DNA from: a virus
IMG/VR virus record: IMGVR_UViG_3300023178_003561
Coordinates: 1-64,000 of that record
DNA length: 64,000 nucleotides
Direction: 5' to 3' (one strand)
Positions 1 to 64,000 of this stretch are shown here, piece after piece (within the stretch, counting starts at the first letter, position 1; every line of letters begins with the position of its first letter). Under the pieces are notes generated by a model. That model did no database searches, was not told the DNA's origin, and saw nothing but the letters and a program-made list of their open reading frames with translations. Position numbers and translations under genes: made by a program.

Positions 1-84
1 CATTGGCTCTGGTAATTGTGTTTACGAAATGTGGTGGTAAAGTGTCCAGTTCCCTGCCGTAGAAATTATTTGGATTTATCTTCA

Positions 85-444
85 TTAGGCACCCCAAACA
101 TCGTCGTACATCGGTGGTTCCTGTTTGTCTGGCTTCATTGTGTGTGCCTTGCCGTGGAACTGTTTGAATGTGTAATAAGACGCGAATATGATCGCCAAGT
201 GTCCTCCAAACCATCCCAACCAAATGTCAACCTGCATCGTTCCCCATATGTAAATTGTGAAAGCAGTGCTCCAAATGAAACTGAGAGTCAAAAGTATTTG
301 TAGCCTCACGGTTTTTGGTAGAGCCCGCAGGTCGTTCTTGCTGTCATCGAATAAAATTGTAGCAGTATCGATCATCCAGTTCCTTAGGCATTTGACTTTT
401 TCAAGTTTGCCCGAGTATGGGTTAGTGTTCGGGAACAACATCAT
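85..444 (-). CDS. small membrane protein
   Basis: Function not recognised. About 119 residues with two hydrophobic segments in the middle (roughly residues 50-68 and 75-92) and a charged N-terminal half, so probably an integral inner-membrane protein. An in-frame ATG also exists at 459. I prefer 444 because its ATG overlaps the upstream TGA as ATGA and a GGAG lies about nine bases upstream. It is the last complete gene of a run of three small membrane ORFs downstream of the VWA gene. Confidence 0.6.
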   Translation of the reverse strand: MMLFPNTNPYSGKLEKVKCLRNWMIDTATILFDDSKNDLRALPKTVRLQILLTLSFIWSTAFTIYIWGTMQVDIWLGWFGGHLAIIFASYYTFKQFHGKAHTMKPDKQEPPMYDDVWGA

Positions 445-566
445 GTTAGGTAACTCCATAGTGCTATTACTAATAATCCAAAACTCATTATAGATATAGA
501 TACTTCATTGAAGAACCAATCCTTGAATGTTTCCCATAGTAGTGATATCAGTTGCCTATCCACCAT
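441..566 (-). CDS. tiny membrane protein (41 aa)
   Basis: Reading frame of 41 codons beginning MVDRQLISLLW with one hydrophobic C-terminal segment, so a possible single-pass membrane peptide. Its TGA overlaps the next ATG (ATGA), typical of translational coupling in this genome, and it fills what would otherwise be a gap. No family recognised. Being so short it could be fortuitous, but position and coupling favour a real gene. Confidence 0.45.
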   Translation of the reverse strand: MVDRQLISLLWETFKDWFFNEVSISIMSFGLLVIALWSYLT

Positions 567-645
567 AGTACCTCACGGTTGCAATCACTATCACTAAGAT
601 AAAGATCGCGGTAGAAATGTATAAAACTTTTTCGTCGTTAGTCAT
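556..645 (-). CDS. tiny membrane peptide (29 aa)
   Basis: Reading frame of 29 codons beginning MTNDEKVLYIS followed by one strongly hydrophobic helix (IFILVIVIATV). It overlaps the 3' end of the VWA gene by a few bases and the start of the 41-codon ORF, so it sits in a contiguous coupled series. Function unknown. The charged N-terminus, single helix and short tail resemble small phage inner-membrane peptides. Confidence 0.4.
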   Translation of the reverse strand: MTNDEKVLYISTAIFILVIVIATVRYYGG

Positions 646-1870
646 CGTACTGCACAGTGAGACCGAACGGTGCCTCAATGTTCCTTTCGTATGGGTTGTT
701 GATCAAGAATATAGTGTCGCAGTAGTCTGGGTCACCCCAACTGTTCCAAGGCCAACCGTCAGTGAACATAACGAACTTCTTGGGCTCTATGCCCTCGTCC
801 TTCATGTACGTCCAGTTGCACTCGAACTCAGTACCGCCACCTGAACCAAGTTTGTAGTCTAACAATTCATCCATGTTGTCCGGAGTGAACACTTTGGGAT
901 TGAACACTGCTGTGTCGAAACTCCAAAGATGTATCCTGAAGTCCTTGTACTGGTCCATTATGTTTTTCACTTCTGTCAAGAACTCCTTGCACTGGTCATC
1001 GCTGATAGAACCACTCGCGTCTAGGGCCAGACAAATGTCAATCATCTCGTCATTGTTCTGTCCAGGTAGTATCGCAGATGTGTGCCAACTCTTCCTACTA
1101 GGTCTCATCCAAGTGTAGTCAGACTTTATGGTGCTCATTATCTGTTGTTGTAAGATCTCTCTCCAGTCCATCTTTGGCTCTGTAAGGTCTTTCACTAGTC
1201 TCTGTAAGGCACCTGGTAAGTTTCCTGCGCCTGTAGATTGTGCCGCACTCACCATTGCCTCTTTGACTTCATCTCTGATCTTCTTCAATTCCTCTTTTGT
1301 GTAAACCGGCTTAGAGCTCTTCTTGTCACCATCTTTGCCCTTGCCCTTGCTACCACCTTCGCCGTCTTCCTTGCCCCAATCAACGTGCTCATCCATAAGT
1401 TCACCCAACTTGCTCATGTCTATCTTCTTGGCGTTCTTGTACAGGTGATCGTATATTCTCTCTGCTGGCCAGTCCTTGTATTTGTCGTCTTGGAAGCCCT
1501 TGTTCTCGCCCTTCTCACCTTTTGGCATCTCACCGATGTTGCCATCCTTCAGGATCTGGTTCACAGCATAGTCTGCCGCTATGTTCCAAAGTTGTGGATC
1601 TCTATTTCCTATCCTCACCATCATGTGTTCGAATACGTTGTGTAGAACTTCATGTCCAAACAGGAACTCTGCTTCTCTAGGGTTCAATGAGTCTATGAAT
1701 TTGGTGTTGTAGAAGAAGTGTCTGCCGTCAGTGCCCGCAGTTGGACACCAGTCATCGGCGTTTACCAGTTTCAACCTTGTCGCCAGGTTGCCAAAGAACG
1801 GATGTTTCAGTAGCAGTGCGATCCTGGCCGTCACCAGTTTGTCTACGATCTTCTGTTCCCTGTAATCCAT
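638..1870 (-). CDS. VWA-domain protein with N-terminal metallopeptidase-like domain
   Basis: 410 residues. The N-terminal half resembles the putative metallopeptidase domain of DUF2201-type proteins: HEVLHNVFEH at residues 73-82 fits the zinc motif HExxHxxxxH. A Lys/Gly/Asp-rich linker follows around 165-185. The C-terminal half is a von Willebrand A domain with the metal-ion site DASGS near residue 284 and a TDGWPW segment near 370. Its start overlaps the stop of the upstream MoxR-type ATPase as TAATG. MoxR/VWA pairs act as chaperone-like systems that remodel or insert metals into target proteins; the target here is unknown. Confidence 0.85.
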   Translation of the reverse strand: MDYREQKIVDKLVTARIALLLKHPFFGNLATRLKLVNADDWCPTAGTDGRHFFYNTKFIDSLNPREAEFLFGHEVLHNVFEHMMVRIGNRDPQLWNIAADYAVNQILKDGNIGEMPKGEKGENKGFQDDKYKDWPAERIYDHLYKNAKKIDMSKLGELMDEHVDWGKEDGEGGSKGKGKDGDKKSSKPVYTKEELKKIRDEVKEAMVSAAQSTGAGNLPGALQRLVKDLTEPKMDWREILQQQIMSTIKSDYTWMRPSRKSWHTSAILPGQNNDEMIDICLALDASGSISDDQCKEFLTEVKNIMDQYKDFRIHLWSFDTAVFNPKVFTPDNMDELLDYKLGSGGGTEFECNWTYMKDEGIEPKKFVMFTDGWPWNSWGDPDYCDTIFLINNPYERNIEAPFGLTVQYDD

Positions 1871-2973
1871 TATTTAGACTCCATAGCAGTTATGACGTAC
1901 TTGCCAAACTTCTTATGGAACCTATCAAATGATTTCAGTTTGCTAGGATCGAATGGTAGTTTGTAGTTCGTCAGTGCAATCTTGGCACCCATAACAACCA
2001 ACTCAGTCTCGAAGTTGTCCATCATGTAGTGGAAGAATCTATCTGCCTGTGCGTTCCAATCCTTCACCTTCTTCTCGTGTGCCTGTTGTAGTTCATAGCA
2101 CAACGATACAGTAAGTGAGTACATCGCTGATATTTCTTTAGTCTTAAGGTCTCGGACCTTGCCGCTCAATATATCAGACGGGTTTGGAAGTTGGCCGCTA
2201 ACCTTACGATGATTCATAAATTTAACGGCCAGTCCCTCTCCTACACAACCTGCTACGAGGTCAGTGAGCGTACTTTCTGGCAGGTCGTCTGATAGAAGTT
2301 GGCTTACGAAACTCCATGATCTTGGAGTTGCGAATGATCTCGAACTTCCCTTGGGATCGAAATCATATAAATCTTGTTTTGCGAATGTGCAATAACCCAC
2401 AACGTCCGCGTGGATCTTTCTGTCCGTTGCCCATTGTAGCCAGTCATCGTAGTCCACTCTTAGTTCAATGTGTACAAATCTGTTCGCCAACGGAGCCGGC
2501 ATCCTGTATGTGACACCTTTGTCACTGTCCCTATTACCTGCCGCCACTATTGACACGCCGTCTGGTAGAACATACTGTCCAACCCTTCTGTTCAATATAA
2601 GTTGGTACGCCGCCGCCTGTACCGCAGGTGCCGCCGAGTTCAACTCGTCCAAGAACACTATCGCGTTCGACTTGGGATCAGTTGGCAGTTCCGCTGGTGC
2701 GGCCCATACCATGTTGTTCTCCTTTGAATTGTAGTACGGAATACCCTTGATGTCAGTTGGCTCCCAAAGAGGTAATCTGATGTCGATAACATCTCGCTTC
2801 TCTTGGTCCGCGATCTGTTTCACGATGTCCGACTTACCAATACCCGGTGCACCCCACATCATTATGGGTCTCTGTAGTTTGATACAATGTGTTAATGCTG
2901 ATTTTGCCTCGTTAGGCGTAACGGTTCTGTTCTGTGAACCTACTGTTGCTTCTTTGTTTTTAGCTCTTGCCAT
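1870..2973 (-). CDS. MoxR-type AAA+ ATPase
   Basis: 367 residues. Walker A GAPGIGKS is at residues 41-48, Walker B with VFLDELNSA near 107-115, and a sensor AAGNRDSDKG follows; this is the MoxR/dynein-like AAA_5 pattern. It is expected to work as a hexameric ATPase with the VWA protein encoded immediately downstream. An AGGAG ribosome site precedes the ATG, and a sigma70-like promoter lies about 35 bases further upstream, so this gene probably opens the operon that runs to the left edge. Confidence 0.88.
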   Translation of the reverse strand: MARAKNKEATVGSQNRTVTPNEAKSALTHCIKLQRPIMMWGAPGIGKSDIVKQIADQEKRDVIDIRLPLWEPTDIKGIPYYNSKENNMVWAAPAELPTDPKSNAIVFLDELNSAAPAVQAAAYQLILNRRVGQYVLPDGVSIVAAGNRDSDKGVTYRMPAPLANRFVHIELRVDYDDWLQWATDRKIHADVVGYCTFAKQDLYDFDPKGSSRSFATPRSWSFVSQLLSDDLPESTLTDLVAGCVGEGLAVKFMNHRKVSGQLPNPSDILSGKVRDLKTKEISAMYSLTVSLCYELQQAHEKKVKDWNAQADRFFHYMMDNFETELVVMGAKIALTNYKLPFDPSKLKSFDRFHKKFGKYVITAMESK

Positions 2974-3006
2974 TTAGTACACTCCTGTTTAAATGTTTAT
3001 AATACC

Positions 3007-3034
3007 ATTATAGCAGAAATGTGTGTGTGGTCAA
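3007..3034 (-). promoter_or_regulatory. sigma70-type promoter for the MoxR/VWA operon
   Basis: On the minus strand TTGACC (3029-3034), a 16-base spacer and a perfect TATAAT (3007-3012), placed just upstream of the AGGAG and ATG of the MoxR gene. It occupies the only sizeable non-coding gap in this part of the window. Likely read by host sigma70 polymerase early in infection. Confidence 0.75.
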
Positions 3035-3056
3035 CCTTGGTAAACTGTTGATTTTA

Positions 3057-4196
3057 CTAGGTTTTTTTGAAGTAGTATTCAAAATTAGGCAGAAAATCAG
3101 AGATATTTGTGATATTTCGCTGGCTGTTGAGTTCATGTATAGTGGACATCAAGCGGTCCAACACTGCTTTTTTAGGCTTTGTCCTCGACAATAATTTAGA
3201 TAAAAGCATCATTTCTGTTTTCCAGTTGCTAGAATTAGGAAAGGTGTGTACATTTTTCATAAAATTTTCCACATCATTGACAAATTTCTCCTTGAGTGGG
3301 GTTGGTGCATTTAAAGGACTGTACTCTTCGGGATTGTGTATCTTCATTGGAACCACCTTGAAAACCTTGCCTTTTGTTTGGTAATGAGATTCCATGTCTT
3401 TGGCCCATTGCAGAAAATGTCCATAGTTGAACATAGACAGCGTGTTGATTGTGTTTAGAATTTCTACACTAATATTACCTTCTAGTTCAGGAATTTTTTT
3501 AACATTTTTCGTTATTTGTGAGAATTTGCTTGGCCACCTCACATAATCATTTGCACTGCCATAAGCGTCAACACTTACACTCAATCTCACCGATTTGAAT
3601 TTTTTCAATAGGCTGAAAAATCTAGTGTTTATGTTTGTGGCATTGGTTATAACCTGTAAATCAACGTTTCCTATCACTCCCATATCATCAAGCCCGTCAA
3701 AATAATATTCATACTCACGCATCAGCGATGGTTCACCTCCCTGGAGGGTAAGCAGTTCAACAGATCCTGATATCTTTAACACATCATCTATCACTGACCT
3801 ATCAACGGAAGACACACCTCTGCCCTCATGTTTTGCCCACTGTGAGCTACGTGAACTGTCACACATAACACATTTTAGATTACAGAAATTTGAAAGGTCT
3901 AGATCTATAATTGTAGGATTTTTTTTAGTTTCTAAATTAAGATAACTGTTGGCCCTAATCCTGTTGCTGGGCACCCGATTTTTTTCACTTATGTAACAAG
4001 TGTCACAGCCACGCACTTTTTTTTGTGCTTCCATTTTTGACATTTCATCTTTCCGCACGTTCCCATGCCAAAACTCACTAGGTAATACGTCCTTTTGGTG
4101 CCAGCCACTGACACAGCAGAAACCTGTTCCCCTGTGCGACACAAAGATTCCCTTTTCTATGAAAGTGCAGTAACTTGAATTAGTTTTCTTTTCCAT
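3057..4196 (-). CDS. radical SAM protein (twitch-type)
   Basis: 379 residues. The radical SAM signature CNLKCVMC at residues 105-112 (CxxxCxxC) should hold the catalytic 4Fe-4S cluster. Further cysteines upstream (27-28 in GFCCVSGW and 64/67 in RGCDTC) could bind a second cluster, as in twitch/SPASM-type enzymes. A GGEPS-like motif follows near 155. Such proteins are found in marine phages with unknown substrates. Candidate roles are modification of a peptide, sugar or nucleotide. Its start overlaps the end of the next upstream gene by 17 bases. Confidence 0.82.
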   Translation of the reverse strand: MEKKTNSSYCTFIEKGIFVSHRGTGFCCVSGWHQKDVLPSEFWHGNVRKDEMSKMEAQKKVRGCDTCYISEKNRVPSNRIRANSYLNLETKKNPTIIDLDLSNFCNLKCVMCDSSRSSQWAKHEGRGVSSVDRSVIDDVLKISGSVELLTLQGGEPSLMREYEYYFDGLDDMGVIGNVDLQVITNATNINTRFFSLLKKFKSVRLSVSVDAYGSANDYVRWPSKFSQITKNVKKIPELEGNISVEILNTINTLSMFNYGHFLQWAKDMESHYQTKGKVFKVVPMKIHNPEEYSPLNAPTPLKEKFVNDVENFMKNVHTFPNSSNWKTEMMLLSKLLSRTKPKKAVLDRLMSTIHELNSQRNITNISDFLPNFEYYFKKT

Positions 4197-4572
4197 CGGC
4201 CTTACTCATTGCCCTTGCGAGTCCATACTTGGTGATATCTCCAGCGAACATCATTAATTGCAATGCCATCTTTTCCATGGTCACTATTATTTTTTTCTTG
4301 TCCACGAAATAGGGACAGTCTACAAATTCGTCTAGCCATAGGTAAGTCTGAGGAGTGAATATGATCTTGGCAGGAAATTTAATTTCGTACGTTTTTATAT
4401 CGCATGATTGCACCCATTCGAGTCCTAGTTTGGTAAGACGCAAAGACCTTGCCTGGTAGCTCTCCCTGACATTTTGCCACCATGCGAAGTATGATGCCTT
4501 TACCTGCTCGTCGTGTGTTGGTTGTTCTTTCAACTCGAGGAATGTTTTGGTGTATGCGGTCTTGCGGTCCAT
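4180..4572 (-). CDS. conserved hypothetical phage protein
   Basis: 130 residues, soluble, rich in aromatic residues (FAWWQNV, TYLWLDEF). No catalytic motif or membrane segment is visible and I do not recognise the family. It overlaps the radical SAM gene by 17 bases, so the two are probably co-translated. Confidence 0.7.
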   Translation of the reverse strand: MDRKTAYTKTFLELKEQPTHDEQVKASYFAWWQNVRESYQARSLRLTKLGLEWVQSCDIKTYEIKFPAKIIFTPQTYLWLDEFVDCPYFVDKKKIIVTMEKMALQLMMFAGDITKYGLARAMSKADGKEN

Positions 4573-4593
4573 ACTGCTATTTAAGGTATGGAT

Positions 4594-4881
4594 TTAACGA
4601 TTGAATTTTTCGCCAGTCTTCAATAGATACACTGCAAATTTGTCGGTGTTGTGTTGACTGTTTAATTTCTTAGCCAAATTTTCGGCATGCCCCGGATTAG
4701 AGAACGAAACCTTCTTGTATTTTGGTCCCGGGTAGTTGGCCACAAGGCTGGATGATTTCAGGTTGATTGGTTTACCATCATAGAACACCGCCCAGATGCC
4801 CTCGGCCGCTAGGACCTCGTCCATTTTGTAGGTGGTTTTATTGCTGTGTTGCAACAGCACTGTTGGCTTTGGTCTGCTCAT
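4594..4881 (-). CDS. hypothetical protein
   Basis: About 95 residues from the ATG at 4881, encoding MSRPKPTV. The frame extends upstream to a TTG at 4899, but the ATG is the more likely start. A short strand-rich N-terminal half (IWAVFYDGKP) and a basic C-terminus are visible. No known domain. A GTAAATAC element a few bases upstream resembles the late-promoter motif but is imperfect. Confidence 0.6.
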   Translation of the reverse strand: MSRPKPTVLLQHSNKTTYKMDEVLAAEGIWAVFYDGKPINLKSSSLVANYPGPKYKKVSFSNPGHAENLAKKLNSQHNTDKFAVYLLKTGEKFNR

Positions 4882-4923
4882 AGTTGTAAAAATATACAAC
4901 TGTATTTACCAGAAATTGTACAC

Positions 4924-5730
4924 CTAAAGTTTTATCTTAACATAGGCAAGTCCACTTATGTCCTCGTCGTGTTCGGCTATTGCCAGTAATGGTGCAGATT
5001 GCTCATCCTTCTCCTCCCAATCTGATATTGAGTGGGCGGCGCACCAACTTGATTTATGTTGATTGAACCATTGATTGAATTTGTTTGGGAATGGGATAAT
5101 GGGTTGGTCCTTATGGGCAAGGAAAAACATGGCACGAAAAGTCACATGAGGTTTACACAGTTCTATGATCCTGTCGATCCTGTTTGGTTCTCCATCGCAC
5201 CAGTACTGGTATGGTGTCTTGCCAAGTTCTGCCCATGGCAGATAAATGTTGTTGCGTTTTATGTGTTCTTGGTAGTAATTATTGCAGTGCATTGTCTCTG
5301 TGAGAGGCCCCTCTTTTACTCCCCATCCTACCCTGGTCCTAGGCAGTTGGTTGGATTTCTCTTGTTTGTGTATTGCGTGGTGAAACTTATAAACAATTCC
5401 ATTATTGGGTAGTTTAGATAACCTGTCATGCTCAGTCTCAAATACCTGGTGGAGCAAGTTCAACTGATGCTGTGAGGGATTTCTGTCAACACTGATTGGT
5501 GTGATTCCTGCAAATGAACAAAACTGCCTGTATATTGTTGTTAGATCTGACACATCAGCCACTAAAGATTCTATAGCATCTATTGGTATCCTGTTGAGGT
5601 GTTTTATTTTTTGATACCATTTTCGTGCTATTTCTGTGTCATTGAGCCTGTAGGAAAGTGCTAATTCTTTTTTTCCGTCAGTGAGATGTACTGTGAAGCG
5701 TCTACTTTTTATCACCAAATGTACCGCCAT
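4924..5730 (-). CDS. conserved hypothetical protein
   Basis: About 269 residues, soluble, with many His, Trp and Tyr residues (KFHHAIHKQ, GWGVKEGPL, CNNYYQEH) and a C-terminal acidic stretch (WEEKDEQ). No family assigned. The ATG at 5730 is preferred over an in-frame TTG at 5739. It overlaps the 3' end of the upstream gene by 29 bases, which suggests coupled translation. Confidence 0.68.
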   Translation of the reverse strand: MAVHLVIKSRRFTVHLTDGKKELALSYRLNDTEIARKWYQKIKHLNRIPIDAIESLVADVSDLTTIYRQFCSFAGITPISVDRNPSQHQLNLLHQVFETEHDRLSKLPNNGIVYKFHHAIHKQEKSNQLPRTRVGWGVKEGPLTETMHCNNYYQEHIKRNNIYLPWAELGKTPYQYWCDGEPNRIDRIIELCKPHVTFRAMFFLAHKDQPIIPFPNKFNQWFNQHKSSWCAAHSISDWEEKDEQSAPLLAIAEHDEDISGLAYVKIKL

Positions 5731-5959
5731 CCATTTCAATATCTATAGTTTGTGCTTCTCTGGCGCTTTTGAGGGCATCTATTATTTCTTCCTGTACCGA
5801 CACCAGTCTGGTCATGACCTGTGATAATGAATCTGCTATCCTGTCTGCTTCGGAAGCCTGTATAATGATCTGCCTCTCGCCTTTCTGTCGGAGTGTCCTT
5901 ATCCTACCTAGAAGGTCCTCAAGCGGGCGTGTTTGTATTTTGAAATTCTTTGATTGCAT
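5702..5959 (-). CDS. small helical protein
   Basis: 85 residues, predominantly helical (EADRIADSLSQV followed by VQEEIIDALKSAREA), so likely a coiled coil. The C-terminus is acidic and glycine-rich. No family recognised. It is sandwiched by overlaps with both neighbours, which supports translation. A structural or accessory replication role is possible but not shown. Confidence 0.62.
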   Translation of the reverse strand: MQSKNFKIQTRPLEDLLGRIRTLRQKGERQIIIQASEADRIADSLSQVMTRLVSVQEEIIDALKSAREAQTIDIEMDGGTFGDKK

Positions 5960-6428
5960 TGTTTAAAACCTGTTGCATTTCTATTTTGTTTTTCATAGGT
6001 CCTTTGTAAGTGTACCTTTGCAGGGTAATCATCTTTGGGCAGTATGCTTTACGCCACCCTTTTTCAAAACATATGATGTAATATCCTGCACAAAATTGGC
6101 TTTTGCTTTTTGGAGTCTTAGTGTAAACCGGTAGTTGTTTCTGGACGTTGAACATTGGGTTGTATGGATGTTGCGGGCAAGGAAACCCATGCACATCAAA
6201 GTTGTCTACGTGTGTATTTTCCACGTGCTGTTCTTGGTTCCGGTCAAATATGTTGAATCCAAAACGTGTGAACAGGCTCTCCTGCGTGTGGAACACTTGC
6301 CTCTTGTCCTTCTTGCTTAGGAATATCCAGCCGTTGCCGTCCTGTTTAGAAAGGGTTCCTAGTTTCTCACCGTTTTGCTCGACAATCCAGAACTTGTCTT
6401 TGACTAATGTTTTTGCTCTCACCGTCAT
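5919..6428 (-). CDS. conserved hypothetical protein
   Basis: 169 residues. The N-terminal part is strand-rich (KFWIVEQNGEKLGTL), and the middle has Cys/His-containing segments (HGFPCPQHPYNP) that could bind a metal. A helical tail ends in a polar segment. The start overlaps the stop of the nuclease gene as ATGA. Function not known; proteins of this type recur in marine T4-like phages next to the 5' nuclease. Confidence 0.65.
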   Translation of the reverse strand: MTVRAKTLVKDKFWIVEQNGEKLGTLSKQDGNGWIFLSKKDKRQVFHTQESLFTRFGFNIFDRNQEQHVENTHVDNFDVHGFPCPQHPYNPMFNVQKQLPVYTKTPKSKSQFCAGYYIICFEKGWRKAYCPKMITLQRYTYKGPMKNKIEMQQVLNNAIKEFQNTNTPA

Positions 6429-7411
6429 GCTGTTAACCTCGCATTAAAAGGCTCTACGTAAAGTTGAGCCTGCTCACTAATCTTATTTAGGTCGTATTTG
6501 GAACAGAACCTCATGAATCTGATTCCAACCTGTGCCACGTTCTTGTTCTCGGCCTTTGCCTGTGCTATCGTTTGGTCCAGTTCTTCAATTATGGCCTCTG
6601 GTTGTGCGTGTAGATCCACTAATAACTTGTTTCGTTCATAGTCTTCTAAAACTCTGTGCTCGTTGCCATCATGATCCACCCATTTGCTCAACATAAGGTT
6701 GTTCCACGTGTAGCCCTTTTCATGTCTATCAGCGAATGCCTCTTGTAGGCCGATCTTGTTCTTTGTGCCCTTTGTACGCACACCTGGGTATGCTGAGAAT
6801 ATGTTGTCGCTTGGATCACCCCTCATGGCCTTTTCGAATATCATCCATTCCGTGTTCGGCGCTGGCTTGGGTGCTTTTAATTTCTTATCTATAACGGGTT
6901 CACCTTTCTTGTCAAACCATCCTTCGTTCGTGAGTGTTATTTCTGTAACACCGTTGTACTGCTTCACATTTGGTGCTACCAGTTGATTGAGGTCCTTGTC
7001 CGTGCTTATGATCACGTGCTGTTCATTTGGATGTTTGTCTATCCATCTTGCTATGAGGTCGTCTGCTTCTGTCCTTGCGTTCCGTAGCACAGTGACATTG
7101 GTCTTTGTCTTTATGAAATCACAGAAGTCATCGTAGCACTCCCAGAACACTTCGTTTTCTTCCTTCTCCTTCTCGGTCATTGCGTCTGCCATTTCCTTAC
7201 GATTCCTCTTGTAGGGTGCGTAGTGATCCTTGCGCCATGACCTGCCTTCTAGACAGAACACCACGTGTCTGCCACCGAAGTCCTGCCAGGCCTTCTTGAT
7301 CGAGTTCATCATGATGTGGATGGCCATTCCCACCTTCTCGGAAGTGTCTCCACGTATAACGTGTCTGGCTCTAAAAAATGTGTTTGCTGTGTCTACTAGG
7401 ATGTGTGCCAT
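6425..7411 (-). CDS. rnh: 5'-3' exonuclease / RNase H (T4 Rnh-like)
   Basis: 328 residues of the 5'-nuclease (PIN/FEN) superfamily. Conserved acidic sites are visible: VDTAN at the N-terminus, YAPYKRNR with its substrate-bridge basic residues near 70-77, EADDLIARW near 120, STDKDLNQL near 140 and RGDPSDNI near 200. In T4 the family member removes RNA primers and flaps during lagging-strand synthesis. It is coupled to neighbours by TAATG upstream and ATGA downstream. Confident family assignment; the split between RNase H and flap endonuclease activity is inferred. Confidence 0.88.
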   Translation of the reverse strand: MAHILVDTANTFFRARHVIRGDTSEKVGMAIHIMMNSIKKAWQDFGGRHVVFCLEGRSWRKDHYAPYKRNRKEMADAMTEKEKEENEVFWECYDDFCDFIKTKTNVTVLRNARTEADDLIARWIDKHPNEQHVIISTDKDLNQLVAPNVKQYNGVTEITLTNEGWFDKKGEPVIDKKLKAPKPAPNTEWMIFEKAMRGDPSDNIFSAYPGVRTKGTKNKIGLQEAFADRHEKGYTWNNLMLSKWVDHDGNEHRVLEDYERNKLLVDLHAQPEAIIEELDQTIAQAKAENKNVAQVGIRFMRFCSKYDLNKISEQAQLYVEPFNARLTA

Positions 7412-7734
7412 TATGACACCTCTGTCTTGCCGTCATCTCTCCTGTTGATCTGCACGTAGCCAGATCCAGTGACGTCTATGCCTTGTTCATTTCCGATTGT
7501 TCTACAAAGGGTCTGGAACCATCTGTCCACTATTTCTTCTTCCGACTGTCCTTGATACCCACTCTGCTGTAGCATGTTCACGAACTCGGCGTTCCAGTCC
7601 AGTTCAAAGAAACCGTTCCTGGGATTCTCAGGGTTCACGTTCAAGTTGAGAACCTTGACTATTGGCTCTTCGCTCTTCTTGGATGATACTTTCTTTTTCT
7701 TCAATGTGCTTTTTGCTGTTTTTTTTACCTTCAT
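7411..7734 (-). CDS. conserved phage protein with lysine-rich N-terminus
   Basis: 107 residues. The first 22 are almost entirely Lys/Ser/Thr, suggesting nucleic-acid contact, followed by a compact acidic domain (FELDWNAEFVNML, EEEIVDRWFQTL). It lies directly upstream of and coupled to the 5' nuclease (TAATG) and has its own sigma70-like promoter. A role with the nuclease in DNA metabolism is an inference from position only. Confidence 0.68.
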   Translation of the reverse strand: MKVKKTAKSTLKKKKVSSKKSEEPIVKVLNLNVNPENPRNGFFELDWNAEFVNMLQQSGYQGQSEEEIVDRWFQTLCRTIGNEQGIDVTGSGYVQINRRDDGKTEVS

Positions 7735-7740
7735 AGTATT

Positions 7741-7769
7741 ATTATATATTATTTTTGCAGTTTTGCCAA
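7741..7769 (-). promoter_or_regulatory. sigma70-type promoter overlapping the end of the ligase gene
   Basis: Minus-strand TTGGCA (7764-7769), 17-base spacer, TATAAT (7741-7746), just upstream of the ATG at 7734. The -35 box lies within the last codons of the adenylate ligase gene. Confidence 0.65.
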
Positions 7770-9143
7770 CTCTCTTTTTAGTTTATTATTGATAGTTTTT
7801 GGTAATTCTGAAACTTGTTCTATGTGTTTTGGTATTTTGTCAGATGGAAGAATGGTCCTGAGGTGTTTCCTCAGCGCCGACACTCCTGGGTCTTTTGAAA
7901 CAAATTTTACCTTGGCTAATAAATTTTGGATTGCACCATTGTGAGCAACTACTACGATACACTCGTCTACGTTAGGGCATGATCTTATTGCGTCCTCTAT
8001 GTCGAGCAGTGAAACAAAAGTTCCCTTTATTTTGATCATGTTGTCAACCCTGCCCAAGAACTTGATGCGGTTATTGGTTATCTCCACTGAGTCTCCTGTT
8101 GCGACCCAGTCCTTTTGAAATACCTTTCGCGTCAGTTCGGGAGCATTCCAATAACCCATTGCCTGTACAGGATGTTTGATGTATAGTTCGCCATCGACTA
8201 TCTTGGTTTCTACACCATCCAGTATCTCGCCCGCGTCGTTTGTTGCTGGGTCATTCTGGAATGAAATGGTCGTCCATACTTCCGTGGCACCATAAGTGTC
8301 ATACACGCTAGATCCAAGATGTTGTTTGACCTTAGCACGTAGGTCATCTGACAGGTATTCTCCCGAGCATATTATCTTCGTTCCTGTGAGATCAAATTTG
8401 TTTTTGCTGGCACACATTGCATTCAACAGATACGGTCCTACATTCAAGCGTGTCACACTGTGTCTCTTAATCATTCGGAATACCAAACTAGGAGCAGGAG
8501 TTTTTTCGATCAAGCACAATGTTGCACCGTTTTTCAACACCCAATACATTTGTGCCAGTCCATAAGGGAAACTCATTTTGGCGGTGCATAAGACAACGTC
8601 ACTTGATGAAACACCCACCGCGGTGTTGGCAAACGTATATAATTTCTTGAATGAAGCATGATTATGCACTATAATTTTGTACGATCCCCCACTGCCGCTA
8701 GACAGAGCCCACCAACATGGTCGTTCGTCATCCCAGTTGTGTGCCGCAGTGTGTTCCTCTTTTGAATCTATTAATTCTTTTGTTGTGACTGATTTGAACG
8801 TGGATTCTGGATGGTCCGAAACAATAAGTTGGGCATCCGAGGATGTCAAGACAAAATCCATGTCTTTCTTGACCATGTTGGAAAAAAGTAGCACCGGATT
8901 TGCCCCCAATAATATTATTGCCAAGAAAGTCACTGGCCAATGTACCGTGTCCTCCAGTGCCATTGCCACACGTGTGCCGGGCACAACACCGTGTTTGCTT
9001 TTCAACAGGTGGGCGAACTTTCTCACCGAACTTTCTAGATCGTTGTATGTGACGGAATCACCGGACGAATCTACACAAAAAATCTGGTCACTTTTTTGTG
9101 TGTTGAAAACATCAAGTGCGAAGTTGTTGTCTGTAGTGCTCAT
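7749..9143 (-). CDS. ANL-superfamily adenylate-forming ligase (acyl-CoA synthetase-like)
   Basis: 464 residues from the ATG at 9143; the open frame continues to 9185 but those codons lie inside the symporter gene. Core motifs are present: A3 phosphate loop SSGSGGSYK (148-156), A5 YGATE (284-288), A7 TGD (349-351), A8 hinge GRVDNMIKIKG (364-374) and the A10 lysine in PKTINNK (K454). It should activate a carboxylate as an acyl-AMP, normally then loaded on CoA or a carrier; no carrier-protein domain is fused. It overlaps the symporter gene by 32 bases, with queE just beyond. The acid substrate is unknown. Rare in phages. Confidence 0.88.
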   Translation of the reverse strand: MSTTDNNFALDVFNTQKSDQIFCVDSSGDSVTYNDLESSVRKFAHLLKSKHGVVPGTRVAMALEDTVHWPVTFLAIILLGANPVLLFSNMVKKDMDFVLTSSDAQLIVSDHPESTFKSVTTKELIDSKEEHTAAHNWDDERPCWWALSSGSGGSYKIIVHNHASFKKLYTFANTAVGVSSSDVVLCTAKMSFPYGLAQMYWVLKNGATLCLIEKTPAPSLVFRMIKRHSVTRLNVGPYLLNAMCASKNKFDLTGTKIICSGEYLSDDLRAKVKQHLGSSVYDTYGATEVWTTISFQNDPATNDAGEILDGVETKIVDGELYIKHPVQAMGYWNAPELTRKVFQKDWVATGDSVEITNNRIKFLGRVDNMIKIKGTFVSLLDIEDAIRSCPNVDECIVVVAHNGAIQNLLAKVKFVSKDPGVSALRKHLRTILPSDKIPKHIEQVSELPKTINNKLKRELAKLQK

Positions 9144-10509
9144 AAACTGTGACTGCCGCTGGTATAGTAAAAACAATAAGTCCAAGTGTGGCCCTGTCTA
9201 TTGGAAGTGTAGTGAACGTTGAACCGATACCGATCACGGTGGTAGCAACGAGAACATAAAACAACAGGTCAGTTTTGATTTGTTTTTCAGAAAACACAGC
9301 GTATATGGTAGGAAAAATCATAATGATACGCAGTAGTCCGAAAGTGGATACCAGCACCCAGATATCTATCCTTAGTATTGCTATCGCTGTTGACACGATC
9401 ATAATTGCGGCCATGCTCAATCTATTTACTGTGACAGGATTTGATTTTTTGATGATGTCATTTGAAATCACTGTGCCCGCCCCGTTCAGTGTTGAATCTA
9501 TCACGCTTGACGCCTTGAACAGAACGGCCAGCATGAAAAATATTACTCCGGATACGCCAAATGTTGTTTTTATCATAAGCATTTGTGCCACGTCCGGATG
9601 AACTGTGAAGTCGGGTGCTGTTGTGAATATCGTGCCTGTGATCAGAGATATTCCCGTTATTATCACTGCCAGTATAATGCTGGCTATCCAATATGCCTTT
9701 ATGGTTTTATTTCTATCACCCAGAGACCAAGCATTCTGGTACTGCATGTTATCAGCAAGGAAAGAACCAACAAAAATCAGTGACAAGAACATGCCCTTGG
9801 TCCACATGAGATTTGTGTCAAATAAAGAAACACCGGTTGCAGATGTCCAGTTGCCAAACACTTCTCCAATTCCGCCGTTGGTGCTGACTATGTAAATTCC
9901 ACCAAAGACTGAAATAAACAACAATAATAGAATATTGATCACGTCAGTTCGGTGACATGCCTTCTGTCCTCCCCACATGCTGTAGGCAAGCACGGTAAAG
10001 GCGACCACTAAAACTATCACATTGTAATTGAAACTGTCAGACACAAACTCCGCCACAATTCCAAACGAAGTCAAAGTTCCGCTGACCGCATATACACACG
10101 CCGCCACCTGCAGGAATTGATACAGCCTTGTGAGTTTATTGTTTTGATATCTATGATCTATGAAAGAGTTTAAAGTGAAACCATCGGGAAATTTTTGAAT
10201 TAATTTTTTAGCGAAATAGCCAAATAGAATCGATGTGGCCAGGAACGGAAGGCCGTATGACCAAAACACACCCGCTGGGCCAAATTCAATGCTGAATCTA
10301 CCTATCAACAATAGTCCCAACACCCATAACCAAGAGCTGGCCGCACTTATGGATACCATCCATACGGGAGCGGTCCTCCCGGATACACAGAAACCATCGT
10401 TTGTGTTTTTGTATTTTGACTGTATATTACTGGTTGTAACGATTGTCAGCCCTAGGTATGCTATCAAACATATCCAAAGTGGATCCACGTTTTGCATCAA
10501 GTTCCCCAT
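9112..10509 (-). CDS. sodium:solute symporter (SSS family)
   Basis: 465 residues with about 12-13 hydrophobic helices across the whole length and the layout of sodium/solute symporters (SSS/PutP type). An N-terminal SGRTAPVWMVSISAASSW segment corresponds to the conserved first helices, and RYQNNKLTRLYQF follows near 120. Inner-membrane uptake of a small organic solute driven by sodium is expected; the substrate cannot be read. It sits between queE (13-base overlap) and the adenylate ligase (32-base overlap), so the three are probably translated together. A full-length transporter of this family is very unusual in a phage. Confidence 0.85.
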   Translation of the reverse strand: MGNLMQNVDPLWICLIAYLGLTIVTTSNIQSKYKNTNDGFCVSGRTAPVWMVSISAASSWLWVLGLLLIGRFSIEFGPAGVFWSYGLPFLATSILFGYFAKKLIQKFPDGFTLNSFIDHRYQNNKLTRLYQFLQVAACVYAVSGTLTSFGIVAEFVSDSFNYNVIVLVVAFTVLAYSMWGGQKACHRTDVINILLLLFISVFGGIYIVSTNGGIGEVFGNWTSATGVSLFDTNLMWTKGMFLSLIFVGSFLADNMQYQNAWSLGDRNKTIKAYWIASIILAVIITGISLITGTIFTTAPDFTVHPDVAQMLMIKTTFGVSGVIFFMLAVLFKASSVIDSTLNGAGTVISNDIIKKSNPVTVNRLSMAAIMIVSTAIAILRIDIWVLVSTFGLLRIIMIFPTIYAVFSEKQIKTDLLFYVLVATTVIGIGSTFTTLPIDRATLGLIVFTIPAAVTVYEHYRQQLRT

Positions 10510-11384
10510 TTGTTTCCGAATAAATCTACGTGTAGTCTCGGTGAATATTTAAATCCGTGTTTCATTGCCATGTCCGCGACCTGAGTAGCAGTCTTAGCCT
10601 GTCCCTCCTGTGTGGCACCCATTGGCATCAGATATATGTCGGCATCTACATCCGCTTTGTGGTATTCGTCTCTGGCCCTGTTTACTTCATCAAGGTCTTG
10701 TTCATCCTGCACAACGAACTTGTAATAGAGGTGTGTGTTTGGTATTGATGCATACTGCTTGGCAACGTCTGGTCTGATGGCCTTATCCCACTTCTCACCT
10801 GATATTGATAGTTTTGGTGATGTAGACCAAGTGATGTGTACAGGTTCCTTTGTGTAGTCGCCTGCCACCAGTCCGTGTAGGAACTTGTCAAAATTCTCTT
10901 TGAATGGTTGTGTGCAGTTTGTCTCGATAGTGAGGTTTTTCAAGTCGTTGAATTCTGTTTGTCTCAGCAGTTGTTGTGTCTCCCTTTGCCACAGCATTGG
11001 TTCACCTCCAGTTATGATGAAATGCACATCCTGTCCGTTGTCGCATGTCCATTTATTCTGTGGAGTGTGTGCCGTAACGTCCTTTGCAATTTTGCTTACG
11101 TCATCCCAACTCACAAGATGCTTGTATCTTGACGCCCAACTGGCGCTGGCGTCACAGCCAATCTCGACCACCGGTAGTTCACTGACGTGTTGAACATCTG
11201 AAAGGTCCTGCGTGGCATATGGCATCTCTTCCGGTTTCAACCATTTGGTCTTGTCTCTTCCCTGGCCAAAACCATGACAGTTGAAGTTACAACCAAACAC
11301 ACGGAAGAACACAGAGGGAACGCCAACGAATCTACCCTCGCCCTGCACACTGTAGAATATCTCCGAGTACCTTATTTTTTCCAT
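10497..11384 (-). CDS. queE: 7-carboxy-7-deazaguanine synthase-like radical SAM enzyme
   Basis: 295 residues from the ATG at 11384. The N-terminus IFYSVQGEGRFVG is the QueE signature, and TGGEP at 125-129 is the SAM-binding motif. QueE converts 6-carboxytetrahydropterin to 7-carboxy-7-deazaguanine. The cluster motif reads GCNFNCHGF at 31-39: Cys32 and Cys36 are present, but the third Cys of CxxxCxxC is Phe. A Cys77 in EIGCDASASW may be the replacement ligand. With folE, the queD-like gene and dpdA in the window, a role in base modification of phage DNA is likely. Confidence 0.85.
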   Translation of the reverse strand: MEKIRYSEIFYSVQGEGRFVGVPSVFFRVFGCNFNCHGFGQGRDKTKWLKPEEMPYATQDLSDVQHVSELPVVEIGCDASASWASRYKHLVSWDDVSKIAKDVTAHTPQNKWTCDNGQDVHFIITGGEPMLWQRETQQLLRQTEFNDLKNLTIETNCTQPFKENFDKFLHGLVAGDYTKEPVHITWSTSPKLSISGEKWDKAIRPDVAKQYASIPNTHLYYKFVVQDEQDLDEVNRARDEYHKADVDADIYLMPMGATQEGQAKTATQVADMAMKHGFKYSPRLHVDLFGNKWGT

Positions 11385-11560
11385 ATTTCTGGATAACTCC
11401 TTTTCATTGATGCAACAATCTCTTTGACTGTCCAATTGCCTTTCATGCTCTTTTCCAATTCTGTGTCTATTTGTTTTATTTTAACTGGTTCTTTTATTTG
11501 CGTCAACTGGGTCCATTTGATCTCAACTTTCCATTTGCCGTCGGGAGAAATGAACTCCAT
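11372..11560 (-). CDS. small hypothetical protein
   Basis: 62 residues: a short strand-rich N-terminus (FISPDGKWKVEIKW) and a basic helical tail. It is coupled to the cupin upstream (TAATG) and overlaps queE by 13 bases, so it belongs to the same message. No family recognised. It may be a small partner of the neighbouring enzymes. Confidence 0.6.
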   Translation of the reverse strand: MEFISPDGKWKVEIKWTQLTQIKEPVKIKQIDTELEKSMKGNWTVKEIVASMKRSYPEIWKK

Positions 11561-11946
11561 TATTTTTTCTTCTTGTCTAGTCTAACCACGTTATCAGTCT
11601 TTGAATAGCCAACAGATTCTCTTTGGATGTCATTGTGTTGGAAGTTGGCCCAGTAGAGTTCAAACGCCACGCCGTCCTCGATGCCTTCAAACGTGTGGTA
11701 TAGTCCCGGTTTTACAGCGGTGAATTGTCCTGGTTCCAGGATCGTTTCATCAACCAAGTCGTAGTCCTTCTGCCAGACTTTTATCTTCATGCGTCCTGAC
11801 ACGACGTAAAAACCGTTCCATTTGTATTCGTGTTTGTGTTTTGAACAGACCCCGCCTGCCTTGTAATCTATCCTGTGAAATTCAAGTGAACTGTTTGCTA
11901 GAATAAGTTCTGTGGATCCCCAAATTTTTCCTGCAATGTTTCCCAT
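11560..11946 (-). CDS. cupin-fold protein
   Basis: 128 residues. The double-stranded beta-helix pattern of cupins is visible: HKHEYKWNGFYVVSGRMKI (cupin motif 1, with metal-binding His residues) and PGLYHTFEG (motif 2) preceded by EPGQFTAV. Small cupins bind sugars or other ligands, or act as isomerases and dioxygenases. It is the first gene after a sigma70 promoter and hairpin, and heads the run cupin, small ORF, queE, symporter, ligase. An involvement with the modified base or the transported solute is inferred only from position. Confidence 0.75.
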   Translation of the reverse strand: MGNIAGKIWGSTELILANSSLEFHRIDYKAGGVCSKHKHEYKWNGFYVVSGRMKIKVWQKDYDLVDETILEPGQFTAVKPGLYHTFEGIEDGVAFELYWANFQHNDIQRESVGYSKTDNVVRLDKKKK

Positions 11947-11953
11947 AATGTTT

Positions 11954-11982
11954 ATTATAATGTATTTAGATGTCTAAGTCAA
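11954..11982 (-). promoter_or_regulatory. sigma70-type promoter for the cupin-queE-symporter-ligase operon
   Basis: Minus-strand TTGACT (11977-11982), 17-base spacer, TATAAT (11954-11959), a few bases before the cupin ATG at 11946. The spacer also contains CTAAATAC, close to the late motif, so late use is possible. Confidence 0.72.
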
Positions 11983-12003
11983 TGGGGGAAAATAATTCCC
12001 CCA
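11983..12003 (-). terminator. hairpin after the YhhQ-type transporter gene
   Basis: Eight-base-pair stem TGGGGGAA / TTCCCCCA with a five-base loop, seven bases past the transporter stop. No U-run follows, so termination may be partial or the hairpin may protect the 3' end. It directly abuts the next promoter. Confidence 0.55.
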
Positions 12004-12009
12004 TGTGCT

Positions 12010-12657
12010 CTATTTCTTCTTGCCAATGACTTGCAGTCTGTTTAACAGTACACCATATGCTGGTAAGAATACTATTAGACCAACTACAATTTTAGTCAGT
12101 GTGTTGTTTTGAGCAACCACGTGCCAGTTAGCACCAATCCACGATAGGTTACCTTCGGCATCCAACGATCCCGCGAACGCCACATAAAAGAACGAGTATG
12201 TGTCAATTATGTTTGCCGCGATGGTTGAAAGTGCCGGTGCCGCCCACCAATTGTCAGATCTTTCTCTTATTGCTTGGAAAACGTACACGTCAAGCATGGT
12301 ACCAATTGCGTATGCTGTACCAGATGCGAATCCAACTCTGTATGCGTGTGGATCACCCAGTGCCAACAATACAAGTACTGATGCCACGATAGCCGGAATC
12401 ACAGCCATTGCAACAACGGCCCTTCCTGCTTCCTTGCCAACCAACCTTACTGTCAGGTCAGTTGCCACCACAACAATCGGAAATGTGAATGCCGCCGCCG
12501 CTAATGGGAACGATCCGAATAACGGAAGGTCCGCGCCAGGGAATAGATCAAATCTGATTGTGACTAGATAATTTGACAGGGCAATAACCGCCGTGTGTAA
12601 AATTACTAGATTTCTTACAAGTGTCTTGTCAACACCTGCTAGTAGTGATTTAAACAT
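12010..12657 (-). CDS. yhhQ: YhhQ/VUT-family transporter, probable preQ0/preQ1 importer
   Basis: 215 residues with about six hydrophobic helices. The VUT (YhhQ, formerly DUF165) pattern is seen: NYLVTIRFDLF, PIVVVATDLTVRLVGKEAGR near residue 60-80, and SGTAYAIGTMLDVYVF near 130. E. coli YhhQ imports 7-cyano-7-deazaguanine, and homologues occur in phages that modify DNA with deazaguanines. Here it would feed DpdA with imported base or precursor. A strong GGAGG ribosome site and a sigma70-like promoter precede it, and a hairpin follows it, so it may be a single-gene transcript. Confidence 0.82.
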   Translation of the reverse strand: MFKSLLAGVDKTLVRNLVILHTAVIALSNYLVTIRFDLFPGADLPLFGSFPLAAAAFTFPIVVVATDLTVRLVGKEAGRAVVAMAVIPAIVASVLVLLALGDPHAYRVGFASGTAYAIGTMLDVYVFQAIRERSDNWWAAPALSTIAANIIDTYSFFYVAFAGSLDAEGNLSWIGANWHVVAQNNTLTKIVVGLIVFLPAYGVLLNRLQVIGKKK

Positions 12658-12689
12658 TAATCCTCCTATAGGTTTGTTTAATGTGTCTT

Positions 12690-12719
12690 ATTTTAATTGA
12701 TTTACCGTGATTGTGTCAA
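12690..12719 (-). promoter_or_regulatory. sigma70-type promoter for the YhhQ-type gene
   Basis: Minus-strand TTGACA (12714-12719) and TAAAAT (12690-12695) with an 18-base spacer, ahead of the GGAGG and ATG at 12657. The -10 box is imperfect. Confidence 0.5.
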
Positions 12720-12732
12720 CACAACTTTTAGT

Positions 12733-13188
12733 TTACTTGTCCCATTCTTCCCATGGGAACACTATCCACGTGGGTGTTTCATCCTTGTTGATCTCGTATC
12801 CTTTGTAGTCCATCTTAACAGGAGAGGGCTTGTTGTTTATCATGGCCGCGAATTTGATTCTATCTTCTTTACCAAAGTTGTCCATGATGTATTTGAAGGT
12901 GGCTCCTGTGTCGTTGATGTCGTCTATGATCAAGATCTTCTTCTGCCATGCGAACGCTTTTTCTAACACTCTTAGGTCGGGTTTGGTAGTGTGATCTCTC
13001 AATCTTATGTCTAGGACCTCGTGTGGCTTCTTCAACCTGTGTGAGAGGTACACACCGGGTATGCAACCACCCCTGTTGATGCTCAATATTATAGATGGCA
13101 TCCAGCCCGAGTGCACCATCTGGTCCTCTATCTGTATCAGGCTGTTCCTCATCTGGCCAGTTGTGAAATATGTTTTTTTAGTTTCCAT
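12733..13188 (-). CDS. purine phosphoribosyltransferase-like protein
   Basis: 151 residues. The PRPP-binding motif ILIIDDINDTGATF covers residues 85-98, NRGG lies in the PRPP loop near 38-41, and the C-terminal WIVFPWE resembles xanthine-guanine phosphoribosyltransferase (Gpt). Such enzymes convert guanine or xanthine plus PRPP to the mononucleotide. In a phage with DpdA, free guanine released by base exchange would be a logical substrate. It overlaps its upstream neighbour by 11 bases, in the same series as guaC and folE. The base specificity is not proven. Confidence 0.8.
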   Translation of the reverse strand: METKKTYFTTGQMRNSLIQIEDQMVHSGWMPSIILSINRGGCIPGVYLSHRLKKPHEVLDIRLRDHTTKPDLRVLEKAFAWQKKILIIDDINDTGATFKYIMDNFGKEDRIKFAAMINNKPSPVKMDYKGYEINKDETPTWIVFPWEEWDK

Positions 13189-13510
13189 AGTAATGATTCA
13201 ATATTCCCAATGAATAAATTGCCAAAGATGTTGAATTTAAAACTATCAAAGATCTATCATGCCAAAGCATGCCAACTATCAACCATCCTATAAATCCAAT
13301 GTTGGCTACAAAAAGGTTCATTGGAAACATGTTGGCCGAAGTGAAAAGCATTGCGATTATCAATATTATACTGCTGGCCCATTTGATGTACCAAGACAGG
13401 TCTCCCTTGGGAGTAACTTTCTTGTATACCCGAGATGAGTTCAACGCCTTGATCTTATCGTCTAGTTTCTCCCTGATTGGTTCTATCTTATCCGATTGTG
13501 TATCGCTCAT
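13178..13510 (-). CDS. small integral membrane protein
   Basis: 110 residues. A charged N-terminal 45 residues are followed by three hydrophobic helices (WASSIILIIAMLF, LFVANIGFIGWLIVGMLW, LIVLNSTSLAIYSLGIL). The arrangement resembles small DUF6552-like membrane proteins in marine phages, of unknown function. Its stop overlaps the phosphoribosyltransferase start and its start lies inside the end of guaC, so all three are co-translated. Confidence 0.65.
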   Translation of the reverse strand: MSDTQSDKIEPIREKLDDKIKALNSSRVYKKVTPKGDLSWYIKWASSIILIIAMLFTSANMFPMNLFVANIGFIGWLIVGMLWHDRSLIVLNSTSLAIYSLGILNHYYGN

Positions 13511-14540
13511 AGACTTTGTTTATGTTGTTTTCTACCCTGACAAATGTTGCACACTTGGGCATGTCTTTTAATCTACGTGCGCCGATATACGTGGCCGCAC
13601 TTCTTACTCCTCCCAGTATGTCCTCAACAGTCGGTTCAACAGGTCCTCTGTATGGCAGGCTGATCCATCTGCCCTCGTTGCCCCTGTAACCGTCCTTGCG
13701 TTTGCCGTGTTTCTCACGTGCTCTGTCCGAGCTCATGCCATAGAATTCTATCTTGCCGTCCTTTGGCTCTTGTTCTGATTCGTCGTGTCCGGCCAGCATA
13801 CCGCCTATCATCACTGCGTGTGCCCCGCCACCGAAAGCCTTGGCTATGTCTCCTGGATACACGCATCCACCATCCGCCATTATGTGTCCATCAACACCGT
13901 TAGCCGCGTCAGCACATTCAACTATCGCCGAGAACTGTGGTACTCCTATTCCAGTCATTGTCCTAGTTGTGCAAACTGATCCCGGTCCTATTCCGATCTT
14001 GACCATGTCTGCACCATTTATTATCAGTTCTTCCACCATCTCTGGTGTCACAACATTTCCTGCAACGATGACTTTTTCAGGGTAGTCATCTCTTACCATT
14101 TTTATAAAATCAACAAAGTTTTGATGATATGCGTTGGCAACGTCCACAGTGATCATTTTCACGTCTGGGAAACTTTTAAGGACGTCCTGCATGTTCTTGT
14201 AATCAGCGGCTTCAGGATCCCATATCTTGTTGGTACCTGTGCATACACTCACGCTCTGCAATCTCAATCCTGATCCAACTGCCTGTCTCCATTGGTCTAT
14301 GGTTGTACTTTTTGTAATAACAGTCATCATCTTGTGCTCTTGTAACACTTTAGCCATTGAAAATGTACCAACACCGTCCATGTTTGAAGCGAATATCGGA
14401 GTGAAATTCATGACCTTGCCTGAATTCCTGAAAGTGAACTTGCGTGTCATGTCAACATCTCGCCTACTGCTTAAAGTAGAACGTTTTGGTTCCATCAGCA
14501 CGTCATCAAAATTTAATTTTATGTCTTCTTTAATCCTCAT
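13488..14540 (-). CDS. guaC: GMP reductase
   Basis: 350 residues from the ATG at 14540 (a longer frame starts at 14561). It aligns along its length with bacterial GuaC: start MRIKEDIKLNFDDVL, NMDGVGTFSMA near 53-62, catalytic loop GPGSVCTTR with Cys190, MADGGCVYPGD, GGMLAGHDES and YRGPVEPTVEDILGG. It lacks the CBS insertion of IMP dehydrogenases. It reduces GMP to IMP with NADPH and ammonia release, linking guanine salvage to adenine nucleotides. Neighbours are folE and a phosphoribosyltransferase, suggesting control of the GTP/guanine pool during DNA modification. Confidence 0.92.
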   Translation of the reverse strand: MRIKEDIKLNFDDVLMEPKRSTLSSRRDVDMTRKFTFRNSGKVMNFTPIFASNMDGVGTFSMAKVLQEHKMMTVITKSTTIDQWRQAVGSGLRLQSVSVCTGTNKIWDPEAADYKNMQDVLKSFPDVKMITVDVANAYHQNFVDFIKMVRDDYPEKVIVAGNVVTPEMVEELIINGADMVKIGIGPGSVCTTRTMTGIGVPQFSAIVECADAANGVDGHIMADGGCVYPGDIAKAFGGGAHAVMIGGMLAGHDESEQEPKDGKIEFYGMSSDRAREKHGKRKDGYRGNEGRWISLPYRGPVEPTVEDILGGVRSAATYIGARRLKDMPKCATFVRVENNINKVYERYTIG

Positions 14541-14790
14541 TTTCCTTTTCCTTTGCCTCACACAACTTCTTTACGTTGTTGTAGTGTTCCCAGGCCTGTT
14601 TAAGTGCTGGGTACTTCTTCCTCAACTCCTCTTCGAACATGTCTGCGGTATGCACATCAAGGCCTCCAAAACTCCAAGACATTCCGTCCACTGTCAAAGA
14701 TTCTGTTGCGGCACCTGTGTATTCTGGGTAAGTCACGTCCTCAGGAAACATGTAGTTGTCCATGTGGTCGTCCTTTTTATCCTTATCCAT
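14530..14790 (-). CDS. small acidic hypothetical protein
   Basis: 86 residues, acidic N-terminus with a glycine/aromatic centre (DGMSWSFGGLDVHTAD) and a helical charged tail. No domain recognised. It overlaps guaC by 11 bases and folE by 8, so it is embedded in the purine/pterin run. The central segment looks conserved-like rather than random. Confidence 0.62.
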   Translation of the reverse strand: MDKDKKDDHMDNYMFPEDVTYPEYTGAATESLTVDGMSWSFGGLDVHTADMFEEELRKKYPALKQAWEHYNNVKKLCEAKEKENED

Positions 14791-15493
14791 GACCCTTCAT
14801 GCTCATGCAAATTTTATAAAACTCGTCTCTTGTGGCAGGATCGTCCTTGAATGCTCCCAACATTATTGCAGTTGTCATGTCAGACTCATGTTCTTTCACA
14901 CCTCTGTGTGTCATGCAATGATGTTCTGCTTTGACCACTACTGCTATATTTTTTGTGTGTGCGTATTCTTGCAACGCTTCCGCGATCTGTGTTGTCATTT
15001 CTTCCTGTATCTGCGGACGCTCTGCGATGTGATGCACGATCCTGTTGAACTTACTCAAACCAATCACCTTGCCGTTGGGAATGATACCCACCCAGGCATT
15101 GCCCACAATGTTTTGGAAGTGATGGGCACACGTCGATCTAATACTGATCGGACCAGATGTGTACATGCTTTTGTAACCCATGTTTGGGAAACTTGTTACC
15201 CTAGGGAACGGGTTGTATCTGCCACCAAAAGTCTCACGTAACCACATCTTTGCCACACGCTTCGCGGTCTCCTGTGTGTTGTGGTCGTTCTCTGTGTCGA
15301 TCACAAGACTCTCAAACACACCTTGCAGTTTATCCTGTATCTCCTGTTGCAGTTGATCCAGTTCACCATCTTCTATGTAGTCTGAGATGTTGTCATTGGC
15401 GTGGAATCTCTTGCCAGCCTTCTCGATCCTATCTTTGATCTTCTTGCTGACAGGACCTTCTGGTTGCCAACTGTCTTTCAATGTGTCATCCAT
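14783..15493 (-). CDS. folE: GTP cyclohydrolase I
   Basis: 236 residues. Zinc and catalytic residues are present: TCAHHF (Cys122, His124, His125) and EHHCMTHRG (Cys193), plus the family motif IGLSKFNRIV near 144-153. FolE converts GTP to 7,8-dihydroneopterin triphosphate, first step towards 7-deazaguanines as well as folate. An N-terminal extension of about 45 charged residues is longer than usual. With queE, a queD-like gene and dpdA nearby, the deazaguanine route is the likeliest use. It is coupled by TAATG to the ORF upstream. Confidence 0.93.
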   Translation of the reverse strand: MDDTLKDSWQPEGPVSKKIKDRIEKAGKRFHANDNISDYIEDGELDQLQQEIQDKLQGVFESLVIDTENDHNTQETAKRVAKMWLRETFGGRYNPFPRVTSFPNMGYKSMYTSGPISIRSTCAHHFQNIVGNAWVGIIPNGKVIGLSKFNRIVHHIAERPQIQEEMTTQIAEALQEYAHTKNIAVVVKAEHHCMTHRGVKEHESDMTTAIMLGAFKDDPATRDEFYKICMSMKGHG

Positions 15494-15702
15494 TATTCTA
15501 TGTCCAATCTTACTATGTGTTTTCTCAATGCCCTGACCAGTTCTTCGATTTTGTCTATTACTGCTATCATATCTCTGTCTGTGATATATTTAGATCTTTC
15601 TTTCAACTTGTCATATTCTTTCAAAGATATCTGCACCATGGGTGATGTGTCTCTGGTGCCTTCATTTTCGTATGTTGCATCTACTGATCTATCGTCCGTC
15701 AT
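15493..15702 (-). CDS. small helical protein
   Basis: 69 residues: a polar N-terminus then a charged helix (DMIAVIDKIEELVRALRKHI) likely to form a coiled coil. It is coupled on both sides (ATGA with galE, TAATG with folE) and has an AGGAG ribosome site. Function unknown. Confidence 0.6.
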   Translation of the reverse strand: MTDDRSVDATYENEGTRDTSPMVQISLKEYDKLKERSKYITDRDMIAVIDKIEELVRALRKHIVRLDIE

Positions 15703-16730
15703 TGTATCTCCTTTTTGTGAACCTTGTTATACCATTTTACAGCAGTTGCCACCACGTTGTCAATAGTACTCTGTGTTGGCTCCCAATCTAAAATTTCCTT
15801 TACCTTGGTTATGTCGGCAACCAGATATGCAGGATCACCTGGTCTGTTGTCATGCATTTCTACGTTCATTGTGCCTGCGTGTTTTTGCACTGTGTCTACT
15901 AGTTCTTTGTTGGATGCAGGAGCGCCTGATCCTAAATTAAAAACTTCTGCCACTTGGTTGTAACTGGCGTAGTTCAAGGCTTTTATGTGTGCGTCTGCAA
16001 GGTCCATTACGTGTACATAATCTCTTACACAGGTGCCGTCCTCTGTATCATACTTGCCTCCAAAAATTTTGAATGTCTTGCCTTGTCTTGCCGCATCGAT
16101 GGCCAGCGGTACTATGTGTGTCTCCTTGTCTCGCAGTTCACCAACTTCCGATTCCGGATCCGCACCAGCGGCATTGAAATATCTTAGTCCGACACTTGAC
16201 AATCCAAAGGCTGTTTTGTAATCTCTGCACACTTGTTCCATCATAAGTTTTGTTGCACCATATGGATTGATTGGTCTGCACACATCTGATTCTCTGCATT
16301 TCCTAAAGCCTTGGTCACCATATGCGGCCGCACTTGAACTGAAAACGAATGTTTTTACTCCGCATTCTATAAGTTTATCCAATAGTGATATGGTCACAAT
16401 AAGATTATTTTTGTAGTACAGTGAAGGATCTGCAACACTCTCAGGCACACTTGTACTGCCAGCGAAATGTATACAACTTGTAATATCGTGTCTTTTAATA
16501 ATTTCATCAAGCCTGTTTATTTCTTGTGGCAATGTTATATTATAATTTGGGCCAAAACTGACCAATCCGTCTCTGAAATGTTTGTCAACTGTTACTGGAA
16601 TATAGCCGTTCTTTTCCAACAACTTACAGGTGTGTGAACCAACATATCCAGCACCGCCTGTCACCAGCACTGCTTTGCTCGATCCTTTAATATTTGGGTT
16701 CGGAAACTGGTGTCCTATAGTTTGATCCAT
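15699..16730 (-). CDS. galE: UDP-glucose 4-epimerase-like protein
   Basis: 343 residues from the ATG at 16730, chosen because GGAGAAGAG lies directly upstream; a longer frame begins at 16748. Short-chain dehydrogenase fold: NAD-binding VTGGAGYVGSH near 23-33, catalytic SSSAAAYGD and YGATK (the YxxxK pair), LRYFNAAGADP and DGTCVRDYVHVMDLA, all matching GalE. It interconverts UDP-glucose and UDP-galactose. It overlaps the glycosyltransferase gene, suggesting it supplies the sugar donor. The acceptor (host envelope, virion or phage DNA) is unknown. Confidence 0.9.
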   Translation of the reverse strand: MDQTIGHQFPNPNIKGSSKAVLVTGGAGYVGSHTCKLLEKNGYIPVTVDKHFRDGLVSFGPNYNITLPQEINRLDEIIKRHDITSCIHFAGSTSVPESVADPSLYYKNNLIVTISLLDKLIECGVKTFVFSSSAAAYGDQGFRKCRESDVCRPINPYGATKLMMEQVCRDYKTAFGLSSVGLRYFNAAGADPESEVGELRDKETHIVPLAIDAARQGKTFKIFGGKYDTEDGTCVRDYVHVMDLADAHIKALNYASYNQVAEVFNLGSGAPASNKELVDTVQKHAGTMNVEMHDNRPGDPAYLVADITKVKEILDWEPTQSTIDNVVATAVKWYNKVHKKEIQ

Positions 16731-17853
16731 CTCTTCTCCATTGTTCACCCTTGCCTGTCATGATGTCCAACATCCTGTCGATCGTACCGTTTGTCCAATC
16801 GGATATTTGACCCATACTAGGGGATGGTTTGCTTAATAGTAATTCTAGTTTTGCCATTGCGTCTTCTTGTGACCATGGCACATACAATCTTGTGTGATCG
16901 TTTGCGAACACTTCTGGGAATGACCTGTATGCCGGAAACAACACGTTACATCCTAACGCATCTGCTTCTGAAACTGTGTTTGATGTCCAGTCCTGTAAGG
17001 CACAGTTGAATAGCACTCTTGAATCTGCTAGTATCTCATAATATTCGTTTTTCTTTAAATTTTCGTGTATGGTGAGCAGTCCTTGTTTAGCAAGATACTG
17101 TGCCTCTTTGACATAGTATTCATTGTTAGATCTCAACGGACCACCTTGGCATATTGCAAATTCTGTTTCAGGATGTTTCTGTTTGAACTTTGTAATCATA
17201 TCCATAAAGAACTGTGGTTGCTTCTCTTGATCCCATCTTGCTCCAAACACCACTCTGTTCTTTCTCTCCATGAAAGGTTTCTGTTCAACTCTCGATTGCA
17301 CTTCTTCCTTGCCAAAACTCAATCCTGATATGTTGTATATTGGTGCCTTCCAGTTTGCTATACGCATATTGGCAACCATTTCCTCGTTGCTGGCAAGTAT
17401 GACAACATTTGGAATCTCGTTGCACATCTGTTCGTATAGGCTCATCCACTTGCTCATGCCCCAAACGTGTACAAAGTCGTCTGGATCTATGGCCTGTGCT
17501 AGGCAACGCAAATATATTGTGGGCCTGTATTTTTCTGGTGTCTGTTGCAAAATGTAAGGCAATGATTCCATTCCAGGTTGGAACATATCTTCAAAAAATA
17601 TCGCGTCCTTGTCGGTGATTTCTCCTGCTTTTAATTTTTTAACCAGGTTCATCATTTGGCTCATGCCAAAGTAACTCCTACCGTGTGCGTCCAGCACCTG
17701 TCCTGTGACTATGGCCTCTGAGTCGTCTATGGTGTCACCTGGAATGATCTCATACTTCACTCCTCGTTTGTCGTATGCTCTTTTTGTCCAGTCCGTTAGT
17801 TGATATGTGTATCTGGCCTGATAAGATTCAAGTCCCATGTAAAATATTTTCAT
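16687..17853 (-). CDS. glycosyltransferase, GT-B type
   Basis: 388 residues. Two Rossmann-like halves: the C-terminal half starts near 208 (RVVFGARWDQEKQPQFF) and ends with the nucleotide-sugar site around 310-330, SNTVSEADALGCNVLFPAYRS. This resembles GT family 4/GT1-like enzymes. It overlaps galE by 44 bases and has its own promoter. The acceptor cannot be read; DNA glycosylation, as with T4 glucosyltransferases, is one possibility since other DNA-modification genes are close by, and surface glycan change is another. Confidence 0.78.
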   Translation of the reverse strand: MKIFYMGLESYQARYTYQLTDWTKRAYDKRGVKYEIIPGDTIDDSEAIVTGQVLDAHGRSYFGMSQMMNLVKKLKAGEITDKDAIFFEDMFQPGMESLPYILQQTPEKYRPTIYLRCLAQAIDPDDFVHVWGMSKWMSLYEQMCNEIPNVVILASNEEMVANMRIANWKAPIYNISGLSFGKEEVQSRVEQKPFMERKNRVVFGARWDQEKQPQFFMDMITKFKQKHPETEFAICQGGPLRSNNEYYVKEAQYLAKQGLLTIHENLKKNEYYEILADSRVLFNCALQDWTSNTVSEADALGCNVLFPAYRSFPEVFANDHTRLYVPWSQEDAMAKLELLLSKPSPSMGQISDWTNGTIDRMLDIMTGKGEQWRRDGSNYRTPVSEPKY

Positions 17854-17859
17854 AGTGTC

Positions 17860-17888
17860 AGTATAGCAAAATTAATCCCACTTGTCAC
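17860..17888 (-). promoter_or_regulatory. sigma70-like promoter for the glycosyltransferase-galE run
   Basis: Minus-strand GTGACA (17883-17888), 17-base spacer, TATACT (17860-17865), seven bases before the ATG at 17853. The -35 lies within the 3' end of the SET gene. The short distance implies an almost leaderless message. Confidence 0.5.
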
Positions 17889-18192
17889 TGAAATCTTTGT
17901 ACAAAGTGTATTTTGCTGTGAGTTCCTCTCCTGCTTTAATCTGTGTTGTGGTTACCAGGTATTTCACTGGTAATTGGTGCCAGAATCCTTCGAGGTTCTT
18001 GCAGTTTGGTTGATCTGAATGGTTGTAGAAGGCACCAAGTGCTGTCCTCACGTATCCGTGGGGGAAATTCTTGTTCTTAATGTGTGCTATGCCCAGTATC
18101 ACATCGGGATCGAAATTCTTGGTGGCGAACAGGCCCATGCCCTGTACCTTGGATTCCCTTATTGTGAGTCCGTCTGGTAATGGTTTGTACAT
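17872..18192 (-). CDS. SET-domain protein
   Basis: 106 residues, a minimal SET domain. It shows KVQGMGLFATKNF at 16-28, the NHS-type motif FYNHSDQPNC near 55-64 and GEELTAKYTLY near 88-98, which together form the SAM/lysine pocket of SET methyltransferases. Some phage and bacterial SET proteins methylate lysines; no post-SET zinc cluster is present. Target unknown. It directly follows a Cys-rich small protein. Confidence 0.82.
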   Translation of the reverse strand: MYKPLPDGLTIRESKVQGMGLFATKNFDPDVILGIAHIKNKNFPHGYVRTALGAFYNHSDQPNCKNLEGFWHQLPVKYLVTTTQIKAGEELTAKYTLYKDFSDKWD

Positions 18193-18498
18193 CTATTCTC
18201 CTGCTCCGTCTATGGCCTTTGGATGATAGGTGGCCTGTTTTTCTTTCTCCGTCTTTTCATTCCATTCCTTCAACTTGACTTGGTAGTCTGATTCACTCAA
18301 ACCGTGCCAACCGATACATCTACCAACCGGTGATCTACCGCAAGGACAAGACTGTTTCTTCTGTCGTTCTTTTTTGTTTGCGATACTCTGTTGCATAGAT
18401 ATATCAGTTAGTTCTTTTTCTTTGGCAAATATATCCATAAAATTCTTCCTGTAAGAATCATTGGATGGTCTAGATTTGCCGTCCCAATTACCCGGCAT
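18193..18498 (-). CDS. small protein with CPCGRS/CIGWHGL motif
   Basis: 101 residues, highly charged. A short conserved-looking metal-binding patch, CPCGRSPVGRCIGWHGLSE, near residues 51-69 suggests a single zinc site. The rest is helical and polar. No activity assigned. It overlaps the peroxiredoxin by 11 bases and abuts the SET gene. Confidence 0.66.
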   Translation of the reverse strand: MPGNWDGKSRPSNDSYRKNFMDIFAKEKELTDISMQQSIANKKERQKKQSCPCGRSPVGRCIGWHGLSESDYQVKLKEWNEKTEKEKQATYHPKAIDGAGE

Positions 18499-19024
18499 TG
18501 TCCCTCAGGTAGTTGATCATAGTGTCAGCGTCTGATACTTCAAATGGATCGTTGTCGTCACTAGCATTATTCTTGCCAGGTTCTTCGAAAATTTTAACAA
18601 CCTCTCCATTATCCACCAGCATTGAATATCTCCAAGATCTCATTCCAAAACCCTGTTTTGGTTTGTTCACAAGCATACCCATGCCCTGTGTGAATACTCC
18701 TTCACCGTCGCCGATTGGTTTGACTTTCTGAACGTTTTGGTCTTTGAACCAAGCGTTCATCACAAATGCATCGTTTACGGACACACAGTACACTTCGTCA
18801 ACGCCTAATGCCTTGATTTCATCGTACTTTGCTTCGTATTCAGGTACCTGCTGACTAGAACAAGTGGGTGTAAATGCTCCTGGTAGTGAGAACACAACAA
18901 CTTTTTTGTTGTCAAAAATTTCTGTTGTGTCAACATCCTTCCATTCGCCGCCTATAAACGTACATCCACCTACTTCGTCAGTGTCGCCGACCCTTGTTTT
19001 AAAGTTAGTGTATGGTACTTTCAC
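18488..19024 (-). CDS. peroxiredoxin (AhpC/TSA, Prx5-like)
   Basis: 178 residues beginning at a GTG. Peroxidatic site PGAFTPTCSSQQVP near residues 48-61 (Cys in TPTC) and RYSMLVDNGEV near 132 match the Prx5/hybrid peroxiredoxin family, which reduces peroxides. The GGAGG ribosome site lies inside the last codons (Lys-Glu-Ala) of the upstream gene. A detoxifying role during infection, together with the superoxide dismutase at 35 kb, is a reasonable inference. Confidence 0.9.
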   Translation of the reverse strand: MKVPYTNFKTRVGDTDEVGGCTFIGGEWKDVDTTEIFDNKKVVVFSLPGAFTPTCSSQQVPEYEAKYDEIKALGVDEVYCVSVNDAFVMNAWFKDQNVQKVKPIGDGEGVFTQGMGMLVNKPKQGFGMRSWRYSMLVDNGEVVKIFEEPGKNNASDDNDPFEVSDADTMINYLRDNAG

Positions 19025-19025
19025 T

Positions 19026-19346
19026 TTACTTTGCCTCCTTTACAAGTTTCACGTCGCCGTTTTTTGTGTGTTTGATCTTGTGTGAGTTTTGCAGTGCGAT
19101 ATGCAAGAACGTTTTGTACTTGTCATCCTTCACCATCAAAGTCACACAATCATCATCTTCATTGTCATATCCATGATATGCCCAAATGAAATCCTTTCCG
19201 TACTTCATGCCCAGGTTTCCTGCCGTGGCGCATATGTTTGCCACAGCGTCAACGAATGTGTATGAAGCGTTGAGTCCACCCCCGCCTATGGGAAGGTATC
19301 CCATCCTAGTGGTTGCTCGTTTTTGTTTAATCGTTATTTCTTTCAT
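19026..19346 (-). CDS. conserved hypothetical protein
   Basis: 106 residues from the ATG at 19346. N-terminus MKEITIKQKR, then a glycine-rich segment (YLPIGGGGLNASYTFVDAV) and an acidic DNEDDDCVTLMV stretch. No family recognised. It overlaps the QueD-like gene by 20 bases and supplies the ribosome site for the peroxiredoxin. Confidence 0.62.
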   Translation of the reverse strand: MKEITIKQKRATTRMGYLPIGGGGLNASYTFVDAVANICATAGNLGMKYGKDFIWAYHGYDNEDDDCVTLMVKDDKYKTFLHIALQNSHKIKHTKNGDVKLVKEAK

Positions 19347-19758
19347 ATACTGCGTGTGATCCGTTCTCTCCGTCCTCGGAAACATCTATCTCGATCTTCC
19401 TGCCTGGATATCTTTTTGTTATTGCCACGTATAAGTCATCACTCATCATCTCACATGATTTATAATCTAGTTTCAATGTACCTTCGCTGTACATGTCTTC
19501 AATCCATCTCTTGAACTGTATGAATTCTATGTCTCTGTCATCGTGGAACACCTCTATGGCCACTTTGAAATGGAATATGTGCCTGTGTGGGTGTCCAAGG
19601 AAACTGACATCATATCTGTCTCCTGTGGCCAGTTTTGGATCATCCAGTGCCGCCGGATACTTGTGGATGCCTTCCTTACGGAATGTTACCCATATCATTT
19701 TGCTTGCCTTGCCAGCCTGTTCTTTCAGTGCCTGGTCATGTTGTTGTTCAGTGTTCAT
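19327..19758 (-). CDS. queD: QueD-like T-fold protein (6-carboxytetrahydropterin synthase family, divergent)
   Basis: 143 residues from the ATG at 19758, preceded by GAGGAG. It aligns as a 6-pyruvoyltetrahydropterin synthase fold: His32 with a following Ala pair, HPHRH at 56-60 followed by hydrophobic strand IFHFKVAIEV, DIEFIQFKRW (77-86) in place of the family's VxDFxxLK, SCEMMSDDL (101-109) and VSEDGENG (126-133). QueD makes 6-carboxytetrahydropterin from FolE product. The expected catalytic Cys between the first His and the HxH pair is absent; the only Cys is 102. Function is therefore likely but not certain. It is preceded by a short conserved ORF. Confidence 0.62.
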   Translation of the reverse strand: MNTEQQHDQALKEQAGKASKMIWVTFRKEGIHKYPAALDDPKLATGDRYDVSFLGHPHRHIFHFKVAIEVFHDDRDIEFIQFKRWIEDMYSEGTLKLDYKSCEMMSDDLYVAITKRYPGRKIEIDVSEDGENGSHAVYERNND

Positions 19759-20276
19759 GCTTTCTCCTCTATAGGTTCGTCTTGTTTGTAGTGTTCCCAA
19801 GATGTAAATCCTGATGACTGTTTGAAGTTGTCCATTGTCATGGTCCAAACTCCAGGGTTGGTTTTGTTGAAATCAACATCATCAACCTTGATACAAAGAT
19901 TATTATCATCCTCTGAATTTGGGAATATTATCGAACAGAAAGGTATAAATTTTTCTTCATTCCATATCTCGGCAAATCTTTCCTTCACTTCTTTGTGTAC
20001 ATGATATTGATAGTCAATAGTGCACCAATAACCTTTACGCATAAGCCTCTTGATTAGTTGCGAGGTATTTGCGATGTTGTGCATGAATGACCTGTTTGCT
20101 CCAAAATAGATTGCTTCAGCATTGACTTTTTCGGCCAATTCTACGATTTGATCAAAGTAAAGATCATTCCTCGCAAGGAAAAGTGTTTGTTTTCCATATG
20201 CTGGGGTGTGTTCCACTTCAAAACCTGAAAAAACACCAACACTATCGCTTCTGCCTGTTTTGTAATCTCTGTCCAT
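19755..20276 (-). CDS. conserved hypothetical protein next to queD-like gene
   Basis: 173 residues. An alpha/beta pattern is visible (GKQTLFLARNDLYFDQIVELAEKV, AEAIYFGANRSFMHN), with an acidic FPNSEDDNNLCIKVDD segment later. No family recognised. ATGA overlap with the QueD-like gene implies joint expression, so it may belong to the base-modification pathway. Its ATG lies only five bases after a perfect -10 box, so the message would be leaderless or nearly so. Confidence 0.66.
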   Translation of the reverse strand: MDRDYKTGRSDSVGVFSGFEVEHTPAYGKQTLFLARNDLYFDQIVELAEKVNAEAIYFGANRSFMHNIANTSQLIKRLMRKGYWCTIDYQYHVHKEVKERFAEIWNEEKFIPFCSIIFPNSEDDNNLCIKVDDVDFNKTNPGVWTMTMDNFKQSSGFTSWEHYKQDEPIEEKA

Positions 20277-20281
20277 GCTTT

Positions 20282-20310
20282 ATTATACTATGACGTGGTT
20301 ATTTTGTCAA
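20282..20310 (-). promoter_or_regulatory. consensus sigma70 promoter
   Basis: Minus-strand TTGACA (20305-20310), 17-base spacer, TATAAT (20282-20287): both hexamers perfect. The -35 coincides with the final Leu-Thr codons of the DUF465-like gene. The first transcribed base would fall at about the A of the next ATG (20276). Confidence 0.8.
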
Positions 20311-20493
20311 CGTTGCCTTGGCCTTCGCGATTGCGTCTTTGAGTGCTAACTTGGTCTTCTTTAGCCTCATCAACAGCGTTTTGCTTTCGGCACTTCTGTC
20401 TTTTAGACGATCCTTGGTTAATTCATCAACTTTTCTTTTAAGGTAATCATGATGATCTTCCAGTTTCTTCACTCTTTTACTTTTACCAGCCAT
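20299..20493 (-). CDS. small DUF465/YdcH-like coiled-coil protein
   Basis: 64 residues from the ATG at 20493, which has GGAGG upstream. The helix pair LEDHHDYLKRKVDEL and LMRLKKTKLALKDAI matches the DUF465 (YdcH) pattern of a short coiled coil ending in LKKxKLxLKDxI. Role unknown. It follows dpdA with no gap. Its last codons carry a promoter. Confidence 0.7.
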   Translation of the reverse strand: MAGKSKRVKKLEDHHDYLKRKVDELTKDRLKDRSAESKTLLMRLKKTKLALKDAIAKAKATLTK

Positions 20494-20494
20494 T

Positions 20495-21946
20495 TTAACC
20501 TCCTTCAAATAAACTTGAAAAATTGTTCTTGCCTTTACCGCCACCTGTTGCTCTCGCCCATCTGTTGCCTCTAATGTCAGCAAGATAACTTGATGCGTTC
20601 TTTATCAGTTCCATGGGTTTCTCGCTAGTGAACACTTCCTCCACGAAAGTGTTGAAATACAATATGTTCCTTGGCACGTATATGCTAGGTTCATCGGTCT
20701 TGTCACTTGCTTTGGTTTTACGCCAGTGTTTCACTTCTGGTCTGTGTTTTATTGATTCTATGTCGTTGAGATCATTGGCTATCTGTATGGCTCTGATTTG
20801 ATTGTACACATTGTGAGCCATCATCAGCACGTAACTGAAACTGTCCCAACTTGTTGCTCCGATCTTGCCTGACTTGTTGACGTCCTTCTCGCCGTACCAA
20901 CACACGTCTCCCATCCTGAGCCTTCTTCCTATTCCACTATCAAATGGAAATTGTATGTCACTGCCCTTCAGTGCCTTGTCGTCTGGTGCCTTGTCCATTA
21001 TGAATGAGAACCTGTCAGGGGTGAAAGAGTTATGTGTGTATACAAGACCATTCGCCGTGCTCAAGAATGCTGACGCACTGTCAAAACTTATTGTGAAGTT
21101 AGGGTTGATGTGTTTCCTAACTTGCCTTTGCACCTGTGTGAGGTAACACGCCCAGTCCATCTGTGACGTTCCTAGCACGTGCATCCAATCCTTGCCATCC
21201 AGTTTCTTCTCGTCTCTCATAATTATTAATCTTTTCAGCATCACCTCCATGTCGCACATGTTGATACCACCCATAGCCCATCCTTCAAACTCGAAGTCTT
21301 TCACTGCGTTATACCAGATCTGTGCGGTCTCCCAGTCATCGCCCTGTAGCACGTTCAAGAATTTGGTCTGTCCCAGTCTGTTCTTCTGGAAGAACTTGTT
21401 GTTGTATATGGTGCCATCTAGCGTGTCCTGGAAACTTTTTAATCCTGTCTTTGGACTGTTTAGATCATCCGCCGCCCAAGTCGGCACGTCCAATGTCATG
21501 GCCCAATCACTGGTCAGTTCAAGCCAATTCAAGATATCTGATCTAACCTTGTTTGCCTTGTTACCCTCGAAATCTTTCCAGTCAAACTTGATCACACCCT
21601 TGCCTATCTGGTATCCACCCGAATCTCCAACTATGGTAGAGAACTTCCTGTCTCTGTTCACGAACATATGATCCCTGTCACCCACCTTATCCATGTCCAG
21701 GCAGGCGTGTCCCGCCGAGTAAAGTGCTGTTGGATAGGTGAACATGCCCTCGTCTGGGTTTATGAAGTTAAGTCCCTCGACTCCGTTCTCGAAACCTTTT
21801 GGGATACGTTCAGCCGGAATGTGTGTCCCGCCTGTTATCCTCTGTTTTGATATGAACGTGTTGTAGAAATTTGATATCGCAGGCAAGAACACCGCGAAGT
21901 CTCTGCTGAGTTCCCCTAGATGTTCTTGCTTTGCGTTCTTCGTCAT
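20495..21946 (-). CDS. dpdA: DpdA-type tRNA-guanine transglycosylase-like DNA base exchanger
   Basis: 483 residues related to queuine tRNA-ribosyltransferase. Equivalent motifs: DSGGYQ at 108-113 (Asp108, general acid/base), LDVPTW at 152-157, VLQGDDW at 199-205, GWAMGGI at 222-228 (cf. GxAIGGL), HVLGT at 256-260 and SFDSAS at 287-292 carrying the likely nucleophilic Asp. The TGT zinc site is not obvious. DpdA family proteins exchange guanine in DNA for a 7-deazaguanine base. It abuts the sliding-clamp gene by TAATG overlap, linking modification to replication. Strong assignment; the inserted base is not known. Confidence 0.88.
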   Translation of the reverse strand: MTKNAKQEHLGELSRDFAVFLPAISNFYNTFISKQRITGGTHIPAERIPKGFENGVEGLNFINPDEGMFTYPTALYSAGHACLDMDKVGDRDHMFVNRDRKFSTIVGDSGGYQIGKGVIKFDWKDFEGNKANKVRSDILNWLELTSDWAMTLDVPTWAADDLNSPKTGLKSFQDTLDGTIYNNKFFQKNRLGQTKFLNVLQGDDWETAQIWYNAVKDFEFEGWAMGGINMCDMEVMLKRLIIMRDEKKLDGKDWMHVLGTSQMDWACYLTQVQRQVRKHINPNFTISFDSASAFLSTANGLVYTHNSFTPDRFSFIMDKAPDDKALKGSDIQFPFDSGIGRRLRMGDVCWYGEKDVNKSGKIGATSWDSFSYVLMMAHNVYNQIRAIQIANDLNDIESIKHRPEVKHWRKTKASDKTDEPSIYVPRNILYFNTFVEEVFTSEKPMELIKNASSYLADIRGNRWARATGGGKGKNNFSSLFEGG

Positions 21947-22683
21947 TATTGCGCCTGTGCTGGTATAATGTATTGATACTTGCCCAAACCAGAGTCAACA
22001 GAGACCTGCATCGCACCCTCGTTAGAGAAGTGCAAAGTGACCTTCGCTGAATCTGACAGTTTAAGGATCTGCAACACCTGTCCAACCGGCCAACTCCAAC
22101 CCTTGTTAAGTGTGCCCTTAACGTCGGTTGCGAAAACGAACTCACCACCATGTGACGCTTGGTCACCGAAGGTGAATATCAGATTTCCATCTTCCGTCCT
22201 CACGACGAATGAATTGTGTTCTGTGTTTGCTGTGGCCTGGAAGTTGAATCTCTGCACACTAGCCACTGTAGGCTCGATCTCTACGTCCCACTTAACACCC
22301 TTGAACTTCACGGTCTTAAGTTTCTCGTTGATGATCTCAGCGTTCATGAACCTGTAGTCGTTCTTGAAGTCACCCTTTTCATTCTCGAAATGGATGCCTG
22401 TGGGAACCGTTGCGCCGTTTCTCTCACCAGACAACACGGTTATGTTCGCCTTCTCCTTGTACTCCGGACACTTCAGGTGAATGTCCAGTTTGCCCATCTG
22501 AGGCATACCAAACGTACCGTTCATTTCCGGTTGTGGTTTGTGGAAAGACCCTTGCAGGATCACAGATCTGTCTTCGGCCATTGAGTCGATGTTAGTTTCC
22601 TTATCATCACCAGTGATCTTGACAAGATCCAAGAATCCCAATCCATGCGTGTGTTTAACGATGTCTTTTAAGATGTCTATCAT
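21946..22683 (-). CDS. 45: sliding clamp (T4 gp45-like)
   Basis: 245 residues with the size and strand-rich pattern of T4 gp45 trimeric clamps. Features include the N-terminal MIDILKDIVKHTHGLGFLDLVKI, DVEIEPTVASVQRFNFQ near 134 and the C-terminal KYQYIIPAQAQ. The clamp tethers the polymerase and, in T4, also activates late transcription. Neighbours are dpdA and, across a methyltransferase, DNA polymerase. Confidence 0.88.
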   Translation of the reverse strand: MIDILKDIVKHTHGLGFLDLVKITGDDKETNIDSMAEDRSVILQGSFHKPQPEMNGTFGMPQMGKLDIHLKCPEYKEKANITVLSGERNGATVPTGIHFENEKGDFKNDYRFMNAEIINEKLKTVKFKGVKWDVEIEPTVASVQRFNFQATANTEHNSFVVRTEDGNLIFTFGDQASHGGEFVFATDVKGTLNKGWSWPVGQVLQILKLSDSAKVTLHFSNEGAMQVSVDSGLGKYQYIIPAQAQ

Positions 22684-22713
22684 AATGTTCTAATTGTATA
22701 TGATATTTAGGTC

Positions 22714-23511
22714 TTAGTCTACGGTTATTTCTGAAACTTTGTACACGACCGGATTTTGTTTACCAGGTTTGCGGAATATTGCGTAGTTGGCCCCAGGACG
22801 GAACTGGTTCATTTCCACTATCTCATAACCCTCGTCTTTGATCATTGCAGTCATGGCAGTTTTTGTATTATAGGCCCAATAACCACGTTTTGCTTTATTA
22901 AGGTCATGATCAAAATGGCAATCGGCATATTGCATAAAGCAGTATCCTCCCGGAACAATGACACGTTTGATATCATGCAAATATTGTTGAATGTGATTTT
23001 GGTCAAAGAAAACAAATGTGTCCCAACTGAATATAAAATTACAACTGTTTTGTGGGATATTAGAACATTCTGTGTTTTTTGTTAGGTAAAACTTCAAGTA
23101 TTTTTGATGGGCAGGTTTGAACCTTCTCCGTATCTTTTTTTCGCAACCAGGCAATACGTCGAGAAAATAATTCATTCGCCATGCTCTGAACTCTTTGGAA
23201 AACATTCCAAAGCCAGGACCTATTTCCAGACTGTTGTAAATATTGGTCCTTGCAAACTGGAATATTTTTGTTTGGACCTGGGTGTAAAGCATCTGGTCGA
23301 CCTCTGGAACAGTAGATTTGTGCTCTAAATCTTTTTGAAACCATTCAGGCGTTTTGCCTAATTTTTTAATTATAGATTTATTGTTAGCGTCTATGGCAGA
23401 TTCTAGATCTGTGATCAATTTTAGATTTTCCTCAACAAGTTTGCTCCAGTCCGTTCCTTTCAGTCTTTGAAGTTTTTCTTTCAACAGCCTAATTTCTTCT
23501 ATGCTTAACAT
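22714..23511 (-). CDS. class I SAM-dependent methyltransferase
   Basis: 265 residues. The glycine-rich SAM motif LEIGPGFGMFS lies near 97-107 after a helical N-terminal 90 residues; FIFSWDTFVFF (motif IV-like) and VPGGYCFMQY near 190 follow. It lacks DPPY/NPPY, so an N6-adenine or N4-cytosine DNA methylase is unlikely. The substrate may be a small molecule, sugar or protein. Position between clamp and polymerase suggests early expression. Confidence 0.8.
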   Translation of the reverse strand: MLSIEEIRLLKEKLQRLKGTDWSKLVEENLKLITDLESAIDANNKSIIKKLGKTPEWFQKDLEHKSTVPEVDQMLYTQVQTKIFQFARTNIYNSLEIGPGFGMFSKEFRAWRMNYFLDVLPGCEKKIRRRFKPAHQKYLKFYLTKNTECSNIPQNSCNFIFSWDTFVFFDQNHIQQYLHDIKRVIVPGGYCFMQYADCHFDHDLNKAKRGYWAYNTKTAMTAMIKDEGYEIVEMNQFRPGANYAIFRKPGKQNPVVYKVSEITVD

Positions 23512-23519
23512 AATGATAT

Positions 23520-26183
23520 TTAGAACTCAAACAATTTGTTGAAGGTGTTTGTGGTCTCTGTGCTCTGCACGTCCCATTTCAGCACGCCAATCAGGTTGTC
23601 TATCTTCTGGTCAAGTATGGTGCTCTCCATTGCATCAGCGTCGAACGGCAGTTCCTTGAACCATTCCGGTATACGCAGTTCGTCCACAGGATACGCTATG
23701 CTGGTGTAACCCAACGGATTGCTTTTGAGCTTACACACAATTACCTTGGCACCATCTGTGATCGGCATACTGTACTTGTCGCCATACATCTCCCTGCACC
23801 TGTTCCAGTTCATGCTGGCCCTCACGTGTCCCGGCATGTTGGTTTTGCCTTTCTTGTTCTCCTCTTCCGTGTACTTGGTCATGTTGTTTGCTCTCTTTGG
23901 AGAGCCTTTTTCCCAACCTGGCCTTGCCTTGAAGTCGGCCCTGAATTCGCTGATCTTGTCTAGCACTTGCTTTTCCGTCTTGCCAGTCAGTACCATGTAC
24001 AGCAGGTCACTCAAGAAGTCTTGCACGTACACCGGAGTATCTGATCGTTTAAGGTCGAGACCCATCGCCTTCATCTTCCCTTCCTTGCCCTCAACATCCG
24101 TCCGTGTGCCTTCCTTGTCATAGTAGAGCACTGCATATCTTTTCTTTGTGATGAACAGTCCTTTAGAAGCAACGAGTTCTCTGCCTGCCTTTATGACCTC
24201 TCCACGTGTGCTTGGCGTGTGGAAAGCCTTTGTCATGAATGCTTTGAATGAACCATTCACTTCGTCTGATATCTTATCATAAAGTGCAACCACTGAATCT
24301 TTTGTCCACGGGATCGTGCCTTCGTTGATTTCTTTTTGCAGTGTCTTGTGTGCAGTGAAATACACAGAATCTGTGTCTCCATAAACCACGCTCTCACCTT
24401 TGTGGTCATATTTTCCTGCAACGATCTCGTTGACCTTGCTGGCCATGTGTTTGGTTATACATCTTCCTGTCAGTGTAACTGATTGTCCAATCCTGATGTC
24501 AAAGAACCTGCACCCTGGATTCAAGATTGCACCATACAGGCTGTTCAGATTAATCTTCTTGACAAGTTGTCTCTTGTCCCAGTACTCCCTTTCTATCTCG
24601 TTGTCACCACACTCACGCATTTTCTGTTGCATTTCTTGACGTTCTGCGTACCAACGTTTCAATAATCCCGGAATGATAGCCTCGTATTCGTATGTGAATA
24701 TCGTACCGTTCGCACTCAACATCCACTTGTTGTTGCCATCGAATATTATCTCGTACAGTTGTGCCGCACTCATCCTCACACTGGTCTTGTCTTCCCAGTC
24801 CACAATTATCTCAGTGCCCTTCTCTTGATTCATCACGGCCTGATATTCCCAACTTCCAAATTGGCTGTCCCATGCGGCCGCGAATGATTTCTTGGCGTGT
24901 TTGGCCCTGTTTATTTCCGCTGATGTGATAACCGGACGTATCTGTCCCACTATGGTCTCAGGTCCCATGTTGAGTGCTCTAATCACACTGGGATATAGAC
25001 TGTTGATGTCAATGGATCCTATCCAGTCGTGTATTCCTTTGGTTGGCGTGGCCACGTAAGCACCCGCCGCTGGTTGATTCTCCTCACCTTCTTTTTTGTA
25101 TTTCCTGCCTGGCACCTGCATTCCTCTTCTGTGCGCTTCGTTGACTATTGCTTGTTCTGTCACCGCGACCGCACCCATTGTGGTCTGTAGTAGTACAGTG
25201 TTCTGGTGTGCTATCTCGTTCGCAAGTTCTATGAACTTCAGTTTCTTTTCGAGTTTGGCCAATAATGCTGTGTCTTGTCTGTTGTATTCTATGAATAGTC
25301 CAAAATCATTCTTGTATAGATTATCTAAGGAACCTTCGTACACGGTTTTCTTCTCGCCCAGTTCGTGTTCGCCTATCGCATCTAGTCTGAAACTGTGTCT
25401 CTCTTCGTATGTGTACTTTCTGTATAGTTCTAGCAAATCCAAGTGTACTCTGCCCACGAGATCAAAACTCAACTGCTCTCTGCCATACTTCTCAAAAACT
25501 CTTCTTTTTGGTTTCTCTCCCCAGAAACACAATCGCCTTGTGTCATCTCCACTCAACACTTTTTGTATTCTTCCCACGGTGTATGGGATATCGTAACCCT
25601 CACTGTTCCAACCTGACAGTATGTCTGCGTCCTCAACAAGTTGTAGGAAAGCGTCAAGCATGTCTTTCTCTTTCTCGAACAACATGGTGTTGTCGAATCT
25701 CTTTGTTAGTTCTTCCGCGTCCTGCATACTGATTGTCTTAGGCGGCACTGCCAGTGTGATCAGTTGATCCGTCCAACTCATGTAACAACTTATGGCAGTT
25801 ATGGGCATGAACGGATCATCTGTTGTGGAGTAACCTCGATCTGGATCGAAGTCTACCTCGATATCAAAGAACATCACGTTCAGTTTTGGAGTTTCCTTAC
25901 CTAGGTAATTCTCTTCCAGACACCTGAACACAGGATTGATATCGTGTTCATAAAGTTGCTTGTTTGATCTTATACGTTGCTCTTTTATGAATTCTTTTGA
26001 TGTTGAACACACCACTCTCTGCAATGGCTCACCTGTCATACCTCTGTGTTTGCCCCTTGCGTCTGGATAGTAGAACACGTATCTGGCATCATACTCCGTG
26101 AATATCCTGCCCTTCTTGGGATCACGTTCTACAACGTAAATCCTGTCCTCGTCTTTTTTGTATAATGCGTCTATGTAACTCAT
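23520..26183 (-). CDS. 43: family B DNA polymerase (T4 gp43-like)
   Basis: 887 residues. Exonuclease sites: FFDIEVD at 105-111 (Exo I), GWNSEGYDIPY (Exo II) and YNRQDTALL (Exo III). Polymerase sites: SIDINSLYPSVI (motif A), KINLNSLYGA (motif B) and VYGDTDSVYF (motif C with DTD). The order and length match the replicative polymerase of T4-like phages, with proofreading intact. ORF complete, no intein or split as seen in some relatives. Confidence 0.96.
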   Translation of the reverse strand: MSYIDALYKKDEDRIYVVERDPKKGRIFTEYDARYVFYYPDARGKHRGMTGEPLQRVVCSTSKEFIKEQRIRSNKQLYEHDINPVFRCLEENYLGKETPKLNVMFFDIEVDFDPDRGYSTTDDPFMPITAISCYMSWTDQLITLAVPPKTISMQDAEELTKRFDNTMLFEKEKDMLDAFLQLVEDADILSGWNSEGYDIPYTVGRIQKVLSGDDTRRLCFWGEKPKRRVFEKYGREQLSFDLVGRVHLDLLELYRKYTYEERHSFRLDAIGEHELGEKKTVYEGSLDNLYKNDFGLFIEYNRQDTALLAKLEKKLKFIELANEIAHQNTVLLQTTMGAVAVTEQAIVNEAHRRGMQVPGRKYKKEGEENQPAAGAYVATPTKGIHDWIGSIDINSLYPSVIRALNMGPETIVGQIRPVITSAEINRAKHAKKSFAAAWDSQFGSWEYQAVMNQEKGTEIIVDWEDKTSVRMSAAQLYEIIFDGNNKWMLSANGTIFTYEYEAIIPGLLKRWYAERQEMQQKMRECGDNEIEREYWDKRQLVKKINLNSLYGAILNPGCRFFDIRIGQSVTLTGRCITKHMASKVNEIVAGKYDHKGESVVYGDTDSVYFTAHKTLQKEINEGTIPWTKDSVVALYDKISDEVNGSFKAFMTKAFHTPSTRGEVIKAGRELVASKGLFITKKRYAVLYYDKEGTRTDVEGKEGKMKAMGLDLKRSDTPVYVQDFLSDLLYMVLTGKTEKQVLDKISEFRADFKARPGWEKGSPKRANNMTKYTEEENKKGKTNMPGHVRASMNWNRCREMYGDKYSMPITDGAKVIVCKLKSNPLGYTSIAYPVDELRIPEWFKELPFDADAMESTILDQKIDNLIGVLKWDVQSTETTNTFNKLFEF

Positions 26184-26184
26184 A

Positions 26185-26469
26185 CTACCACCAATAACTT
26201 GCTACGCCATATCCGTAGACATTTATGATTGAGAAGTAGCCAGTGATCATCATAACGAACGCGGCGTTCCTCCTATAGGAAGCATAACATTGAGTCACCG
26301 CACCCACAAAGAATGCAGGATAGACTATTGTCATGTCTGGGTCTGCGGCCGTTATCGCAAGTGTGAGGCTGGCTCCAACCGTGAATATGAAACTGATCAG
26401 TTCGAAATAGAATGCGATCCTGTCACTTTCAAAACTACGAAGCCAGAAGGATCTGACTTTCGCTAACAT
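26185..26469 (-). CDS. small membrane protein
   Basis: 94 residues with three hydrophobic segments (IAFYFELISFIFTVGASLTL, YPAFFVGAVTQCYAS, AAFVMMITGYFSIINVYGY). The charged N-terminus probably faces the cytoplasm. A small membrane protein next to the polymerase gene is common in marine T4-like phages; its role is unknown. TAATG overlap with the DsbA-like gene. Confidence 0.68.
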   Translation of the reverse strand: MLAKVRSFWLRSFESDRIAFYFELISFIFTVGASLTLAITAADPDMTIVYPAFFVGAVTQCYASYRRNAAFVMMITGYFSIINVYGYGVASYWW

Positions 26470-26726
26470 TAAAGTTTGCCGGCTGTGTTTAGTATGCTCT
26501 CCAGCGTGTCCATCTCGTCAGCGATGTTCTGGTAGTTGCCTTTGTGAGCAACGGATATCGCTTTGTTGATTAGTGCTGGTTTGAGTTCTAGTTCTTCTGC
26601 GATTGCTTTTACTGTGTCTTTTAATCCACTTTTCAAGTCCTCAACCTCACCTAGTACCTGTGAGCCTTGGGAAATTATTTGGATCAATTTTTGCTTTTCA
26701 GCGTCATTGAAGTTTCTTACTGCCAT
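26469..26726 (-). CDS. dsbA: DsbA-like dsDNA-binding/late transcription protein
   Basis: 85 residues. Size and the C-terminal helical pattern (LELKPALINKAISVAHKGNY then MDTLESIL) resemble T4 DsbA, which has ELGVDGKMFNRLLALYHKDN at the same place. In T4, DsbA binds double-stranded DNA at late promoters. Ribosome site AAGGAG and a promoter precede it. The name is the T4 gene and not the thiol oxidase. Confidence 0.62.
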   Translation of the reverse strand: MAVRNFNDAEKQKLIQIISQGSQVLGEVEDLKSGLKDTVKAIAEELELKPALINKAISVAHKGNYQNIADEMDTLESILNTAGKL

Positions 26727-26745
26727 ATTTTTCTCCTTTTTTAAT

Positions 26746-26774
26746 ATATTAATGCCTTTAAATTATTTTGTCAA
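26746..26774 (-). promoter_or_regulatory. sigma70-type promoter for the dsbA-polymerase run
   Basis: Minus-strand TTGACA (26769-26774), 17-base spacer, TAATAT (26746-26751), upstream of AAGGAG and the ATG at 26726. The -35 covers the Leu-Thr codons at the end of the upstream gene. Confidence 0.68.
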
Positions 26775-27458
26775 TTTATTAAAGTACGATAACCCGCTGA
26801 TCCTCTCGTGCCAGTTCATTCTAGTCCTTTTATCATCTACGTAGATGACATCGCTTATTTTACCAACATCACTTTTTACAACTTTTTCCAGATAAAGGCA
26901 ATCTTCTAGCACCGCCTCGAGTACGTGAGTGGAATACACCACTATGTTGTTTGTAATAATTCTTTGCGGCATCGCACAAACTTGTTTTTTTATTGTGTTC
27001 ATGAATTTAGGTGATCCATAATGGTACTGCACAAAAGTTTCTAGATTGGGCATAATCTCAAAATTAACATCTGAAAGTGGTGGAGTGATAGAACTGAGGA
27101 AGTCAACATTTTGCAACATGGGTTGTTGATACTTTTCCTCGATAAATTCATACCTTCCTTGATACCAATATTTTTCGATGTACTGTCTATGTTTGACTTT
27201 ACACCAATCAGACACCGGAGTAGGGTCCACGTTTGTGCATTCTGTGATTGAGTCCACCTTGTGTTGTGATACAAAAAAATCGAGGTTACTAAACCCTCCT
27301 ATCCAACCAATCCTCTTGGCCCTAGTGTGTTCAAGCACCCTGTTAAGCACAAAATAGTCCTGAAAATTCAGCCCATAGAGATCGCTGTCATCCCGTAGTA
27401 TTTTTGGTTGTGCCTGCATGTCTTTGAGCACATGATACCAATGTTTGTAATCTATCAT
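26763..27458 (-). CDS. hypothetical protein
   Basis: 231 residues. An N-terminal alpha/beta region includes RIGWIGGFSNLDFFVSQHK and a later ITNNIVVYSTHVLEAVLEDC, reminiscent of a degenerate methyltransferase-like fold, but no clear SAM motif is present. A TATAAT lies upstream without a good -35. Assigned only as unknown. The ORF ends ...LTK, its final codons providing a promoter -35. Confidence 0.62.
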   Translation of the reverse strand: MIDYKHWYHVLKDMQAQPKILRDDSDLYGLNFQDYFVLNRVLEHTRAKRIGWIGGFSNLDFFVSQHKVDSITECTNVDPTPVSDWCKVKHRQYIEKYWYQGRYEFIEEKYQQPMLQNVDFLSSITPPLSDVNFEIMPNLETFVQYHYGSPKFMNTIKKQVCAMPQRIITNNIVVYSTHVLEAVLEDCLYLEKVVKSDVGKISDVIYVDDKRTRMNWHERISGLSYFNKLTK

Positions 27459-27509
27459 CTATTTTTAATTATAGATGTTAGTAACTGAATATTTTTTTTT
27501 GAGATAGGC

Positions 27510-27905
27510 TTATTTCTTCTTAGTGGCCACGTTTATCGCTTTACCACGCCTGTCAGGATTTGGGTCTTTCCTTCTTTTCCTGCGTGCCGCTGACGCTCTG
27601 CCCTTCTTACCAAGTGCGTATGCTTTTTTGGCAGGTAGGCATTTTGGCTTACCTTCACCTTTTGACCTGCCGCCGCATGATCCTCTGATCTTTCCTCCAG
27701 GCCCCATTCGCACCCATTTGTCCTTAAACCATTTCTTGAGGTCCTCATGCAGAGTCTCATTGAAGACTAGACCACCACAGTTGATGCAGAAGTCCACATC
27801 CTCTTTTTTGACGCAGTTGGGCACACGCTTGCCGAACATGGTCTTCATGCCCTTCTTCTCGTACCCCTTCCAGCACTTCTCTGTGATTACGTCTGTGATC
27901 CTCAT
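27510..27905 (-). CDS. basic Cys-rich virion-associated protein with CTS-like N-terminus
   Basis: 131 residues starting MRITDVITE, which fits the short N-terminal motif shared by many genes in this block and resembles the T4 capsid-targeting sequence (cleavage after I/L-x-E). The middle has a CINCGG metal-type pair; the C-terminus is very basic (KKGRASAARRKRRK). Likely packaged or DNA-binding, of DUF5872-like module type. ATGA overlap with its upstream gene. Confidence 0.68.
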   Translation of the reverse strand: MRITDVITEKCWKGYEKKGMKTMFGKRVPNCVKKEDVDFCINCGGLVFNETLHEDLKKWFKDKWVRMGPGGKIRGSCGGRSKGEGKPKCLPAKKAYALGKKGRASAARRKRRKDPNPDRRGKAINVATKKK

Positions 27906-28084
27906 TTGCTCTTGTTACCCCAGTTGGCCGCACCTTTTTTACGACACTGCACTAGAGCACCAGAGGCATAGGCCGATGGCCATACTTTGTATCTTGATTT
28001 GACTTTGTGGTAGCAGGCGTCCTTCTTCTCGGCCAACGCCTCGAACTCTTGTTCAGTAATGCCAACTACTTCACGGATTTGCAT
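27902..28084 (-). CDS. small KxRYKVWPSAYASGA-module protein with CTS-like N-terminus
   Basis: 60 residues from the ATG at 28084. N-terminus MQIREVVGITE matches the CTS-like motif. Then comes a helix and the module YHKVKSRYKVWPSAYASG at residues 25-42, followed by ALVQCRKKGAANWG; I recall this module from many marine phages and large viruses. Two cysteines and high basic charge suggest metal or nucleic-acid binding. Probably in the virion. Confidence 0.66.
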   Translation of the reverse strand: MQIREVVGITEQEFEALAEKKDACYHKVKSRYKVWPSAYASGALVQCRKKGAANWGNKSK

Positions 28085-28085
28085 A

Positions 28086-29147
28086 CTACCACTTTCTGCA
28101 CGACCAATATCTTGCTTTGGTCTTAGGTCCTGGGTTGGCACAGTTGTGTCTAGCCCTGAAACTTTTTCTCGCCTTTGGATTTGACTTACGGATTTTCATT
28201 GTTTTCTGTCCGGCTTTTCTCGCTGAACTTCCGCCGTGTCCAAAATTAACTTTTTTAACGTTGCCTGTTTTTGGATCCTTGACATACACTTTGAATTTCT
28301 TAACATCACCACGCATTGGTTTGTTCAGTGGTACTTTCCTACCTCTGTATTCTGCGTCAAACAATTCGGTCTCGTCTTCTGGGAAACCCAATTCACCGAA
28401 CGCTTCGTAGAATGCATCGTCGTCCTCGAAGGTCATTTCGTCCGCTTCTGGGAATGGTTGGTATGATTCTAATTGGGCATAATATTCTTTTGCAACCTCT
28501 AACCAAAGTTTGCCATCGATGCCTTCTGCGGATAAAACTTCCACGTAATCGCCCCCGGCATTGTATTTTTTACTGATACTCATTATTTGTTCTGGAGATA
28601 TTTTTTTGTCGGCTTTTTCGTTATAGTCTTCGATTAGGTCACCTATGTCTTCATTAATGTTTCCATCGCCTGAGCCATCTGTGTGATGTTTGACCGCCAA
28701 CATATATGCTTGTTTGATATAGTCGCTGTTGTCGTCTTCCTGCACCGCTGATTCATCCATTGCCAGGTCGTCTTCCACCTGTCCCAGTGCTGTAAGAGCC
28801 GATGTCTTCCTGTCATCATCTATTGGCAGTTCTGCTATCCTATCTTTCATAGCCGAAATGTCTAACATAAGTTTTGTGTAATCTATGTCGCTGTCTTTTG
28901 GTGCTTCGTTAGTTGGGACGTTCAAACCATCTATTCTACTGATTAAACTTTTCATGTCTTCCATAGTAATTGATTCTCCCATCTTCATTTGTGTTGGATC
29001 CTTTGTAAATTGTACTGTTTTATTTAACCCTCTACTGCCCGCCGATGCAGGTGATTGCACCTGTCTGCCCGCATCTACATGTCCTTGATCACGCAGTTTT
29101 ACTGTGTCATCAACATATTTGCCGTAGTTGTAGGGTATTGAGCTCAT
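28086..29147 (-). CDS. large acidic virion protein with basic Cys C-terminal module
   Basis: 353 residues. The N-terminal 250 residues are acidic and helical. The C-terminal 85 form a basic module: KKFKVYVKDPKTGNVKKVNFG, MKIRKSNPKARKSFRARHNC and KARYWSCRKW, shared by many marine T4-like phages. A late promoter motif ATAAATAC lies six bases upstream of the ATG, so it is expressed late and is likely structural or packaged. Confidence 0.7.
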   Translation of the reverse strand: MSSIPYNYGKYVDDTVKLRDQGHVDAGRQVQSPASAGSRGLNKTVQFTKDPTQMKMGESITMEDMKSLISRIDGLNVPTNEAPKDSDIDYTKLMLDISAMKDRIAELPIDDDRKTSALTALGQVEDDLAMDESAVQEDDNSDYIKQAYMLAVKHHTDGSGDGNINEDIGDLIEDYNEKADKKISPEQIMSISKKYNAGGDYVEVLSAEGIDGKLWLEVAKEYYAQLESYQPFPEADEMTFEDDDAFYEAFGELGFPEDETELFDAEYRGRKVPLNKPMRGDVKKFKVYVKDPKTGNVKKVNFGHGGSSARKAGQKTMKIRKSNPKARKSFRARHNCANPGPKTKARYWSCRKW

Positions 29148-29152
29148 TTTAC

Positions 29153-29160
29153 GTATTTAT
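29153..29160 (-). promoter_or_regulatory. late promoter motif ATAAATAC
   Basis: Exact T4-like late -10 element on the minus strand, six bases upstream of the ATG at 29147 and overlapping the end of the next gene. Confidence 0.6.
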
Positions 29161-29798
29161 TTCCACAGCACCATCTTGAAACGCTCTTTTTCTATGCCAA
29201 AGAAGCGTGTTTTCCACTCGCTCTGTTCGAAAAAACCCAACTGATGCCATTCTGACTTGCGTTCCAGCATCACTTTCGCTCTTTCGTCCCAGTCCTGGTT
29301 CAACAGGAACTCCTCCATCCGTGCTTTCTTGTCAGCAATCTCGTTGTATTCGAAACCGTCATACTCCCAGTGTAGCAGTTCAAACACGTTGCCGTCCCTG
29401 TCACAGTAGTCTATGCTGAAGTCCAGACCCCACTTGGGCTTCATTGCCACTAGTTTGTTGAACTGTGGTCTGTAAGATGCCCAGTTTTGCAGTTGGTGTA
29501 GGGCATCACCGGCGTAACCCTTCCTTTCGAACATCACCGCATGATTGATGTGTGGTCCAGACTCAGGTGAGTCGTCTTCAAACCATGTTTTTCTTAGGGT
29601 GATGTGTTCTCCATCCCTGTGTTTTGTGGTAGTTTCACCGTTGGCCACAGCATATAGTTGTTCTAGTTTGGTAAGATCATATCCGTTCTGGTCAAACAGT
29701 TCCACGGCCTCTTTGGGTGGACAGGCGAAAACACTTTTCACACGTTCATACCAGTATGGTTCGGGATTGAATTTGTTGTCGGTCAAGTGTAATCGCAT
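29157..29798 (-). CDS. conserved hypothetical virion-region protein
   Basis: 213 residues, soluble, rich in Trp and Glu (WEYDGFEY, WDERAKVML). No CTS-like start. The family is not recognised, but its composition and late-promoter-like TTAAATAC upstream suit a late gene. Possibly a tail or capsid accessory protein. Confidence 0.6.
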   Translation of the reverse strand: MRLHLTDNKFNPEPYWYERVKSVFACPPKEAVELFDQNGYDLTKLEQLYAVANGETTTKHRDGEHITLRKTWFEDDSPESGPHINHAVMFERKGYAGDALHQLQNWASYRPQFNKLVAMKPKWGLDFSIDYCDRDGNVFELLHWEYDGFEYNEIADKKARMEEFLLNQDWDERAKVMLERKSEWHQLGFFEQSEWKTRFFGIEKERFKMVLWK

Positions 29799-29816
29799 AC
29801 ACTTGTATTTAAAAAA

Positions 29817-30053
29817 TTACTCGTCTTCCTCGTCCAGCCATCCCTCATTCCTGAGGTACATCAGCAGTGCGGCAACTGGCCAGAAGAATATCAACAACAT
29901 GCCCACTGCGGCCTTGGAACCGAAGTGCAGGCTTAGGTAGTAGTGTCCCAGCACAGGCACTATGCCCCCGATGAGAAACATAATGACCACCCTCATGTAG
30001 AAGGGTGGACGTTTTGAAAACAATAGCCAGATGAAATTTACAAGTTTTTGCAC
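29817..30053 (-). CDS. small membrane protein
   Basis: 78 residues beginning at GTG (AGGAG about 12 bases upstream). Two hydrophobic helices (FYMRVVIMFLIGGIVPVLGHY and AAVGMLLIFFWPVAALLMYL) and an acidic tail ending EEDE. Function unknown. An alternative start could shorten it, but the helices would remain. Confidence 0.55.
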   Translation of the reverse strand: MQKLVNFIWLLFSKRPPFYMRVVIMFLIGGIVPVLGHYYLSLHFGSKAAVGMLLIFFWPVAALLMYLRNEGWLDEEDE

Positions 30054-30071
30054 ACTTGTATATATCTCCTA

Positions 30072-30920
30072 CTATTTCTTTACTGCCGGATCTAAATCGT
30101 TTGTGAACTTGTCTTCAGTCGGAAGTTCAACGTCCTCGCCCATCTCATCGTCATCGTCGAATTCCTTGTCAAGCATCGGCACTTCGCCGTCTGTGTCCTT
30201 CTCGTCTGACTTGTCTTCCGCTTCCTTGTCGTGGGCTTTTGCCTCTGGTCTATGAGGTTCTGAAGTGTTTCTCTCTGCGTCTGCGATCACTTCCTCTTCT
30301 GGTGCTTCTGCCTTCTCAGCGTCTGCTATGATCTCAGTAGTCTCTGGAGTCTTGATGAGAATGCTTGATGATTCCTCGTTGTAAACTGCCTCATTGTCTG
30401 AGATTGTGTTGTAAAGTTCCACGAGTTGAGAATCTTCCGCGTTCTTGATATATTCCGCGATATCTTTTGTGATAACTTCTCTGAATGATTTTGAGTCATA
30501 TGTCTGTTCTTCTTTTTGTTCTGACTTTAACTCGGCCAACTGTGCCTCTAGTTCTGCTATCTTATCTAACCTGTTTACTTCTTCATTTACTTCTTTTTTT
30601 ATTGTTGTTGCAATAGATGTGTCAGCGTCTGCTTCTTTGATGGCTTTTGTGATTACTGATTCTGTTTTTGGTTCTTCTGTTATGCTCTCAACCAGTTTCT
30701 CCGCTTTTGGTGAAACTTTTGTTGGCTCAACGTATTCCTTTATGCCCGCTAACTTGGCAATGTCAGCCAATGTGATGTCTTTGTCATCTAAAACTTTTGG
30801 TTCTGAATTGGCCGCTTCCATAAGTTCCGCCCTCTCCTGCTCGGGAGTCATGTTGCTCATTGCATTCAAACGGGCCACTAGGTCTCTGAAACTTGTTTCT
30901 GGTGATTGTTTTTTTGCCAT
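30072..30920 (-). CDS. acidic coiled-coil protein, possibly scaffold- or head-associated
   Basis: 282 residues, dominated by Glu, Asp, Lys, Ala. A short motif DIAKLAGIKEYVEP near 50-64 recurs in marine phage virion proteins. A coiled coil spans about 110-140 (LDKIAELEAQLAELKSEQK), and the last 70 residues are extremely acidic. The composition resembles prohead scaffold proteins of the T4 type, though it is not a clear homologue of gp22. A perfect late promoter precedes it. Confidence 0.62.
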   Translation of the reverse strand: MAKKQSPETSFRDLVARLNAMSNMTPEQERAELMEAANSEPKVLDDKDITLADIAKLAGIKEYVEPTKVSPKAEKLVESITEEPKTESVITKAIKEADADTSIATTIKKEVNEEVNRLDKIAELEAQLAELKSEQKEEQTYDSKSFREVITKDIAEYIKNAEDSQLVELYNTISDNEAVYNEESSSILIKTPETTEIIADAEKAEAPEEEVIADAERNTSEPHRPEAKAHDKEAEDKSDEKDTDGEVPMLDKEFDDDDEMGEDVELPTEDKFTNDLDPAVKK

Positions 30921-30925
30921 ACGAA

Positions 30926-30933
30926 GTATTTAT
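30926..30933 (-). promoter_or_regulatory. late promoter motif ATAAATAC
   Basis: Minus-strand late -10 element five bases before the ATG at 30920. Confidence 0.62.
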
Positions 30934-30946
30934 TATTGTTACAGTT

Positions 30947-32425
30947 TTATTTAATGCGTTGTTCAAGCCTCACTGCTAGTCGTGATTCGTATGCTAGGCC
31001 TTCCGTTTGGATGAATTTGCTGTATTTGTCCTGCATACCCTTGATGAAGTTGAGATCTTTACCAGAACTCAGCCTGACTTTGACAGCACTTAGGTCACCT
31101 TTTATCATTTTTGCCAGTTCGTCGTTGCCCTGGTCCTGCGCCATTTCCAGTGCTTTCTCCATCGCCGCCACTGCCGGCACGCTCCTGTCTATGGCGTCCT
31201 GTATGGAATTAACTCCAGCCAATCCTGCAACGATCACACCCGCCATTGCGAGGTTCCTGGCCCAGTCTTTCAATCCTTCTTCCAGTTGTACATCCTCGTT
31301 TTTTGGATACATCTTGTCTAGTAATTCGATTGTTTGATTGATGCCACCTAGGTATGCCTGTGCCTTTGCTTTCAATGACATAGTGCTCTCACCTCTAATA
31401 ATTGCTTTTGCCATGTCTCGACCGTACTTGAGTGTGCCCAGCGCCTTTCCAACTGCCCTAGGATCCTCGTTTATCTCGTCTTCCTTCTTGGGCTTGCCGT
31501 GTTTGTTGTGTTGTGCCCACGCTATGGCGTAGGGTGCGCCCTTGTCCTTGAATTTCTTCTTTAACGCTTTCACCTGCTTCTCCCTGCCCGGGGGTGCTTC
31601 CTCGTCCGTGTCTTTCCTCTGTTCTTTGGCTATCTCTTTTTCAACTTCGTTCACTCTTTTTGCCAGTATCCTCATCATGCCTGGTTTTGTGTCAACGTCA
31701 TCTATAGTAGTCTCTTTTGCTAAGATCTCGTCAATATGTTTCTGTACTATGCCCGCGTGTCTCTGTAAAATGTTTGCGTCTAATTCTTCTCTGTAGGGAT
31801 TCAATTTCTGATATTCCTCGTAGTTGTGTACGCCCTGTAGGTAGTCAGCGGCCTTGTTAAGTTTGCTCTGCACCCAACCTTCTAGGTCGTCACCCTTGCG
31901 GATCATGTCCATCAACTCTATCGCATACTTGGCGGTGTGGTACAGTGTTGATTTGCTCATGTGTCCCTCGCCTGCGTCTTCGCCAAACTTGCTGATCTCT
32001 TCTTGGTCTCTGCCTGTTTGGTCTAGGAATTTCAAATCCTTTGCTGTGACATCGTTTTCACCTTCATCTTCACCGTATGAGATTGTGTAGATGCCTTCGT
32101 CGTCATCTGTGTAGTCCACGATCCTCACGATCCTGCCTGTTTTGATTTCTCTTGCGTAGTCACCGATCTGTTCTCTTGATTCCGTCATGCCGCCGTCATC
32201 GTACAGTCCGGCCTTCTCGCCCTGCATGTAGCCGTGTACCTTTTTCACGTAGTCTCCCGCAAGGTCGATCTTCTTGGCGACCCACGCCTCCATCTCCGCG
32301 GCATCGTCTATCATGTTGTGTATCTTGATCGCGTGTCGGCCGATCTTGAGCAATTGGTTCAAGGCCATTGAAGCCTCGTATGTGTCAGCCTCAACGGGTT
32401 GGTTGTGCAACTCGTTCATCTTCAT
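30947..32425 (-). CDS. modular virion-region protein with duplicated helical domain
   Basis: 492 residues. A helical unit is present twice: residues about 25-68 (AWVAKKIDLAGDYVKKVHGY) and 163-203 (GWVQSKLNKAADYLQGVHNY). A short module KGAPYAIAWAQHNKHGKPKK follows near 290-310; I recall similar ones in phage virion proteins. The C-terminal third is helical with a hydrophobic segment (ARNLAMAGVIVAGLAG). No enzymatic motif. Probably a structural or injected protein; the exact role is unknown. Confidence 0.68.
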   Translation of the reverse strand: MKMNELHNQPVEADTYEASMALNQLLKIGRHAIKIHNMIDDAAEMEAWVAKKIDLAGDYVKKVHGYMQGEKAGLYDDGGMTESREQIGDYAREIKTGRIVRIVDYTDDDEGIYTISYGEDEGENDVTAKDLKFLDQTGRDQEEISKFGEDAGEGHMSKSTLYHTAKYAIELMDMIRKGDDLEGWVQSKLNKAADYLQGVHNYEEYQKLNPYREELDANILQRHAGIVQKHIDEILAKETTIDDVDTKPGMMRILAKRVNEVEKEIAKEQRKDTDEEAPPGREKQVKALKKKFKDKGAPYAIAWAQHNKHGKPKKEDEINEDPRAVGKALGTLKYGRDMAKAIIRGESTMSLKAKAQAYLGGINQTIELLDKMYPKNEDVQLEEGLKDWARNLAMAGVIVAGLAGVNSIQDAIDRSVPAVAAMEKALEMAQDQGNDELAKMIKGDLSAVKVRLSSGKDLNFIKGMQDKYSKFIQTEGLAYESRLAVRLEQRIK

Positions 32426-32426
32426 C

Positions 32427-32780
32427 TTAGTTGAATCCTACGTGTGTGACTTCTGGGTGTTGTTTTTTTATTCTGTTTGCTTCGATGTGATACATTTCAA
32501 CTTCATCGTATTCTTCTGACTCTTTGTCGCTGACGTTCATTCTCAAATATTTGTCAGTAGCGGCAATAAACTCATCTATCGGCGTTGAACCTGTGTTTTC
32601 AAAATCTGGATCTAATCCTATTCTTGATAGGAACATTCTTGCGTTTGCGTTTGATCTGTGTGGTGTCTTGAATTCCATATCCTTTGGATATGTCATGTAG
32701 TTCTGATCAGGATATTTTGGATCCTTGTAGTAGCCGTAAAAATCTGCGCCTTCTTTGACTGTAAATTCGTGTGCTCTCAT
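32427..32780 (-). CDS. virion-region protein with CTS-like N-terminus
   Basis: 117 residues starting MRAHEFTVKE, one of the shared N-terminal motifs. The remainder is soluble and tyrosine-rich (DFYGYYKDPKYPDQNYMTYP) with an acidic helical tail. A late promoter lies eight bases upstream. No known domain. Confidence 0.66.
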   Translation of the reverse strand: MRAHEFTVKEGADFYGYYKDPKYPDQNYMTYPKDMEFKTPHRSNANARMFLSRIGLDPDFENTGSTPIDEFIAATDKYLRMNVSDKESEEYDEVEMYHIEANRIKKQHPEVTHVGFN

Positions 32781-32787
32781 ATTATCA

Positions 32788-32795
32788 GTATTTAT
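32788..32795 (-). promoter_or_regulatory. late promoter motif ATAAATAC
   Basis: Minus-strand late -10 element upstream of the ATG at 32780, overlapping the end of the upstream Cys-rich gene. Confidence 0.62.
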
Positions 32796-32965
32796 GCTTC
32801 GCAGGCGTCACATCTACACTGCTTACAAACCTCTATATCGTACTCATAATAGCCGTCAATTGGGTAGTGTTTTTCTTTCCTTTTACACTCCTTGCCGCAG
32901 TGTGAGTCGCAACCACAGTTCTTACACTTGACTGCCCATTCCTCTTTTAATATTAATGTGTCCAT
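32792..32965 (-). CDS. Cys-rich putative zinc protein (57 aa)
   Basis: 57 residues. Nine cysteines occur as CKNCGCDSHCGKEC in the first half and CKQCRCDAC near the C-terminus, an arrangement that could bind two metal ions. Its ATG overlaps the upstream stop as TAATG, so it is translated with the CTS-like ORF upstream. No family identified. It could be a regulatory or packaged zinc protein. Confidence 0.6.
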   Translation of the reverse strand: MDTLILKEEWAVKCKNCGCDSHCGKECKRKEKHYPIDGYYEYDIEVCKQCRCDACEA

Positions 32966-33228
32966 TATCTCTTGACCAGTGGTCCGCCCATTAGGTTAAC
33001 GCCCGGTAGGTTGTGTGCGCCCTTGGCCGTTCCGTCTGGGTTCTTGGGTTGCACTATCTTTGGCAGTCTCGGTGCCCGTGTGCCTGACCGGCCTGGTGAT
33101 CCCGTGAATGACTTCGAGAACCTGTCCTTGCCGATTGCGATGTGTGGTGATGTCACTGAGGCTATGTTGCCAGCACTAGTGGCGCCCGCAGTGGCCTGTT
33201 CTCTCACTATTACTTCGTTGATTTTCAT
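32965..33228 (-). CDS. small virion-region protein with CTS-like N-terminus
   Basis: 87 residues starting MKINEVIVRE. The rest is low in hydrophobics and rich in Gly, Ser, Pro and Arg (FTGSPGRSGTRAPRLPK), likely disordered. A late promoter variant ATAAATAG lies seven bases upstream. Possibly packaged with DNA. Function unknown. Confidence 0.64.
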   Translation of the reverse strand: MKINEVIVREQATAGATSAGNIASVTSPHIAIGKDRFSKSFTGSPGRSGTRAPRLPKIVQPKNPDGTAKGAHNLPGVNLMGGPLVKR

Positions 33229-34016
33229 ATATTTCTATTTATTTGTTTTTGTACCCATACCACGTAGGGATTGATGCAAAGCGCACCGGTCATCGGGTCA
33301 TTTCCATTGCGTAACATGTATGTTTTGTGCTTTTTGACCAAAGGGAATTTTATCCTCACTTCACCTCCCATCATGGTTCCGGGATAAAATTCTTTTTCTT
33401 CCCCGTTTTTCTCCATCAAAAATTTATTGATCACCGGAGCGTGTAAAAGGTGCTTCGGTTCGCGATACCATACTTTGCCTTTTGGTGTGGTGAACTTATT
33501 CTTGTCACATGAAAAAAATTTTGATTTGATTTTAAAGAAATACTCTTCTAATTTTTTTTCCGGACCGATGAAATCTGCTCTTATCAGTCCTGCATACCAC
33601 AAGCAGAACGATGCACTTTTTGTCATGAAGCCGTTAGTAAAATTGTTGTCATGAACGGACAGGTCAAGCCATATGTTTGATGGGTTGTTTGAGAGATCGA
33701 TGGTGTATGCGAAGATTTTTTTTGGCACAACGAATTCAAGACTGTCTCCCAGTAGTTCCCATTTGTTATCAGGATCGGTGGTGTTTTTTACATTATTGGT
33801 AAAATTATCATCAAAAAAAATTTCCTTTTTTGGAAATCTCATGTTTTTATACAAATCCCATTGTTGCTCGGGGATAAATTTGTTGAAATTTTCTACCAAA
33901 TCGATGTCTTTGCTCAACTGTATCTCGTCTATTAAGGTGTCATCTAGGAAAATTCTTGCCCTGCTGGTGTTTTTAAATTTCTTAAAAGTAAACCCAATGA
34001 AAAATATGTACTTCAT
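33225..34016 (-). CDS. conserved hypothetical protein
   Basis: 263 residues, strand-rich, with aromatic and Asn residues (RFPKKEIFFDDNFTNN, AYTIDLSNNPSNIWLDLSVHDN). No CTS-like start and no domain recognised. Composition suggests a beta-sandwich virion protein or carbohydrate-binding protein. Codon use is AT-richer than its neighbours by eye. Stop and the next ATG overlap. Confidence 0.58.
   Translation of the reverse strand: MKYIFFIGFTFKKFKNTSRARIFLDDTLIDEIQLSKDIDLVENFNKFIPEQQWDLYKNMRFPKKEIFFDDNFTNNVKNTTDPDNKWELLGDSLEFVVPKKIFAYTIDLSNNPSNIWLDLSVHDNNFTNGFMTKSASFCLWYAGLIRADFIGPEKKLEEYFFKIKSKFFSCDKNKFTTPKGKVWYREPKHLLHAPVINKFLMEKNGEEKEFYPGTMMGGEVRIKFPLVKKHKTYMLRNGNDPMTGALCINPYVVWVQKQINRNI
33235..33242 (-). 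promoter_or_regulatory. late promoter motif ATAAATAG
   Basis: One-base variant of the late element, upstream of the ATG at 33228. Confidence 0.5.
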
Positions 34017-34032
34017 GCAGAAGTAATTATTT

Positions 34033-34458
34033 TTACTTCTTGCGTCCTGACTTCATGTTGGCACACCAGTGGTACATTTTGCCACGCTCGCCACCATACT
34101 TCTTGGCTTTACTTCTCAATGAACTCACACTGCCTTTACAACTGGCACCTGCACGTTTCACACGTCCTGGCCTGCTTTTGCCTTTACGTTTGCCGTCGGC
34201 AAAGTTCTCCTTGGCAAGTTTCAATTTCTTGACGTTCATATACTCACCACCCACTGGCACGTCCTTTGTGGCGTTCTGCTTGGTGACTATGCCCACGCCG
34301 GCGGCCTCTTCTTTGACCCTGTACGGGTAGGCCATCACGCCTGGTCCGTACCCCATTCGAATTTTTCGCCTGTGTCTCTTCTCGTATTTGTTCAGTTGTT
34401 TCTCAACGTCCGGGTGTACGTATGTCCTGATGTATTCCGTTATCTCGCGGATCTTCAT
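34033..34458 (-). CDS. basic virion-region protein with CTS-like N-terminus
   Basis: 141 residues from the ATG at 34458 (GGAAG upstream; ATGA overlap with the flavodoxin-like gene). Starts MKIREITEYI, a CTS-like motif. The C-terminal half is strongly basic with two spaced cysteines (RAGASCKGSVSSLRSKAKKY and MYHWCANMKSGRKK), another shared late module. A DNA-contacting packaged protein is plausible. Confidence 0.66.
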   Translation of the reverse strand: MKIREITEYIRTYVHPDVEKQLNKYEKRHRRKIRMGYGPGVMAYPYRVKEEAAGVGIVTKQNATKDVPVGGEYMNVKKLKLAKENFADGKRKGKSRPGRVKRAGASCKGSVSSLRSKAKKYGGERGKMYHWCANMKSGRKK

Positions 34459-35144
34459 TTCTTCTTCCTGCCCGCGCAGTGTGCCTTCTGTGAGAAACCT
34501 TTTGGGTTGGAGCAGTTGATCGACTTCTTGTACTTGGCGCTCCAGGCCTCGTTGATGTCCACGCTCCCGTGCCTTGCCTCCTTGCTTGGATTGTTGGCCT
34601 TCAGCATCTCCGCCCACACCACCATGTTTGTGGCACAGTTTTTCACTTGTTCCAGTGTGGCGTCATCGTCAACGATCTCGTCAATGCCCTGTGCTTTCGA
34701 TTCTATGTTGCACTGTGGTGGGATGGTGAAACCGAAGTTGGCCGCGGCCGAATACAATACTCCGTGTATGTGTTGGAATCCATCTCCGCCTCCCGATATC
34801 AACGTTCCAAATACTTTGTTGTACATTGGCTGGTATCCGTTGTCCTTGGCCCAACTGTATATTGGATCCAGTCTCTCCAGCATGGCCTGTATGTGGCAAC
34901 TGTGCTGTCCCCACCATATCGGTGTTGCGAATATGACACCATCCGCTTTGAATATGTCCATGATGTGAGGTTTCAACTCATCATCAACGTCTGCCGTTGC
35001 ACCTTCATAGTTTAATTCTCTCATTGTGACGATCTCACAGTCATGACCCAATTTCTGGAACGCCATCTGTGCCATCTTGCACACAGTGAATGTGTTTGAT
35101 TCTTGATCAGGTTTTAGACTACCGTTGAATATCTTGAACCTCAC
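34455..35144 (-). CDS. flavodoxin-like NAD(P)H:quinone/FMN reductase with phage C-terminal module
   Basis: 229 residues starting at GTG. Flavodoxin fold of WrbA/FMN-reductase type: phosphate loop NGSLKPDQESNT at 6-17, FATPIWWGQHSCHIQAMLERLDP near 75-97 and GTLISGGGDGFQHIHGV near 117-133. The last 25 residues add a Cys-containing basic tail (CSNPKGFSQKAHC) recurrent in marine phage proteins. It sits between a CTS-like gene and superoxide dismutase, so it could be part of a packaged redox set. No CTS-like start of its own. Confidence 0.8.
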   Translation of the reverse strand: MRFKIFNGSLKPDQESNTFTVCKMAQMAFQKLGHDCEIVTMRELNYEGATADVDDELKPHIMDIFKADGVIFATPIWWGQHSCHIQAMLERLDPIYSWAKDNGYQPMYNKVFGTLISGGGDGFQHIHGVLYSAAANFGFTIPPQCNIESKAQGIDEIVDDDATLEQVKNCATNMVVWAEMLKANNPSKEARHGSVDINEAWSAKYKKSINCSNPKGFSQKAHCAGRKKK

Positions 35145-35698
35145 TTGGTGCTCCTCAATGTTATAACACCACAGGCCAATCTGTCACCTGCGTTTCCTGT
35201 CTTCAAACTTTCTTCATCTCCGCCCTTGCCCAGATCATCTGGATCAGCGTGTACCACAATGCCTCTGCCAACGACAGAACGATCGCCTATTAGATCAACC
35301 CTGTCTGCTCTTATACTGAATTCTGATTTGCCGTTCTCATCCGCTTCGATGTTGCCGAGGTCACCCACATGTCCCTCGTTGAGGTCACCGTGGTTTACTT
35401 CATCTGGGTTGTAGTGTCCGCCCATGCTTTTGCAACCATCACTCATGTCGCCGAACTCGTGTATGTGGAATCCGTGTGCGCCTGGTTCCAACCCTGTGAT
35501 CGTGCCTTTGATCAGTGTTGGCGTTCCAGGTGACTGCATCAATAATATGGTGCCCTTGACCTCGTCCGAATGCTGTAGTTCACACTGTGCTATCACAGTG
35601 TCCAAGCCTTCCGTGATGCTTTTGACCTTGTCGCAAGAACACTCCTTGGCTTTGGTCCTGGGACAACTGGTCTCTCTGATTAGGTCTGATGCTCGCAT
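35141..35698 (-). CDS. sodC: Cu/Zn superoxide dismutase with CTS-like N-terminus
   Basis: 185 residues. Starts MRASDLIRE, then a Cys-rich linker (CPRTKAKECSCDKVKS). The SodC domain covers about 32-185 with metal ligands HGFHIHEFGD (His78, His80), GGHYNP (His95), VNHGDL (His103), VVHADPDD (His150) and Cys89 paired with a late Cys. Converts superoxide to peroxide and oxygen. No secretion signal is visible; the N-terminus instead looks like a capsid-targeting peptide. A late promoter lies eight bases upstream. Confidence 0.88.
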   Translation of the reverse strand: MRASDLIRETSCPRTKAKECSCDKVKSITEGLDTVIAQCELQHSDEVKGTILLMQSPGTPTLIKGTITGLEPGAHGFHIHEFGDMSDGCKSMGGHYNPDEVNHGDLNEGHVGDLGNIEADENGKSEFSIRADRVDLIGDRSVVGRGIVVHADPDDLGKGGDEESLKTGNAGDRLACGVITLRSTK

Positions 35699-35705
35699 AC
35701 TGCGA

Positions 35706-35713
35706 GTATTTAT
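35706..35713 (-). promoter_or_regulatory. late promoter motif ATAAATAC
   Basis: Minus-strand late -10 element upstream of the sodC ATG at 35698. Confidence 0.62.
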
Positions 35714-35913
35714 TTGTTTTTGGGCATGGGGTTCTCACCTGTAAGTTTTGGCTTTGCGAACCACAGTTTGAACCATTCCGGTGAGCCTGGCTTGATGTTG
35801 TGTTTCCTCATGTACTTGGACTTGGCTGTGCCCACGTATGACAGGTTTTCTCCCATGCTGTCCGTGGATTGTTCGCCCACACCTGCTAATCTCTTTAAGT
35901 CTTCGATGTTCAT
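35710..35913 (-). CDS. small GTAKSKYMRKHNIKPGSPEWFK-module protein
   Basis: 67 residues. N-terminus MNIEDLKRLAG, then SYVGTAKSKYMRKHN and GSPEWFKLWFAKPKLTGE, a short module I recall from several marine T4-like phage virion proteins. Basic overall. Translated next to the 48-residue ORF. Role unknown. Confidence 0.62.
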   Translation of the reverse strand: MNIEDLKRLAGVGEQSTDSMGENLSYVGTAKSKYMRKHNIKPGSPEWFKLWFAKPKLTGENPMPKNK

Positions 35914-36060
35914 CTATATGGTCCAGTCCCTTAATTGCTGTTTGGTAGGTTTGTGTGCTTTCACTTTCTCAACCTTGCCACCTTTTTGTAAAAATGCCTT
36001 CATTTTTTCGTCTAGTTCCCTCTGCTTCTCCTGTGGGGTCTTCTCTATCTCCCCTGCCAT
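35914..36060 (-). CDS. small basic helical protein (48 aa)
   Basis: 48 codons beginning MAGEIEKTPQEKQ, a single helix with an FLQKGGKVEKV turn then a basic tail. It fills the space between the nucleotidyltransferase gene and the next small gene without gap (35913/35914). Similar to short FLxKGGK peptides of marine phages. Likely real. Confidence 0.55.
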   Translation of the reverse strand: MAGEIEKTPQEKQRELDEKMKAFLQKGGKVEKVKAHKPTKQQLRDWTI

Positions 36061-36067
36061 GTATGGT

Positions 36068-37240
36068 CTATTGATCCCGCTGTATTTTGGCATATCCTTC
36101 CAGTCCTTTCTTTACTTTGTCTAATGAATCTCTGTTGGCTTGGTATAGTATTCCATAACCACCTGCCGACTGCCACTTTTGTATATTGATTGGCCTGTCG
36201 TCGATCAAGATGTTTGGTGTGCCTGTCCCTTTGTCTGTTGCATAACTTTCTTTTCTGCCGGTAACTATTATCTCGTCTGGCTGTTCTATGTGATTTGCTA
36301 TCCACACCCTTTTGTGTTTGGCACTGTTGGCATGATCTCCACGCAGAGGTGATGTGTTAATGCTAAACTTGCCCCCGGTGAATTTCTTAACCATATCTAT
36401 CAATGTGTCAGCAGTTCCAAATTTTGGCAAAGTAGCAAAAAAATTAGTGCCTGTAATCCTGTCGATCACTTCCTTTTTAAGGTCCTTGGTCTTGTCATTG
36501 GTGAGTTGCTTCCAGTGTTCAACTCCATACATCTTTTCCACACCTCCAAAGAAGTCTGCCATGACTCCGTCCATGTCTAGGTATACAGTTGGTTTTGCGT
36601 CTTCCATGTTTTCATTATACAACTTTTTGTTGTTTTCGTCAATCTGTTTACCAAGCCTATCTTGTATTATATCATATAACTTTTTGCCACTGTTTCCGCC
36701 CATGATTACTTTGGAAAATTCATGTTCCTGTCCCTTGTTGGCCAGTTCTCTGGCTTTTGACGCCGAGGCACCAGAAGCACCTTCCTGATCCGGATCCCTC
36801 TCACCGGCACTTACAACATCTATGAAATCAAATTTGTAAAGGTCATTGCCCTGCTTATCAGGTTTGCCATTGTATTGGTTTAGGAGTTTTTGGAATTCCG
36901 CCACCCTGTCCGAGCCGGCCACCATCACTATCCTTGTCCTTCCCTCTGCCTGTATTTTTTGAAGGGCCTGGATAATTGTTTTTACAGTTGAGTCTCCCAC
37001 TGCTAGATCGGGATAAAACATTTTGATGTAGTCCGCCTTTTCCTTGAATGTGAGTGGATCGGTTCTGTTGTTTTGTTTTTGGGATAAGAAAAGATATGCC
37101 TTGCCGTTGACCTGTTTGGCCACGGACTCTAGTTTGCCTAATAGTTTTTGGTGTCCTATTGTGGGAGGATTGAATCGACCAAAGGCAAATACCGCTGTGG
37201 AACGATCATCCTCTCTAAGAAACAGTTCCCTGAGGTACAT
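36068..37240 (-). CDS. nucleotidyltransferase-HAD phosphatase fusion with CTS-like N-terminus
   Basis: 390 residues. N-terminus MYLRELFLRE (CTS-like). Domain 1 (about 15-200) is an HxGH-type nucleotidyltransferase: GRFNPPTIGH at 21-30, MVAGSDR near 106-112 and a SASKAREL signature near 158-166, as in NMN or FAD adenylyltransferases. Domain 2 (about 215-390) is a HAD phosphatase with YLDMDGVMAD at 220-229 (nucleophile Asp222) and a late IDDRP motif, like 5'(3')-deoxyribonucleotidases. It may combine adenylyl transfer to a nucleotide with dephosphorylation; substrates are not known. Confidence 0.8.
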   Translation of the reverse strand: MYLRELFLREDDRSTAVFAFGRFNPPTIGHQKLLGKLESVAKQVNGKAYLFLSQKQNNRTDPLTFKEKADYIKMFYPDLAVGDSTVKTIIQALQKIQAEGRTRIVMVAGSDRVAEFQKLLNQYNGKPDKQGNDLYKFDFIDVVSAGERDPDQEGASGASASKARELANKGQEHEFSKVIMGGNSGKKLYDIIQDRLGKQIDENNKKLYNENMEDAKPTVYLDMDGVMADFFGGVEKMYGVEHWKQLTNDKTKDLKKEVIDRITGTNFFATLPKFGTADTLIDMVKKFTGGKFSINTSPLRGDHANSAKHKRVWIANHIEQPDEIIVTGRKESYATDKGTGTPNILIDDRPINIQKWQSAGGYGILYQANRDSLDKVKKGLEGYAKIQRDQ

Positions 37241-37571
37241 CGTATTCGCCTTGTTTGATATTTTCTAATTCTCTATCTGATATGATTCTAGCCACCTGCT
37301 GTCTAGTTTCTTTTGGAAACATTGTCTTGACATCATCAGGTGCTGATCCGTATTCCTTCACGTACTCTTTAGCGGCATCATCGACTAGGTACATCCATAA
37401 CTTCTGTGCCTTCTCGTGATCATAGACGTTCTTTCGAATTTTTCTCTTGATGTTCGATATAATAGGCATGAAACGCCTCCTGTAAAGGTCCTCATTGTTC
37501 ATTATGAACGAGTCAAGTTCATTTACCGCGTCTGAGTCTATGTTCTCTGTGACAAATTGTGATGCTCTCAT
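37215..37571 (-). CDS. virion-region protein with CTS-like N-terminus
   Basis: 118 residues starting MRASQFVTEN, a CTS-like motif. Helical and charged: YRRRFMPIISNIKRKIR, KLWMYLVDDAAKEYVKEY. No known domain. A perfect late promoter precedes the ATG. Its stop overlaps the start of the nucleotidyltransferase fusion, suggesting joint late expression. Confidence 0.66.
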   Translation of the reverse strand: MRASQFVTENIDSDAVNELDSFIMNNEDLYRRRFMPIISNIKRKIRKNVYDHEKAQKLWMYLVDDAAKEYVKEYGSAPDDVKTMFPKETRQQVARIISDRELENIKQGEYDVPQGTVS

Positions 37572-37577
37572 ATAACC

Positions 37578-37585
37578 GTATTTAT
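37578..37585 (-). promoter_or_regulatory. late promoter motif ATAAATAC
   Basis: Minus-strand late -10 element, six bases before the ATG at 37571 and overlapping the stop of the upstream gene. Confidence 0.62.
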
Positions 37586-38067
37586 TAGTACAAGTTCTCT
37601 AAAAGCCACATGTAAAATGGTGAAGTAAACGTAAATCTCCAAGTGCCATTATGACCCATTTGCGTGACATTTTTAAAACTTTCAGGTAAATCGGTGCCTG
37701 CTGAGCGTTGTTGCGTTGCCCATGGTTCTGGATACTCCGGAGTGTACACCCCTTCATAAACTAATGCACCTATGTCTATTTCGTCTATTACGATGCTTTT
37801 GATGTGTAGCATCTGGTCCTTCAGTATGTCACCTTTTTCGTTGATAACGGTCTGTTTGTTTGTCTTGCCAGATCTTTTCAATTCTAGTGTGTATTCCTTG
37901 CCCTCCTCGAAAGATGCCGAAAATTCAATCACGTCAGGTTTTTCTTTGGTAGAACTTATTTCTTTTTTGGCCATGGACTGACCATTAAGCAGTATTTCTA
38001 CCTGTGGTGCTTTGTCCCACATTGTTGCGAAAAGTTCTAGTTTAAATTTTAGTGTTTCGGATGCCAT
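37585..38067 (-). CDS. hypothetical strand-rich protein
   Basis: 160 residues, beta-rich in the first 100 (FKLELFATMWDKAPQVEILL, EYTLELKRSGKTNK) with a characteristic C-terminus YTPEYPEPWATQQ ... GTWRFTFTSPFYMWLLENLY. Resembles small carbohydrate-binding-like proteins near tail genes in marine phages. No enzymatic motif. It overlaps the upstream 64-residue ORF. Confidence 0.6.
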   Translation of the reverse strand: MASETLKFKLELFATMWDKAPQVEILLNGQSMAKKEISSTKEKPDVIEFSASFEEGKEYTLELKRSGKTNKQTVINEKGDILKDQMLHIKSIVIDEIDIGALVYEGVYTPEYPEPWATQQRSAGTDLPESFKNVTQMGHNGTWRFTFTSPFYMWLLENLY

Positions 38068-38243
38068 TCGAATTCAAGTCCTGCTGTGTGTCCCTTGTAT
38101 TCTGTATTTAAATCGTCTCTGAACAGTTCGATTACGATTTGAGTGCCTGGCAACACAACTTTCAAGTATTTGTCAGTCTTATTGAGCACTTCTGCTTCCT
38201 TGGTCTTGCCGTTGTTTGTGCAGGTTATGGTTATTGTTTCCAT
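38049..38243 (-). CDS. small hypothetical protein
   Basis: 64 residues, strand-rich (TITCTNNGKTKEAEVL, VVLPGTQIVIELF), with no Cys pair or membrane segment. Overlaps its neighbours by 19 and 13 bases, which supports translation. Function unknown; could be a small beta-barrel nucleic-acid or ligand-binding protein. Confidence 0.55.
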   Translation of the reverse strand: METITITCTNNGKTKEAEVLNKTDKYLKVVLPGTQIVIELFRDDLNTEYKGHTAGLEFEWHPKH

Positions 38244-38575
38244 TTGTATATCCTTTCTAAATGTTCTGTTATCTCTCTCCTGTTGCCGCCCTGAGCCTCA
38301 AATTCATCTACGAACTTGTCGATAAGGTTTGCGGCCAGTCTCCTGTACTCAGGCAAACAATCTTCCATTAATTTTCGTATTGATTCCTGTGGCACTGAAT
38401 GCACGATCGTTCCAATGGGCATTTTGTCTATCCAACTTCCCGCCTTGCACATATCGTTTTGTATTTTGTGTAGTTCTTTTGTGGGATTGAATGTTGGCAA
38501 CTTCTTCCTGCTTTCATCGACTAGTATGCTCATCATTGTGCCAAAATAATCTTCTTTGGATATTTCCTTTTGCAT
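38231..38575 (-). CDS. hypothetical helical protein
   Basis: 114 residues, all-helical prediction from composition (YFGTMMSILVDESRKKLP, IRKLMEDCLPEYRRLAANLIDKFVDEFEAQ). No known domain. It starts one base after the stop of the lipoprotein protease gene, so it is likely in the same transcript. Confidence 0.6.
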   Translation of the reverse strand: MQKEISKEDYFGTMMSILVDESRKKLPTFNPTKELHKIQNDMCKAGSWIDKMPIGTIVHSVPQESIRKLMEDCLPEYRRLAANLIDKFVDEFEAQGGNRREITEHLERIYKWKQ

Positions 38576-41500
38576 CTACTTCCACTTTGGATCGTCTGGA
38601 TTTATTGGCACGAACATGTCTTTTTTCATGTCGTACACCAATCCGTGTTTGGTTGCACTGTTGTCGTTGTTGTGACCGAACATCAGTTTTTGCATGTCTG
38701 CGGTAAGCACTTCTTTGCCGTTCGCGTCCTTGGTGTAGCACTTGGGATTCTTCATCCATAAAAACTTACAACTGCCCCAGAACTTCTTGACATAATTCAT
38801 ACCCAACTCTACACCGTCATTGCCATTTACTCCTGCTATGTCCTGTCTATACTCAGCAGTGAAGTTGAATGTTGCGTCCGTATCGTGCGTTGGTGTGTGA
38901 TTGTAGAAGAAGCCGATGTTCTTCTCCTTGTGCTTCTGTGTAAGGTCGCTTTTTATGTTGGTGTAGTTGATCGTGCCGTCTAGATTTACACTCTCGGCTA
39001 CTTCCATGTCCATACTACCAGAGGTAATGTGGCTAGGAAGTGAGAACGACCAACCGAGAGTGTTATTCTCATCTTTGTGCATCTCGTAAGCCAATCTCAA
39101 TGACTCAGTCCTTACATCTGAGAATCCTTTTATCAGGCTGTTGTCAACGGTGCTGATGTCCGTGCTACCTCTAGAGTAGTCTATGCTCAACACGTTGTTG
39201 CCTATCTGATAGCTCGCACCTATCTGTCCGTAGTCGGTGTAGGTGTTATCACCCACTGCGAGGACGCCACTTGAGCTGTTACCCAACCAAGTCTCGTTCT
39301 CCTTCATCTGTCCCACGTTGCCTTTCAATGCGAACTTGTCTGTTATGAAAAATTTCTTACCGATGTTTGCGGAATAATCGCCATTGCCACTCTCGCCTGT
39401 GAACAGACCGAAGTTCATGTAGCCTAGGTCGAACTGGCCACCCTGTGCATAACTGCCGTACATCTGGTTGAATGGTAGGTATGCGTATCCGTTCATCATC
39501 TGGTCAATGTCTGATACTTTCCTCTTGTCCTGCACGACGAAACTTGATCCAAGGTCCATGTAGTAGTTCCTGTCGTAGTCATCCAGCACCATGATCTTTA
39601 AATTTTGTAGACTTGATGGCAATGCTGTGCCTGTGGCAAAATATGTGTTGTTCAGACTCACAACCGGATGGTCAACTCTGCCTGTAGTGACTATTCCAAC
39701 CGCACCCTGTGGTTTAGTTGCCTCGTCTAGATCCAAAAGACCCTGTCCGTGTATGTTGACGTCGTAACCTGACATGCTCTTGTCTGCCGTGTTCATCACG
39801 AGCGATACCAAGTTCTCGCCTTTCATGTATGGCCACATCTGATGTAGAATACCAAAACTGGCAGTCACGTGTGGAGCCGCCATCGACGTACCTGAGCTGG
39901 TCATGTAGTTGGTGTTCCCTAGTCCCACCGGTACCGCAGATTTAATGTTGTTGCCCGGTGCAAGAATATAGAAGTCAGAGATTCTGTGTGTGTCATTGCA
40001 AGTGTTGTTCACTGTGTTGATGTCTAGGCACACGTGTCCTGCTTTGTTTCCTGAAACGTTGGCTCCATCCCAGTTACCCACTATGACCATCTTGCCTCCT
40101 AACACAAGATTGCCGTTGCTGTCAACTTCGGTAGCCCATATGCCCGGATCACCTGCGTGGTTGTATCCGGCGTTACCAGCCGAGTTGACCAGTATGATGT
40201 CGTTGTCTGTGGCAACCTGCCAGTATCTGGCATCGCCCGCACCGTTGTAGAATATCTTGTCCGTTATCTCCTGTGCGTTGTAGGTACCGTCACTTAACTG
40301 TGTTACCGTTGATCCATTGCTGTCTGTGAACAGTTGCGGTGTGTTGAAACTCATGTTCACTGCTATGATGTTCTTCTCCTCACCACCATTCGCTGTGGGA
40401 GATTTCAATTTGGCCATGTCATGTAATGCGTTCTGTGCCTGGTTCTTTGATATACCACCCCTGCCGTAGTAGTCGACATTGGCACCAACCAATTTGGAAT
40501 TGTATGCAACACCATGTGTTCCTGTGCCGTCTTTCTTGCCTGCTATGATGCCGGCAACGTGTGTGCCGTGATATTGAGAATCTCCACCGTTGCTCACTGT
40601 GGAATCATATCTCGTGTAGTCCTTGTACCACTCATACTTGCCATCCAGTTCCGGATGGTCAGTGTCCTGCCAAGTGTCTATCACACCCAGCACCGCACCT
40701 TCACCAGTCCAACCCCTTGCGTATGCGTTCGCGGCGTTAATCATGGAATGTCCTGTGCTTTCCGTGTATTCTGTTGTCTTGTGGTCCGCAACCACCGAGC
40801 TCATGTTGGCTGTTGGCGTACCTAGATTGATGTCTGTGTCCGTGTATTGATTCGAAACCAGTTGCGAACTGATCTGTGTGCCAGCGTCACTTGTAGTAAC
40901 AACCACGTCGGCTGTGTTCTCGCTCTGTAGTATGTTCTCGGATCTCTCGGATTGGCTAACCTGTACAGTTGTCCAGTCACCTGTGACCACGGTCGCCGAA
41001 CCGTTGATGTCCTCGGTTGTTCCATCTTTGTATGTGACCCTGTTCACTGCAGTCGTAGTAGTCACTGTTCTCGTGTCTTTCTTGACTGTGTCTGTGTAGT
41101 GTCTTGTTCTGTAAATTTTAGTTGTAGTGGGTGTAGTGGTTGTTGTGTCAACATATCTTGTTACAATGACTGTTGATGTGTTGTTGCCGTGATCCGTTGT
41201 CGTCGTCACGTCTCTGTTGGCTGTGTTTGTTGTTGCAGACCCTTCCTCCGTCTCTGTGGTAGTGCTGTCGGCGTCAACGTATGTTGTCACTGTGTATGGA
41301 TCGGTCTCTTCTGTGGCAGTTGTGACCGTGTCATCTAATGCAATAGTCGTCACAACAGGATTGTCACCTGCCCTTGTCTCTGTTTCTGTCGTCACGGTTG
41401 GATCTAGTTCTATTGTTGAACTTGCGATCTCCGTGCAAGTCTGTGCACCATCTGTGTATGTACCATTGAGTAATGTCGTCCTTTCAAATGTACATCTCGT

Positions 41501-42214
41501 TGTCACTGTGGTTCTTAAATTTGTAGTTGTGGTAGTTTTTGTTCTCTGCTCGTCACCACCGCCTTGGTATATTGTTGCCCAGTCGGTGTAACTCACACTC
41601 GAACTGCCCGTTGCGTCTGTTGATGTTTCTGTGTCGTTAGTGATTGTCTGTGTGTTCTTTACTAATTTCTCCGCCGCATAAGAACTTGCAGTAGTGTTCT
41701 TCTTTTCTGTGATAATTTCTTCTGCTTTTTCTTCTTTGGCTATTGTGTTGTAGTCAGCCAGTGTTATGGTTCTACCCTCGGCAACCTTTTGCACCACGGG
41801 TTTGACGCTGTCCTTTAGATAAAGGAATGCCGCATATGCTCTCTTGTATGAATCCGAATTGTAAATTGAATATTGTTCGGTTTCAGGCTGTTGTTTGATC
41901 AAATCTTCCGTCTGTGCCCACAGTGTTTCCGCTTCTCCCAACATGGATAACAGAGTGTTCGCTTTGGCCTGGTCCTCTGATGTTGGACCTGTCAGTATCG
42001 CTTGTATCTTGCTGATGTCACCACTTGATATTTCACTGTTGAATGAACTCAACAAGGCGGAATAATCACTGATAAGGGATTCTGATCCGTTTAGATTTGT
42101 CAAGTCGTTTTGCACGAAGTTGGAAACTGTGCCAACTGCACCACCTCCACCTCCTCCGCCACAAGCGGTAAGCGCCGTCAATGAACCTGCTAGTAGTAGG
42201 TTCCTGATCTTCAT
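38576..42214 (-). CDS. lipoprotein subtilisin-like serine protease (S8), autotransporter-like
   Basis: 1212 residues. Signal peptide with lipobox LTAC (15-18), then a poly-Gly run, so lipidated at Cys18. A Thr-rich low-complexity region spans about 185-445. The S8 domain spans about 490-830 with the complete triad Asp513 (GVIDTW), His549 (HGTHVAG) and Ser777 (SGTSMAAPH), plus Asn681 as oxyanion-hole candidate. The last about 370 residues are strand-rich (GYMNFGLFTGESGNGDYS, NVLSIDYSRGS), resembling an outer-membrane or surface domain; the extreme C-terminus lacks a classic terminal Phe. The layout resembles NalP/SphB1-type lipoprotein autotransporters and S8 proteins of marine alphaproteobacteria. 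A sigma70 promoter lies upstream. Very unusual for a phage. Confidence 0.85.
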   Translation of the reverse strand: MKIRNLLLAGSLTALTACGGGGGGGAVGTVSNFVQNDLTNLNGSESLISDYSALLSSFNSEISSGDISKIQAILTGPTSEDQAKANTLLSMLGEAETLWAQTEDLIKQQPETEQYSIYNSDSYKRAYAAFLYLKDSVKPVVQKVAEGRTITLADYNTIAKEEKAEEIITEKKNTTASSYAAEKLVKNTQTITNDTETSTDATGSSSVSYTDWATIYQGGGDEQRTKTTTTTNLRTTVTTRCTFERTTLLNGTYTDGAQTCTEIASSTIELDPTVTTETETRAGDNPVVTTIALDDTVTTATEETDPYTVTTYVDADSTTTETEEGSATTNTANRDVTTTTDHGNNTSTVIVTRYVDTTTTTPTTTKIYRTRHYTDTVKKDTRTVTTTTAVNRVTYKDGTTEDINGSATVVTGDWTTVQVSQSERSENILQSENTADVVVTTSDAGTQISSQLVSNQYTDTDINLGTPTANMSSVVADHKTTEYTESTGHSMINAANAYARGWTGEGAVLGVIDTWQDTDHPELDGKYEWYKDYTRYDSTVSNGGDSQYHGTHVAGIIAGKKDGTGTHGVAYNSKLVGANVDYYGRGGISKNQAQNALHDMAKLKSPTANGGEEKNIIAVNMSFNTPQLFTDSNGSTVTQLSDGTYNAQEITDKIFYNGAGDARYWQVATDNDIILVNSAGNAGYNHAGDPGIWATEVDSNGNLVLGGKMVIVGNWDGANVSGNKAGHVCLDINTVNNTCNDTHRISDFYILAPGNNIKSAVPVGLGNTNYMTSSGTSMAAPHVTASFGILHQMWPYMKGENLVSLVMNTADKSMSGYDVNIHGQGLLDLDEATKPQGAVGIVTTGRVDHPVVSLNNTYFATGTALPSSLQNLKIMVLDDYDRNYYMDLGSSFVVQDKRKVSDIDQMMNGYAYLPFNQMYGSYAQGGQFDLGYMNFGLFTGESGNGDYSANIGKKFFITDKFALKGNVGQMKENETWLGNSSSGVLAVGDNTYTDYGQIGASYQIGNNVLSIDYSRGSTDISTVDNSLIKGFSDVRTESLRLAYEMHKDENNTLGWSFSLPSHITSGSMDMEVAESVNLDGTINYTNIKSDLTQKHKEKNIGFFYNHTPTHDTDATFNFTAEYRQDIAGVNGNDGVELGMNYVKKFWGSCKFLWMKNPKCYTKDANGKEVLTADMQKLMFGHNNDNSATKHGLVYDMKKDMFVPINPDDPKWK

Positions 42215-42393
42215 ATGATGCTACCCATTATGAATGCACCCAACAAGAAGACTAATAGCAATCTTGTGTATAAATTTGATTTCTTGAGAACCTTGTATCC
42301 GTTCTCTCTGAGGCAAATTACATGGGCGTCAATTGACTCCGCTGTAATATTCACATCAACTGTGTTGATCTGTTCTAGGTCTTTGTCGTTCAT
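42211..42393 (-). CDS. small tail-anchored membrane protein (60 aa)
   Basis: 60 residues: polar N-terminus with LEQINTVDVNITAESIDAH and one C-terminal hydrophobic helix (LLLVFLLGAFIMGSII), i.e. a tail-anchored protein. Its TGA overlaps the protease ATG as ATGA, and it follows a sigma70 promoter. It may be a small partner of the protease. Function unknown. Confidence 0.65.
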   Translation of the reverse strand: MNDKDLEQINTVDVNITAESIDAHVICLRENGYKVLKKSNLYTRLLLVFLLGAFIMGSII

Positions 42394-42399
42394 GTGTAA

Positions 42400-42427
42400 A
42401 TTATAACACAGAACTGGTAATTGTCAA
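42400..42427 (-). promoter_or_regulatory. sigma70-type promoter for the 60-aa ORF and S8 protease
   Basis: Minus-strand TTGACA (42422-42427), 16-base spacer ending CTGTGT, TATAAT (42400-42405). The same CTGTGT-TATAAT join occurs at 54624. Located seven bases before the ATG at 42393. Confidence 0.72.
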
Positions 42428-42458
42428 CCGGCAGAAAAGCCAGTGTTTGTGCGACTTT

Positions 42459-43067
42459 TTAATGATTGTATAGTATTTTTCTGATGGATCCAGTACTCAT
42501 TCCGGATACTTTGGCTCTTACCCATACAAAATTGCCAGAGAAGTTGGCAGTGAATGCCAGGGTTGAACCGTCGATGTTGGTGCTGTCAATTGTGGTTCCT
42601 GAGATGTCAAACCAGTCATCCTCTGTGGGATCTGTGGCAAGGCTACCTTGCATCTTTATACTGATGTTGGCGTCATCGTTGATAGTTGAACTCACATGAT
42701 AGGCAACAGTATGCACACCATCTGGCTGTGAGTAGTAGCCGTCGCCTTTTTGCTTGTCACTGACGAAACCTACGTGGTCCAAAGTTATCGACTGGCCAGC
42801 GTCCTCTGTGGTAACTTCTTCCTCGACAATGATGAAGTCATTGCTTGAACTTTTGCTTTTGACTGTGAAGGTGCTATTGTTGGCACTGTTTGACGCACCG
42901 CTTACAGTGATAAGATCAAACTTATTGTATGGACCAAAACTAATTGTGCTGGTATCAGAACTGCTTATCTTGTATTCCGTTCCTGTTTTTGTGAAACTTA
43001 TTACCGTGCCTGTCTTGTCCGCTTCGTGTTCTTTTTCACCTAGTAATGTAATACTTTTTTGTGCCAT
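42459..43067 (-). CDS. virion structural protein, beta-rich
   Basis: 202 residues, strand- and Ser/Thr-rich (TISFGPYNKFDLITVSGASN, SSTINDDANISIKMQGSL), with GNFVWVRAKVSG near the C-terminus, as in phage decoration or tail-accessory proteins. No enzymatic motif. A late promoter variant lies upstream and no signal peptide is seen. Confidence 0.62.
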   Translation of the reverse strand: MAQKSITLLGEKEHEADKTGTVISFTKTGTEYKISSSDTSTISFGPYNKFDLITVSGASNSANNSTFTVKSKSSSNDFIIVEEEVTTEDAGQSITLDHVGFVSDKQKGDGYYSQPDGVHTVAYHVSSTINDDANISIKMQGSLATDPTEDDWFDISGTTIDSTNIDGSTLAFTANFSGNFVWVRAKVSGMSTGSIRKILYNH

Positions 43068-43072
43068 CGTTG

Positions 43073-43080
43073 TTATTTAT
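43073..43080 (-). promoter_or_regulatory. late promoter motif ATAAATAA
   Basis: Minus-strand late element upstream of the ATG at 43067, overlapping the end of the next gene. Confidence 0.55.
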
Positions 43081-43373
43081 TCAGTATTTTTCCTTTTGAA
43101 TCTTGCTGTTTTGGGACCGAGTCCATACACAGCGGCCAGTTCGTTCGGTTCCTGCCCATCCACAGTTATCACATCTGCATACTTGATCCTGTACAATTTT
43201 CCGTCCGCTTCACCCATCTCCTCACAAACGCAGTCGTCCTCGTTGGCCTTCTTAACCCTAAGATGTGCCCGCTTGATCACGGCATCACCCATCCAGTTTT
43301 TCTTAACCATGCTTTCAATGATGGTCTGATCATTGAAAATGTTCCTATCTCGTAGTTTTTTTATTGCTTCCAT
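43077..43373 (-). CDS. conserved hypothetical protein
   Basis: 98 residues. Charged helical N-terminus (EAIKKLRDRNIF), DCVCEEMGEADGKLYRIKY with a Cys pair in the centre, basic tail. No family recognised. An AGGTGG ribosome site precedes the ATG, and it overlaps its upstream gene by 29 bases. Confidence 0.6.
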   Translation of the reverse strand: MEAIKKLRDRNIFNDQTIIESMVKKNWMGDAVIKRAHLRVKKANEDDCVCEEMGEADGKLYRIKYADVITVDGQEPNELAAVYGLGPKTARFKRKNTE

Positions 43374-43986
43374 TTTCCACCTTTCTAAATTTTATAATTT
43401 TGTCAATTGCTTGTTGCGCCATCATGTAAATTGGTGTGATGTAGCGTTCTTGTGTCACATAAAAATATCCGCCAAAGCAGTATGGATTTTTGTTCTCCAG
43501 AAAGTCAAGCAGGCCGTACCCAGGCACGTAGCAGTTGTCTACGTTGCGGTCAATGAAACTCCTAAGGTTTTCTCTCTGTGTGTCTGTTATTACCCTGTGG
43601 GCGTCTTTCTTGATGTGGACCTGGTACTGGTACTTGCCATGTGGCAACCTATGGCATCCAACGACATTCTCCTTGAGATCACCGTGCCTCGGGTCAACGG
43701 TGTCTACGCTCACAAAGTTATCAATGAATTTGTCTTTGACTACCTCCGCCAGTTGTTTGTTCGTATAAAAAATGCTTTTCTTTTCTTGTATCCTGAACTT
43801 CATATTGTTCCTGTTGTTGAGAATAAAATCCGCCAGTGACCAAATCTTTTCAAGCCTGTTGTTGTTGTCCTTGATTTTCTGTAAGTTTTCGTCTGTTGTT
43901 GGCCACAGCATTGCCGTCTCTGGTAGATTCAAGACAGTCTTGTAACGGTACTTGCCGTAGTAAAGCCTATTGTGGTGCTTTCTCAT
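43345..43986 (-). CDS. hypothetical protein
   Basis: 213 residues from the ATG at 43986. It contains helical and strand segments with many His and Tyr (MRKHHNRLYYGKYRYK, GCHRLPHGKYQYQVHIKK). No known domain. It overlaps clpA by 20 bases. An alternative in-frame TTG at 44007 is less likely. It may be a tail or capsid protein. Confidence 0.58.
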   Translation of the reverse strand: MRKHHNRLYYGKYRYKTVLNLPETAMLWPTTDENLQKIKDNNNRLEKIWSLADFILNNRNNMKFRIQEKKSIFYTNKQLAEVVKDKFIDNFVSVDTVDPRHGDLKENVVGCHRLPHGKYQYQVHIKKDAHRVITDTQRENLRSFIDRNVDNCYVPGYGLLDFLENKNPYCFGGYFYVTQERYITPIYMMAQQAIDKIIKFRKVENGSNKKTTR

Positions 43987-46303
43987 CTGCAGGTTTGAAA
44001 GTGTCAATCTTTTTTGGTTCTTTTTTGGCCTTGAACATCACAGTCAGTTTAGGCACGACATCATTGGATAATCCAACTTCCACCATGCCGCCCTCTGTGA
44101 GCTCTCCGAACAATATCATTTTTGATAATGGTTTCTTGATCTCTTCATCAATCACACGTTGCAATGGCCTCGCACCCAATTTTGCATCAAATCCTTTTTT
44201 AATCAAGAAATCAACGGCGTCATCTGTAGCATTTACCTCAACGTCTTTTTCATTTGTCATGGTGTTAAGCTCAAGCAAGAATTTCTTCACTATAGATTTC
44301 ATGGTGTCTTTGCCTAGTTTGTCAAACTTGATAACCGCGTCTAGCCTGTTCCTGAATTCTGGTGGGAAGAACTTTTTCAATGCAACATCATCCTCGCCTG
44401 TCCTTTCGGTCGGACCGAAGCCTATGTTGTTTCTCTCGTTTGCTTCTGCGCCCAAGTTAGATGTCATTATGAGAGTGATGTTCCTGCAGTCTGCTTTCTT
44501 ACCATTGCTACCAGTGACCGTACCATAGTCCATCACTTGCAACAACATGTTTGACACGTCTCTGTGTGCTTTCTCTATCTCGTCAAACAGCACAACCGCG
44601 TGTGGGTTTTTCTCCACTTCGTTGATAAACATACCACCACCCATTTGTGAGTCTTCGAATCCAACATACCCTGGAGGAGACCCTATCAATTTAGCAATGG
44701 AGTGTTTCTCCTGGTACTCACTCATGTCAAAACGCAAAAGCTCAACCCCTAATGTCTTTGCCAACTGCCTTGCCGTCTCTGTCTTACCACAGCCTGTGGG
44801 TCCTAGGAATAGGAAAGATCCAACTGGCTTTGTGAGACTTTTTAGTCCGGCCCTGGCAACGAGAATTTTGTCTGTGATTGTGCTTATGGCCTTGTCCTGG
44901 CCAAACACCTGCAGTTTCATTTTTTCTTCTAGTGTCTTTAGGTTAGTGGCTTGTTTCTGCGAAAGTTGTTCGATAGATATGCCGGTCATCACACTTATCT
45001 CGTGTATGATCTCGTCATGGTCGATCTTGCCGTCTTTGATACCTTTAAGTCTTAGTCTAGCACAGGCAACATCGATTACATCAATTGCTTTGTCAGGTAA
45101 TTTTTTGTCTGTGATGTATTTGCTTGAGTAGTCCACAGCGTCCTCGCAGGCCTCGTCTGTGATTGTGCAATTATGGAATTTCTCGTAATACTGCTTGACT
45201 CCTTTGAGTATCTTGACCGCAGTCTCGTTCGTAGGCTCCCCGACTTGCAATCTCTGGAATCTACGCATCAATGCTCTGTCTTTTTCGAAGTACTTCCTGT
45301 ATTCTTCCCACGTGGTTGAAGCAATTACCTTGATCGAACCTTTGAGAAGTGCTGGCTTGATCATATTGGCCATGTCCATGCTGTTGCCCTGTCCCGTGGC
45401 CCCAGCACCCACTATCATGTGTGCCTCATCGATGAACAGTATGCTTTTGCCTTTTTGGTCAAGAGCATTTACAATCAGTTTGAGCCTCTCTTCAAAATCA
45501 CCTCTGAACTTGCTTCCTGCAATCAGGCTGTTGACATCCAGGCTCCATACAATATGATCCTTGATGTATTCTGGAACGTCTGCTTTGTTTTTTGCTATAC
45601 GTCTTGCGAGTCCTTCAACAACAGCGGTTTTACCCACTCCTGGATCACCAACTATCAACACGTTGTTCTTGTTCCTTCTGGCCAATATTTGCTTTAGTTG
45701 TTCAGTTTCTTCTTCTCTTCCTATGACAGGATCTATTTTTTTATCAAAGTATTTTTGATTTAAGTTCTCACAGTAACTTTTTAGAATTCTATCTGCCTGA
45801 TTGGGTCTAAGTTTTTGTTCAGATTGTGGTTGGCTACCACCCATTGCCGCCATGCCCTCGTCTAGTATTGTTTCAGTGGACACAAGGTCCATTAGATCCT
45901 GTTTGTTTACCTGGTGTTTCTTGAGGAAGAATGCCGCATAACTCTTTTTTTCTGAGAAGATTGATATCAGTATGTCGATCGAGTTGACATCCTGTCTGCC
46001 CTGGAACAGTGCCTGCGTGAATGCTCTGTTCATCAATCTCTCGAGACTAGCGGTCTTACGTGGAGTCATTGGTTCTTTGCCTTTTGCAACAATGTCGTTG
46101 CACTTGGTATCGAGGTAATCTTCTACATCCTTAATAAGTCCACCAACGTTAATTTTGAAATCGTGTAGAGTTGTTCCGATGTCTTTGTCTTTTATCAACG
46201 CCAGTAAAACGTGTTCTATTGTGACGTACTCGTGTCTTCTTTTCTCCGCTTCCTTAACTGCGTTTTCGAATATGTTTTCTAGTCCTTCGTTTGCTTCTAA
46301 CAT
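43967..46303 (-). CDS. clpA: ClpA-type AAA+ unfoldase
   Basis: 778 residues from the ATG at 46303 (GGAG five bases upstream; an in-frame GTG lies six bases earlier). N domain about 1-145, first AAA module with Walker A GDPGVGKT near 219-226, and second with GPTGCGKT near 501-508. The ClpP-docking loop NNIGFGPTE has the IGF tripeptide at about 627-629. Walker B LFIDEAHM and LFDEIEKA are intact. It should unfold proteins for a ClpP ring; no clpP is seen here, so it probably works with the host ClpP. Full-length Hsp100 genes are unusual in phages. Confidence 0.92.
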   Translation of the reverse strand: MLEANEGLENIFENAVKEAEKRRHEYVTIEHVLLALIKDKDIGTTLHDFKINVGGLIKDVEDYLDTKCNDIVAKGKEPMTPRKTASLERLMNRAFTQALFQGRQDVNSIDILISIFSEKKSYAAFFLKKHQVNKQDLMDLVSTETILDEGMAAMGGSQPQSEQKLRPNQADRILKSYCENLNQKYFDKKIDPVIGREEETEQLKQILARRNKNNVLIVGDPGVGKTAVVEGLARRIAKNKADVPEYIKDHIVWSLDVNSLIAGSKFRGDFEERLKLIVNALDQKGKSILFIDEAHMIVGAGATGQGNSMDMANMIKPALLKGSIKVIASTTWEEYRKYFEKDRALMRRFQRLQVGEPTNETAVKILKGVKQYYEKFHNCTITDEACEDAVDYSSKYITDKKLPDKAIDVIDVACARLRLKGIKDGKIDHDEIIHEISVMTGISIEQLSQKQATNLKTLEEKMKLQVFGQDKAISTITDKILVARAGLKSLTKPVGSFLFLGPTGCGKTETARQLAKTLGVELLRFDMSEYQEKHSIAKLIGSPPGYVGFEDSQMGGGMFINEVEKNPHAVVLFDEIEKAHRDVSNMLLQVMDYGTVTGSNGKKADCRNITLIMTSNLGAEANERNNIGFGPTERTGEDDVALKKFFPPEFRNRLDAVIKFDKLGKDTMKSIVKKFLLELNTMTNEKDVEVNATDDAVDFLIKKGFDAKLGARPLQRVIDEEIKKPLSKMILFGELTEGGMVEVGLSNDVVPKLTVMFKAKKEPKKIDTFKPADEKAPQ

Positions 46304-46502
46304 TTCCACTCCAATCTATTTTTCCTTGTTGAATCGCGTCCCAGGTCTCTATGTCTCTGTCGGTCCAAAAGCACTCCTGCTGTATTCCTGCCACCAGCCA
46401 TTCCACGTCCTTTCTTCCAATCGGTTGTTTGTAGGTGCCTTTTAGTATTTTCCATGCCTTAGTTTCCTTTGGTCTTTTTAATTTTTGTTGGCCATTTGCC
46501 AT
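46254..46502 (-). CDS. small basic protein
   Basis: 82 residues, rich in Lys, Arg and Trp (KRPKETKAWKILKGTYKQP, RDIETWDAIQQGKIDW) with a very basic C-terminus (RSKRRTRKHIRKRS). It overlaps clpA by about 50 bases and def by 25. No domain recognised. Might be an adaptor for the unfoldase or a DNA-binding protein; only the location supports the first. Confidence 0.58.
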   Translation of the reverse strand: MANGQQKLKRPKETKAWKILKGTYKQPIGRKDVEWLVAGIQQECFWTDRDIETWDAIQQGKIDWSGNVRSKRRTRKHIRKRS

Positions 46503-46972
46503 CGCAGTTTGCTGACTCTCTGATTAAACGTAATACCCTCAAGGTGATCGTGTTCATGCTGGAAGCACTTGGATTCCATTCCGTCGAGCCTTGCGTATCT
46601 TGTTTTTCCTTTTGTTGTTTCATATTGTACTTCTATAACTTTTGGTCTTTCTACTTTAACAAAGATGTCCTTAAAACTCAGACACCCTTCCACGTCTATA
46701 ACTTTTTCTTCTCCCTGCATTATTATCTGTGGATTCCAAATTATAACAGGTTTTTGAAATGTGTCAAATGAGTCATGACCTATCGCGAAGAATCTTTTGG
46801 TAATGCCCATCTGGTTCGCGGCCAGTCCCATTCCTTTCTCATCCAGCATCAGTTTAACTGCGTCTTGTTCAAACCGTTCTATATCATCATAACCATCTAT
46901 AGTGTCAGTTTTCTTCCATTCCGTGCTTTTCTGTAGCAGTGCCTCGTGTGGGTATTGGTATACTTTTATCAT
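46478..46972 (-). CDS. def: peptide deformylase
   Basis: 164 residues. All three motifs are visible: GMGLAANQ (47-54, Asn where Pro is usual), EGCLSF (95-100) with ligand Cys97, and QHEHDHLEG (138-146) with the HExxH metal site His139/Glu140/His143. It removes the formyl group from new proteins. Phage deformylases are known in marine phages and are thought to support synthesis of short-lived proteins. It is coupled to dnaJ upstream. Confidence 0.92.
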   Translation of the reverse strand: MIKVYQYPHEALLQKSTEWKKTDTIDGYDDIERFEQDAVKLMLDEKGMGLAANQMGITKRFFAIGHDSFDTFQKPVIIWNPQIIMQGEEKVIDVEGCLSFKDIFVKVERPKVIEVQYETTKGKTRYARLDGMESKCFQHEHDHLEGITFNQRVSKLRWQMANKN

Positions 46973-47829
46973 AGGTCCTTAATCTTCTTCAAATCCTGTG
47001 CTGAAAGTTGTGGTATCAACACGTGTACTTTCACGTATAGGTTTCCACGAATATTTAATGTCTTGTGTACAGGCATTCCCTGACCCTTCACCATCAGCAG
47101 TGTGTTGGGTTGTGTGCCTGCGGGCACTTTCACTTTTATAACCTTATCCTCCAGTGTTCTAAGTTGTAACTCGTGTCCACGCACTGCCTGGAAACAGTCG
47201 ATGGTTTTGTCTGTGTAGAGATCGTTGCCCTTACGTGTGTATCCATCACAGTCTAACACATTCATTTGCACCAGTAGATCACCACGTGGCATGTTCCTAA
47301 TAGCGTCATCACCCATGCCTGAGAACTTGAACGTGACTCCGTTTTGCACACCCGCTGGTATCTTTACTGTGGCGAACTCGTCCCTGCCCGACGGCAGTTT
47401 GTAGTTAATAGTCTTCTCATGGTTCATCATAGCCTCTTTCAGGCTCACTGCCATACGTACCTGCACGTTCCTGTTGCCACGTCGTGTCTGTCTGAATGAT
47501 CTGGGTTGTCCTCCTGAAGTGAAGTTGAACTGCACTCCGTCGCCCATGTTCTGGAATCCTGAAAAGAAGTCACCGAATATGTCTTCGTTGAAGAACGGAT
47601 GCTCTCCACCACCAGTCGTGCCTGGTCTACCAAACTTACGCATGGTGTCGTAGTCGTGCCTCTTCTGTGAGCTCTTCAGCGTGTCGTGTGCCTCGTTTAT
47701 CTCCTGGAACTTGTCCTTGTCTCCGCCCCGGTCCGGGTGGTGTTGCTTGGCGAGGTTCTTGAATGCTTTCGTGATCTCAGCACTGGTGGCCTTTTCGTCC
47801 ACACCCAGGATGTCATAATAATTTTTCAT
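46969..47829 (-). CDS. dnaJ: DnaJ-type co-chaperone (CbpA-like, no zinc finger)
   Basis: 286 residues. J domain at 1-70 with the HPD tripeptide in KQHHPDRGG near residues 29-37, a Gly/Phe-rich linker (FGDFFSGFQNMGDG), then two substrate-binding C-terminal domains (about 125-280). The CxxCxGxG zinc-finger repeats of classical DnaJ are absent, as in CbpA. It stimulates host DnaK. It begins the run dnaJ, def, clpA and is preceded by a sigma70 promoter, so chaperone genes are expressed as one message. Confidence 0.9.
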   Translation of the reverse strand: MKNYYDILGVDEKATSAEITKAFKNLAKQHHPDRGGDKDKFQEINEAHDTLKSSQKRHDYDTMRKFGRPGTTGGGEHPFFNEDIFGDFFSGFQNMGDGVQFNFTSGGQPRSFRQTRRGNRNVQVRMAVSLKEAMMNHEKTINYKLPSGRDEFATVKIPAGVQNGVTFKFSGMGDDAIRNMPRGDLLVQMNVLDCDGYTRKGNDLYTDKTIDCFQAVRGHELQLRTLEDKVIKVKVPAGTQPNTLLMVKGQGMPVHKTLNIRGNLYVKVHVLIPQLSAQDLKKIKDL

Positions 47830-47836
47830 TTATGTA

Positions 47837-47864
47837 ATTGTACAACAGATCCTACGTCTGTCAA
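47837..47864 (-). promoter_or_regulatory. sigma70-type promoter for dnaJ-def-clpA
   Basis: Minus-strand TTGACA (47859-47864), 16-base spacer, TACAAT (47837-47842), a few bases before the dnaJ ATG at 47829. Confidence 0.68.
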
Positions 47865-47874
47865 TGTGTGTTGG

Positions 47875-48003
47875 TTATTTGAACTTCTTGTTTATGTACT
47901 TGTAGATTGTGTAGGCCACGAGTAACACCACTATGGTTCCAATTCCGTCAAACCAACTTGTCTCATTGATCACCTTCAGCAGGTCTGCGGTCAACCAATC
48001 CAT
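47875..48003 (-). CDS. small membrane protein, possible holin partner (42 aa)
   Basis: 42 codons beginning MDWLTADLLKVI with one hydrophobic helix (IGTIVVLLVAYTIYKYI) and a basic end. It is translated right after the holin-like gene through TAATG overlap. Location in the lysis region suggests a small holin, antiholin or pinholin-type peptide; not demonstrated. Confidence 0.55.
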   Translation of the reverse strand: MDWLTADLLKVINETSWFDGIGTIVVLLVAYTIYKYINKKFK

Positions 48004-48320
48004 TATTTGCTACTCTTTGCTCTTGAACCGGTGTATAGACCAAACCAAGCCGCACCAGCACCGACCACGATCGACACAAGTCCTGACTGTTCCATGGTTG
48101 GAGCAGGTATGTTCATGTACCATATCACTACTTTATACAATAGGTAAATGTAAGTTGTGATGAATACCCTTGGGAATATTCTCCAACTGTCAACTGCCTT
48201 TGCAAGGTCAATCAGACCTTGATACTTGTTCTTGCCGCTGTTGGTCAGGTTAGTGTCAACTTCTAGTTCTATATTGACTTTCTTCTTTGGGATCAATTTG
48301 TCTTCGTTGAGTGTTTCCAT
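48003..48320 (-). CDS. holin-like membrane protein
   Basis: 105 residues. Charged N-terminus of about 45, then two hydrophobic helices (FPRVFITTYIYLLYKVVIW and GLVSIVVGAGAAWFGLYTG) separated by PAPTMEQ, and a basic tail. The WxxFPR then PTxxQ pattern is typical of marine phage holin-like proteins. It is coupled with the DUF1353 gene upstream by a one-base overlap. Confidence 0.66.
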   Translation of the reverse strand: METLNEDKLIPKKKVNIELEVDTNLTNSGKNKYQGLIDLAKAVDSWRIFPRVFITTYIYLLYKVVIWYMNIPAPTMEQSGLVSIVVGAGAAWFGLYTGSRAKSSK

Positions 48321-48910
48321 TATTTCAACTCCGGTATCTTATGGTTTCTTTTCCTGTGTCCGTTCCATGCAACAAATCCGCCCAGTCTCAATGACCAGTA
48401 CGCCAGGTAGTTCATCACATAGAATCCGTTCACAACGATGTTGATGTCTCTGAAGATTTCATCTGCTCTCTTCTGTGTTATTTCACCCATTGTTTTTTTC
48501 TTGTTGACTTCCAACAATGTTTTGTATTTGTATGCGTAGTCGTGTACCAATCCACCGATCAGCAACACACCCACTGGTGAGAAGAATGTTCTCAAAAATT
48601 TAGGTATGCTGGCACCATCGAAAGTGAATCCCGCTGGTATCACATACTCCGTGCCGTCTATGTTATACTTCCAGTCTTTAGTGATCTCCCAGTTACGTGT
48701 TGACAATAACCACATCACGATGCCCTTCCAAAAACCTTTGCCCTTTGTCTTTATGGGTAGTGGTTTCAGTTCAGGAAATCCTTTGAAGTTGAATTTCTGT
48801 TTTGGTTTCTTTCTCTTGTCTGTGAAGTTCACTATCGCACCGATGATCACCACCGCGATCAGTATCGTCCACTGCCAAAATTTCATTGCTAATGCTACTA
48901 ATAGTTCCAT
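48320..48910 (-). CDS. DUF1353 protein with N-terminal membrane helix
   Basis: 196 residues. An N-terminal helix (MKFWQWTILIAVVIIGAIV) anchors a DUF1353 domain at about 85-150: VIPAGFTFDGASIPKFLRTFF then LIGGLVHDYAYKYKTL. DUF1353 is common in phages, often near lysis or tail genes, and of unknown activity. Here it lies between holin-like and nuclease genes. GAGGAG and a late promoter lie upstream of its ATG. Confidence 0.8.
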   Translation of the reverse strand: MELLVALAMKFWQWTILIAVVIIGAIVNFTDKRKKPKQKFNFKGFPELKPLPIKTKGKGFWKGIVMWLLSTRNWEITKDWKYNIDGTEYVIPAGFTFDGASIPKFLRTFFSPVGVLLIGGLVHDYAYKYKTLLEVNKKKTMGEITQKRADEIFRDINIVVNGFYVMNYLAYWSLRLGGFVAWNGHRKRNHKIPELK

Positions 48911-48930
48911 AAGTCTCCTCGTTTATGTGC

Positions 48931-48938
48931 GTATTTAT
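48931..48938 (-). promoter_or_regulatory. late promoter motif ATAAATAC
   Basis: Minus-strand late element, 20 bases upstream of the DUF1353 ATG at 48910 and followed by a good GAGGAG ribosome site. Confidence 0.65.
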
Positions 48939-49369
48939 TCGATCGGGCCTTTGACGATCTTGGCCTCAACTAGTTTCTTCCTGTTCTTCATGTGCTGTTT
49001 CTGTACATCCGCCTTTGATCCACCGAAGTAGGCCACGGCGTGTCCCTCCTTACACATGATCTGGCTCACTTGTTTTCCTTCAATTAAGAAGTCACCAAGC
49101 ACACGTCCAAACTTGCCCTTCATGTCCTCACCTTTCTTGCTGATTGTGGTCTGCAATACCGGTTTAGGTCCCAGTAACGATTTCAATCTCGCCTTTGCCG
49201 CAAGTCCAAATTTCTTTTCAATCTTGTCCCTTGTCCTTGATTCCGGCGTGTCTATGCCCATTATCCTCACACGCTCGTTCATCTGCCATATGCCGAAGCC
49301 CAGGTCGATGTCCACATCCACGGTGTCACCGTCTATGACCTTCTTTAATTTACATCTATACGTCCACAT
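48935..49369 (-). CDS. staphylococcal-nuclease-like (thermonuclease) protein
   Basis: 144 residues of the SNase fold: KVIDGDTVDVDIDLGFG at the N-terminus (calcium-site Asp), VRIMGIDTPESR (catalytic Arg region) and KFGRVLGDFLIEG near 85-97. It cleaves DNA or RNA when calcium is bound. No signal peptide is visible, so it acts in the cytoplasm or is released at lysis. Coupled to the lipoprotein gene upstream. Host DNA degradation or injection-stage nuclease are both possible. Confidence 0.85.
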   Translation of the reverse strand: MWTYRCKLKKVIDGDTVDVDIDLGFGIWQMNERVRIMGIDTPESRTRDKIEKKFGLAAKARLKSLLGPKPVLQTTISKKGEDMKGKFGRVLGDFLIEGKQVSQIMCKEGHAVAYFGGSKADVQKQHMKNRKKLVEAKIVKGPIE

Positions 49370-49713
49370 TATTCCGTCTCCTCGTAGTATTTCTTGTATT
49401 CCTCAAGTAGGTTGTTTGTTTCCTGTAATTTCTGTCTTATCTGTGCGAAGTTCTTGGCCAACAGTTCGAACTCTTTGTCCGTCAGTCCGAACAGCACGGG
49501 ATCTATGCCCTCCGCTTCCAATTTAGCGAACACCTCGTCAGCGTTCTCTGACGTGATGATGATCCATTTGATCTTTTCAAGATCTAGTGCTTCTGGATTA
49601 GGAAGGTTGAGTTTGGCCCTTGGCTCTTCGAGGGAGAATATCTTAACACGCTTCTCGCCCACGCTACAACCGGCCAGTAAAATCATCATTGCTATCAGTA
49701 ATATCTTATTCAT
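49369..49713 (-). CDS. lipoprotein, probable outer-membrane spanin
   Basis: 114 residues from the ATG at 49713 (another ATG at 49722). A signal peptide with lipobox LLAGC predicts lipidation, followed by an acidic mature part with a C-terminal helix (KNFAQIRQKLQETNNLLEEYKKYY). It directly follows an inner-membrane coiled-coil gene and precedes the nuclease. The pair looks like Rz/Rz1-type spanins; the coiled-coil helix supports that. Longer than typical Rz1 proteins, so some doubt remains. Confidence 0.68.
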   Translation of the reverse strand: MNKILLIAMMILLAGCSVGEKRVKIFSLEEPRAKLNLPNPEALDLEKIKWIIITSENADEVFAKLEAEGIDPVLFGLTDKEFELLAKNFAQIRQKLQETNNLLEEYKKYYEETE

Positions 49714-50179
49714 AGTGTACATAATTTGGATTTGCTAGGCTCGGACATTCCGGATTGATCTCCGACTTCTTGGTTGCTTTCAATTCTTCCTCTGTGTGCT
49801 CGGCACCTGAAGCCAGTTCCACACATCTCGCGGCGTTGTCCGCACCCTTGTTGATGATCCTCTCAATGGCCCCAGTCCTGTCTATGGCCAGTTTGCCAAT
49901 GTCTCTCTTGCCCTTGTTGAATCTCTTGTCCAACTCATCAAGATCCTTCTTGAAAGTCGAGATCAACACATTAAGTTTCTTGTTGCTTTCCAGTATGGCC
50001 TCGAAATCTTTCTTTTGTTGTTCTAAAACTTTAGTCTGTTCCGCTATGCCCTTTTCTAACTCGATCTGGTTTGCTTTCAGCGTGGCGTTGTCAGCCTTGA
50101 GTTTGTAGATGTAGGCGGCACCTCCGGCCAGTCCTACGACCATCACGAGTGTGATCAGCATTTTGATCTGTGAAAACAT
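49706..50179 (-). CDS. inner-membrane spanin-like protein
   Basis: 157 residues. One N-terminal transmembrane helix (MLITLVMVVGLAGGAAYIY), then a long coiled coil (about residues 28-95; LKANQIELEKGIAEQTKVLE). Near the end, C-rich AARCVELASG and PECPSLANPNYVHYE. This is the architecture of an Rz-type i-spanin, with an adjacent overlapping lipoprotein gene. A late promoter lies upstream. Confidence 0.7.
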   Translation of the reverse strand: MFSQIKMLITLVMVVGLAGGAAYIYKLKADNATLKANQIELEKGIAEQTKVLEQQKKDFEAILESNKKLNVLISTFKKDLDELDKRFNKGKRDIGKLAIDRTGAIERIINKGADNAARCVELASGAEHTEEELKATKKSEINPECPSLANPNYVHYE

Positions 50180-50186
50180 TATGTAC

Positions 50187-50194
50187 GTATTTAT
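50187..50194 (-). promoter_or_regulatory. late promoter motif ATAAATAC
   Basis: Minus-strand late element, seven bases before the ATG at 50179, overlapping the end of the endolysin gene. Confidence 0.62.
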
Positions 50195-50655
50195 TGAATA
50201 AGGCCAGGTTTATAAACGGTCTTGCCGTTTTCTTTCATGGCAGTAAGAACAGATTTACGATTGCCTTCTGACTTGTATGAAACATGAACCCAACCGGAAT
50301 CAGGTATGCCTGGTGTGTAGAACTCCAGTATCAGTTGATCGAAGTCTAGGTTGTCTTCTATGTATTTGGCCACATCGTAGTTGGGTGTGCCCGGACATTC
50401 TATGTCCACCGCTTCGCCTTTACAGTGCTGTGATTTACTTGAGCCGCCCACGGCCTCGTTCAATTTTGGCCCCCTGTATCCTGAATTGATCACTGTGACT
50501 CCAAATTTGTCTCTTACACGTTGCACCACGTTTCTGAATAATTGAGTTGCGTTTGCAAGGTGTTCTTCACCTGGAGTGTTGTCAATGCCCTGTCTCAGAG
50601 CAGTCTGACTCTTTGTGAATTCCTGTAACGTGAAGTTTTTACTTAATCTTACCAT
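50191..50655 (-). CDS. M15-family peptidase endolysin
   Basis: 154 residues. A Peptidase_M15_3 pattern is visible: SGYRGPKLNEAVGGSSKSQHCKGEAVDIEC near 58-87 supplies the zinc-binding His (QHCKG) and Asp (AVDIEC), and WVHVSYK near 122-128 supplies the final His. The first about 55 residues are a helical cap. Expected to cut peptidoglycan peptide bridges for host lysis. Position before the spanin-like pair supports this. Confidence 0.85.
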   Translation of the reverse strand: MVRLSKNFTLQEFTKSQTALRQGIDNTPGEEHLANATQLFRNVVQRVRDKFGVTVINSGYRGPKLNEAVGGSSKSQHCKGEAVDIECPGTPNYDVAKYIEDNLDFDQLILEFYTPGIPDSGWVHVSYKSEGNRKSVLTAMKENGKTVYKPGLIQ

Positions 50656-51389
50656 CCACTCTTACTTAACAGAGCAGACTCCCCGCCCTTGCTGAAAATG
50701 AATCTGTCTTCTGTGGTTTTGGTAATTTGGTACGGTCCAAAGTATTTTGTGAGCCACATGCACTCACTCATTGCGTCTGCGTCCAGTTTGAACGCCTTCA
50801 CTTCATTCATCATCATCTTGGTCTCGCCAAATGCGTGTAGTTCAAACTTCAATGTGTCTGCGTTCTGCTTCTTTATTGTGACGACATTGTTGTCCAGTCT
50901 GAACTCCATCATGTTGAACTTGTCGAAGAAGTCTTTTACTTCACCCAATCTCAGTTGTTGTACCTTTTGTGTGTAGGCGATCGGTGACCTTGGTAGAACA
51001 TCCGCTAAATTTTTACTCGATGCTTCGAAAGGCACAGTTCTCTTGTGGTATGTGAATTCAAATGTTTCGATGTTTGTAAGTTTCTTTAGATCGTCTAAGA
51101 ATTTTCTAATGTGTTGGTCCACTTGTTCTACTCTTGCGAATTCTATGAATACCCTGTACTTGCCGTCTTCCATAGTGCCCGGTGTGGCGTCCGCGTCCAG
51201 CACTTCCTTGTATCCGGTCTCTGCGAAACGTTCCAGGTCCTTGGCCGCCGCCTGGCTGTCCGCCGTGAACGCAAGAACCATGATGTTCCTGTCGTCACCC
51301 ATCTTGGACTTGAACTGGTCCACTGAGAAACGTTTCCCAATTATGCCTTCGAGGTCTCCTGCTTTCAATCCTTCATTAACTAATGTCAT
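50649..51389 (-). CDS. hypothetical protein
   Basis: 246 residues, alpha/beta. N-terminal MTLVNEGLKAGDLEGIIGKRFSVDQF, then KYRVFIEFARVEQVDQHIRKF and a C-terminal YFGPYQITKT. No domain was recognised with confidence. Related proteins are common next to lysis genes of marine T4-like phages. It overlaps the endolysin start by seven bases, suggesting joint late expression. Confidence 0.62.
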   Translation of the reverse strand: MTLVNEGLKAGDLEGIIGKRFSVDQFKSKMGDDRNIMVLAFTADSQAAAKDLERFAETGYKEVLDADATPGTMEDGKYRVFIEFARVEQVDQHIRKFLDDLKKLTNIETFEFTYHKRTVPFEASSKNLADVLPRSPIAYTQKVQQLRLGEVKDFFDKFNMMEFRLDNNVVTIKKQNADTLKFELHAFGETKMMMNEVKAFKLDADAMSECMWLTKYFGPYQITKTTEDRFIFSKGGESALLSKSGW

Positions 51390-51858
51390 TTGCTGTATTT
51401 AGGTCTCCGACCATCTCGTCAGTAGCATCTTGGCTGTCGATCTCGTCCTTGCCGTGTTTGAAATTGCCAATTAATTCTTTTGGCATCTTGATCTCAACCA
51501 CCCAGATGTCATGGGCGTCGATCTTGCCTTTTGTTGTGCCTGGTCTGTAGTCCTCTGGACCCTTGATAGTCCTTGGTTTCAGTAATTCATCTTTTTTGTA
51601 TGATACTTTACAACCTCTGTCAAGTAATCTCTTACCACCTGCAGGGTCTGGCATTTTATCTGCTGGCCACATGAATGAACATGTGACAAAATGTCTTGAA
51701 TCGTTCGGACCTGACAGCAGTTCTCCCTCTTGCCAGTTCTCGAAAACGTACACGTCCAGTTCATCTATCACACGCTCGAAGTCTTTCAGGATGCCTAGTG
51801 TAGGTCCCACTGCGTATAGTGACTGTGTGTTTCGGATTATGTCTAGTACATCATGCAT
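51376..51858 (-). CDS. conserved hypothetical protein
   Basis: 160 residues from the ATG at 51858. Helical N-terminus (MHDVLDIIRNTQSLYAV), then aromatic segments (DVYVFENWQEGELLSG, HFVTCSFMWPADKMP) and an IWVVEIKMP strand. No family recognised. A late promoter variant lies ten bases upstream of its ATG. Confidence 0.6.
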   Translation of the reverse strand: MHDVLDIIRNTQSLYAVGPTLGILKDFERVIDELDVYVFENWQEGELLSGPNDSRHFVTCSFMWPADKMPDPAGGKRLLDRGCKVSYKKDELLKPRTIKGPEDYRPGTTKGKIDAHDIWVVEIKMPKELIGNFKHGKDEIDSQDATDEMVGDLNTANDIS

Positions 51859-51867
51859 TTGCAAGTG

Positions 51868-51875
51868 TTATTTAT
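51868..51875 (-). promoter_or_regulatory. late promoter motif ATAAATAA
   Basis: Minus-strand late element upstream of the ATG at 51858, bordering the 350-base region that holds the only plus-strand gene. Confidence 0.55.
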
Positions 51876-51911
51876 CTGAAATATCTGTGTTGTAAAATAT
51901 GCATAGTTATT

Positions 51912-51925
51912 TTGGAAATTTCCAA
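51912..51925. repeat. 14-bp palindrome TTGGAAATTTCCAA
   Basis: A perfect inverted repeat without a spacer in the divergent gap between the leftward gene at 51858 and the rightward gene at 51998. Symmetry and position fit an operator for a dimeric repressor or a bidirectional control site; no protein is known to bind it. Confidence 0.6.
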
Positions 51926-51997
51926 GTAAGTATTTGTACATGATTCCATATCAAAACAGAATCAAAAATCAATCCAACAACAACCTACAGGAGCATT

Positions 51998-52225
51998 ATG
52001 CTATCATATCACAGCCTACAACTACGGCCTTTATTCCAACGGAAACTATGGAAGGAGATGAGGAAAAAGCGGGTCTACGACAAGCGTGTCAAATTATACA
52101 TGCTGAACGAGGACTGGTTGAGGATAAGGAAGCAGAAGGACAGGCGTAGGCGCCGTGTGCTGTTGAAGTTGTGGAAGGCCAGGAGAGAAGCGATACTGCG
52201 TAGGAGATACGCGGACGTTATTTGA
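51998..52225 (+). CDS. only plus-strand gene: highly basic small protein
   Basis: 75 residues with about 25 Arg/Lys, runs such as RKQKDRRRRRVLLKLWKARRE and RRR motifs, and a helical outline; likely a nucleic-acid-binding protein. A CAGGAG ribosome site sits four bases before the ATG, better than many neighbours. It faces opposite to every other gene here and ends inside the next gene's stop (overlap 52218-52225). No good sigma70 promoter was seen, only the palindrome at 51912. Unknown family. Confidence 0.6.
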   Translation: MLSYHSLQLRPLFQRKLWKEMRKKRVYDKRVKLYMLNEDWLRIRKQKDRRRRRVLLKLWKARREAILRRRYADVI

Positions 52226-52493
52226 CGAACTCGTCCATCGCCTCTGCGTACCACTGGCGATAGTGTTGTTCTATCCTTTCGAACGGAATTTGATCCCGTT
52301 GTGCTACCGGTATACCTGGTAGGTCATTCTTCAGGACTTTTTTATTGACAAGGTCAAGCACCACTGTGTATTCCTGCATCTTGCCTGGTCCAATTTTCTT
52401 TTTTGACAGTGTGACAAATTCATCAAACTTTTTGTCCGGCTTGATTGTATAACTGACACAGAAGTATCTCTTCTTTGCGTGTTTCTTACCCAT
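52218..52493 (-). CDS. hypothetical protein after gp44
   Basis: 91 residues from the ATG at 52493. Basic N-terminus (MGKKHAKKRYFCVSYTI), strand-rich middle and a helical tail with RIEQHYRQWYAEAMDEF. It overlaps gp44 by eight bases, a position where T4 has the small clamp-loader subunit gp62. At 91 residues it is too short for gp62 (187), and I see no clear similarity. Confidence 0.6.
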   Translation of the reverse strand: MGKKHAKKRYFCVSYTIKPDKKFDEFVTLSKKKIGPGKMQEYTVVLDLVNKKVLKNDLPGIPVAQRDQIPFERIEQHYRQWYAEAMDEFVK

Positions 52494-53412
52494 TAGACAA
52501 CCTAGCAAGTTTTATCATTGTTGCGGCAAGATTTATTTCTGGATCTGCTATTGCAGGATGATCGACCATTCCTTGTTTTATTATTAAAACAGCCTTATCT
52601 TGTTGATCCTCATCTTTAGATATGAGATCCAGGTTGTTGTACAGCCATCTGTAGATGCTTTCACACTCCTGTGGATTGGCCTTGGACACCACAAGCCTTC
52701 TAGCCTCGTTGACCTTGCCTTGTTTGAACAACTCTACCATTTGAGTCATCCAATCCTGCTGTAAGTTTTCTTGTGCGGCCGGCGGATAAAGTTTTCCATC
52801 TTTAACATTTTGTTGTACTGCGTTGATGCATTTTCTTAGATCCGGATAGCAAGATCTGACGTATGTATCAACCGTGTCTATATCTATCTCGACCTGTTCC
52901 GCAACTAAAATTTCTGCCACTCTCGCTGTGTATTCTGTTTTGTCTAGCGTGTCCATCTTAAATCCTTGACACCTGCTTTTGATTGCCGCGATTATTCTAT
53001 GATATTCGTTGCAAGTCAAAATAAATCTTGCACTGCTGGCAAATTCCTCCATTACACCACGTAGCGCCGCCTGTGCATTTGGTGACATGTAATCCGCTTC
53101 GTCTAACAGTACATATTTAAATTCTCCAAATGGCATTATTTGTATAAAATTTGTAATCCTGTTTCTTACTTCGTCAACACCAGTCTCTCTTGCCGCATTG
53201 ATGTGAAGTATGTCATAACTGTTGACATCCAACTCGTTCAAAAGCACTTTGGCCAAAGTTGTTTTGCCTGTGCCGGGAGAGCCATGAAACAACAAATGTG
53301 GAATTGACTTTTCTGCTATCCAACTTTCCACTTGTTTTTTTTGTGTTTCGTCCCTGACCACATATTCCTTCACAGTCTTAGGTCTGTATTTCTCTACCCA
53401 CAGTTCTTTCAT
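52486..53412 (-). CDS. 44: clamp-loader ATPase subunit (T4 gp44-like)
   Basis: 308 residues. Start MKELWVEKYRPKT is the clamp-loader signature, Walker A GSPGTGKTT at 44-52, Walker B VLLDEADYM near 100-108, sensor 1 FILTCNEYHRI and the SRC motif IKSRCQGF near 155. It loads gp45 onto primer-template DNA with ATP. ATGA overlap with a short ORF upstream. Confidence 0.92.
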   Translation of the reverse strand: MKELWVEKYRPKTVKEYVVRDETQKKQVESWIAEKSIPHLLFHGSPGTGKTTLAKVLLNELDVNSYDILHINAARETGVDEVRNRITNFIQIMPFGEFKYVLLDEADYMSPNAQAALRGVMEEFASSARFILTCNEYHRIIAAIKSRCQGFKMDTLDKTEYTARVAEILVAEQVEIDIDTVDTYVRSCYPDLRKCINAVQQNVKDGKLYPPAAQENLQQDWMTQMVELFKQGKVNEARRLVVSKANPQECESIYRWLYNNLDLISKDEDQQDKAVLIIKQGMVDHPAIADPEINLAATMIKLARLSNG

Positions 53413-53576
53413 CTACGTAACCATTTCCTCGCCGCCTCGATTGGATTCTTCAGTCCAGCGTACGTCTTGTCTATGAACTCGATGTGTTTGTACAACACCT
53501 CGCTGAGCTCATCAACACTTTTCTGTAGTCTATCAATCTTGTCTTGTAATTTTTTTATGTCTTGTTTTTCCACCAT
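53409..53576 (-). CDS. small coiled-coil protein upstream of gp44 (55 aa)
   Basis: 55 codons beginning MVEKQDIKKLQDKID, a heptad-like helix with a basic end. Its TGA overlaps the gp44 ATG as ATGA. A TATAAT-like box lies just upstream. No family identified. Likely real because it closes the gap between the UV endonuclease and gp44. Confidence 0.6.
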   Translation of the reverse strand: MVEKQDIKKLQDKIDRLQKSVDELSEVLYKHIEFIDKTYAGLKNPIEAARKWLRR

Positions 53577-53579
53577 ACC

Positions 53580-54617
53580 TTATATTATAGTATTTTCTAC
53601 CCATTGTCTATATAATTGTTCCGCGGCCAGGTTCTTACCTTTTGCTTCTGTCTGTATGTCGAAGTGTTCTCGGAAACTCAGGGCCCAGTCATTTACCTTC
53701 CTGTTTGGTAACAGGTCCGAGTGTGCCCGCAATTTCTGTTTCTTGCAACCACGCTCCAGCAACATCCGGATGTCATGCATCTCCGTGTGCGTCTTGTCTC
53801 CTAAATTCGCTGGTGCCAGGTGTTCGTCCCTAGAATAAGAATAGTGTAGTGTAGGCCTTACGCCACGCCATGAATCGACAACTCTTTTTACCCTGTCATC
53901 GTTTGCGTCAATGTATTCCTCGTCTCTGATCCAGTGATGGTGTATATCTAGGACAAGTGCTAGGTCCTTTTCAAGTTCCAGCGAAGCATCCAGTCCCCAA
54001 CCCATTTCGTCATTCTCGATTGTGATCAGGTTACGTGCCTCTTGTGATAATCTCGGAAGTGCTTTTCGTATGCCATCTGGTCCTTGTCGGCCCGAGATGT
54101 GTACATTTATCTTGCAACCATCCTGGAATGACTTACCGAAACCCATCCAACGTGCCATGTCAGCATGGTACTCAAATTCTTCTATGCTTCTCTCTACGAT
54201 ATCTGGCGTTGCACTGGACAGTACACAGAACTGTCCTGGGTGGAAACTGACCTTGACGTCAAGCCTCCTGGACATCTCGCCAACTGGTGCGAATATGCTC
54301 TCACAGTGATCCTGTATGTGTGGCTGTTGCCACCATGACTTCCAGTCCTTCTCGGTGTAGCCCTGTAGCATCTCGCTACCCAGCCTCACCTGTCTACGTT
54401 CTTTTGGAAGTGTGCCCACACGCTCTATCAGTCTACGTGCCGCTGTTGCGTTGTGGTTCATTATGTCCCACTGCCTCTGTTCGGCCTCTTCCTTGTGTTC
54501 CCTCAGCCAACGCATGGTGGTTGAACGGCCATTGAGATCACGATCCTTGGCATTCACCTTCATGCCTCCGAACTCGGACTTGTCATTGAGCCATTTGCAA
54601 CAGAAACCTATACGCAT
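53580..54617 (-). CDS. UV-damage endonuclease (UVDE family)
   Basis: 345 residues with a TIM-barrel metal-binding outline: HPGQFCVL near 131-138, KINVHISGRQG near 168-178, TIENDEMGWG and VLDIHHHW near 220. UVDE nicks DNA beside UV photoproducts and other lesions, starting repair. A sigma70 promoter lies directly upstream, so it is probably early. Useful for phage in sunlit surface water; T4 uses a different enzyme (DenV). Confidence 0.85.
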   Translation of the reverse strand: MRIGFCCKWLNDKSEFGGMKVNAKDRDLNGRSTTMRWLREHKEEAEQRQWDIMNHNATAARRLIERVGTLPKERRQVRLGSEMLQGYTEKDWKSWWQQPHIQDHCESIFAPVGEMSRRLDVKVSFHPGQFCVLSSATPDIVERSIEEFEYHADMARWMGFGKSFQDGCKINVHISGRQGPDGIRKALPRLSQEARNLITIENDEMGWGLDASLELEKDLALVLDIHHHWIRDEEYIDANDDRVKRVVDSWRGVRPTLHYSYSRDEHLAPANLGDKTHTEMHDIRMLLERGCKKQKLRAHSDLLPNRKVNDWALSFREHFDIQTEAKGKNLAAEQLYRQWVENTII

Positions 54618-54623
54618 ACAATT

Positions 54624-54651
54624 ATTATAACACAGAAGTCTTATTTGTCAA
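54624..54651 (-). promoter_or_regulatory. sigma70-type promoter for the UVDE gene
   Basis: Minus-strand TTGACA (54646-54651), 16-base spacer ending CTGTGT, TATAAT (54624-54629). The -35 lies in the Ile-Asp-Lys end codons of the ParB-like gene. Confidence 0.72.
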
Positions 54652-55012
54652 TTTGAGATTGTGCCCAATCATTGATTAAACCAGACACTTTTAACTTGAA
54701 TTTGCTATCCCTGTCAACGTCTCTGAGGATCTTGTTGGCTTTGGCCAGTTGCAGTCCTTGTCTTACTGGGACCTTTATTGCTAGTGCAGTCTTCTTCCGT
54801 TGTTTCTTCAATGCCTGGACCCTGTGCCAGCCATCTAATAATATGAAGTATCCGGAATCTTTTATAGGTGCCACCAAAATAGGCTTCTGTTTCTTGTTCT
54901 TTGTAAGTCCCTTTATCCAGGTCCTCTTCTCCTTGTTCAACGGTCGTTCAACTCCCAGTCCTATGTCAGCCATGGTAACAAGTTTTTTTATCTCTACATT
55001 AATCGGTTTCAT
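54641..55012 (-). CDS. ParB-N-like domain protein
   Basis: 123 residues. A ParB N-terminal-type nuclease/ATPase fold is suggested by KPILVAPIKDSGYFILLDGWHRVQALKKQ near 42-70, containing the DGWHR signature (cf. DGxHR). It lacks a helix-turn-helix domain, so it is a stand-alone ParB-like domain, as found near phage modification genes. Activity unknown (DNA nicking or CTP binding). It overlaps the next ORF by 14 bases. Confidence 0.78.
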   Translation of the reverse strand: MKPINVEIKKLVTMADIGLGVERPLNKEKRTWIKGLTKNKKQKPILVAPIKDSGYFILLDGWHRVQALKKQRKKTALAIKVPVRQGLQLAKANKILRDVDRDSKFKLKVSGLINDWAQSQIDK

Positions 55013-55250
55013 AGTCTATGTAATCAATGTTGTCTATGATTTGCCAATCTGGTCCTTTGGGCCAAGGTTTGGGTCTTGCTGGTAGGTCATTCACATCCGT
55101 TGTGTCTCTGTACTTGTTGGCACAGATGGGTCCACAGAAAGGTTTTATTATTCTCTTATCACCTGCGTCGTCGTGTATGTTGTCATACCAATAGATGGCG
55201 TCCATGAATACAGCCTTGCAAACATAACAGGTGTGTATTTTTTTAATCAT
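54999..55250 (-). CDS. small zinc-ribbon-like protein
   Basis: 83 residues. CYVCKAVF and FCGPICANKYRD form a possible zinc site (C8, C11, then CGPIC near 39-43). The C-terminal half is Pro/Asp-rich (LPARPKPWPKGPDWQ). Function unknown. Overlaps its neighbours on both sides. Confidence 0.62.
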   Translation of the reverse strand: MIKKIHTCYVCKAVFMDAIYWYDNIHDDAGDKRIIKPFCGPICANKYRDTTDVNDLPARPKPWPKGPDWQIIDNIDYIDYETD

Positions 55251-55686
55251 TGCCCGGCAGTGATTTCATTTGTTCCATGCCGCCTGTGTTGATATATCCT
55301 GCCTGTTTCCTATTGAATTCGGGTTCGTCATCTGACACTAACAAGATGTCATTCTCGTCTATCATCCTTACTTCCAGTTCAACACCTTCTTTCTTGACTT
55401 TGAATCCCCTGCTCCACCTGCCGTGTGCGACCATCACCCATTCACCGACCTTGACGTCCTCCTGTTGATTACCCACTGCGTAGACTCTGGCCCACCGTGG
55501 ATGTATTCCACTTGCCGTGCCGTCGTCGTCCATCATGATGATTCCACCTTTTGATTTTGTCTCACCAAAGTGCATGTCCGATACCAACACCCTTTTCTTC
55601 AAAGGTGTGATGTCGCTGTCTACGGTGTATTGTTTACCACCGTGTGAACCAAATCCTTTTGACTTTAGGTCTTCTATCTGTCCCAT
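55243..55686 (-). CDS. GroES-like co-chaperonin (T4 gp31-type)
   Basis: 147 residues. The core resembles Cpn10: ITPLKKRVLVSDM near 26-38, a mobile-loop region about 40-55 (GETKSKGGIIMMDDDG), RVYAVGNQQEDVKVGEWVMV and NDILLV. In T4, gp31 replaces GroES so the capsid protein can fold in GroEL. The C-terminal 35 residues extend beyond GroES. Longer than E. coli GroES, as expected for phage versions. Confidence 0.82.
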   Translation of the reverse strand: MGQIEDLKSKGFGSHGGKQYTVDSDITPLKKRVLVSDMHFGETKSKGGIIMMDDDGTASGIHPRWARVYAVGNQQEDVKVGEWVMVAHGRWSRGFKVKKEGVELEVRMIDENDILLVSDDEPEFNRKQAGYINTGGMEQMKSLPGND

Positions 55687-55707
55687 AGTAATATTATTTT
55701 ATTAGAT

Positions 55708-56301
55708 TTATTTCGGTGCGTCAAGTTTTTTGTACCCGAATCTGTCAAAGTCTTCTGCATGATGTTGGTTGATCCATTTCACAGCCACAGGTGTCAGCAC
55801 TCTACTTCGTAGAACGTACTCTACAGATTTGTTGATCCTTGATTTTAACTGAAACTGCAATGACTCTGACACATGGTTCCTGAGGTAGTCCCACGCACTG
55901 CCTAATTCAGAAAACGGTATGTATATGGTGTGTTCTGGTAGTCCCTCGCAGAAGTGAGACTGTGGCAGTCGATGCTCTCGTGGATAGCGGTTGTATCGAG
56001 TGCTTGTAATCCAATAGTCGAACTCGCAACGATGGTAGTGCTCACGTCCTGGTCGCAAGATCCAGTGTTGGTACATAGATATCATCCTATCATAGGGATC
56101 ACGATGCACACAGAAAATAGTGTAGTCCTTGATGCGGTCCTGTGTTTGCCTGTCTAATTCTTTCCAAGATAAATGCTTGTAACCGTTGTGTTCGAAATCC
56201 AGGGTTCCCTTACCAGGCACGAAGAATGCTTCTCTCAGTGCTGTGCCACCGGTTCTTGGTGTATGACAGAATGCCAGTTTGTGATCATGATTCCACAACA
56301 T
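55708..56301 (-). CDS. sulfotransferase-like protein
   Basis: 197 residues. The 5'-phosphosulfate loop FCHTPRTGGTALREAF at about 11-26 and a 3'-phosphate-binding FCVHRDPYDRMISMYQHW near 63-80 match sulfotransferases using PAPS. The domain is short, and the substrate (sugar, lipid or protein) is unknown. Such genes in marine phages may change surface or tail glycans. Medium confidence because phage members are divergent. Confidence 0.76.
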   Translation of the reverse strand: MLWNHDHKLAFCHTPRTGGTALREAFFVPGKGTLDFEHNGYKHLSWKELDRQTQDRIKDYTIFCVHRDPYDRMISMYQHWILRPGREHYHRCEFDYWITSTRYNRYPREHRLPQSHFCEGLPEHTIYIPFSELGSAWDYLRNHVSESLQFQLKSRINKSVEYVLRSRVLTPVAVKWINQHHAEDFDRFGYKKLDAPK

Positions 56302-56318
56302 CGGCGGTTGTTTTTTTA

Positions 56319-56738
56319 TTATTCTAGTCCGTCAAGTGCGGCGTCGATGCCTTGTTTAGGTGCTTCCTGGCTAGTTTTTGTTACCTTTGGTGCTTGTTCG
56401 ACTTTTGTAACAACTTTTTTTTGAGGTGCAGGTTTTTTCGCAACCGGAGTCATTTTTTGTATTTTGCTCTGTGGTGGTGGAGTTTTGACTATAGGTTGTG
56501 GACGGTCTCTCGCGGGTGTGTCGTCCACCTTGCCTTTCGGCTGTTCGTAATACTTCTGTATCACTTGATCTTTGGTGTTTACCACTCTATTACCAACACC
56601 AAGAACGTCACCCCTTGCGTTCACGTTCATGTTGCCGACCGCTCTTACTGACTCGTTGGCCGCTCTCAGTTTTTCTATGTCCACCATGCGTCCCTGCATG
56701 GTTCTGTACATTCTTTTTCTCGGTGCTCTTGCTACCAT
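56319..56738 (-). CDS. Pro/Lys-rich virion-region protein
   Basis: 139 residues. A conserved-looking N-terminal half (RMYRTMQGRMVDIEKLRAANESVRAVGNM begins it) with VNARGDVLGVGNRVV, followed by a Pro/Lys/Gln-rich disordered half. No catalytic motif. A good AGGAG ribosome site precedes the ATG. I recall similar proteins in marine T4-like phages, but their role is unknown. Confidence 0.62.
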   Translation of the reverse strand: MVARAPRKRMYRTMQGRMVDIEKLRAANESVRAVGNMNVNARGDVLGVGNRVVNTKDQVIQKYYEQPKGKVDDTPARDRPQPIVKTPPPQSKIQKMTPVAKKPAPQKKVVTKVEQAPKVTKTSQEAPKQGIDAALDGLE

Positions 56739-56766
56739 AATAATATGCTCCTATTACTTTTACTTA

Positions 56767-57288
56767 TCATCGCAGAAATTCACGGTGATCCAAATTGTAC
56801 AGCATGGGATTGATCTTGTGTACACCTATCAGGAACAGGCAAAAACTTGACACCGAACTACCTCTTCCAACTCCCCAAACTATGTTGTTTTCCCTCAGCG
56901 TGTCTACAAAGTACATTAAAAACTGCAATACACGTACAAATTTTTTTTTCTCAAACAAGTCGTATTCGATCTGCACACGCTGTCTTTCGTCATCATTTTG
57001 ACACTTGTCTAGTAGCCACTGTAGTACATTCACTTGGTAGTATTTGTGTGGCATGTTCCAGTTTGTTGTCATTTGCTTGTCAAACTCAGCAACCGTGCCT
57101 CTTTGTGGAGCAAGTTTTAATTGAGGGAGATCTAGACCAAGCTCTTTAATTGTTGCATTGTATTTTTCTGTGTCTTGGAAAAATAATTTTGATATGTCAA
57201 AGTCAGGATTTTTGTATAAGATGTCTATTGCGTCCTGTTCAGTGAACAGAACGTCGCCGTGATCATTTATTTTTGTCTTTTCCGCCAT
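56767..57288 (-). CDS. DnaE (polymerase III alpha)-like fragment
   Basis: 173 residues. The C-terminal 80 residues resemble a piece of the C-family polymerase palm region: RVQIEYDLFEKKKFVRVLQF, then VWGVGRGSSVSS near 140-151 (cf. GPGRGSxxGS) and HKINPMLYNLDHREFLR (cf. DPxxYxLxFERFL). The conserved palm aspartates and the rest of DnaE are missing, so it is not an active polymerase. It may be a decoy or an interaction module. The frame ends cleanly, so it looks like a stable small protein. Confidence 0.74.
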   Translation of the reverse strand: MAEKTKINDHGDVLFTEQDAIDILYKNPDFDISKLFFQDTEKYNATIKELGLDLPQLKLAPQRGTVAEFDKQMTTNWNMPHKYYQVNVLQWLLDKCQNDDERQRVQIEYDLFEKKKFVRVLQFLMYFVDTLRENNIVWGVGRGSSVSSFCLFLIGVHKINPMLYNLDHREFLR

Positions 57289-57898
57289 CTAAAACCTTCG
57301 GGTTGAACTCGAATATTTTAGCATGTTCTTGGTGCTTACTGTCAACTGGAATTTGTTGATTGCTCCAACTGAAGTGTCCTGTATAAATGCCTTTGTCCAT
57401 TTCTCTGTCATACGTTGCTGTGTCAGGTCTCAACCACCATGGATCAAACTTCTTGTACTTGTCTGTGAACCAGTCTGGTCTATCTAAAAGTATAAGCTCT
57501 TTGCTGTCTTTGTCAACCGTGTAGGTAATACCATCTCCTTGCCATGAAGAAAGATCTATATGGTTGATGGTGATCTTGGAATCAAGTATTGAATTTGCCT
57601 TGCAAAAACAGACAGACGCCATGATTTGGTCATAGGGTGGCCTTGGTAATTCAATAAATCTGTTGTTGGTATTTTTTTTCAATACTTCGTACAATGGTTC
57701 TTCTCTCCATGTGGTAATGGTGTTAGCAAAAACTTGCTCGAAGAGATTTTTCAGCCTGTCAAAGTAGGTGGTTTGTTCTTTAAGACTTGCGGTGTGTGGA
57801 GTGAGGCTGATTTTTACATCATACTCGTTGGAAAATAGTTCTCCGTCGACTACAATAATTGATTTGAATTTGGTGCTCCAACTGAAACTGTTTGACAT
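57263..57898 (-). CDS. conserved hypothetical protein
   Basis: 211 residues, soluble, strand-rich N-terminal (SIIVVDGELFSNEYDVKISL), a Pro/aromatic centre (ELPRPPYDQIMASVCFCK) and DRPDWFTDKYKKFDPWWL. No domain assigned. Overlaps the DnaE-like gene by 26 bases, so they may function together. Confidence 0.62.
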   Translation of the reverse strand: MSNSFSWSTKFKSIIVVDGELFSNEYDVKISLTPHTASLKEQTTYFDRLKNLFEQVFANTITTWREEPLYEVLKKNTNNRFIELPRPPYDQIMASVCFCKANSILDSKITINHIDLSSWQGDGITYTVDKDSKELILLDRPDWFTDKYKKFDPWWLRPDTATYDREMDKGIYTGHFSWSNQQIPVDSKHQEHAKIFEFNPKVLDGGKDKNK

Positions 57899-57910
57899 GG
57901 AAAATATTTA

Positions 57911-58162
57911 CTATTCCATGTTTATCAAGTCACCCATATCTGGTTCGTTGCGAAGTTTCTTGTTGTTCTTGTGCCACTCCTCTGTACGCCTCTGCCTGAT
58001 GGCATCCTGGTAGGTCTTTAATGCCATTTGCAGGTTCATTAGCATCTCCGGATTTCTGCCGCGCCTTGCGATTGCAACCTTTCTTGAAAGTTCTTTTATT
58101 CTTTTAGAGATGTCTTCATCAGACATGTTGCCTATTTCTTCTTGCAATGGATGGAAGTACAT
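57911..58162 (-). CDS. small helical phage protein
   Basis: 83 residues, highly charged helices (SDEDISKRIKELSRKVAIA, NLQMALKTYQDAIRQRRTEEW). The ATG has an ideal GGAGG four bases upstream. No family recognised; small helical proteins of this sort lie beside structural genes in T4-like phages. Possibly a tail or baseplate accessory. Confidence 0.62.
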   Translation of the reverse strand: MYFHPLQEEIGNMSDEDISKRIKELSRKVAIARRGRNPEMLMNLQMALKTYQDAIRQRRTEEWHKNNKKLRNEPDMGDLINME

Positions 58163-58178
58163 TGGCCTCCTTCAGTTG

Positions 58179-58742
58179 TTAGACGTACTGTTTGCCTAAT
58201 TGGTGCATTAGCACAGTTGTTCCACCGTCTGGGGTCATGAATTCATACAACACACGTCCCAGTCCTGGCGCAATCGAGTCTGATGTGCCGTCACTACCAT
58301 TTACGTTGTCTGCCTTGATTGTTGCACTTGGAAAGACAAGAGTTGTCGCTCCTATGGCCACGGTTACATCAAGCACTATTCTGCCCAAAGAACCTGTTGG
58401 TGGAAAGTTTATAAAATCAAAAGTTGTGTCAGCAGTTACGGTGGCTGTTTGGTAATGCCCGTTTTCATGGTTGAGTGTGATCGAACCACTACCAACAGAA
58501 CCATGGTCGTAAACACTCTCAGACGTGTCTTTTAATTTTGCTCTGGTAATTTCGTTGTCGGTGAAGTTGTTGGCCGCATTTGTTTTTGCTGTATTTGTTT
58601 GCAAAGTTTCGATCTCGTCCTTGCTGTGCTGAAAATTATTTTTTATAGCACTAAAGTTATCTCTAAAACCTTGTGAGCTATTATCCTGTCCTGCTTTGGG
58701 AAAGGTTTGATCTACGCTTCCTGGTACTATGCTACTTGCCAT
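58179..58742 (-). CDS. virion fibre-associated protein
   Basis: 187 residues. N-terminus carries PGSVDQTFPKAGQDNSSQG and FRDNFSAIKNNF, an attachment-type segment seen at the start of marine phage fibre proteins. The rest is beta-rich, ending GGTTVLMHQLGKQYV. Start overlaps the stop of the 840-residue gene (TAATG). Likely part of the tail fibre assembly. Confidence 0.68.
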   Translation of the reverse strand: MASSIVPGSVDQTFPKAGQDNSSQGFRDNFSAIKNNFQHSKDEIETLQTNTAKTNAANNFTDNEITRAKLKDTSESVYDHGSVGSGSITLNHENGHYQTATVTADTTFDFINFPPTGSLGRIVLDVTVAIGATTLVFPSATIKADNVNGSDGTSDSIAPGLGRVLYEFMTPDGGTTVLMHQLGKQYV

Positions 58743-61264
58743 TAAAATATTCCTTTATCTCTAAATTTAAGATATTTATCGTTAGATCTCTCCACCCTAA
58801 TGATTGTTCCTTGTGCTGGTGTCTCTTTGGTAAAAGTTATTGTTGTCTTTTTGTTCGCTGTGTCGTGCGAAAGTTCAATACCATACTCGTGATCGGTCGA
58901 ACGTAGATTGTTGTCAGCGGTGAGCCAGGTGGGGTCATTGTTGTTGTCAGCGGTGACACCATCGCCCACGTACACCTGATCATTTCCTTCTAAAACATAA
59001 ATGTCCTGCTCATGCACTATCTCGTTGAGTTCAAAAGTGGTTGTTGAGCCGTCACCAACGAACTCCTGTGGATTTACCTTGCTTTTACTGACTGTGTATC
59101 TGTCGATGATGAAAGATATATTTTTGAATTCTAGTGACTTGTCTGTGATCCTTTTCTTTATCAAAGCGGAAGTGCCTTCCTTACAGTAACAAATAGGCAC
59201 GGCCATCACATACCCTAGTGGTGCCTTCTGTCCAACTTGGGTTGTTCGCATCCATTGAGGCAAATAGGTCCATTCCTTGTGTCCGAGACTTTTCATTCTT
59301 GAACGCATGTTGGCCACGGCGTTTGGATAAAGTTTTTCCATTGCTCCTAGGTCTGCGCTGAGTTGGTTGGCATACCTAACCTTAGAACCACTAGTGCTGA
59401 ACGACAGACCTCCGTCTGTGGTTACTTCGTATTCAACATAGTCTGCTGTGGCGTTCATTGACGATGCTCTGGGTCCTAGTATGGGTTTGGCCACAGCGGT
59501 CCTTAGATTGATAGAACTTGATATCGCATCGCCATCACTGTTTTGTAGATTGTCTTTGATTTCTAGATACACTACCTCGTATATTGTGTTAGCACCGTCT
59601 TTGGCCACGGCCGTTTTCAAGTCACCGAAGTAGAGAGTCTTTGGTGCATGATTTTGTTCCATCTGTTCCTGGAAAGTTGTCAGCGTCTGTGACTCAAGTC
59701 CTGCCATCATGAGCATCTCTGGTTTTTGTTTCATTCCGAAGTTTGGATCTTCAGGACGGTATATGTATTCAGGTGAATTAATGTTTGGATCTTGAGCTAT
59801 GCTGTAAAATATGTTTTGGTCTATCAATGAAGTTGCGTGTCCGTTCATGTTACCATATTCCACAGTAGTGTATGGAATGTCGATGTTGAGTGTGAATTCT
59901 TTTGATGTGGCCGATTCCTGATACTGGTCACTGGCTGTGACAGTGAAAGTGAATGCCCTCGTAGAATCTGTAAAGTCACTAGGATCTATAGATCCTATGA
60001 GATTGCCTTGAGTCGAAAGCGAGATTCCTGTTGGCAAAGAACCTTTTGTTATCGAATAGGTAAGGACTCTGTCAGTTTCTTCTGCCACTGCTACCACACT
60101 CAGGGTGCTAGGGATATCTGCTGTCAGAGTCCCTATTGTGGCAGGTGTTGTGAATGCAATGCCGATATCGATCTCACCTATTACTTTCATTTTGAAAACT
60201 TGGTCCGTGAATACGTTCACACCAGTTGACACTGTTCTATTTGCTCGCACAGTGAAATTAAAAGTTGTTTCAACTGCAGACTGCCTCGGCAGTGTGCCAT
60301 AAATTTCGCCGCTGTTGATATCTATTTGAAGTCCAGTTGGCAAACTGCCTGCCACTATGGAGTATTCAAGATCTGATTGTAAAGGATCAAAGTCCTCAAC
60401 GTCAATTTTTACCACGACCGCGTTCTCGTGTCTAAAAGTGCCTAGGTCGCTTCCTGTCGAGAACACCGGACGCCTGTTTGCACTATAATCGATTGTTAGC
60501 GGGAACCCTCCAACATTTGTCATGTCTATTGTAAGCTCTGTGTTGTCGATCCTCCAATAGTCTGCTGAATAAACGAATATGCTGTTTGCCTGTTCTTCGA
60601 AACTTGTTCCATCGCTGACACGAACAATGAATTCAAAATTCTTACTTACACTTTTAGTGGTTACCGTCCTGTCATACACCACGTCATCATAATCATCGTT
60701 GATGCCATCGAATCCGCCTCTCGGTACGGATTTTTCTGCGTCAGTGAGCAACACTGTCCCTGATATCAGTCCTGTTTTTGTCATAGTGATACCTGGTGGA
60801 AGTGATCCAGACACTATATCATACACCAAAGTCTGTCCTGCTTCCGTGTCACTGTCAGAAGCCTCCATTTGTATGGAAATTTGAGAACCATCAAGTATCC
60901 AGTAGAGTCCCACACGTGTCGAGTCTTCCATTTGCAGTTGTCCAGAAGCGGTTGTAAATGTAGGTTTGTCTGAGCCTTTCACATCAAGTGTGAAAGTTCT
61001 ATCTGTGATTGAGGTACCGGCCGTGGCTCGCACGACGAAGGTGTAAAGAGTTCTTTTGGCAACCTCAGCCGGTGTTCCTGTAAGGAGGCCTGTTGATGTC
61101 ACCTGCATTCCAGATGGCAGGCTTCCTGCTATCACGGAGTAAACTATGGATGTAGAGTCACCAAGATCTACTGGATCGTTGGCTTCTAATTGAAGATTGA
61201 AACCTTCATTTTCGTTGATCGTTGCTAACTTACCTGCTGTGGTTGTCCACACTGGTGTTGCCAT
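58742..61264 (-). CDS. large virion protein with putative Ig-like (He_PIG) repeats
   Basis: 840 residues. At least four similar segments with SGSLPxG cores: GSLPSGMQVTSTGLLTGTP, GSLPPGITMTKTGLISGTV, GSLPTGLQIDINSGEIYGT and GSLPTGISLSTQGNLIGS, matching the putative-Ig He_PIG pattern. They lie in the N-terminal about 450 residues. The remainder is beta-rich. Expected to be an adhesin-like tail or fibre protein. A late promoter lies upstream of an AGGAG ribosome site. Confidence 0.75.
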   Translation of the reverse strand: MATPVWTTTAGKLATINENEGFNLQLEANDPVDLGDSTSIVYSVIAGSLPSGMQVTSTGLLTGTPAEVAKRTLYTFVVRATAGTSITDRTFTLDVKGSDKPTFTTASGQLQMEDSTRVGLYWILDGSQISIQMEASDSDTEAGQTLVYDIVSGSLPPGITMTKTGLISGTVLLTDAEKSVPRGGFDGINDDYDDVVYDRTVTTKSVSKNFEFIVRVSDGTSFEEQANSIFVYSADYWRIDNTELTIDMTNVGGFPLTIDYSANRRPVFSTGSDLGTFRHENAVVVKIDVEDFDPLQSDLEYSIVAGSLPTGLQIDINSGEIYGTLPRQSAVETTFNFTVRANRTVSTGVNVFTDQVFKMKVIGEIDIGIAFTTPATIGTLTADIPSTLSVVAVAEETDRVLTYSITKGSLPTGISLSTQGNLIGSIDPSDFTDSTRAFTFTVTASDQYQESATSKEFTLNIDIPYTTVEYGNMNGHATSLIDQNIFYSIAQDPNINSPEYIYRPEDPNFGMKQKPEMLMMAGLESQTLTTFQEQMEQNHAPKTLYFGDLKTAVAKDGANTIYEVVYLEIKDNLQNSDGDAISSSINLRTAVAKPILGPRASSMNATADYVEYEVTTDGGLSFSTSGSKVRYANQLSADLGAMEKLYPNAVANMRSRMKSLGHKEWTYLPQWMRTTQVGQKAPLGYVMAVPICYCKEGTSALIKKRITDKSLEFKNISFIIDRYTVSKSKVNPQEFVGDGSTTTFELNEIVHEQDIYVLEGNDQVYVGDGVTADNNNDPTWLTADNNLRSTDHEYGIELSHDTANKKTTITFTKETPAQGTIIRVERSNDKYLKFRDKGIF

Positions 61265-61282
61265 AAATTACTCCTTACAATG

Positions 61283-61290
61283 GTATTTAT
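61283..61290 (-). promoter_or_regulatory. late promoter motif ATAAATAC
   Basis: Minus-strand late element 18 bases upstream of the ATG at 61264, followed by AAGGAG. Confidence 0.64.
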
Positions 61291-61296
61291 TGCAAA

Positions 61297-61452
61297 TTAG
61301 CAACTGCTGTTCTGGCTTCTAATGATATGTTCAAGTCTCTGTCTCAGGTGTTCACGCTGTATCTTGTCAGGTTCCTTCCGGATAGCGTCCTGCAGACGTG
61401 ATATTTCACTCTTGCCAGATCTTGCTTTTCTGTCGTTACGATGCTTACGCAT
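61297..61452 (-). CDS. small basic protein (51 aa)
   Basis: 51 codons beginning MRKHRNDRKARSGKSEIS, with a helix (LQDAIRKEPDKIQREHLRQR) and a C-terminal Cys. Strongly basic. It lies between two fibre genes with no better explanation for the gap. Function unknown; possibly nucleic-acid binding or a fibre assembly helper. Confidence 0.5.
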   Translation of the reverse strand: MRKHRNDRKARSGKSEISRLQDAIRKEPDKIQREHLRQRLEHIIRSQNSSC

Positions 61453-61483
61453 TTTTCATATAAAACGTACCTAATGGTCGCTA

Positions 61484-63013
61484 TTACGATTTGTCGTAGA
61501 ACGGGATTACTCTCGCCGTACCGCCTATCTTCACTTCCAGATAACCTGTTGGTGTTCCGGGCAGTGCGTTGGCACCTCCCGCTGATCCAACCGTGGTCTG
61601 TGTGGCTGTGTTAAAGTCCACAACACCTGTTCCTTGTGTTGAAATAGATATGTCACCGTTTGATGTGTCGTTCTGTAATGCGTCGACTCTTGCAGTAGTC
61701 GCCTGTATCAGTGTCACGTCTATCTCACCCGCGGCTATTTTTTTATTAAAAGTGATGTTTTGTCCAGCCGCCGCATCTATTGTCATACCACCCGAGGTTG
61801 CTGAAAGTGTATTTCCATCCATTCTCAAGTTGTCCACGTTCAATTGCCCTGTGGTCGTCTGTGTTCCTGTAGCAGTTATTGGACCAGTCAGTACAATGGC
61901 ACCTGTTCCTGCTGGATCTATCGTAATATCTCCATTTGAATTAGAGATAAAAGTGTCTGCATTTACTGAACCTTTTACAGTCAGTGTACCATCAACTGTG
62001 CTGTTTGAACTTATTGTATGATTGCCAACAGTGGTAATGTCCGCTGTGGTTAAAGTGCCTGACACGTTTGCACTTCCATCTACAACTAGGCCTTCGTTTA
62101 TGTTAATGGTAGATGAGTCTGGTGCACTTATTGTCGTGCCTTTGATTGCTACTCCTCCTGCCACTACAGAACCTGTTCCACCTGGGGTCAGGTTAAGGTC
62201 TGCGTTTGAACTGGTTGAGATAGTTGAATCGTTTATTGTGACATTGTCAACCACCGCTGTGCCGTTGAAAGTTGCCACCCCTGATGCAGTGATTGCCGCA
62301 ACTGTTGTTGCTCCTGCCACGTTAAGTGTGCCATCCACATCCAGTGCCTCATTGATACTGATTGTTGAACTGTCGTCTGACGTGATTGTTGTTCCTGAAA
62401 CTTTGATGCCTGAGGCTTTCACGCTTCCTGTGCCTGAACCGTTCAACACAAGGTCGCTGTTTGAATTGCTGGCTGTTATCTCGTTGTCATTGATTGTGAC
62501 ATCAGCAACGTTCACTCCACCTGTTCCATTCCCCTGCAGGGTAATTGAACCGTTAGTCACTGTGCTGGTCATCGTAGTGCCGTCGATTTGAATCTGATCC
62601 GCTTCAAAGACACCAACTACTTTTGTCTGGTCACTCGCCGCGTCACCTAGGTTGATGTTTCCCTTGGCAAAAACATTACCTGTTGCTGTGATATTGCCTG
62701 ATGCTGTGATATTGCCATCCACGTCAAGATTCTCATTGATTTGCACCTGTGTAGAGTCATCCGAGCTGATGGTTGTGCCTTTTAAAAGAAGGCTCGAAGC
62801 CAATACTCCGCCTGTGCCGTTTCCGTTCAGCACTAGGTTGGCATTCGACACATTTGTGTTGATCTCGTTGCCTTCTAGAGTTATCTGAGATGTAGCCGGT
62901 GAGGCATCATACAGTTCAGTGAAGTTGTCGTTAATTTTGTCAAACGCCGTTCTTAGTGGATCACCTGTTCCATCATTTGCCGACGTTCCGATGTTTATTG
63001 TTTGTTTTGCCAT
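61484..63013 (-). CDS. beta-solenoid tail-fibre protein
   Basis: 509 residues, rich in Gly, Ser, Thr, Asn and Asp. N-terminus INIGTSANDGTGDPLRTAFDKINDNFTELY is a marine phage fibre N-terminal segment. A long tract repeats units with GTTISSDDSSxIxINExLDVDG, interleaved with NGxGTGxV turns, consistent with a beta-solenoid. C-terminus ends EVKIGGTARVIPFYDK, likely the tip. A late promoter and AGAGGA ribosome site precede it. Confidence 0.75.
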   Translation of the reverse strand: MAKQTINIGTSANDGTGDPLRTAFDKINDNFTELYDASPATSQITLEGNEINTNVSNANLVLNGNGTGGVLASSLLLKGTTISSDDSTQVQINENLDVDGNITASGNITATGNVFAKGNINLGDAASDQTKVVGVFEADQIQIDGTTMTSTVTNGSITLQGNGTGGVNVADVTINDNEITASNSNSDLVLNGSGTGSVKASGIKVSGTTITSDDSSTISINEALDVDGTLNVAGATTVAAITASGVATFNGTAVVDNVTINDSTISTSSNADLNLTPGGTGSVVAGGVAIKGTTISAPDSSTININEGLVVDGSANVSGTLTTADITTVGNHTISSNSTVDGTLTVKGSVNADTFISNSNGDITIDPAGTGAIVLTGPITATGTQTTTGQLNVDNLRMDGNTLSATSGGMTIDAAAGQNITFNKKIAAGEIDVTLIQATTARVDALQNDTSNGDISISTQGTGVVDFNTATQTTVGSAGGANALPGTPTGYLEVKIGGTARVIPFYDKS

Positions 63014-63037
63014 GGTGTATTCCTCTTTAATTCAAAG

Positions 63038-63045
63038 GTATTTAT
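63038..63045 (-). promoter_or_regulatory. late promoter motif ATAAATAC
   Basis: Minus-strand late element 24 bases upstream of the fibre ATG at 63013. Confidence 0.62.
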
Positions 63046-63071
63046 ATTTGATTTTATAAACCTAATGTAAA

Positions 63072-64000
63072 TTATACCTTGATCAAAGTTCTTACGAACT
63101 TGTATGTGGCAGAGTCTGCACTTATTGGAACCATCCTTACACGCACATTGCCGGAGTCCACATCCGCAGTGAATGTGACCATTGAACTACCTGTTGAACT
63201 GATGCTGGTGTCATTGATGTAGGCGTTTGTGCCGTCGTGGGTTACATAAATCGTGTGTAAACTAAATCTTGAGTTGGTTGTGTCTGAAATAGACACGTCG
63301 TATCTGGCACTTCTATAACTTGCAACAGCGAAAGTATCTAGGTTAGCAATAGAGGAACTGGATGTGGTAGCCTCACCATCACTTATGTCACCACGTGTCA
63401 GAGCAGTTACGCCTGTGATACCGCCCGCCACTGTCAACACACCAGAAATGTTCACTGCGTCATTGATTTGTATTGCACTAGAATCAGTACTGCTGATGTT
63501 ATTGACGTCAACAGTGTCAACAGTCAAGGTCCCAGTAACGTTTAGCCCATCATTGATTTGTATGGTGGTAGAATCGTTAGAACTAATGGTGTTGGTGTCG
63601 ATTGTGTCAACGCTCAATGTCCCCGAAACATTCAAGTCATCGCTGACCAACACAGCGGAACTGTCATCTGAACTGATTGTGTTCACATTGAGAGTCTCGT
63701 TGATCTTTATCGCACTCGAGTCATCCGAACTCAATGTTGTGCCATTCACCCTCACTGCTCCTAGGATCAGGTTCCCTGTTCCTGATGGTGTGATGTGTAA
63801 ATCTTCGTTGGATCTTGTGCCTTCTATGTGGTTGTCTCTTATCTGTATGCCTTCCAGTTCGATGACGCCTGTACCATTGGCCGTCAACTTAAGGTTGGCG
63901 TTTGAAGCAGTTGTGCTGATCTCGTTGCCCGACAGTGATATCTGTGAGCTCACTGGTGAGGCCGCGTACAACTCCGTGAAGTTGGCGTTGATCGAGATCA
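63072..64000 (-). CDS. tail-fibre-like protein, 5' end beyond the window
   Basis: At least 308 codons; the frame is open to the right edge with no start seen, so partial. The in-window N-terminal part again shows NANFTELYAASPVSSQ, the same segment as the neighbouring fibre gene. Then NGTGVIELEG, TPSGTGNLILG and several repeats with DSSAIQIND, and a globular C-terminal part (RYDVSISDTTNSRFSLHTI). Expected to be a paralogous beta-solenoid fibre. Confidence 0.72.
   Translation of the reverse strand, partial: ISINANFTELYAASPVSSQISLSGNEISTTASNANLKLTANGTGVIELEGIQIRDNHIEGTRSNEDLHITPSGTGNLILGAVRVNGTTLSSDDSSAIKINETLNVNTISSDDSSAVLVSDDLNVSGTLSVDTIDTNTISSNDSTTIQINDGLNVTGTLTVDTVDVNNISSTDSSAIQINDAVNISGVLTVAGGITGVTALTRGDISDGEATTSSSSIANLDTFAVASYRSARYDVSISDTTNSRFSLHTIYVTHDGTNAYINDTSISSTGSSMVTFTADVDSGNVRVRMVPISADSATYKFVRTLIKV
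63420..63665 (-). repeat. 30-residue tandem repeats inside the fibre gene
   Basis: About two and two-thirds copies of a 90-base unit. The plus-strand string CATTGATTTG recurs at 63461 and 63551, exactly 90 bases apart. Each codes for a 30-residue solenoid turn beginning DSS/DST and containing LNVSGTLSVDT-like text. Confidence 0.7.

Follow-up and report, generated by a model that had tools for sequence, protein, structure and literature searches.

The window analysed here, i.e., the whole stretch of DNA under study, is 64,000 bases of the 65,921-base IMG/VR record IMGVR_UViG_3300023178_003561. Nearly all of its genes lie on the minus strand. They include a T4-type family B DNA polymerase, a clamp loader, baseplate-type proteins and a tail assembly chaperone and, together with an endolysin and a two-part spanin, they mark the record by gene content as a fragment of a myovirus, a T4-like phage. 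Among deposited phages, the polymerase is nearest to those of Sinorhizobium phage Phosso (50.5%) and Agrobacterium phage Atu_ph07 (45.8%). Both are jumbo phages. The endolysin and spanins point to a Gram-negative host and to lysis supplied by genes other than the subtilase described here. The features of the locus are as follows.

38576-42214 (stop codon included), minus strand: subtilase-barrel protein, 1212 aa, an open and full-length ORF
42161-42214, minus strand: signal peptide and lipobox LTAC (L15-T-A-C18), lipidation predicted at Cys18
41615-42160, minus strand: N-terminal domain, residues 19-200, 54-66% identity between the clade members compared
40805-41614, minus strand: Thr-rich linker, residues 201-470, 30% Thr
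39710-40777, minus strand: S8 subtilase domain (PF00082), residues 480-835
40676-40678, minus strand: D513, catalytic triad
40568-40570, minus strand: H549, catalytic triad
40172-40174, minus strand: N681, oxyanion Asn
39884-39886, minus strand: S777, catalytic triad
38780-39451, minus strand: predicted outer-membrane-type beta-barrel, about residues 922-1145 (AlphaFold2, Foldseek, the C-terminal Phe of relatives, hhalign)
38579-38779, minus strand: C-terminal tail, residues 1146-1212 (67 aa), with two invariant Cys and the motif HGLxYDLxxDxFVPI
42211-42393, minus strand: gene for a 60-aa protein, overlapping the subtilase start
42400-42427, minus strand: sigma70-type promoter TTGACA-16-TATAAT, 12/12 consensus match
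46969-47829: DnaJ-like gene, identified from its N-terminal sequence
49369-49722 and 49706-50179: two-part spanin
50191-50655: endolysin

The window protein is about 54-76% identical to the full-length orthologues L017-L028. A first-pass annotation had described it as a lipoprotein with a Thr-rich region of about 250 residues, an S8 triad and a strand-rich C-terminal domain, and each of these parts is borne out, with the triad residue numbers exact. The signal peptide reads MKIRNLLLAGSLTALTAC, and Cys18 is followed by GGGGGGG. The +2 residue of the lipobox is thus Gly, and the Asp inner-membrane retention signal is absent. A lipobox occurs in 39 of the 57 full-length members that are non-redundant at 85% identity, a set that includes the window protein and one bacterial sequence. 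The others have ordinary signal peptides except for L067, in which the start is likely truncated. Tethering by lipid is therefore not general in the family. The Thr-rich linker is also variable, and some other clades carry EEARLAE-type repeats in its place.

The protease domain places the window protein in peptidase family S8 by its match to Peptidase_S8 (PF00082; residues 504-824, E 8e-30). The Asp/His/Ser triad and the oxyanion Asn are invariant in 55/55 aligned members, as are Cys729 and Cys739 within the S8 domain. The two cysteines would suit an oxidising compartment. Compared with its 79% relative L018, the window gene has a dN/dS of about 0.07-0.15 in every domain, with dS near saturation, and the close pair L019/L028 gives 0.04-0.12 where measurable. 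The invariant catalytic residues and the low dN/dS indicate, at the level of sequence, that the protein is kept by selection as a protease, and it very likely has protease activity. We rejected a degraded gene because the triad is intact and the gene is under purifying selection, and an assembly artefact because full-length orthologues are found on many contigs. The top fold match to a model of the S8 domain plus the barrel is the Ssp autotransporter passenger (8e7f).

Two kinds of evidence identify the C-terminal domain as a barrel of the outer-membrane type. The first is the end of the protein. The Bam complex recognises a C-terminal motif, and a C-terminal Phe is the classic signal for outer-membrane assembly (Struyve 1991, as reported in PMC3297439). 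Outside the clade with a tail, 40 of 44 non-redundant full-length members end in Phe, and the remaining four end in Trp, in Tyr, in Phe-Lys or, in L037, in a disrupted-looking sequence. Phe is the last residue in only 2.7% of 673 neighbouring ORFs; the P value for the comparison with the tail-less members (1.5e-58) is too small since the members are related, but the effect is plain nonetheless. Position 1145 is F or L in members of the window clade, and the tail follows. The last barrel strand of the window protein is GVELGMNYVKKF, ending at F1145. The second is structure prediction, which the first-pass annotation had proposed as a check. An AlphaFold2 model of the barrel from 55 rows has about 12-13 long strands (pLDDT 84.9, pTM 0.75), where a classical type Va barrel has 12. 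Its best Foldseek matches in the PDB are outer-membrane barrels, with the Vibrio OmpT porin first (E 6e-4, probability 1.0), and also include AaaA and the translocators of NalP (1uyn, probability 0.96) and EspP, the latter two at 0.93-0.96. The TM-scores are low and porins rank above NalP and EspP. Thus, the model supports the fold class, an outer-membrane barrel, but does not fix the exact barrel type.

The sequence family of the barrel is a separate matter. We did not find a convincing match for the barrel alone by sequence in Pfam, PHROGs or the PDB. PF03797, the barrel family of NalP, gave no convincing match when compared with the 55 members (best E 0.9), and hhalign of the barrel to PF03797 and to EprS-type barrels was negative. 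The barrel profile of one phage clade did match seven chromosomal proteins of Pseudomonadota (L153-L159; E 3e-10 to 6e-5, the best about 40 bits). Subtilase sequence lies upstream of the barrel in 7/7 of these proteins, recognised by PF00082 in the five scanned and by inspection in the other two, and their barrels likewise have no match to PF03797. By hhalign, the chromosomal S8 barrels align with the 55 phage barrels at 99.5% (E 3e-23) and with the window clade plus its two nearest tail-less relatives at 99.2% (E 2e-19). Phage and chromosomal barrels have in common an SQPLRVESG-like motif, which reads LPSHITSG in the window protein. The chromosomal proteins are thus like the phage family in that a homologous barrel comes after an S8 domain, and they differ in their location and in having diverged from it. 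Judged from these alignments, the translocator belongs to an S8-partnered barrel lineage outside PF03797. Barrel-only scans of viral contigs with two closer clade sets recovered new contigs along with many that the S8 search had already given. A BFVD entry labelled 'Repeat domain' (A0A6J5L9S5) hints at another passenger.

Two features of the window clade, the 67-aa tail and the 60-aa gene, were missing from the first-pass annotation. Across the clade, the tail extends some 50-75 residues past the last barrel strand. A search with the tail found 24 loci, all but one of them on contigs with a known window-clade subtilase; the remaining contig (3300021964_000896) also has a barrel match. The tail was found on no other clade of subtilases, and the closest relatives without it, L040 and L041, stop at KF or RF exactly at the point where it begins. 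After insertion of the barrel by BAM, the tail should be periplasmic. The 60-aa protein has a single C-terminal transmembrane segment, and the stop codon of its gene overlaps the subtilase start (ATGA). The gene is kept upstream of the subtilase in most loci of the tail clade, with L022 an exception, and also precedes the subtilase in L037 and L041. A search with the 60-aa protein gave hits on 13 contigs, L148 and L149 among them.

The promoter is in front of the 60-aa gene, 6 nt before its ATG. A near-consensus sigma70 site occupies the corresponding position in 14 relatives, and is weakest in L037 and L041. The promoter reported in the first-pass annotation is real and conserved in the clade, but it adjoins the 60-aa gene rather than the subtilase directly. 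Similar sites lie 4-8 nt upstream of six other ORF starts in the window. The promoter and its spacing predict a leaderless mRNA made by the host polymerase, from which we infer that expression is early.

An alignment search recovered relatives of the subtilase on at least 113 IMG/VR contigs, of which 80 were kept. The single window sequence as query found 15 viral contigs. A tblastn of the window protein and one relative against 50,697 deposited phage records did not find a full-length relative, only partial matches over the S8 region, most of them in Bacillus phages. A scan of genome contigs with the single window sequence found no relatives. A peptide scan of bacterial genomes recovered two contigs of Hylemonella metagenome-assembled genomes (L096, L097) and three distant S8 proteins, and a profile search across 399 genomes of Pseudomonadota recovered only the Hylemonella copy at E <= 1e-60; the peptide and profile searches could each miss diverged cellular members. 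Within the genus Hylemonella, 2/26 genomes have a copy. It is a family member over the S8 domain and the barrel (558 bits) with F at its end, and differs in sitting in a bacterial chromosome, between genes named from their sequences as a branched-chain amino acid (Liv-type) transporter and a DedA-like protein. In the tree, the Hylemonella copy is nested within viral sequences with strong support, and thus probably moved from phage to bacterium. The full family, by these searches, is almost only viral. Gene transfer from Alphaproteobacteria, for which a search had been suggested, was dropped because no cellular donor was seen in these searches and the lone chromosomal copy nests inside the viral sequences.

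The closest known systems are the group 15 subtilisin-like autotransporters (NalP, SphB1, Ssp, EprS), which have a signal peptide, an S8 passenger and a C-terminal outer-membrane barrel. The NCBIfam EprS model matches 55/55 members, with the window protein scoring below the curated cut-off. The signal peptides of NalP and SphB1 are lipidated, as predicted for the window protein, and its lipobox signal peptide with an S8 passenger is the arrangement of the NalP/SphB1 type. Lipidation is thought to hold NalP and SphB1 at the surface during the processing of surface proteins (PMC9289746). By domain order, the window protein has the signal peptide, passenger and C-terminal translocator of a type Va protein in one chain; by sequence, it does not have a PF03797 translocator. 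Most members of the family have a strict C-terminal Phe signal; those of the window clade do not. Other differences from group 15 are that the protein is encoded by a phage, that its S8 domain begins only after about 450 residues and that, in the window clade, the barrel is followed by a tail (67 aa in the window protein). The NalP/SphB1 layout proposed in the first-pass annotation thus holds for an autotransporter-like lipoprotein subtilase of a T4-like phage, but not for the barrel, which is not PF03797 by sequence. The protein is best described, from its predicted architecture, as having a working mode like that of subtilisin-like autotransporters while lying outside PF03797.

We propose the following mechanism. 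An early-type promoter read by host RNA polymerase would give a two-gene transcript encoding the 60-aa membrane protein and the subtilase. The subtilase would be exported by Sec, lipidated and inserted by BAM through its barrel, so that the S8 passenger would be displayed on the surface of the infected cell, held by lipid and barrel. There it would cleave host surface proteins, the natural targets for a lytic phage being outer-membrane proteins and adhesins. The reading we favour, at a probability of roughly 0.6, is that type V-like secretion displays a protease on an infected Gram-negative cell and that this protease most likely trims host surface proteins. The surface location taken by itself is considerably more secure, and the sequence and the model make it very probable. 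Counting against the favoured reading as a whole are the lack of a PF03797 match, the 67 residues that the window protein runs past the beta-signal and the relatives that have no lipobox.

The most likely benefit to the phage is the shaving of receptors, which would exclude superinfecting phages and let fewer progeny be lost to the debris of lysed hosts through adsorption. Small exclusion lipoproteins are a known way for phages to alter the host surface. One such lipoprotein, Llp of phage T5, is located in the outer membrane and blocks the receptor, and exclusion proteins, which are made early, also stop adsorption to lysed fragments (PMC9586334). The window protein is like Llp and Cor in being a phage-made outer-membrane lipoprotein (by prediction), but those are small binding proteins with neither a protease nor a barrel; the subtilase would exclude by cutting, whereas Llp does so by binding. 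Receptor shaving is suggested by this analogy and by the expected timing, and the sequence names no substrate. We regard it as a reasonable candidate at slightly less than even odds.

The main rival to receptor shaving is feeding on outside protein. The displayed or released protease would digest protein outside the cell and supply amino acids for a long infection, as a nutritional auxiliary gene. The gene is widespread in uncultured phages, and other clades place it among auxiliary and nucleotide genes (GTP cyclohydrolase, QueD and QueE), as might be expected of such a role. However, the lipid anchor and the barrel are kept in the window clade, which favours action on the cell's own surface, and no peptide transporter was seen among the annotated neighbours. 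We consider this role unlikely, though it is the strongest of the alternatives. Less probable still is a protease anchored in the outer membrane with its passenger in the periplasm, the barrel being an anchor only, that functions in envelope remodelling or protein quality control. In the window clade, peptide deformylase, ClpA-like and DnaJ-like genes are near the subtilase, and a link to the inner side could be provided by the Cys-bearing tail and the 60-aa membrane protein. The order of the DnaJ-like, deformylase and Clp genes is common to the window and Phosso, and no subtilase lies in the 18 kb of Phosso compared. Against a periplasmic passenger, the signal peptide, S8 domain and C-terminal barrel form the architecture of a surface-displaying autotransporter, and chromosomal homologues have the same order of S8 domain and barrel.

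Release of progeny had also been suggested. As a helper of lysis, the protease would cut the envelope when infection ends, and the presence of a lysis cassette in the phage would accord with such a part for an envelope protease. This is very unlikely, however, since an endolysin and a two-part spanin are encoded separately and the gene is behind a promoter of the host sigma70 type. A structural subtilase of the virion, to which the weak match of the adjoining gene (42459-43067) to a virion structural family might point, is scarcely credible given the lipobox signal peptide, the outer-membrane barrel and the non-structural neighbours (GTP cyclohydrolase, QueD, QueE) of the gene in another clade.

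If the protease is displayed and shaves receptors, proteolysis, through a family present on at least 113 viral contigs, would join the means that phages have of controlling re-infection and losses to debris. Viruses would also gain a device for protein display with a barrel unseen by Pfam and PHROGs, and such genes are therefore now annotated as plain peptidases. A bolder and more doubtful reading is that this is a virus-adapted type V-like lineage, found almost only in phages, with an S8 passenger and a barrel outside PF03797, in which the Cys-bearing tail of the window clade and the co-translated 60-aa inner-membrane protein couple the surface protease to the inner envelope. Autotransporters as a rule end at the beta-signal, and such coupling would be a departure from this. 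There are precedents for both subtilase autotransporters and phage exclusion lipoproteins, but a phage family of this kind appears to be undescribed: we found no description of a phage-encoded subtilase autotransporter in the literature searched, with subscription papers mostly outside it. The best viral fold match to the barrel is a 689-aa protein of an uncultured Caudovirales phage (UniProt/BFVD A0A6J5TBB6; TMq 0.59, E 5e-13). It is labelled only as a Peptidase S8/S53 domain protein, and from the structural match is probably a deposited, undescribed member of the family. Other proteins of uncultured phages in UniProt/BFVD are annotated with autotransporter domains.

The Hylemonella subtilase-barrel gene, intact in two metagenome-assembled genomes, groups inside the viral copies. 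This nesting makes transfer from phage to bacterium likely. The gene lies on two contigs:
L096 7416-9941, chromosomal subtilase-barrel gene
L097 2013-4541, chromosomal subtilase-barrel gene
Chromosomally encoded S8 proteins from Pseudomonadota (L153-L159) have a C-terminal barrel without a Pfam match, which is a translocator-like domain family without a name.

In another clade of viral relatives (L045 4233-13177 and similar loci), the deazaguanine pathway genes for GTP cyclohydrolase, QueD and QueE lie near the subtilase. A further relative is carried by contig IMGVR_UViG_2651870089_000024 (L185), whose IMG number is unlike in form to those of metagenome contigs. The contig may originate from an isolate or single-cell genome and could point to a host.

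The window also encodes lysis, protein-handling and superoxide-dismutase-like proteins:
49369-50655 (-), complete lysis cassette, Gram-negative type
50191-50655 (-), its endolysin
49706-50179 (-), its Rz-like inner spanin
49369-49722 (-), its outer spanin, a lipoprotein (LAGC lipobox)
43967-47829 (-), gene cluster for protein handling, with ClpA-like ATPase, peptide deformylase and DnaJ-like protein
35141-35698 (-), superoxide-dismutase-like protein (phrog_1975, E 5e-17), with no obvious signal peptide
The ClpA-like, deformylase and DnaJ-like genes are in the same order in the Sinorhizobium jumbo phage Phosso.

Near-consensus sigma70 promoters lie only 4-8 nt upstream of seven ORF starts, a spacing that points to leaderless early transcripts as a regular feature:
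54617, 53576, 47829, 42393, 36607, 20276, 11946 (-), start codons
The start at 36607 is internal to a 390-aa cytidylyltransferase-nucleotidase gene, at the beginning of the nucleotidase half.
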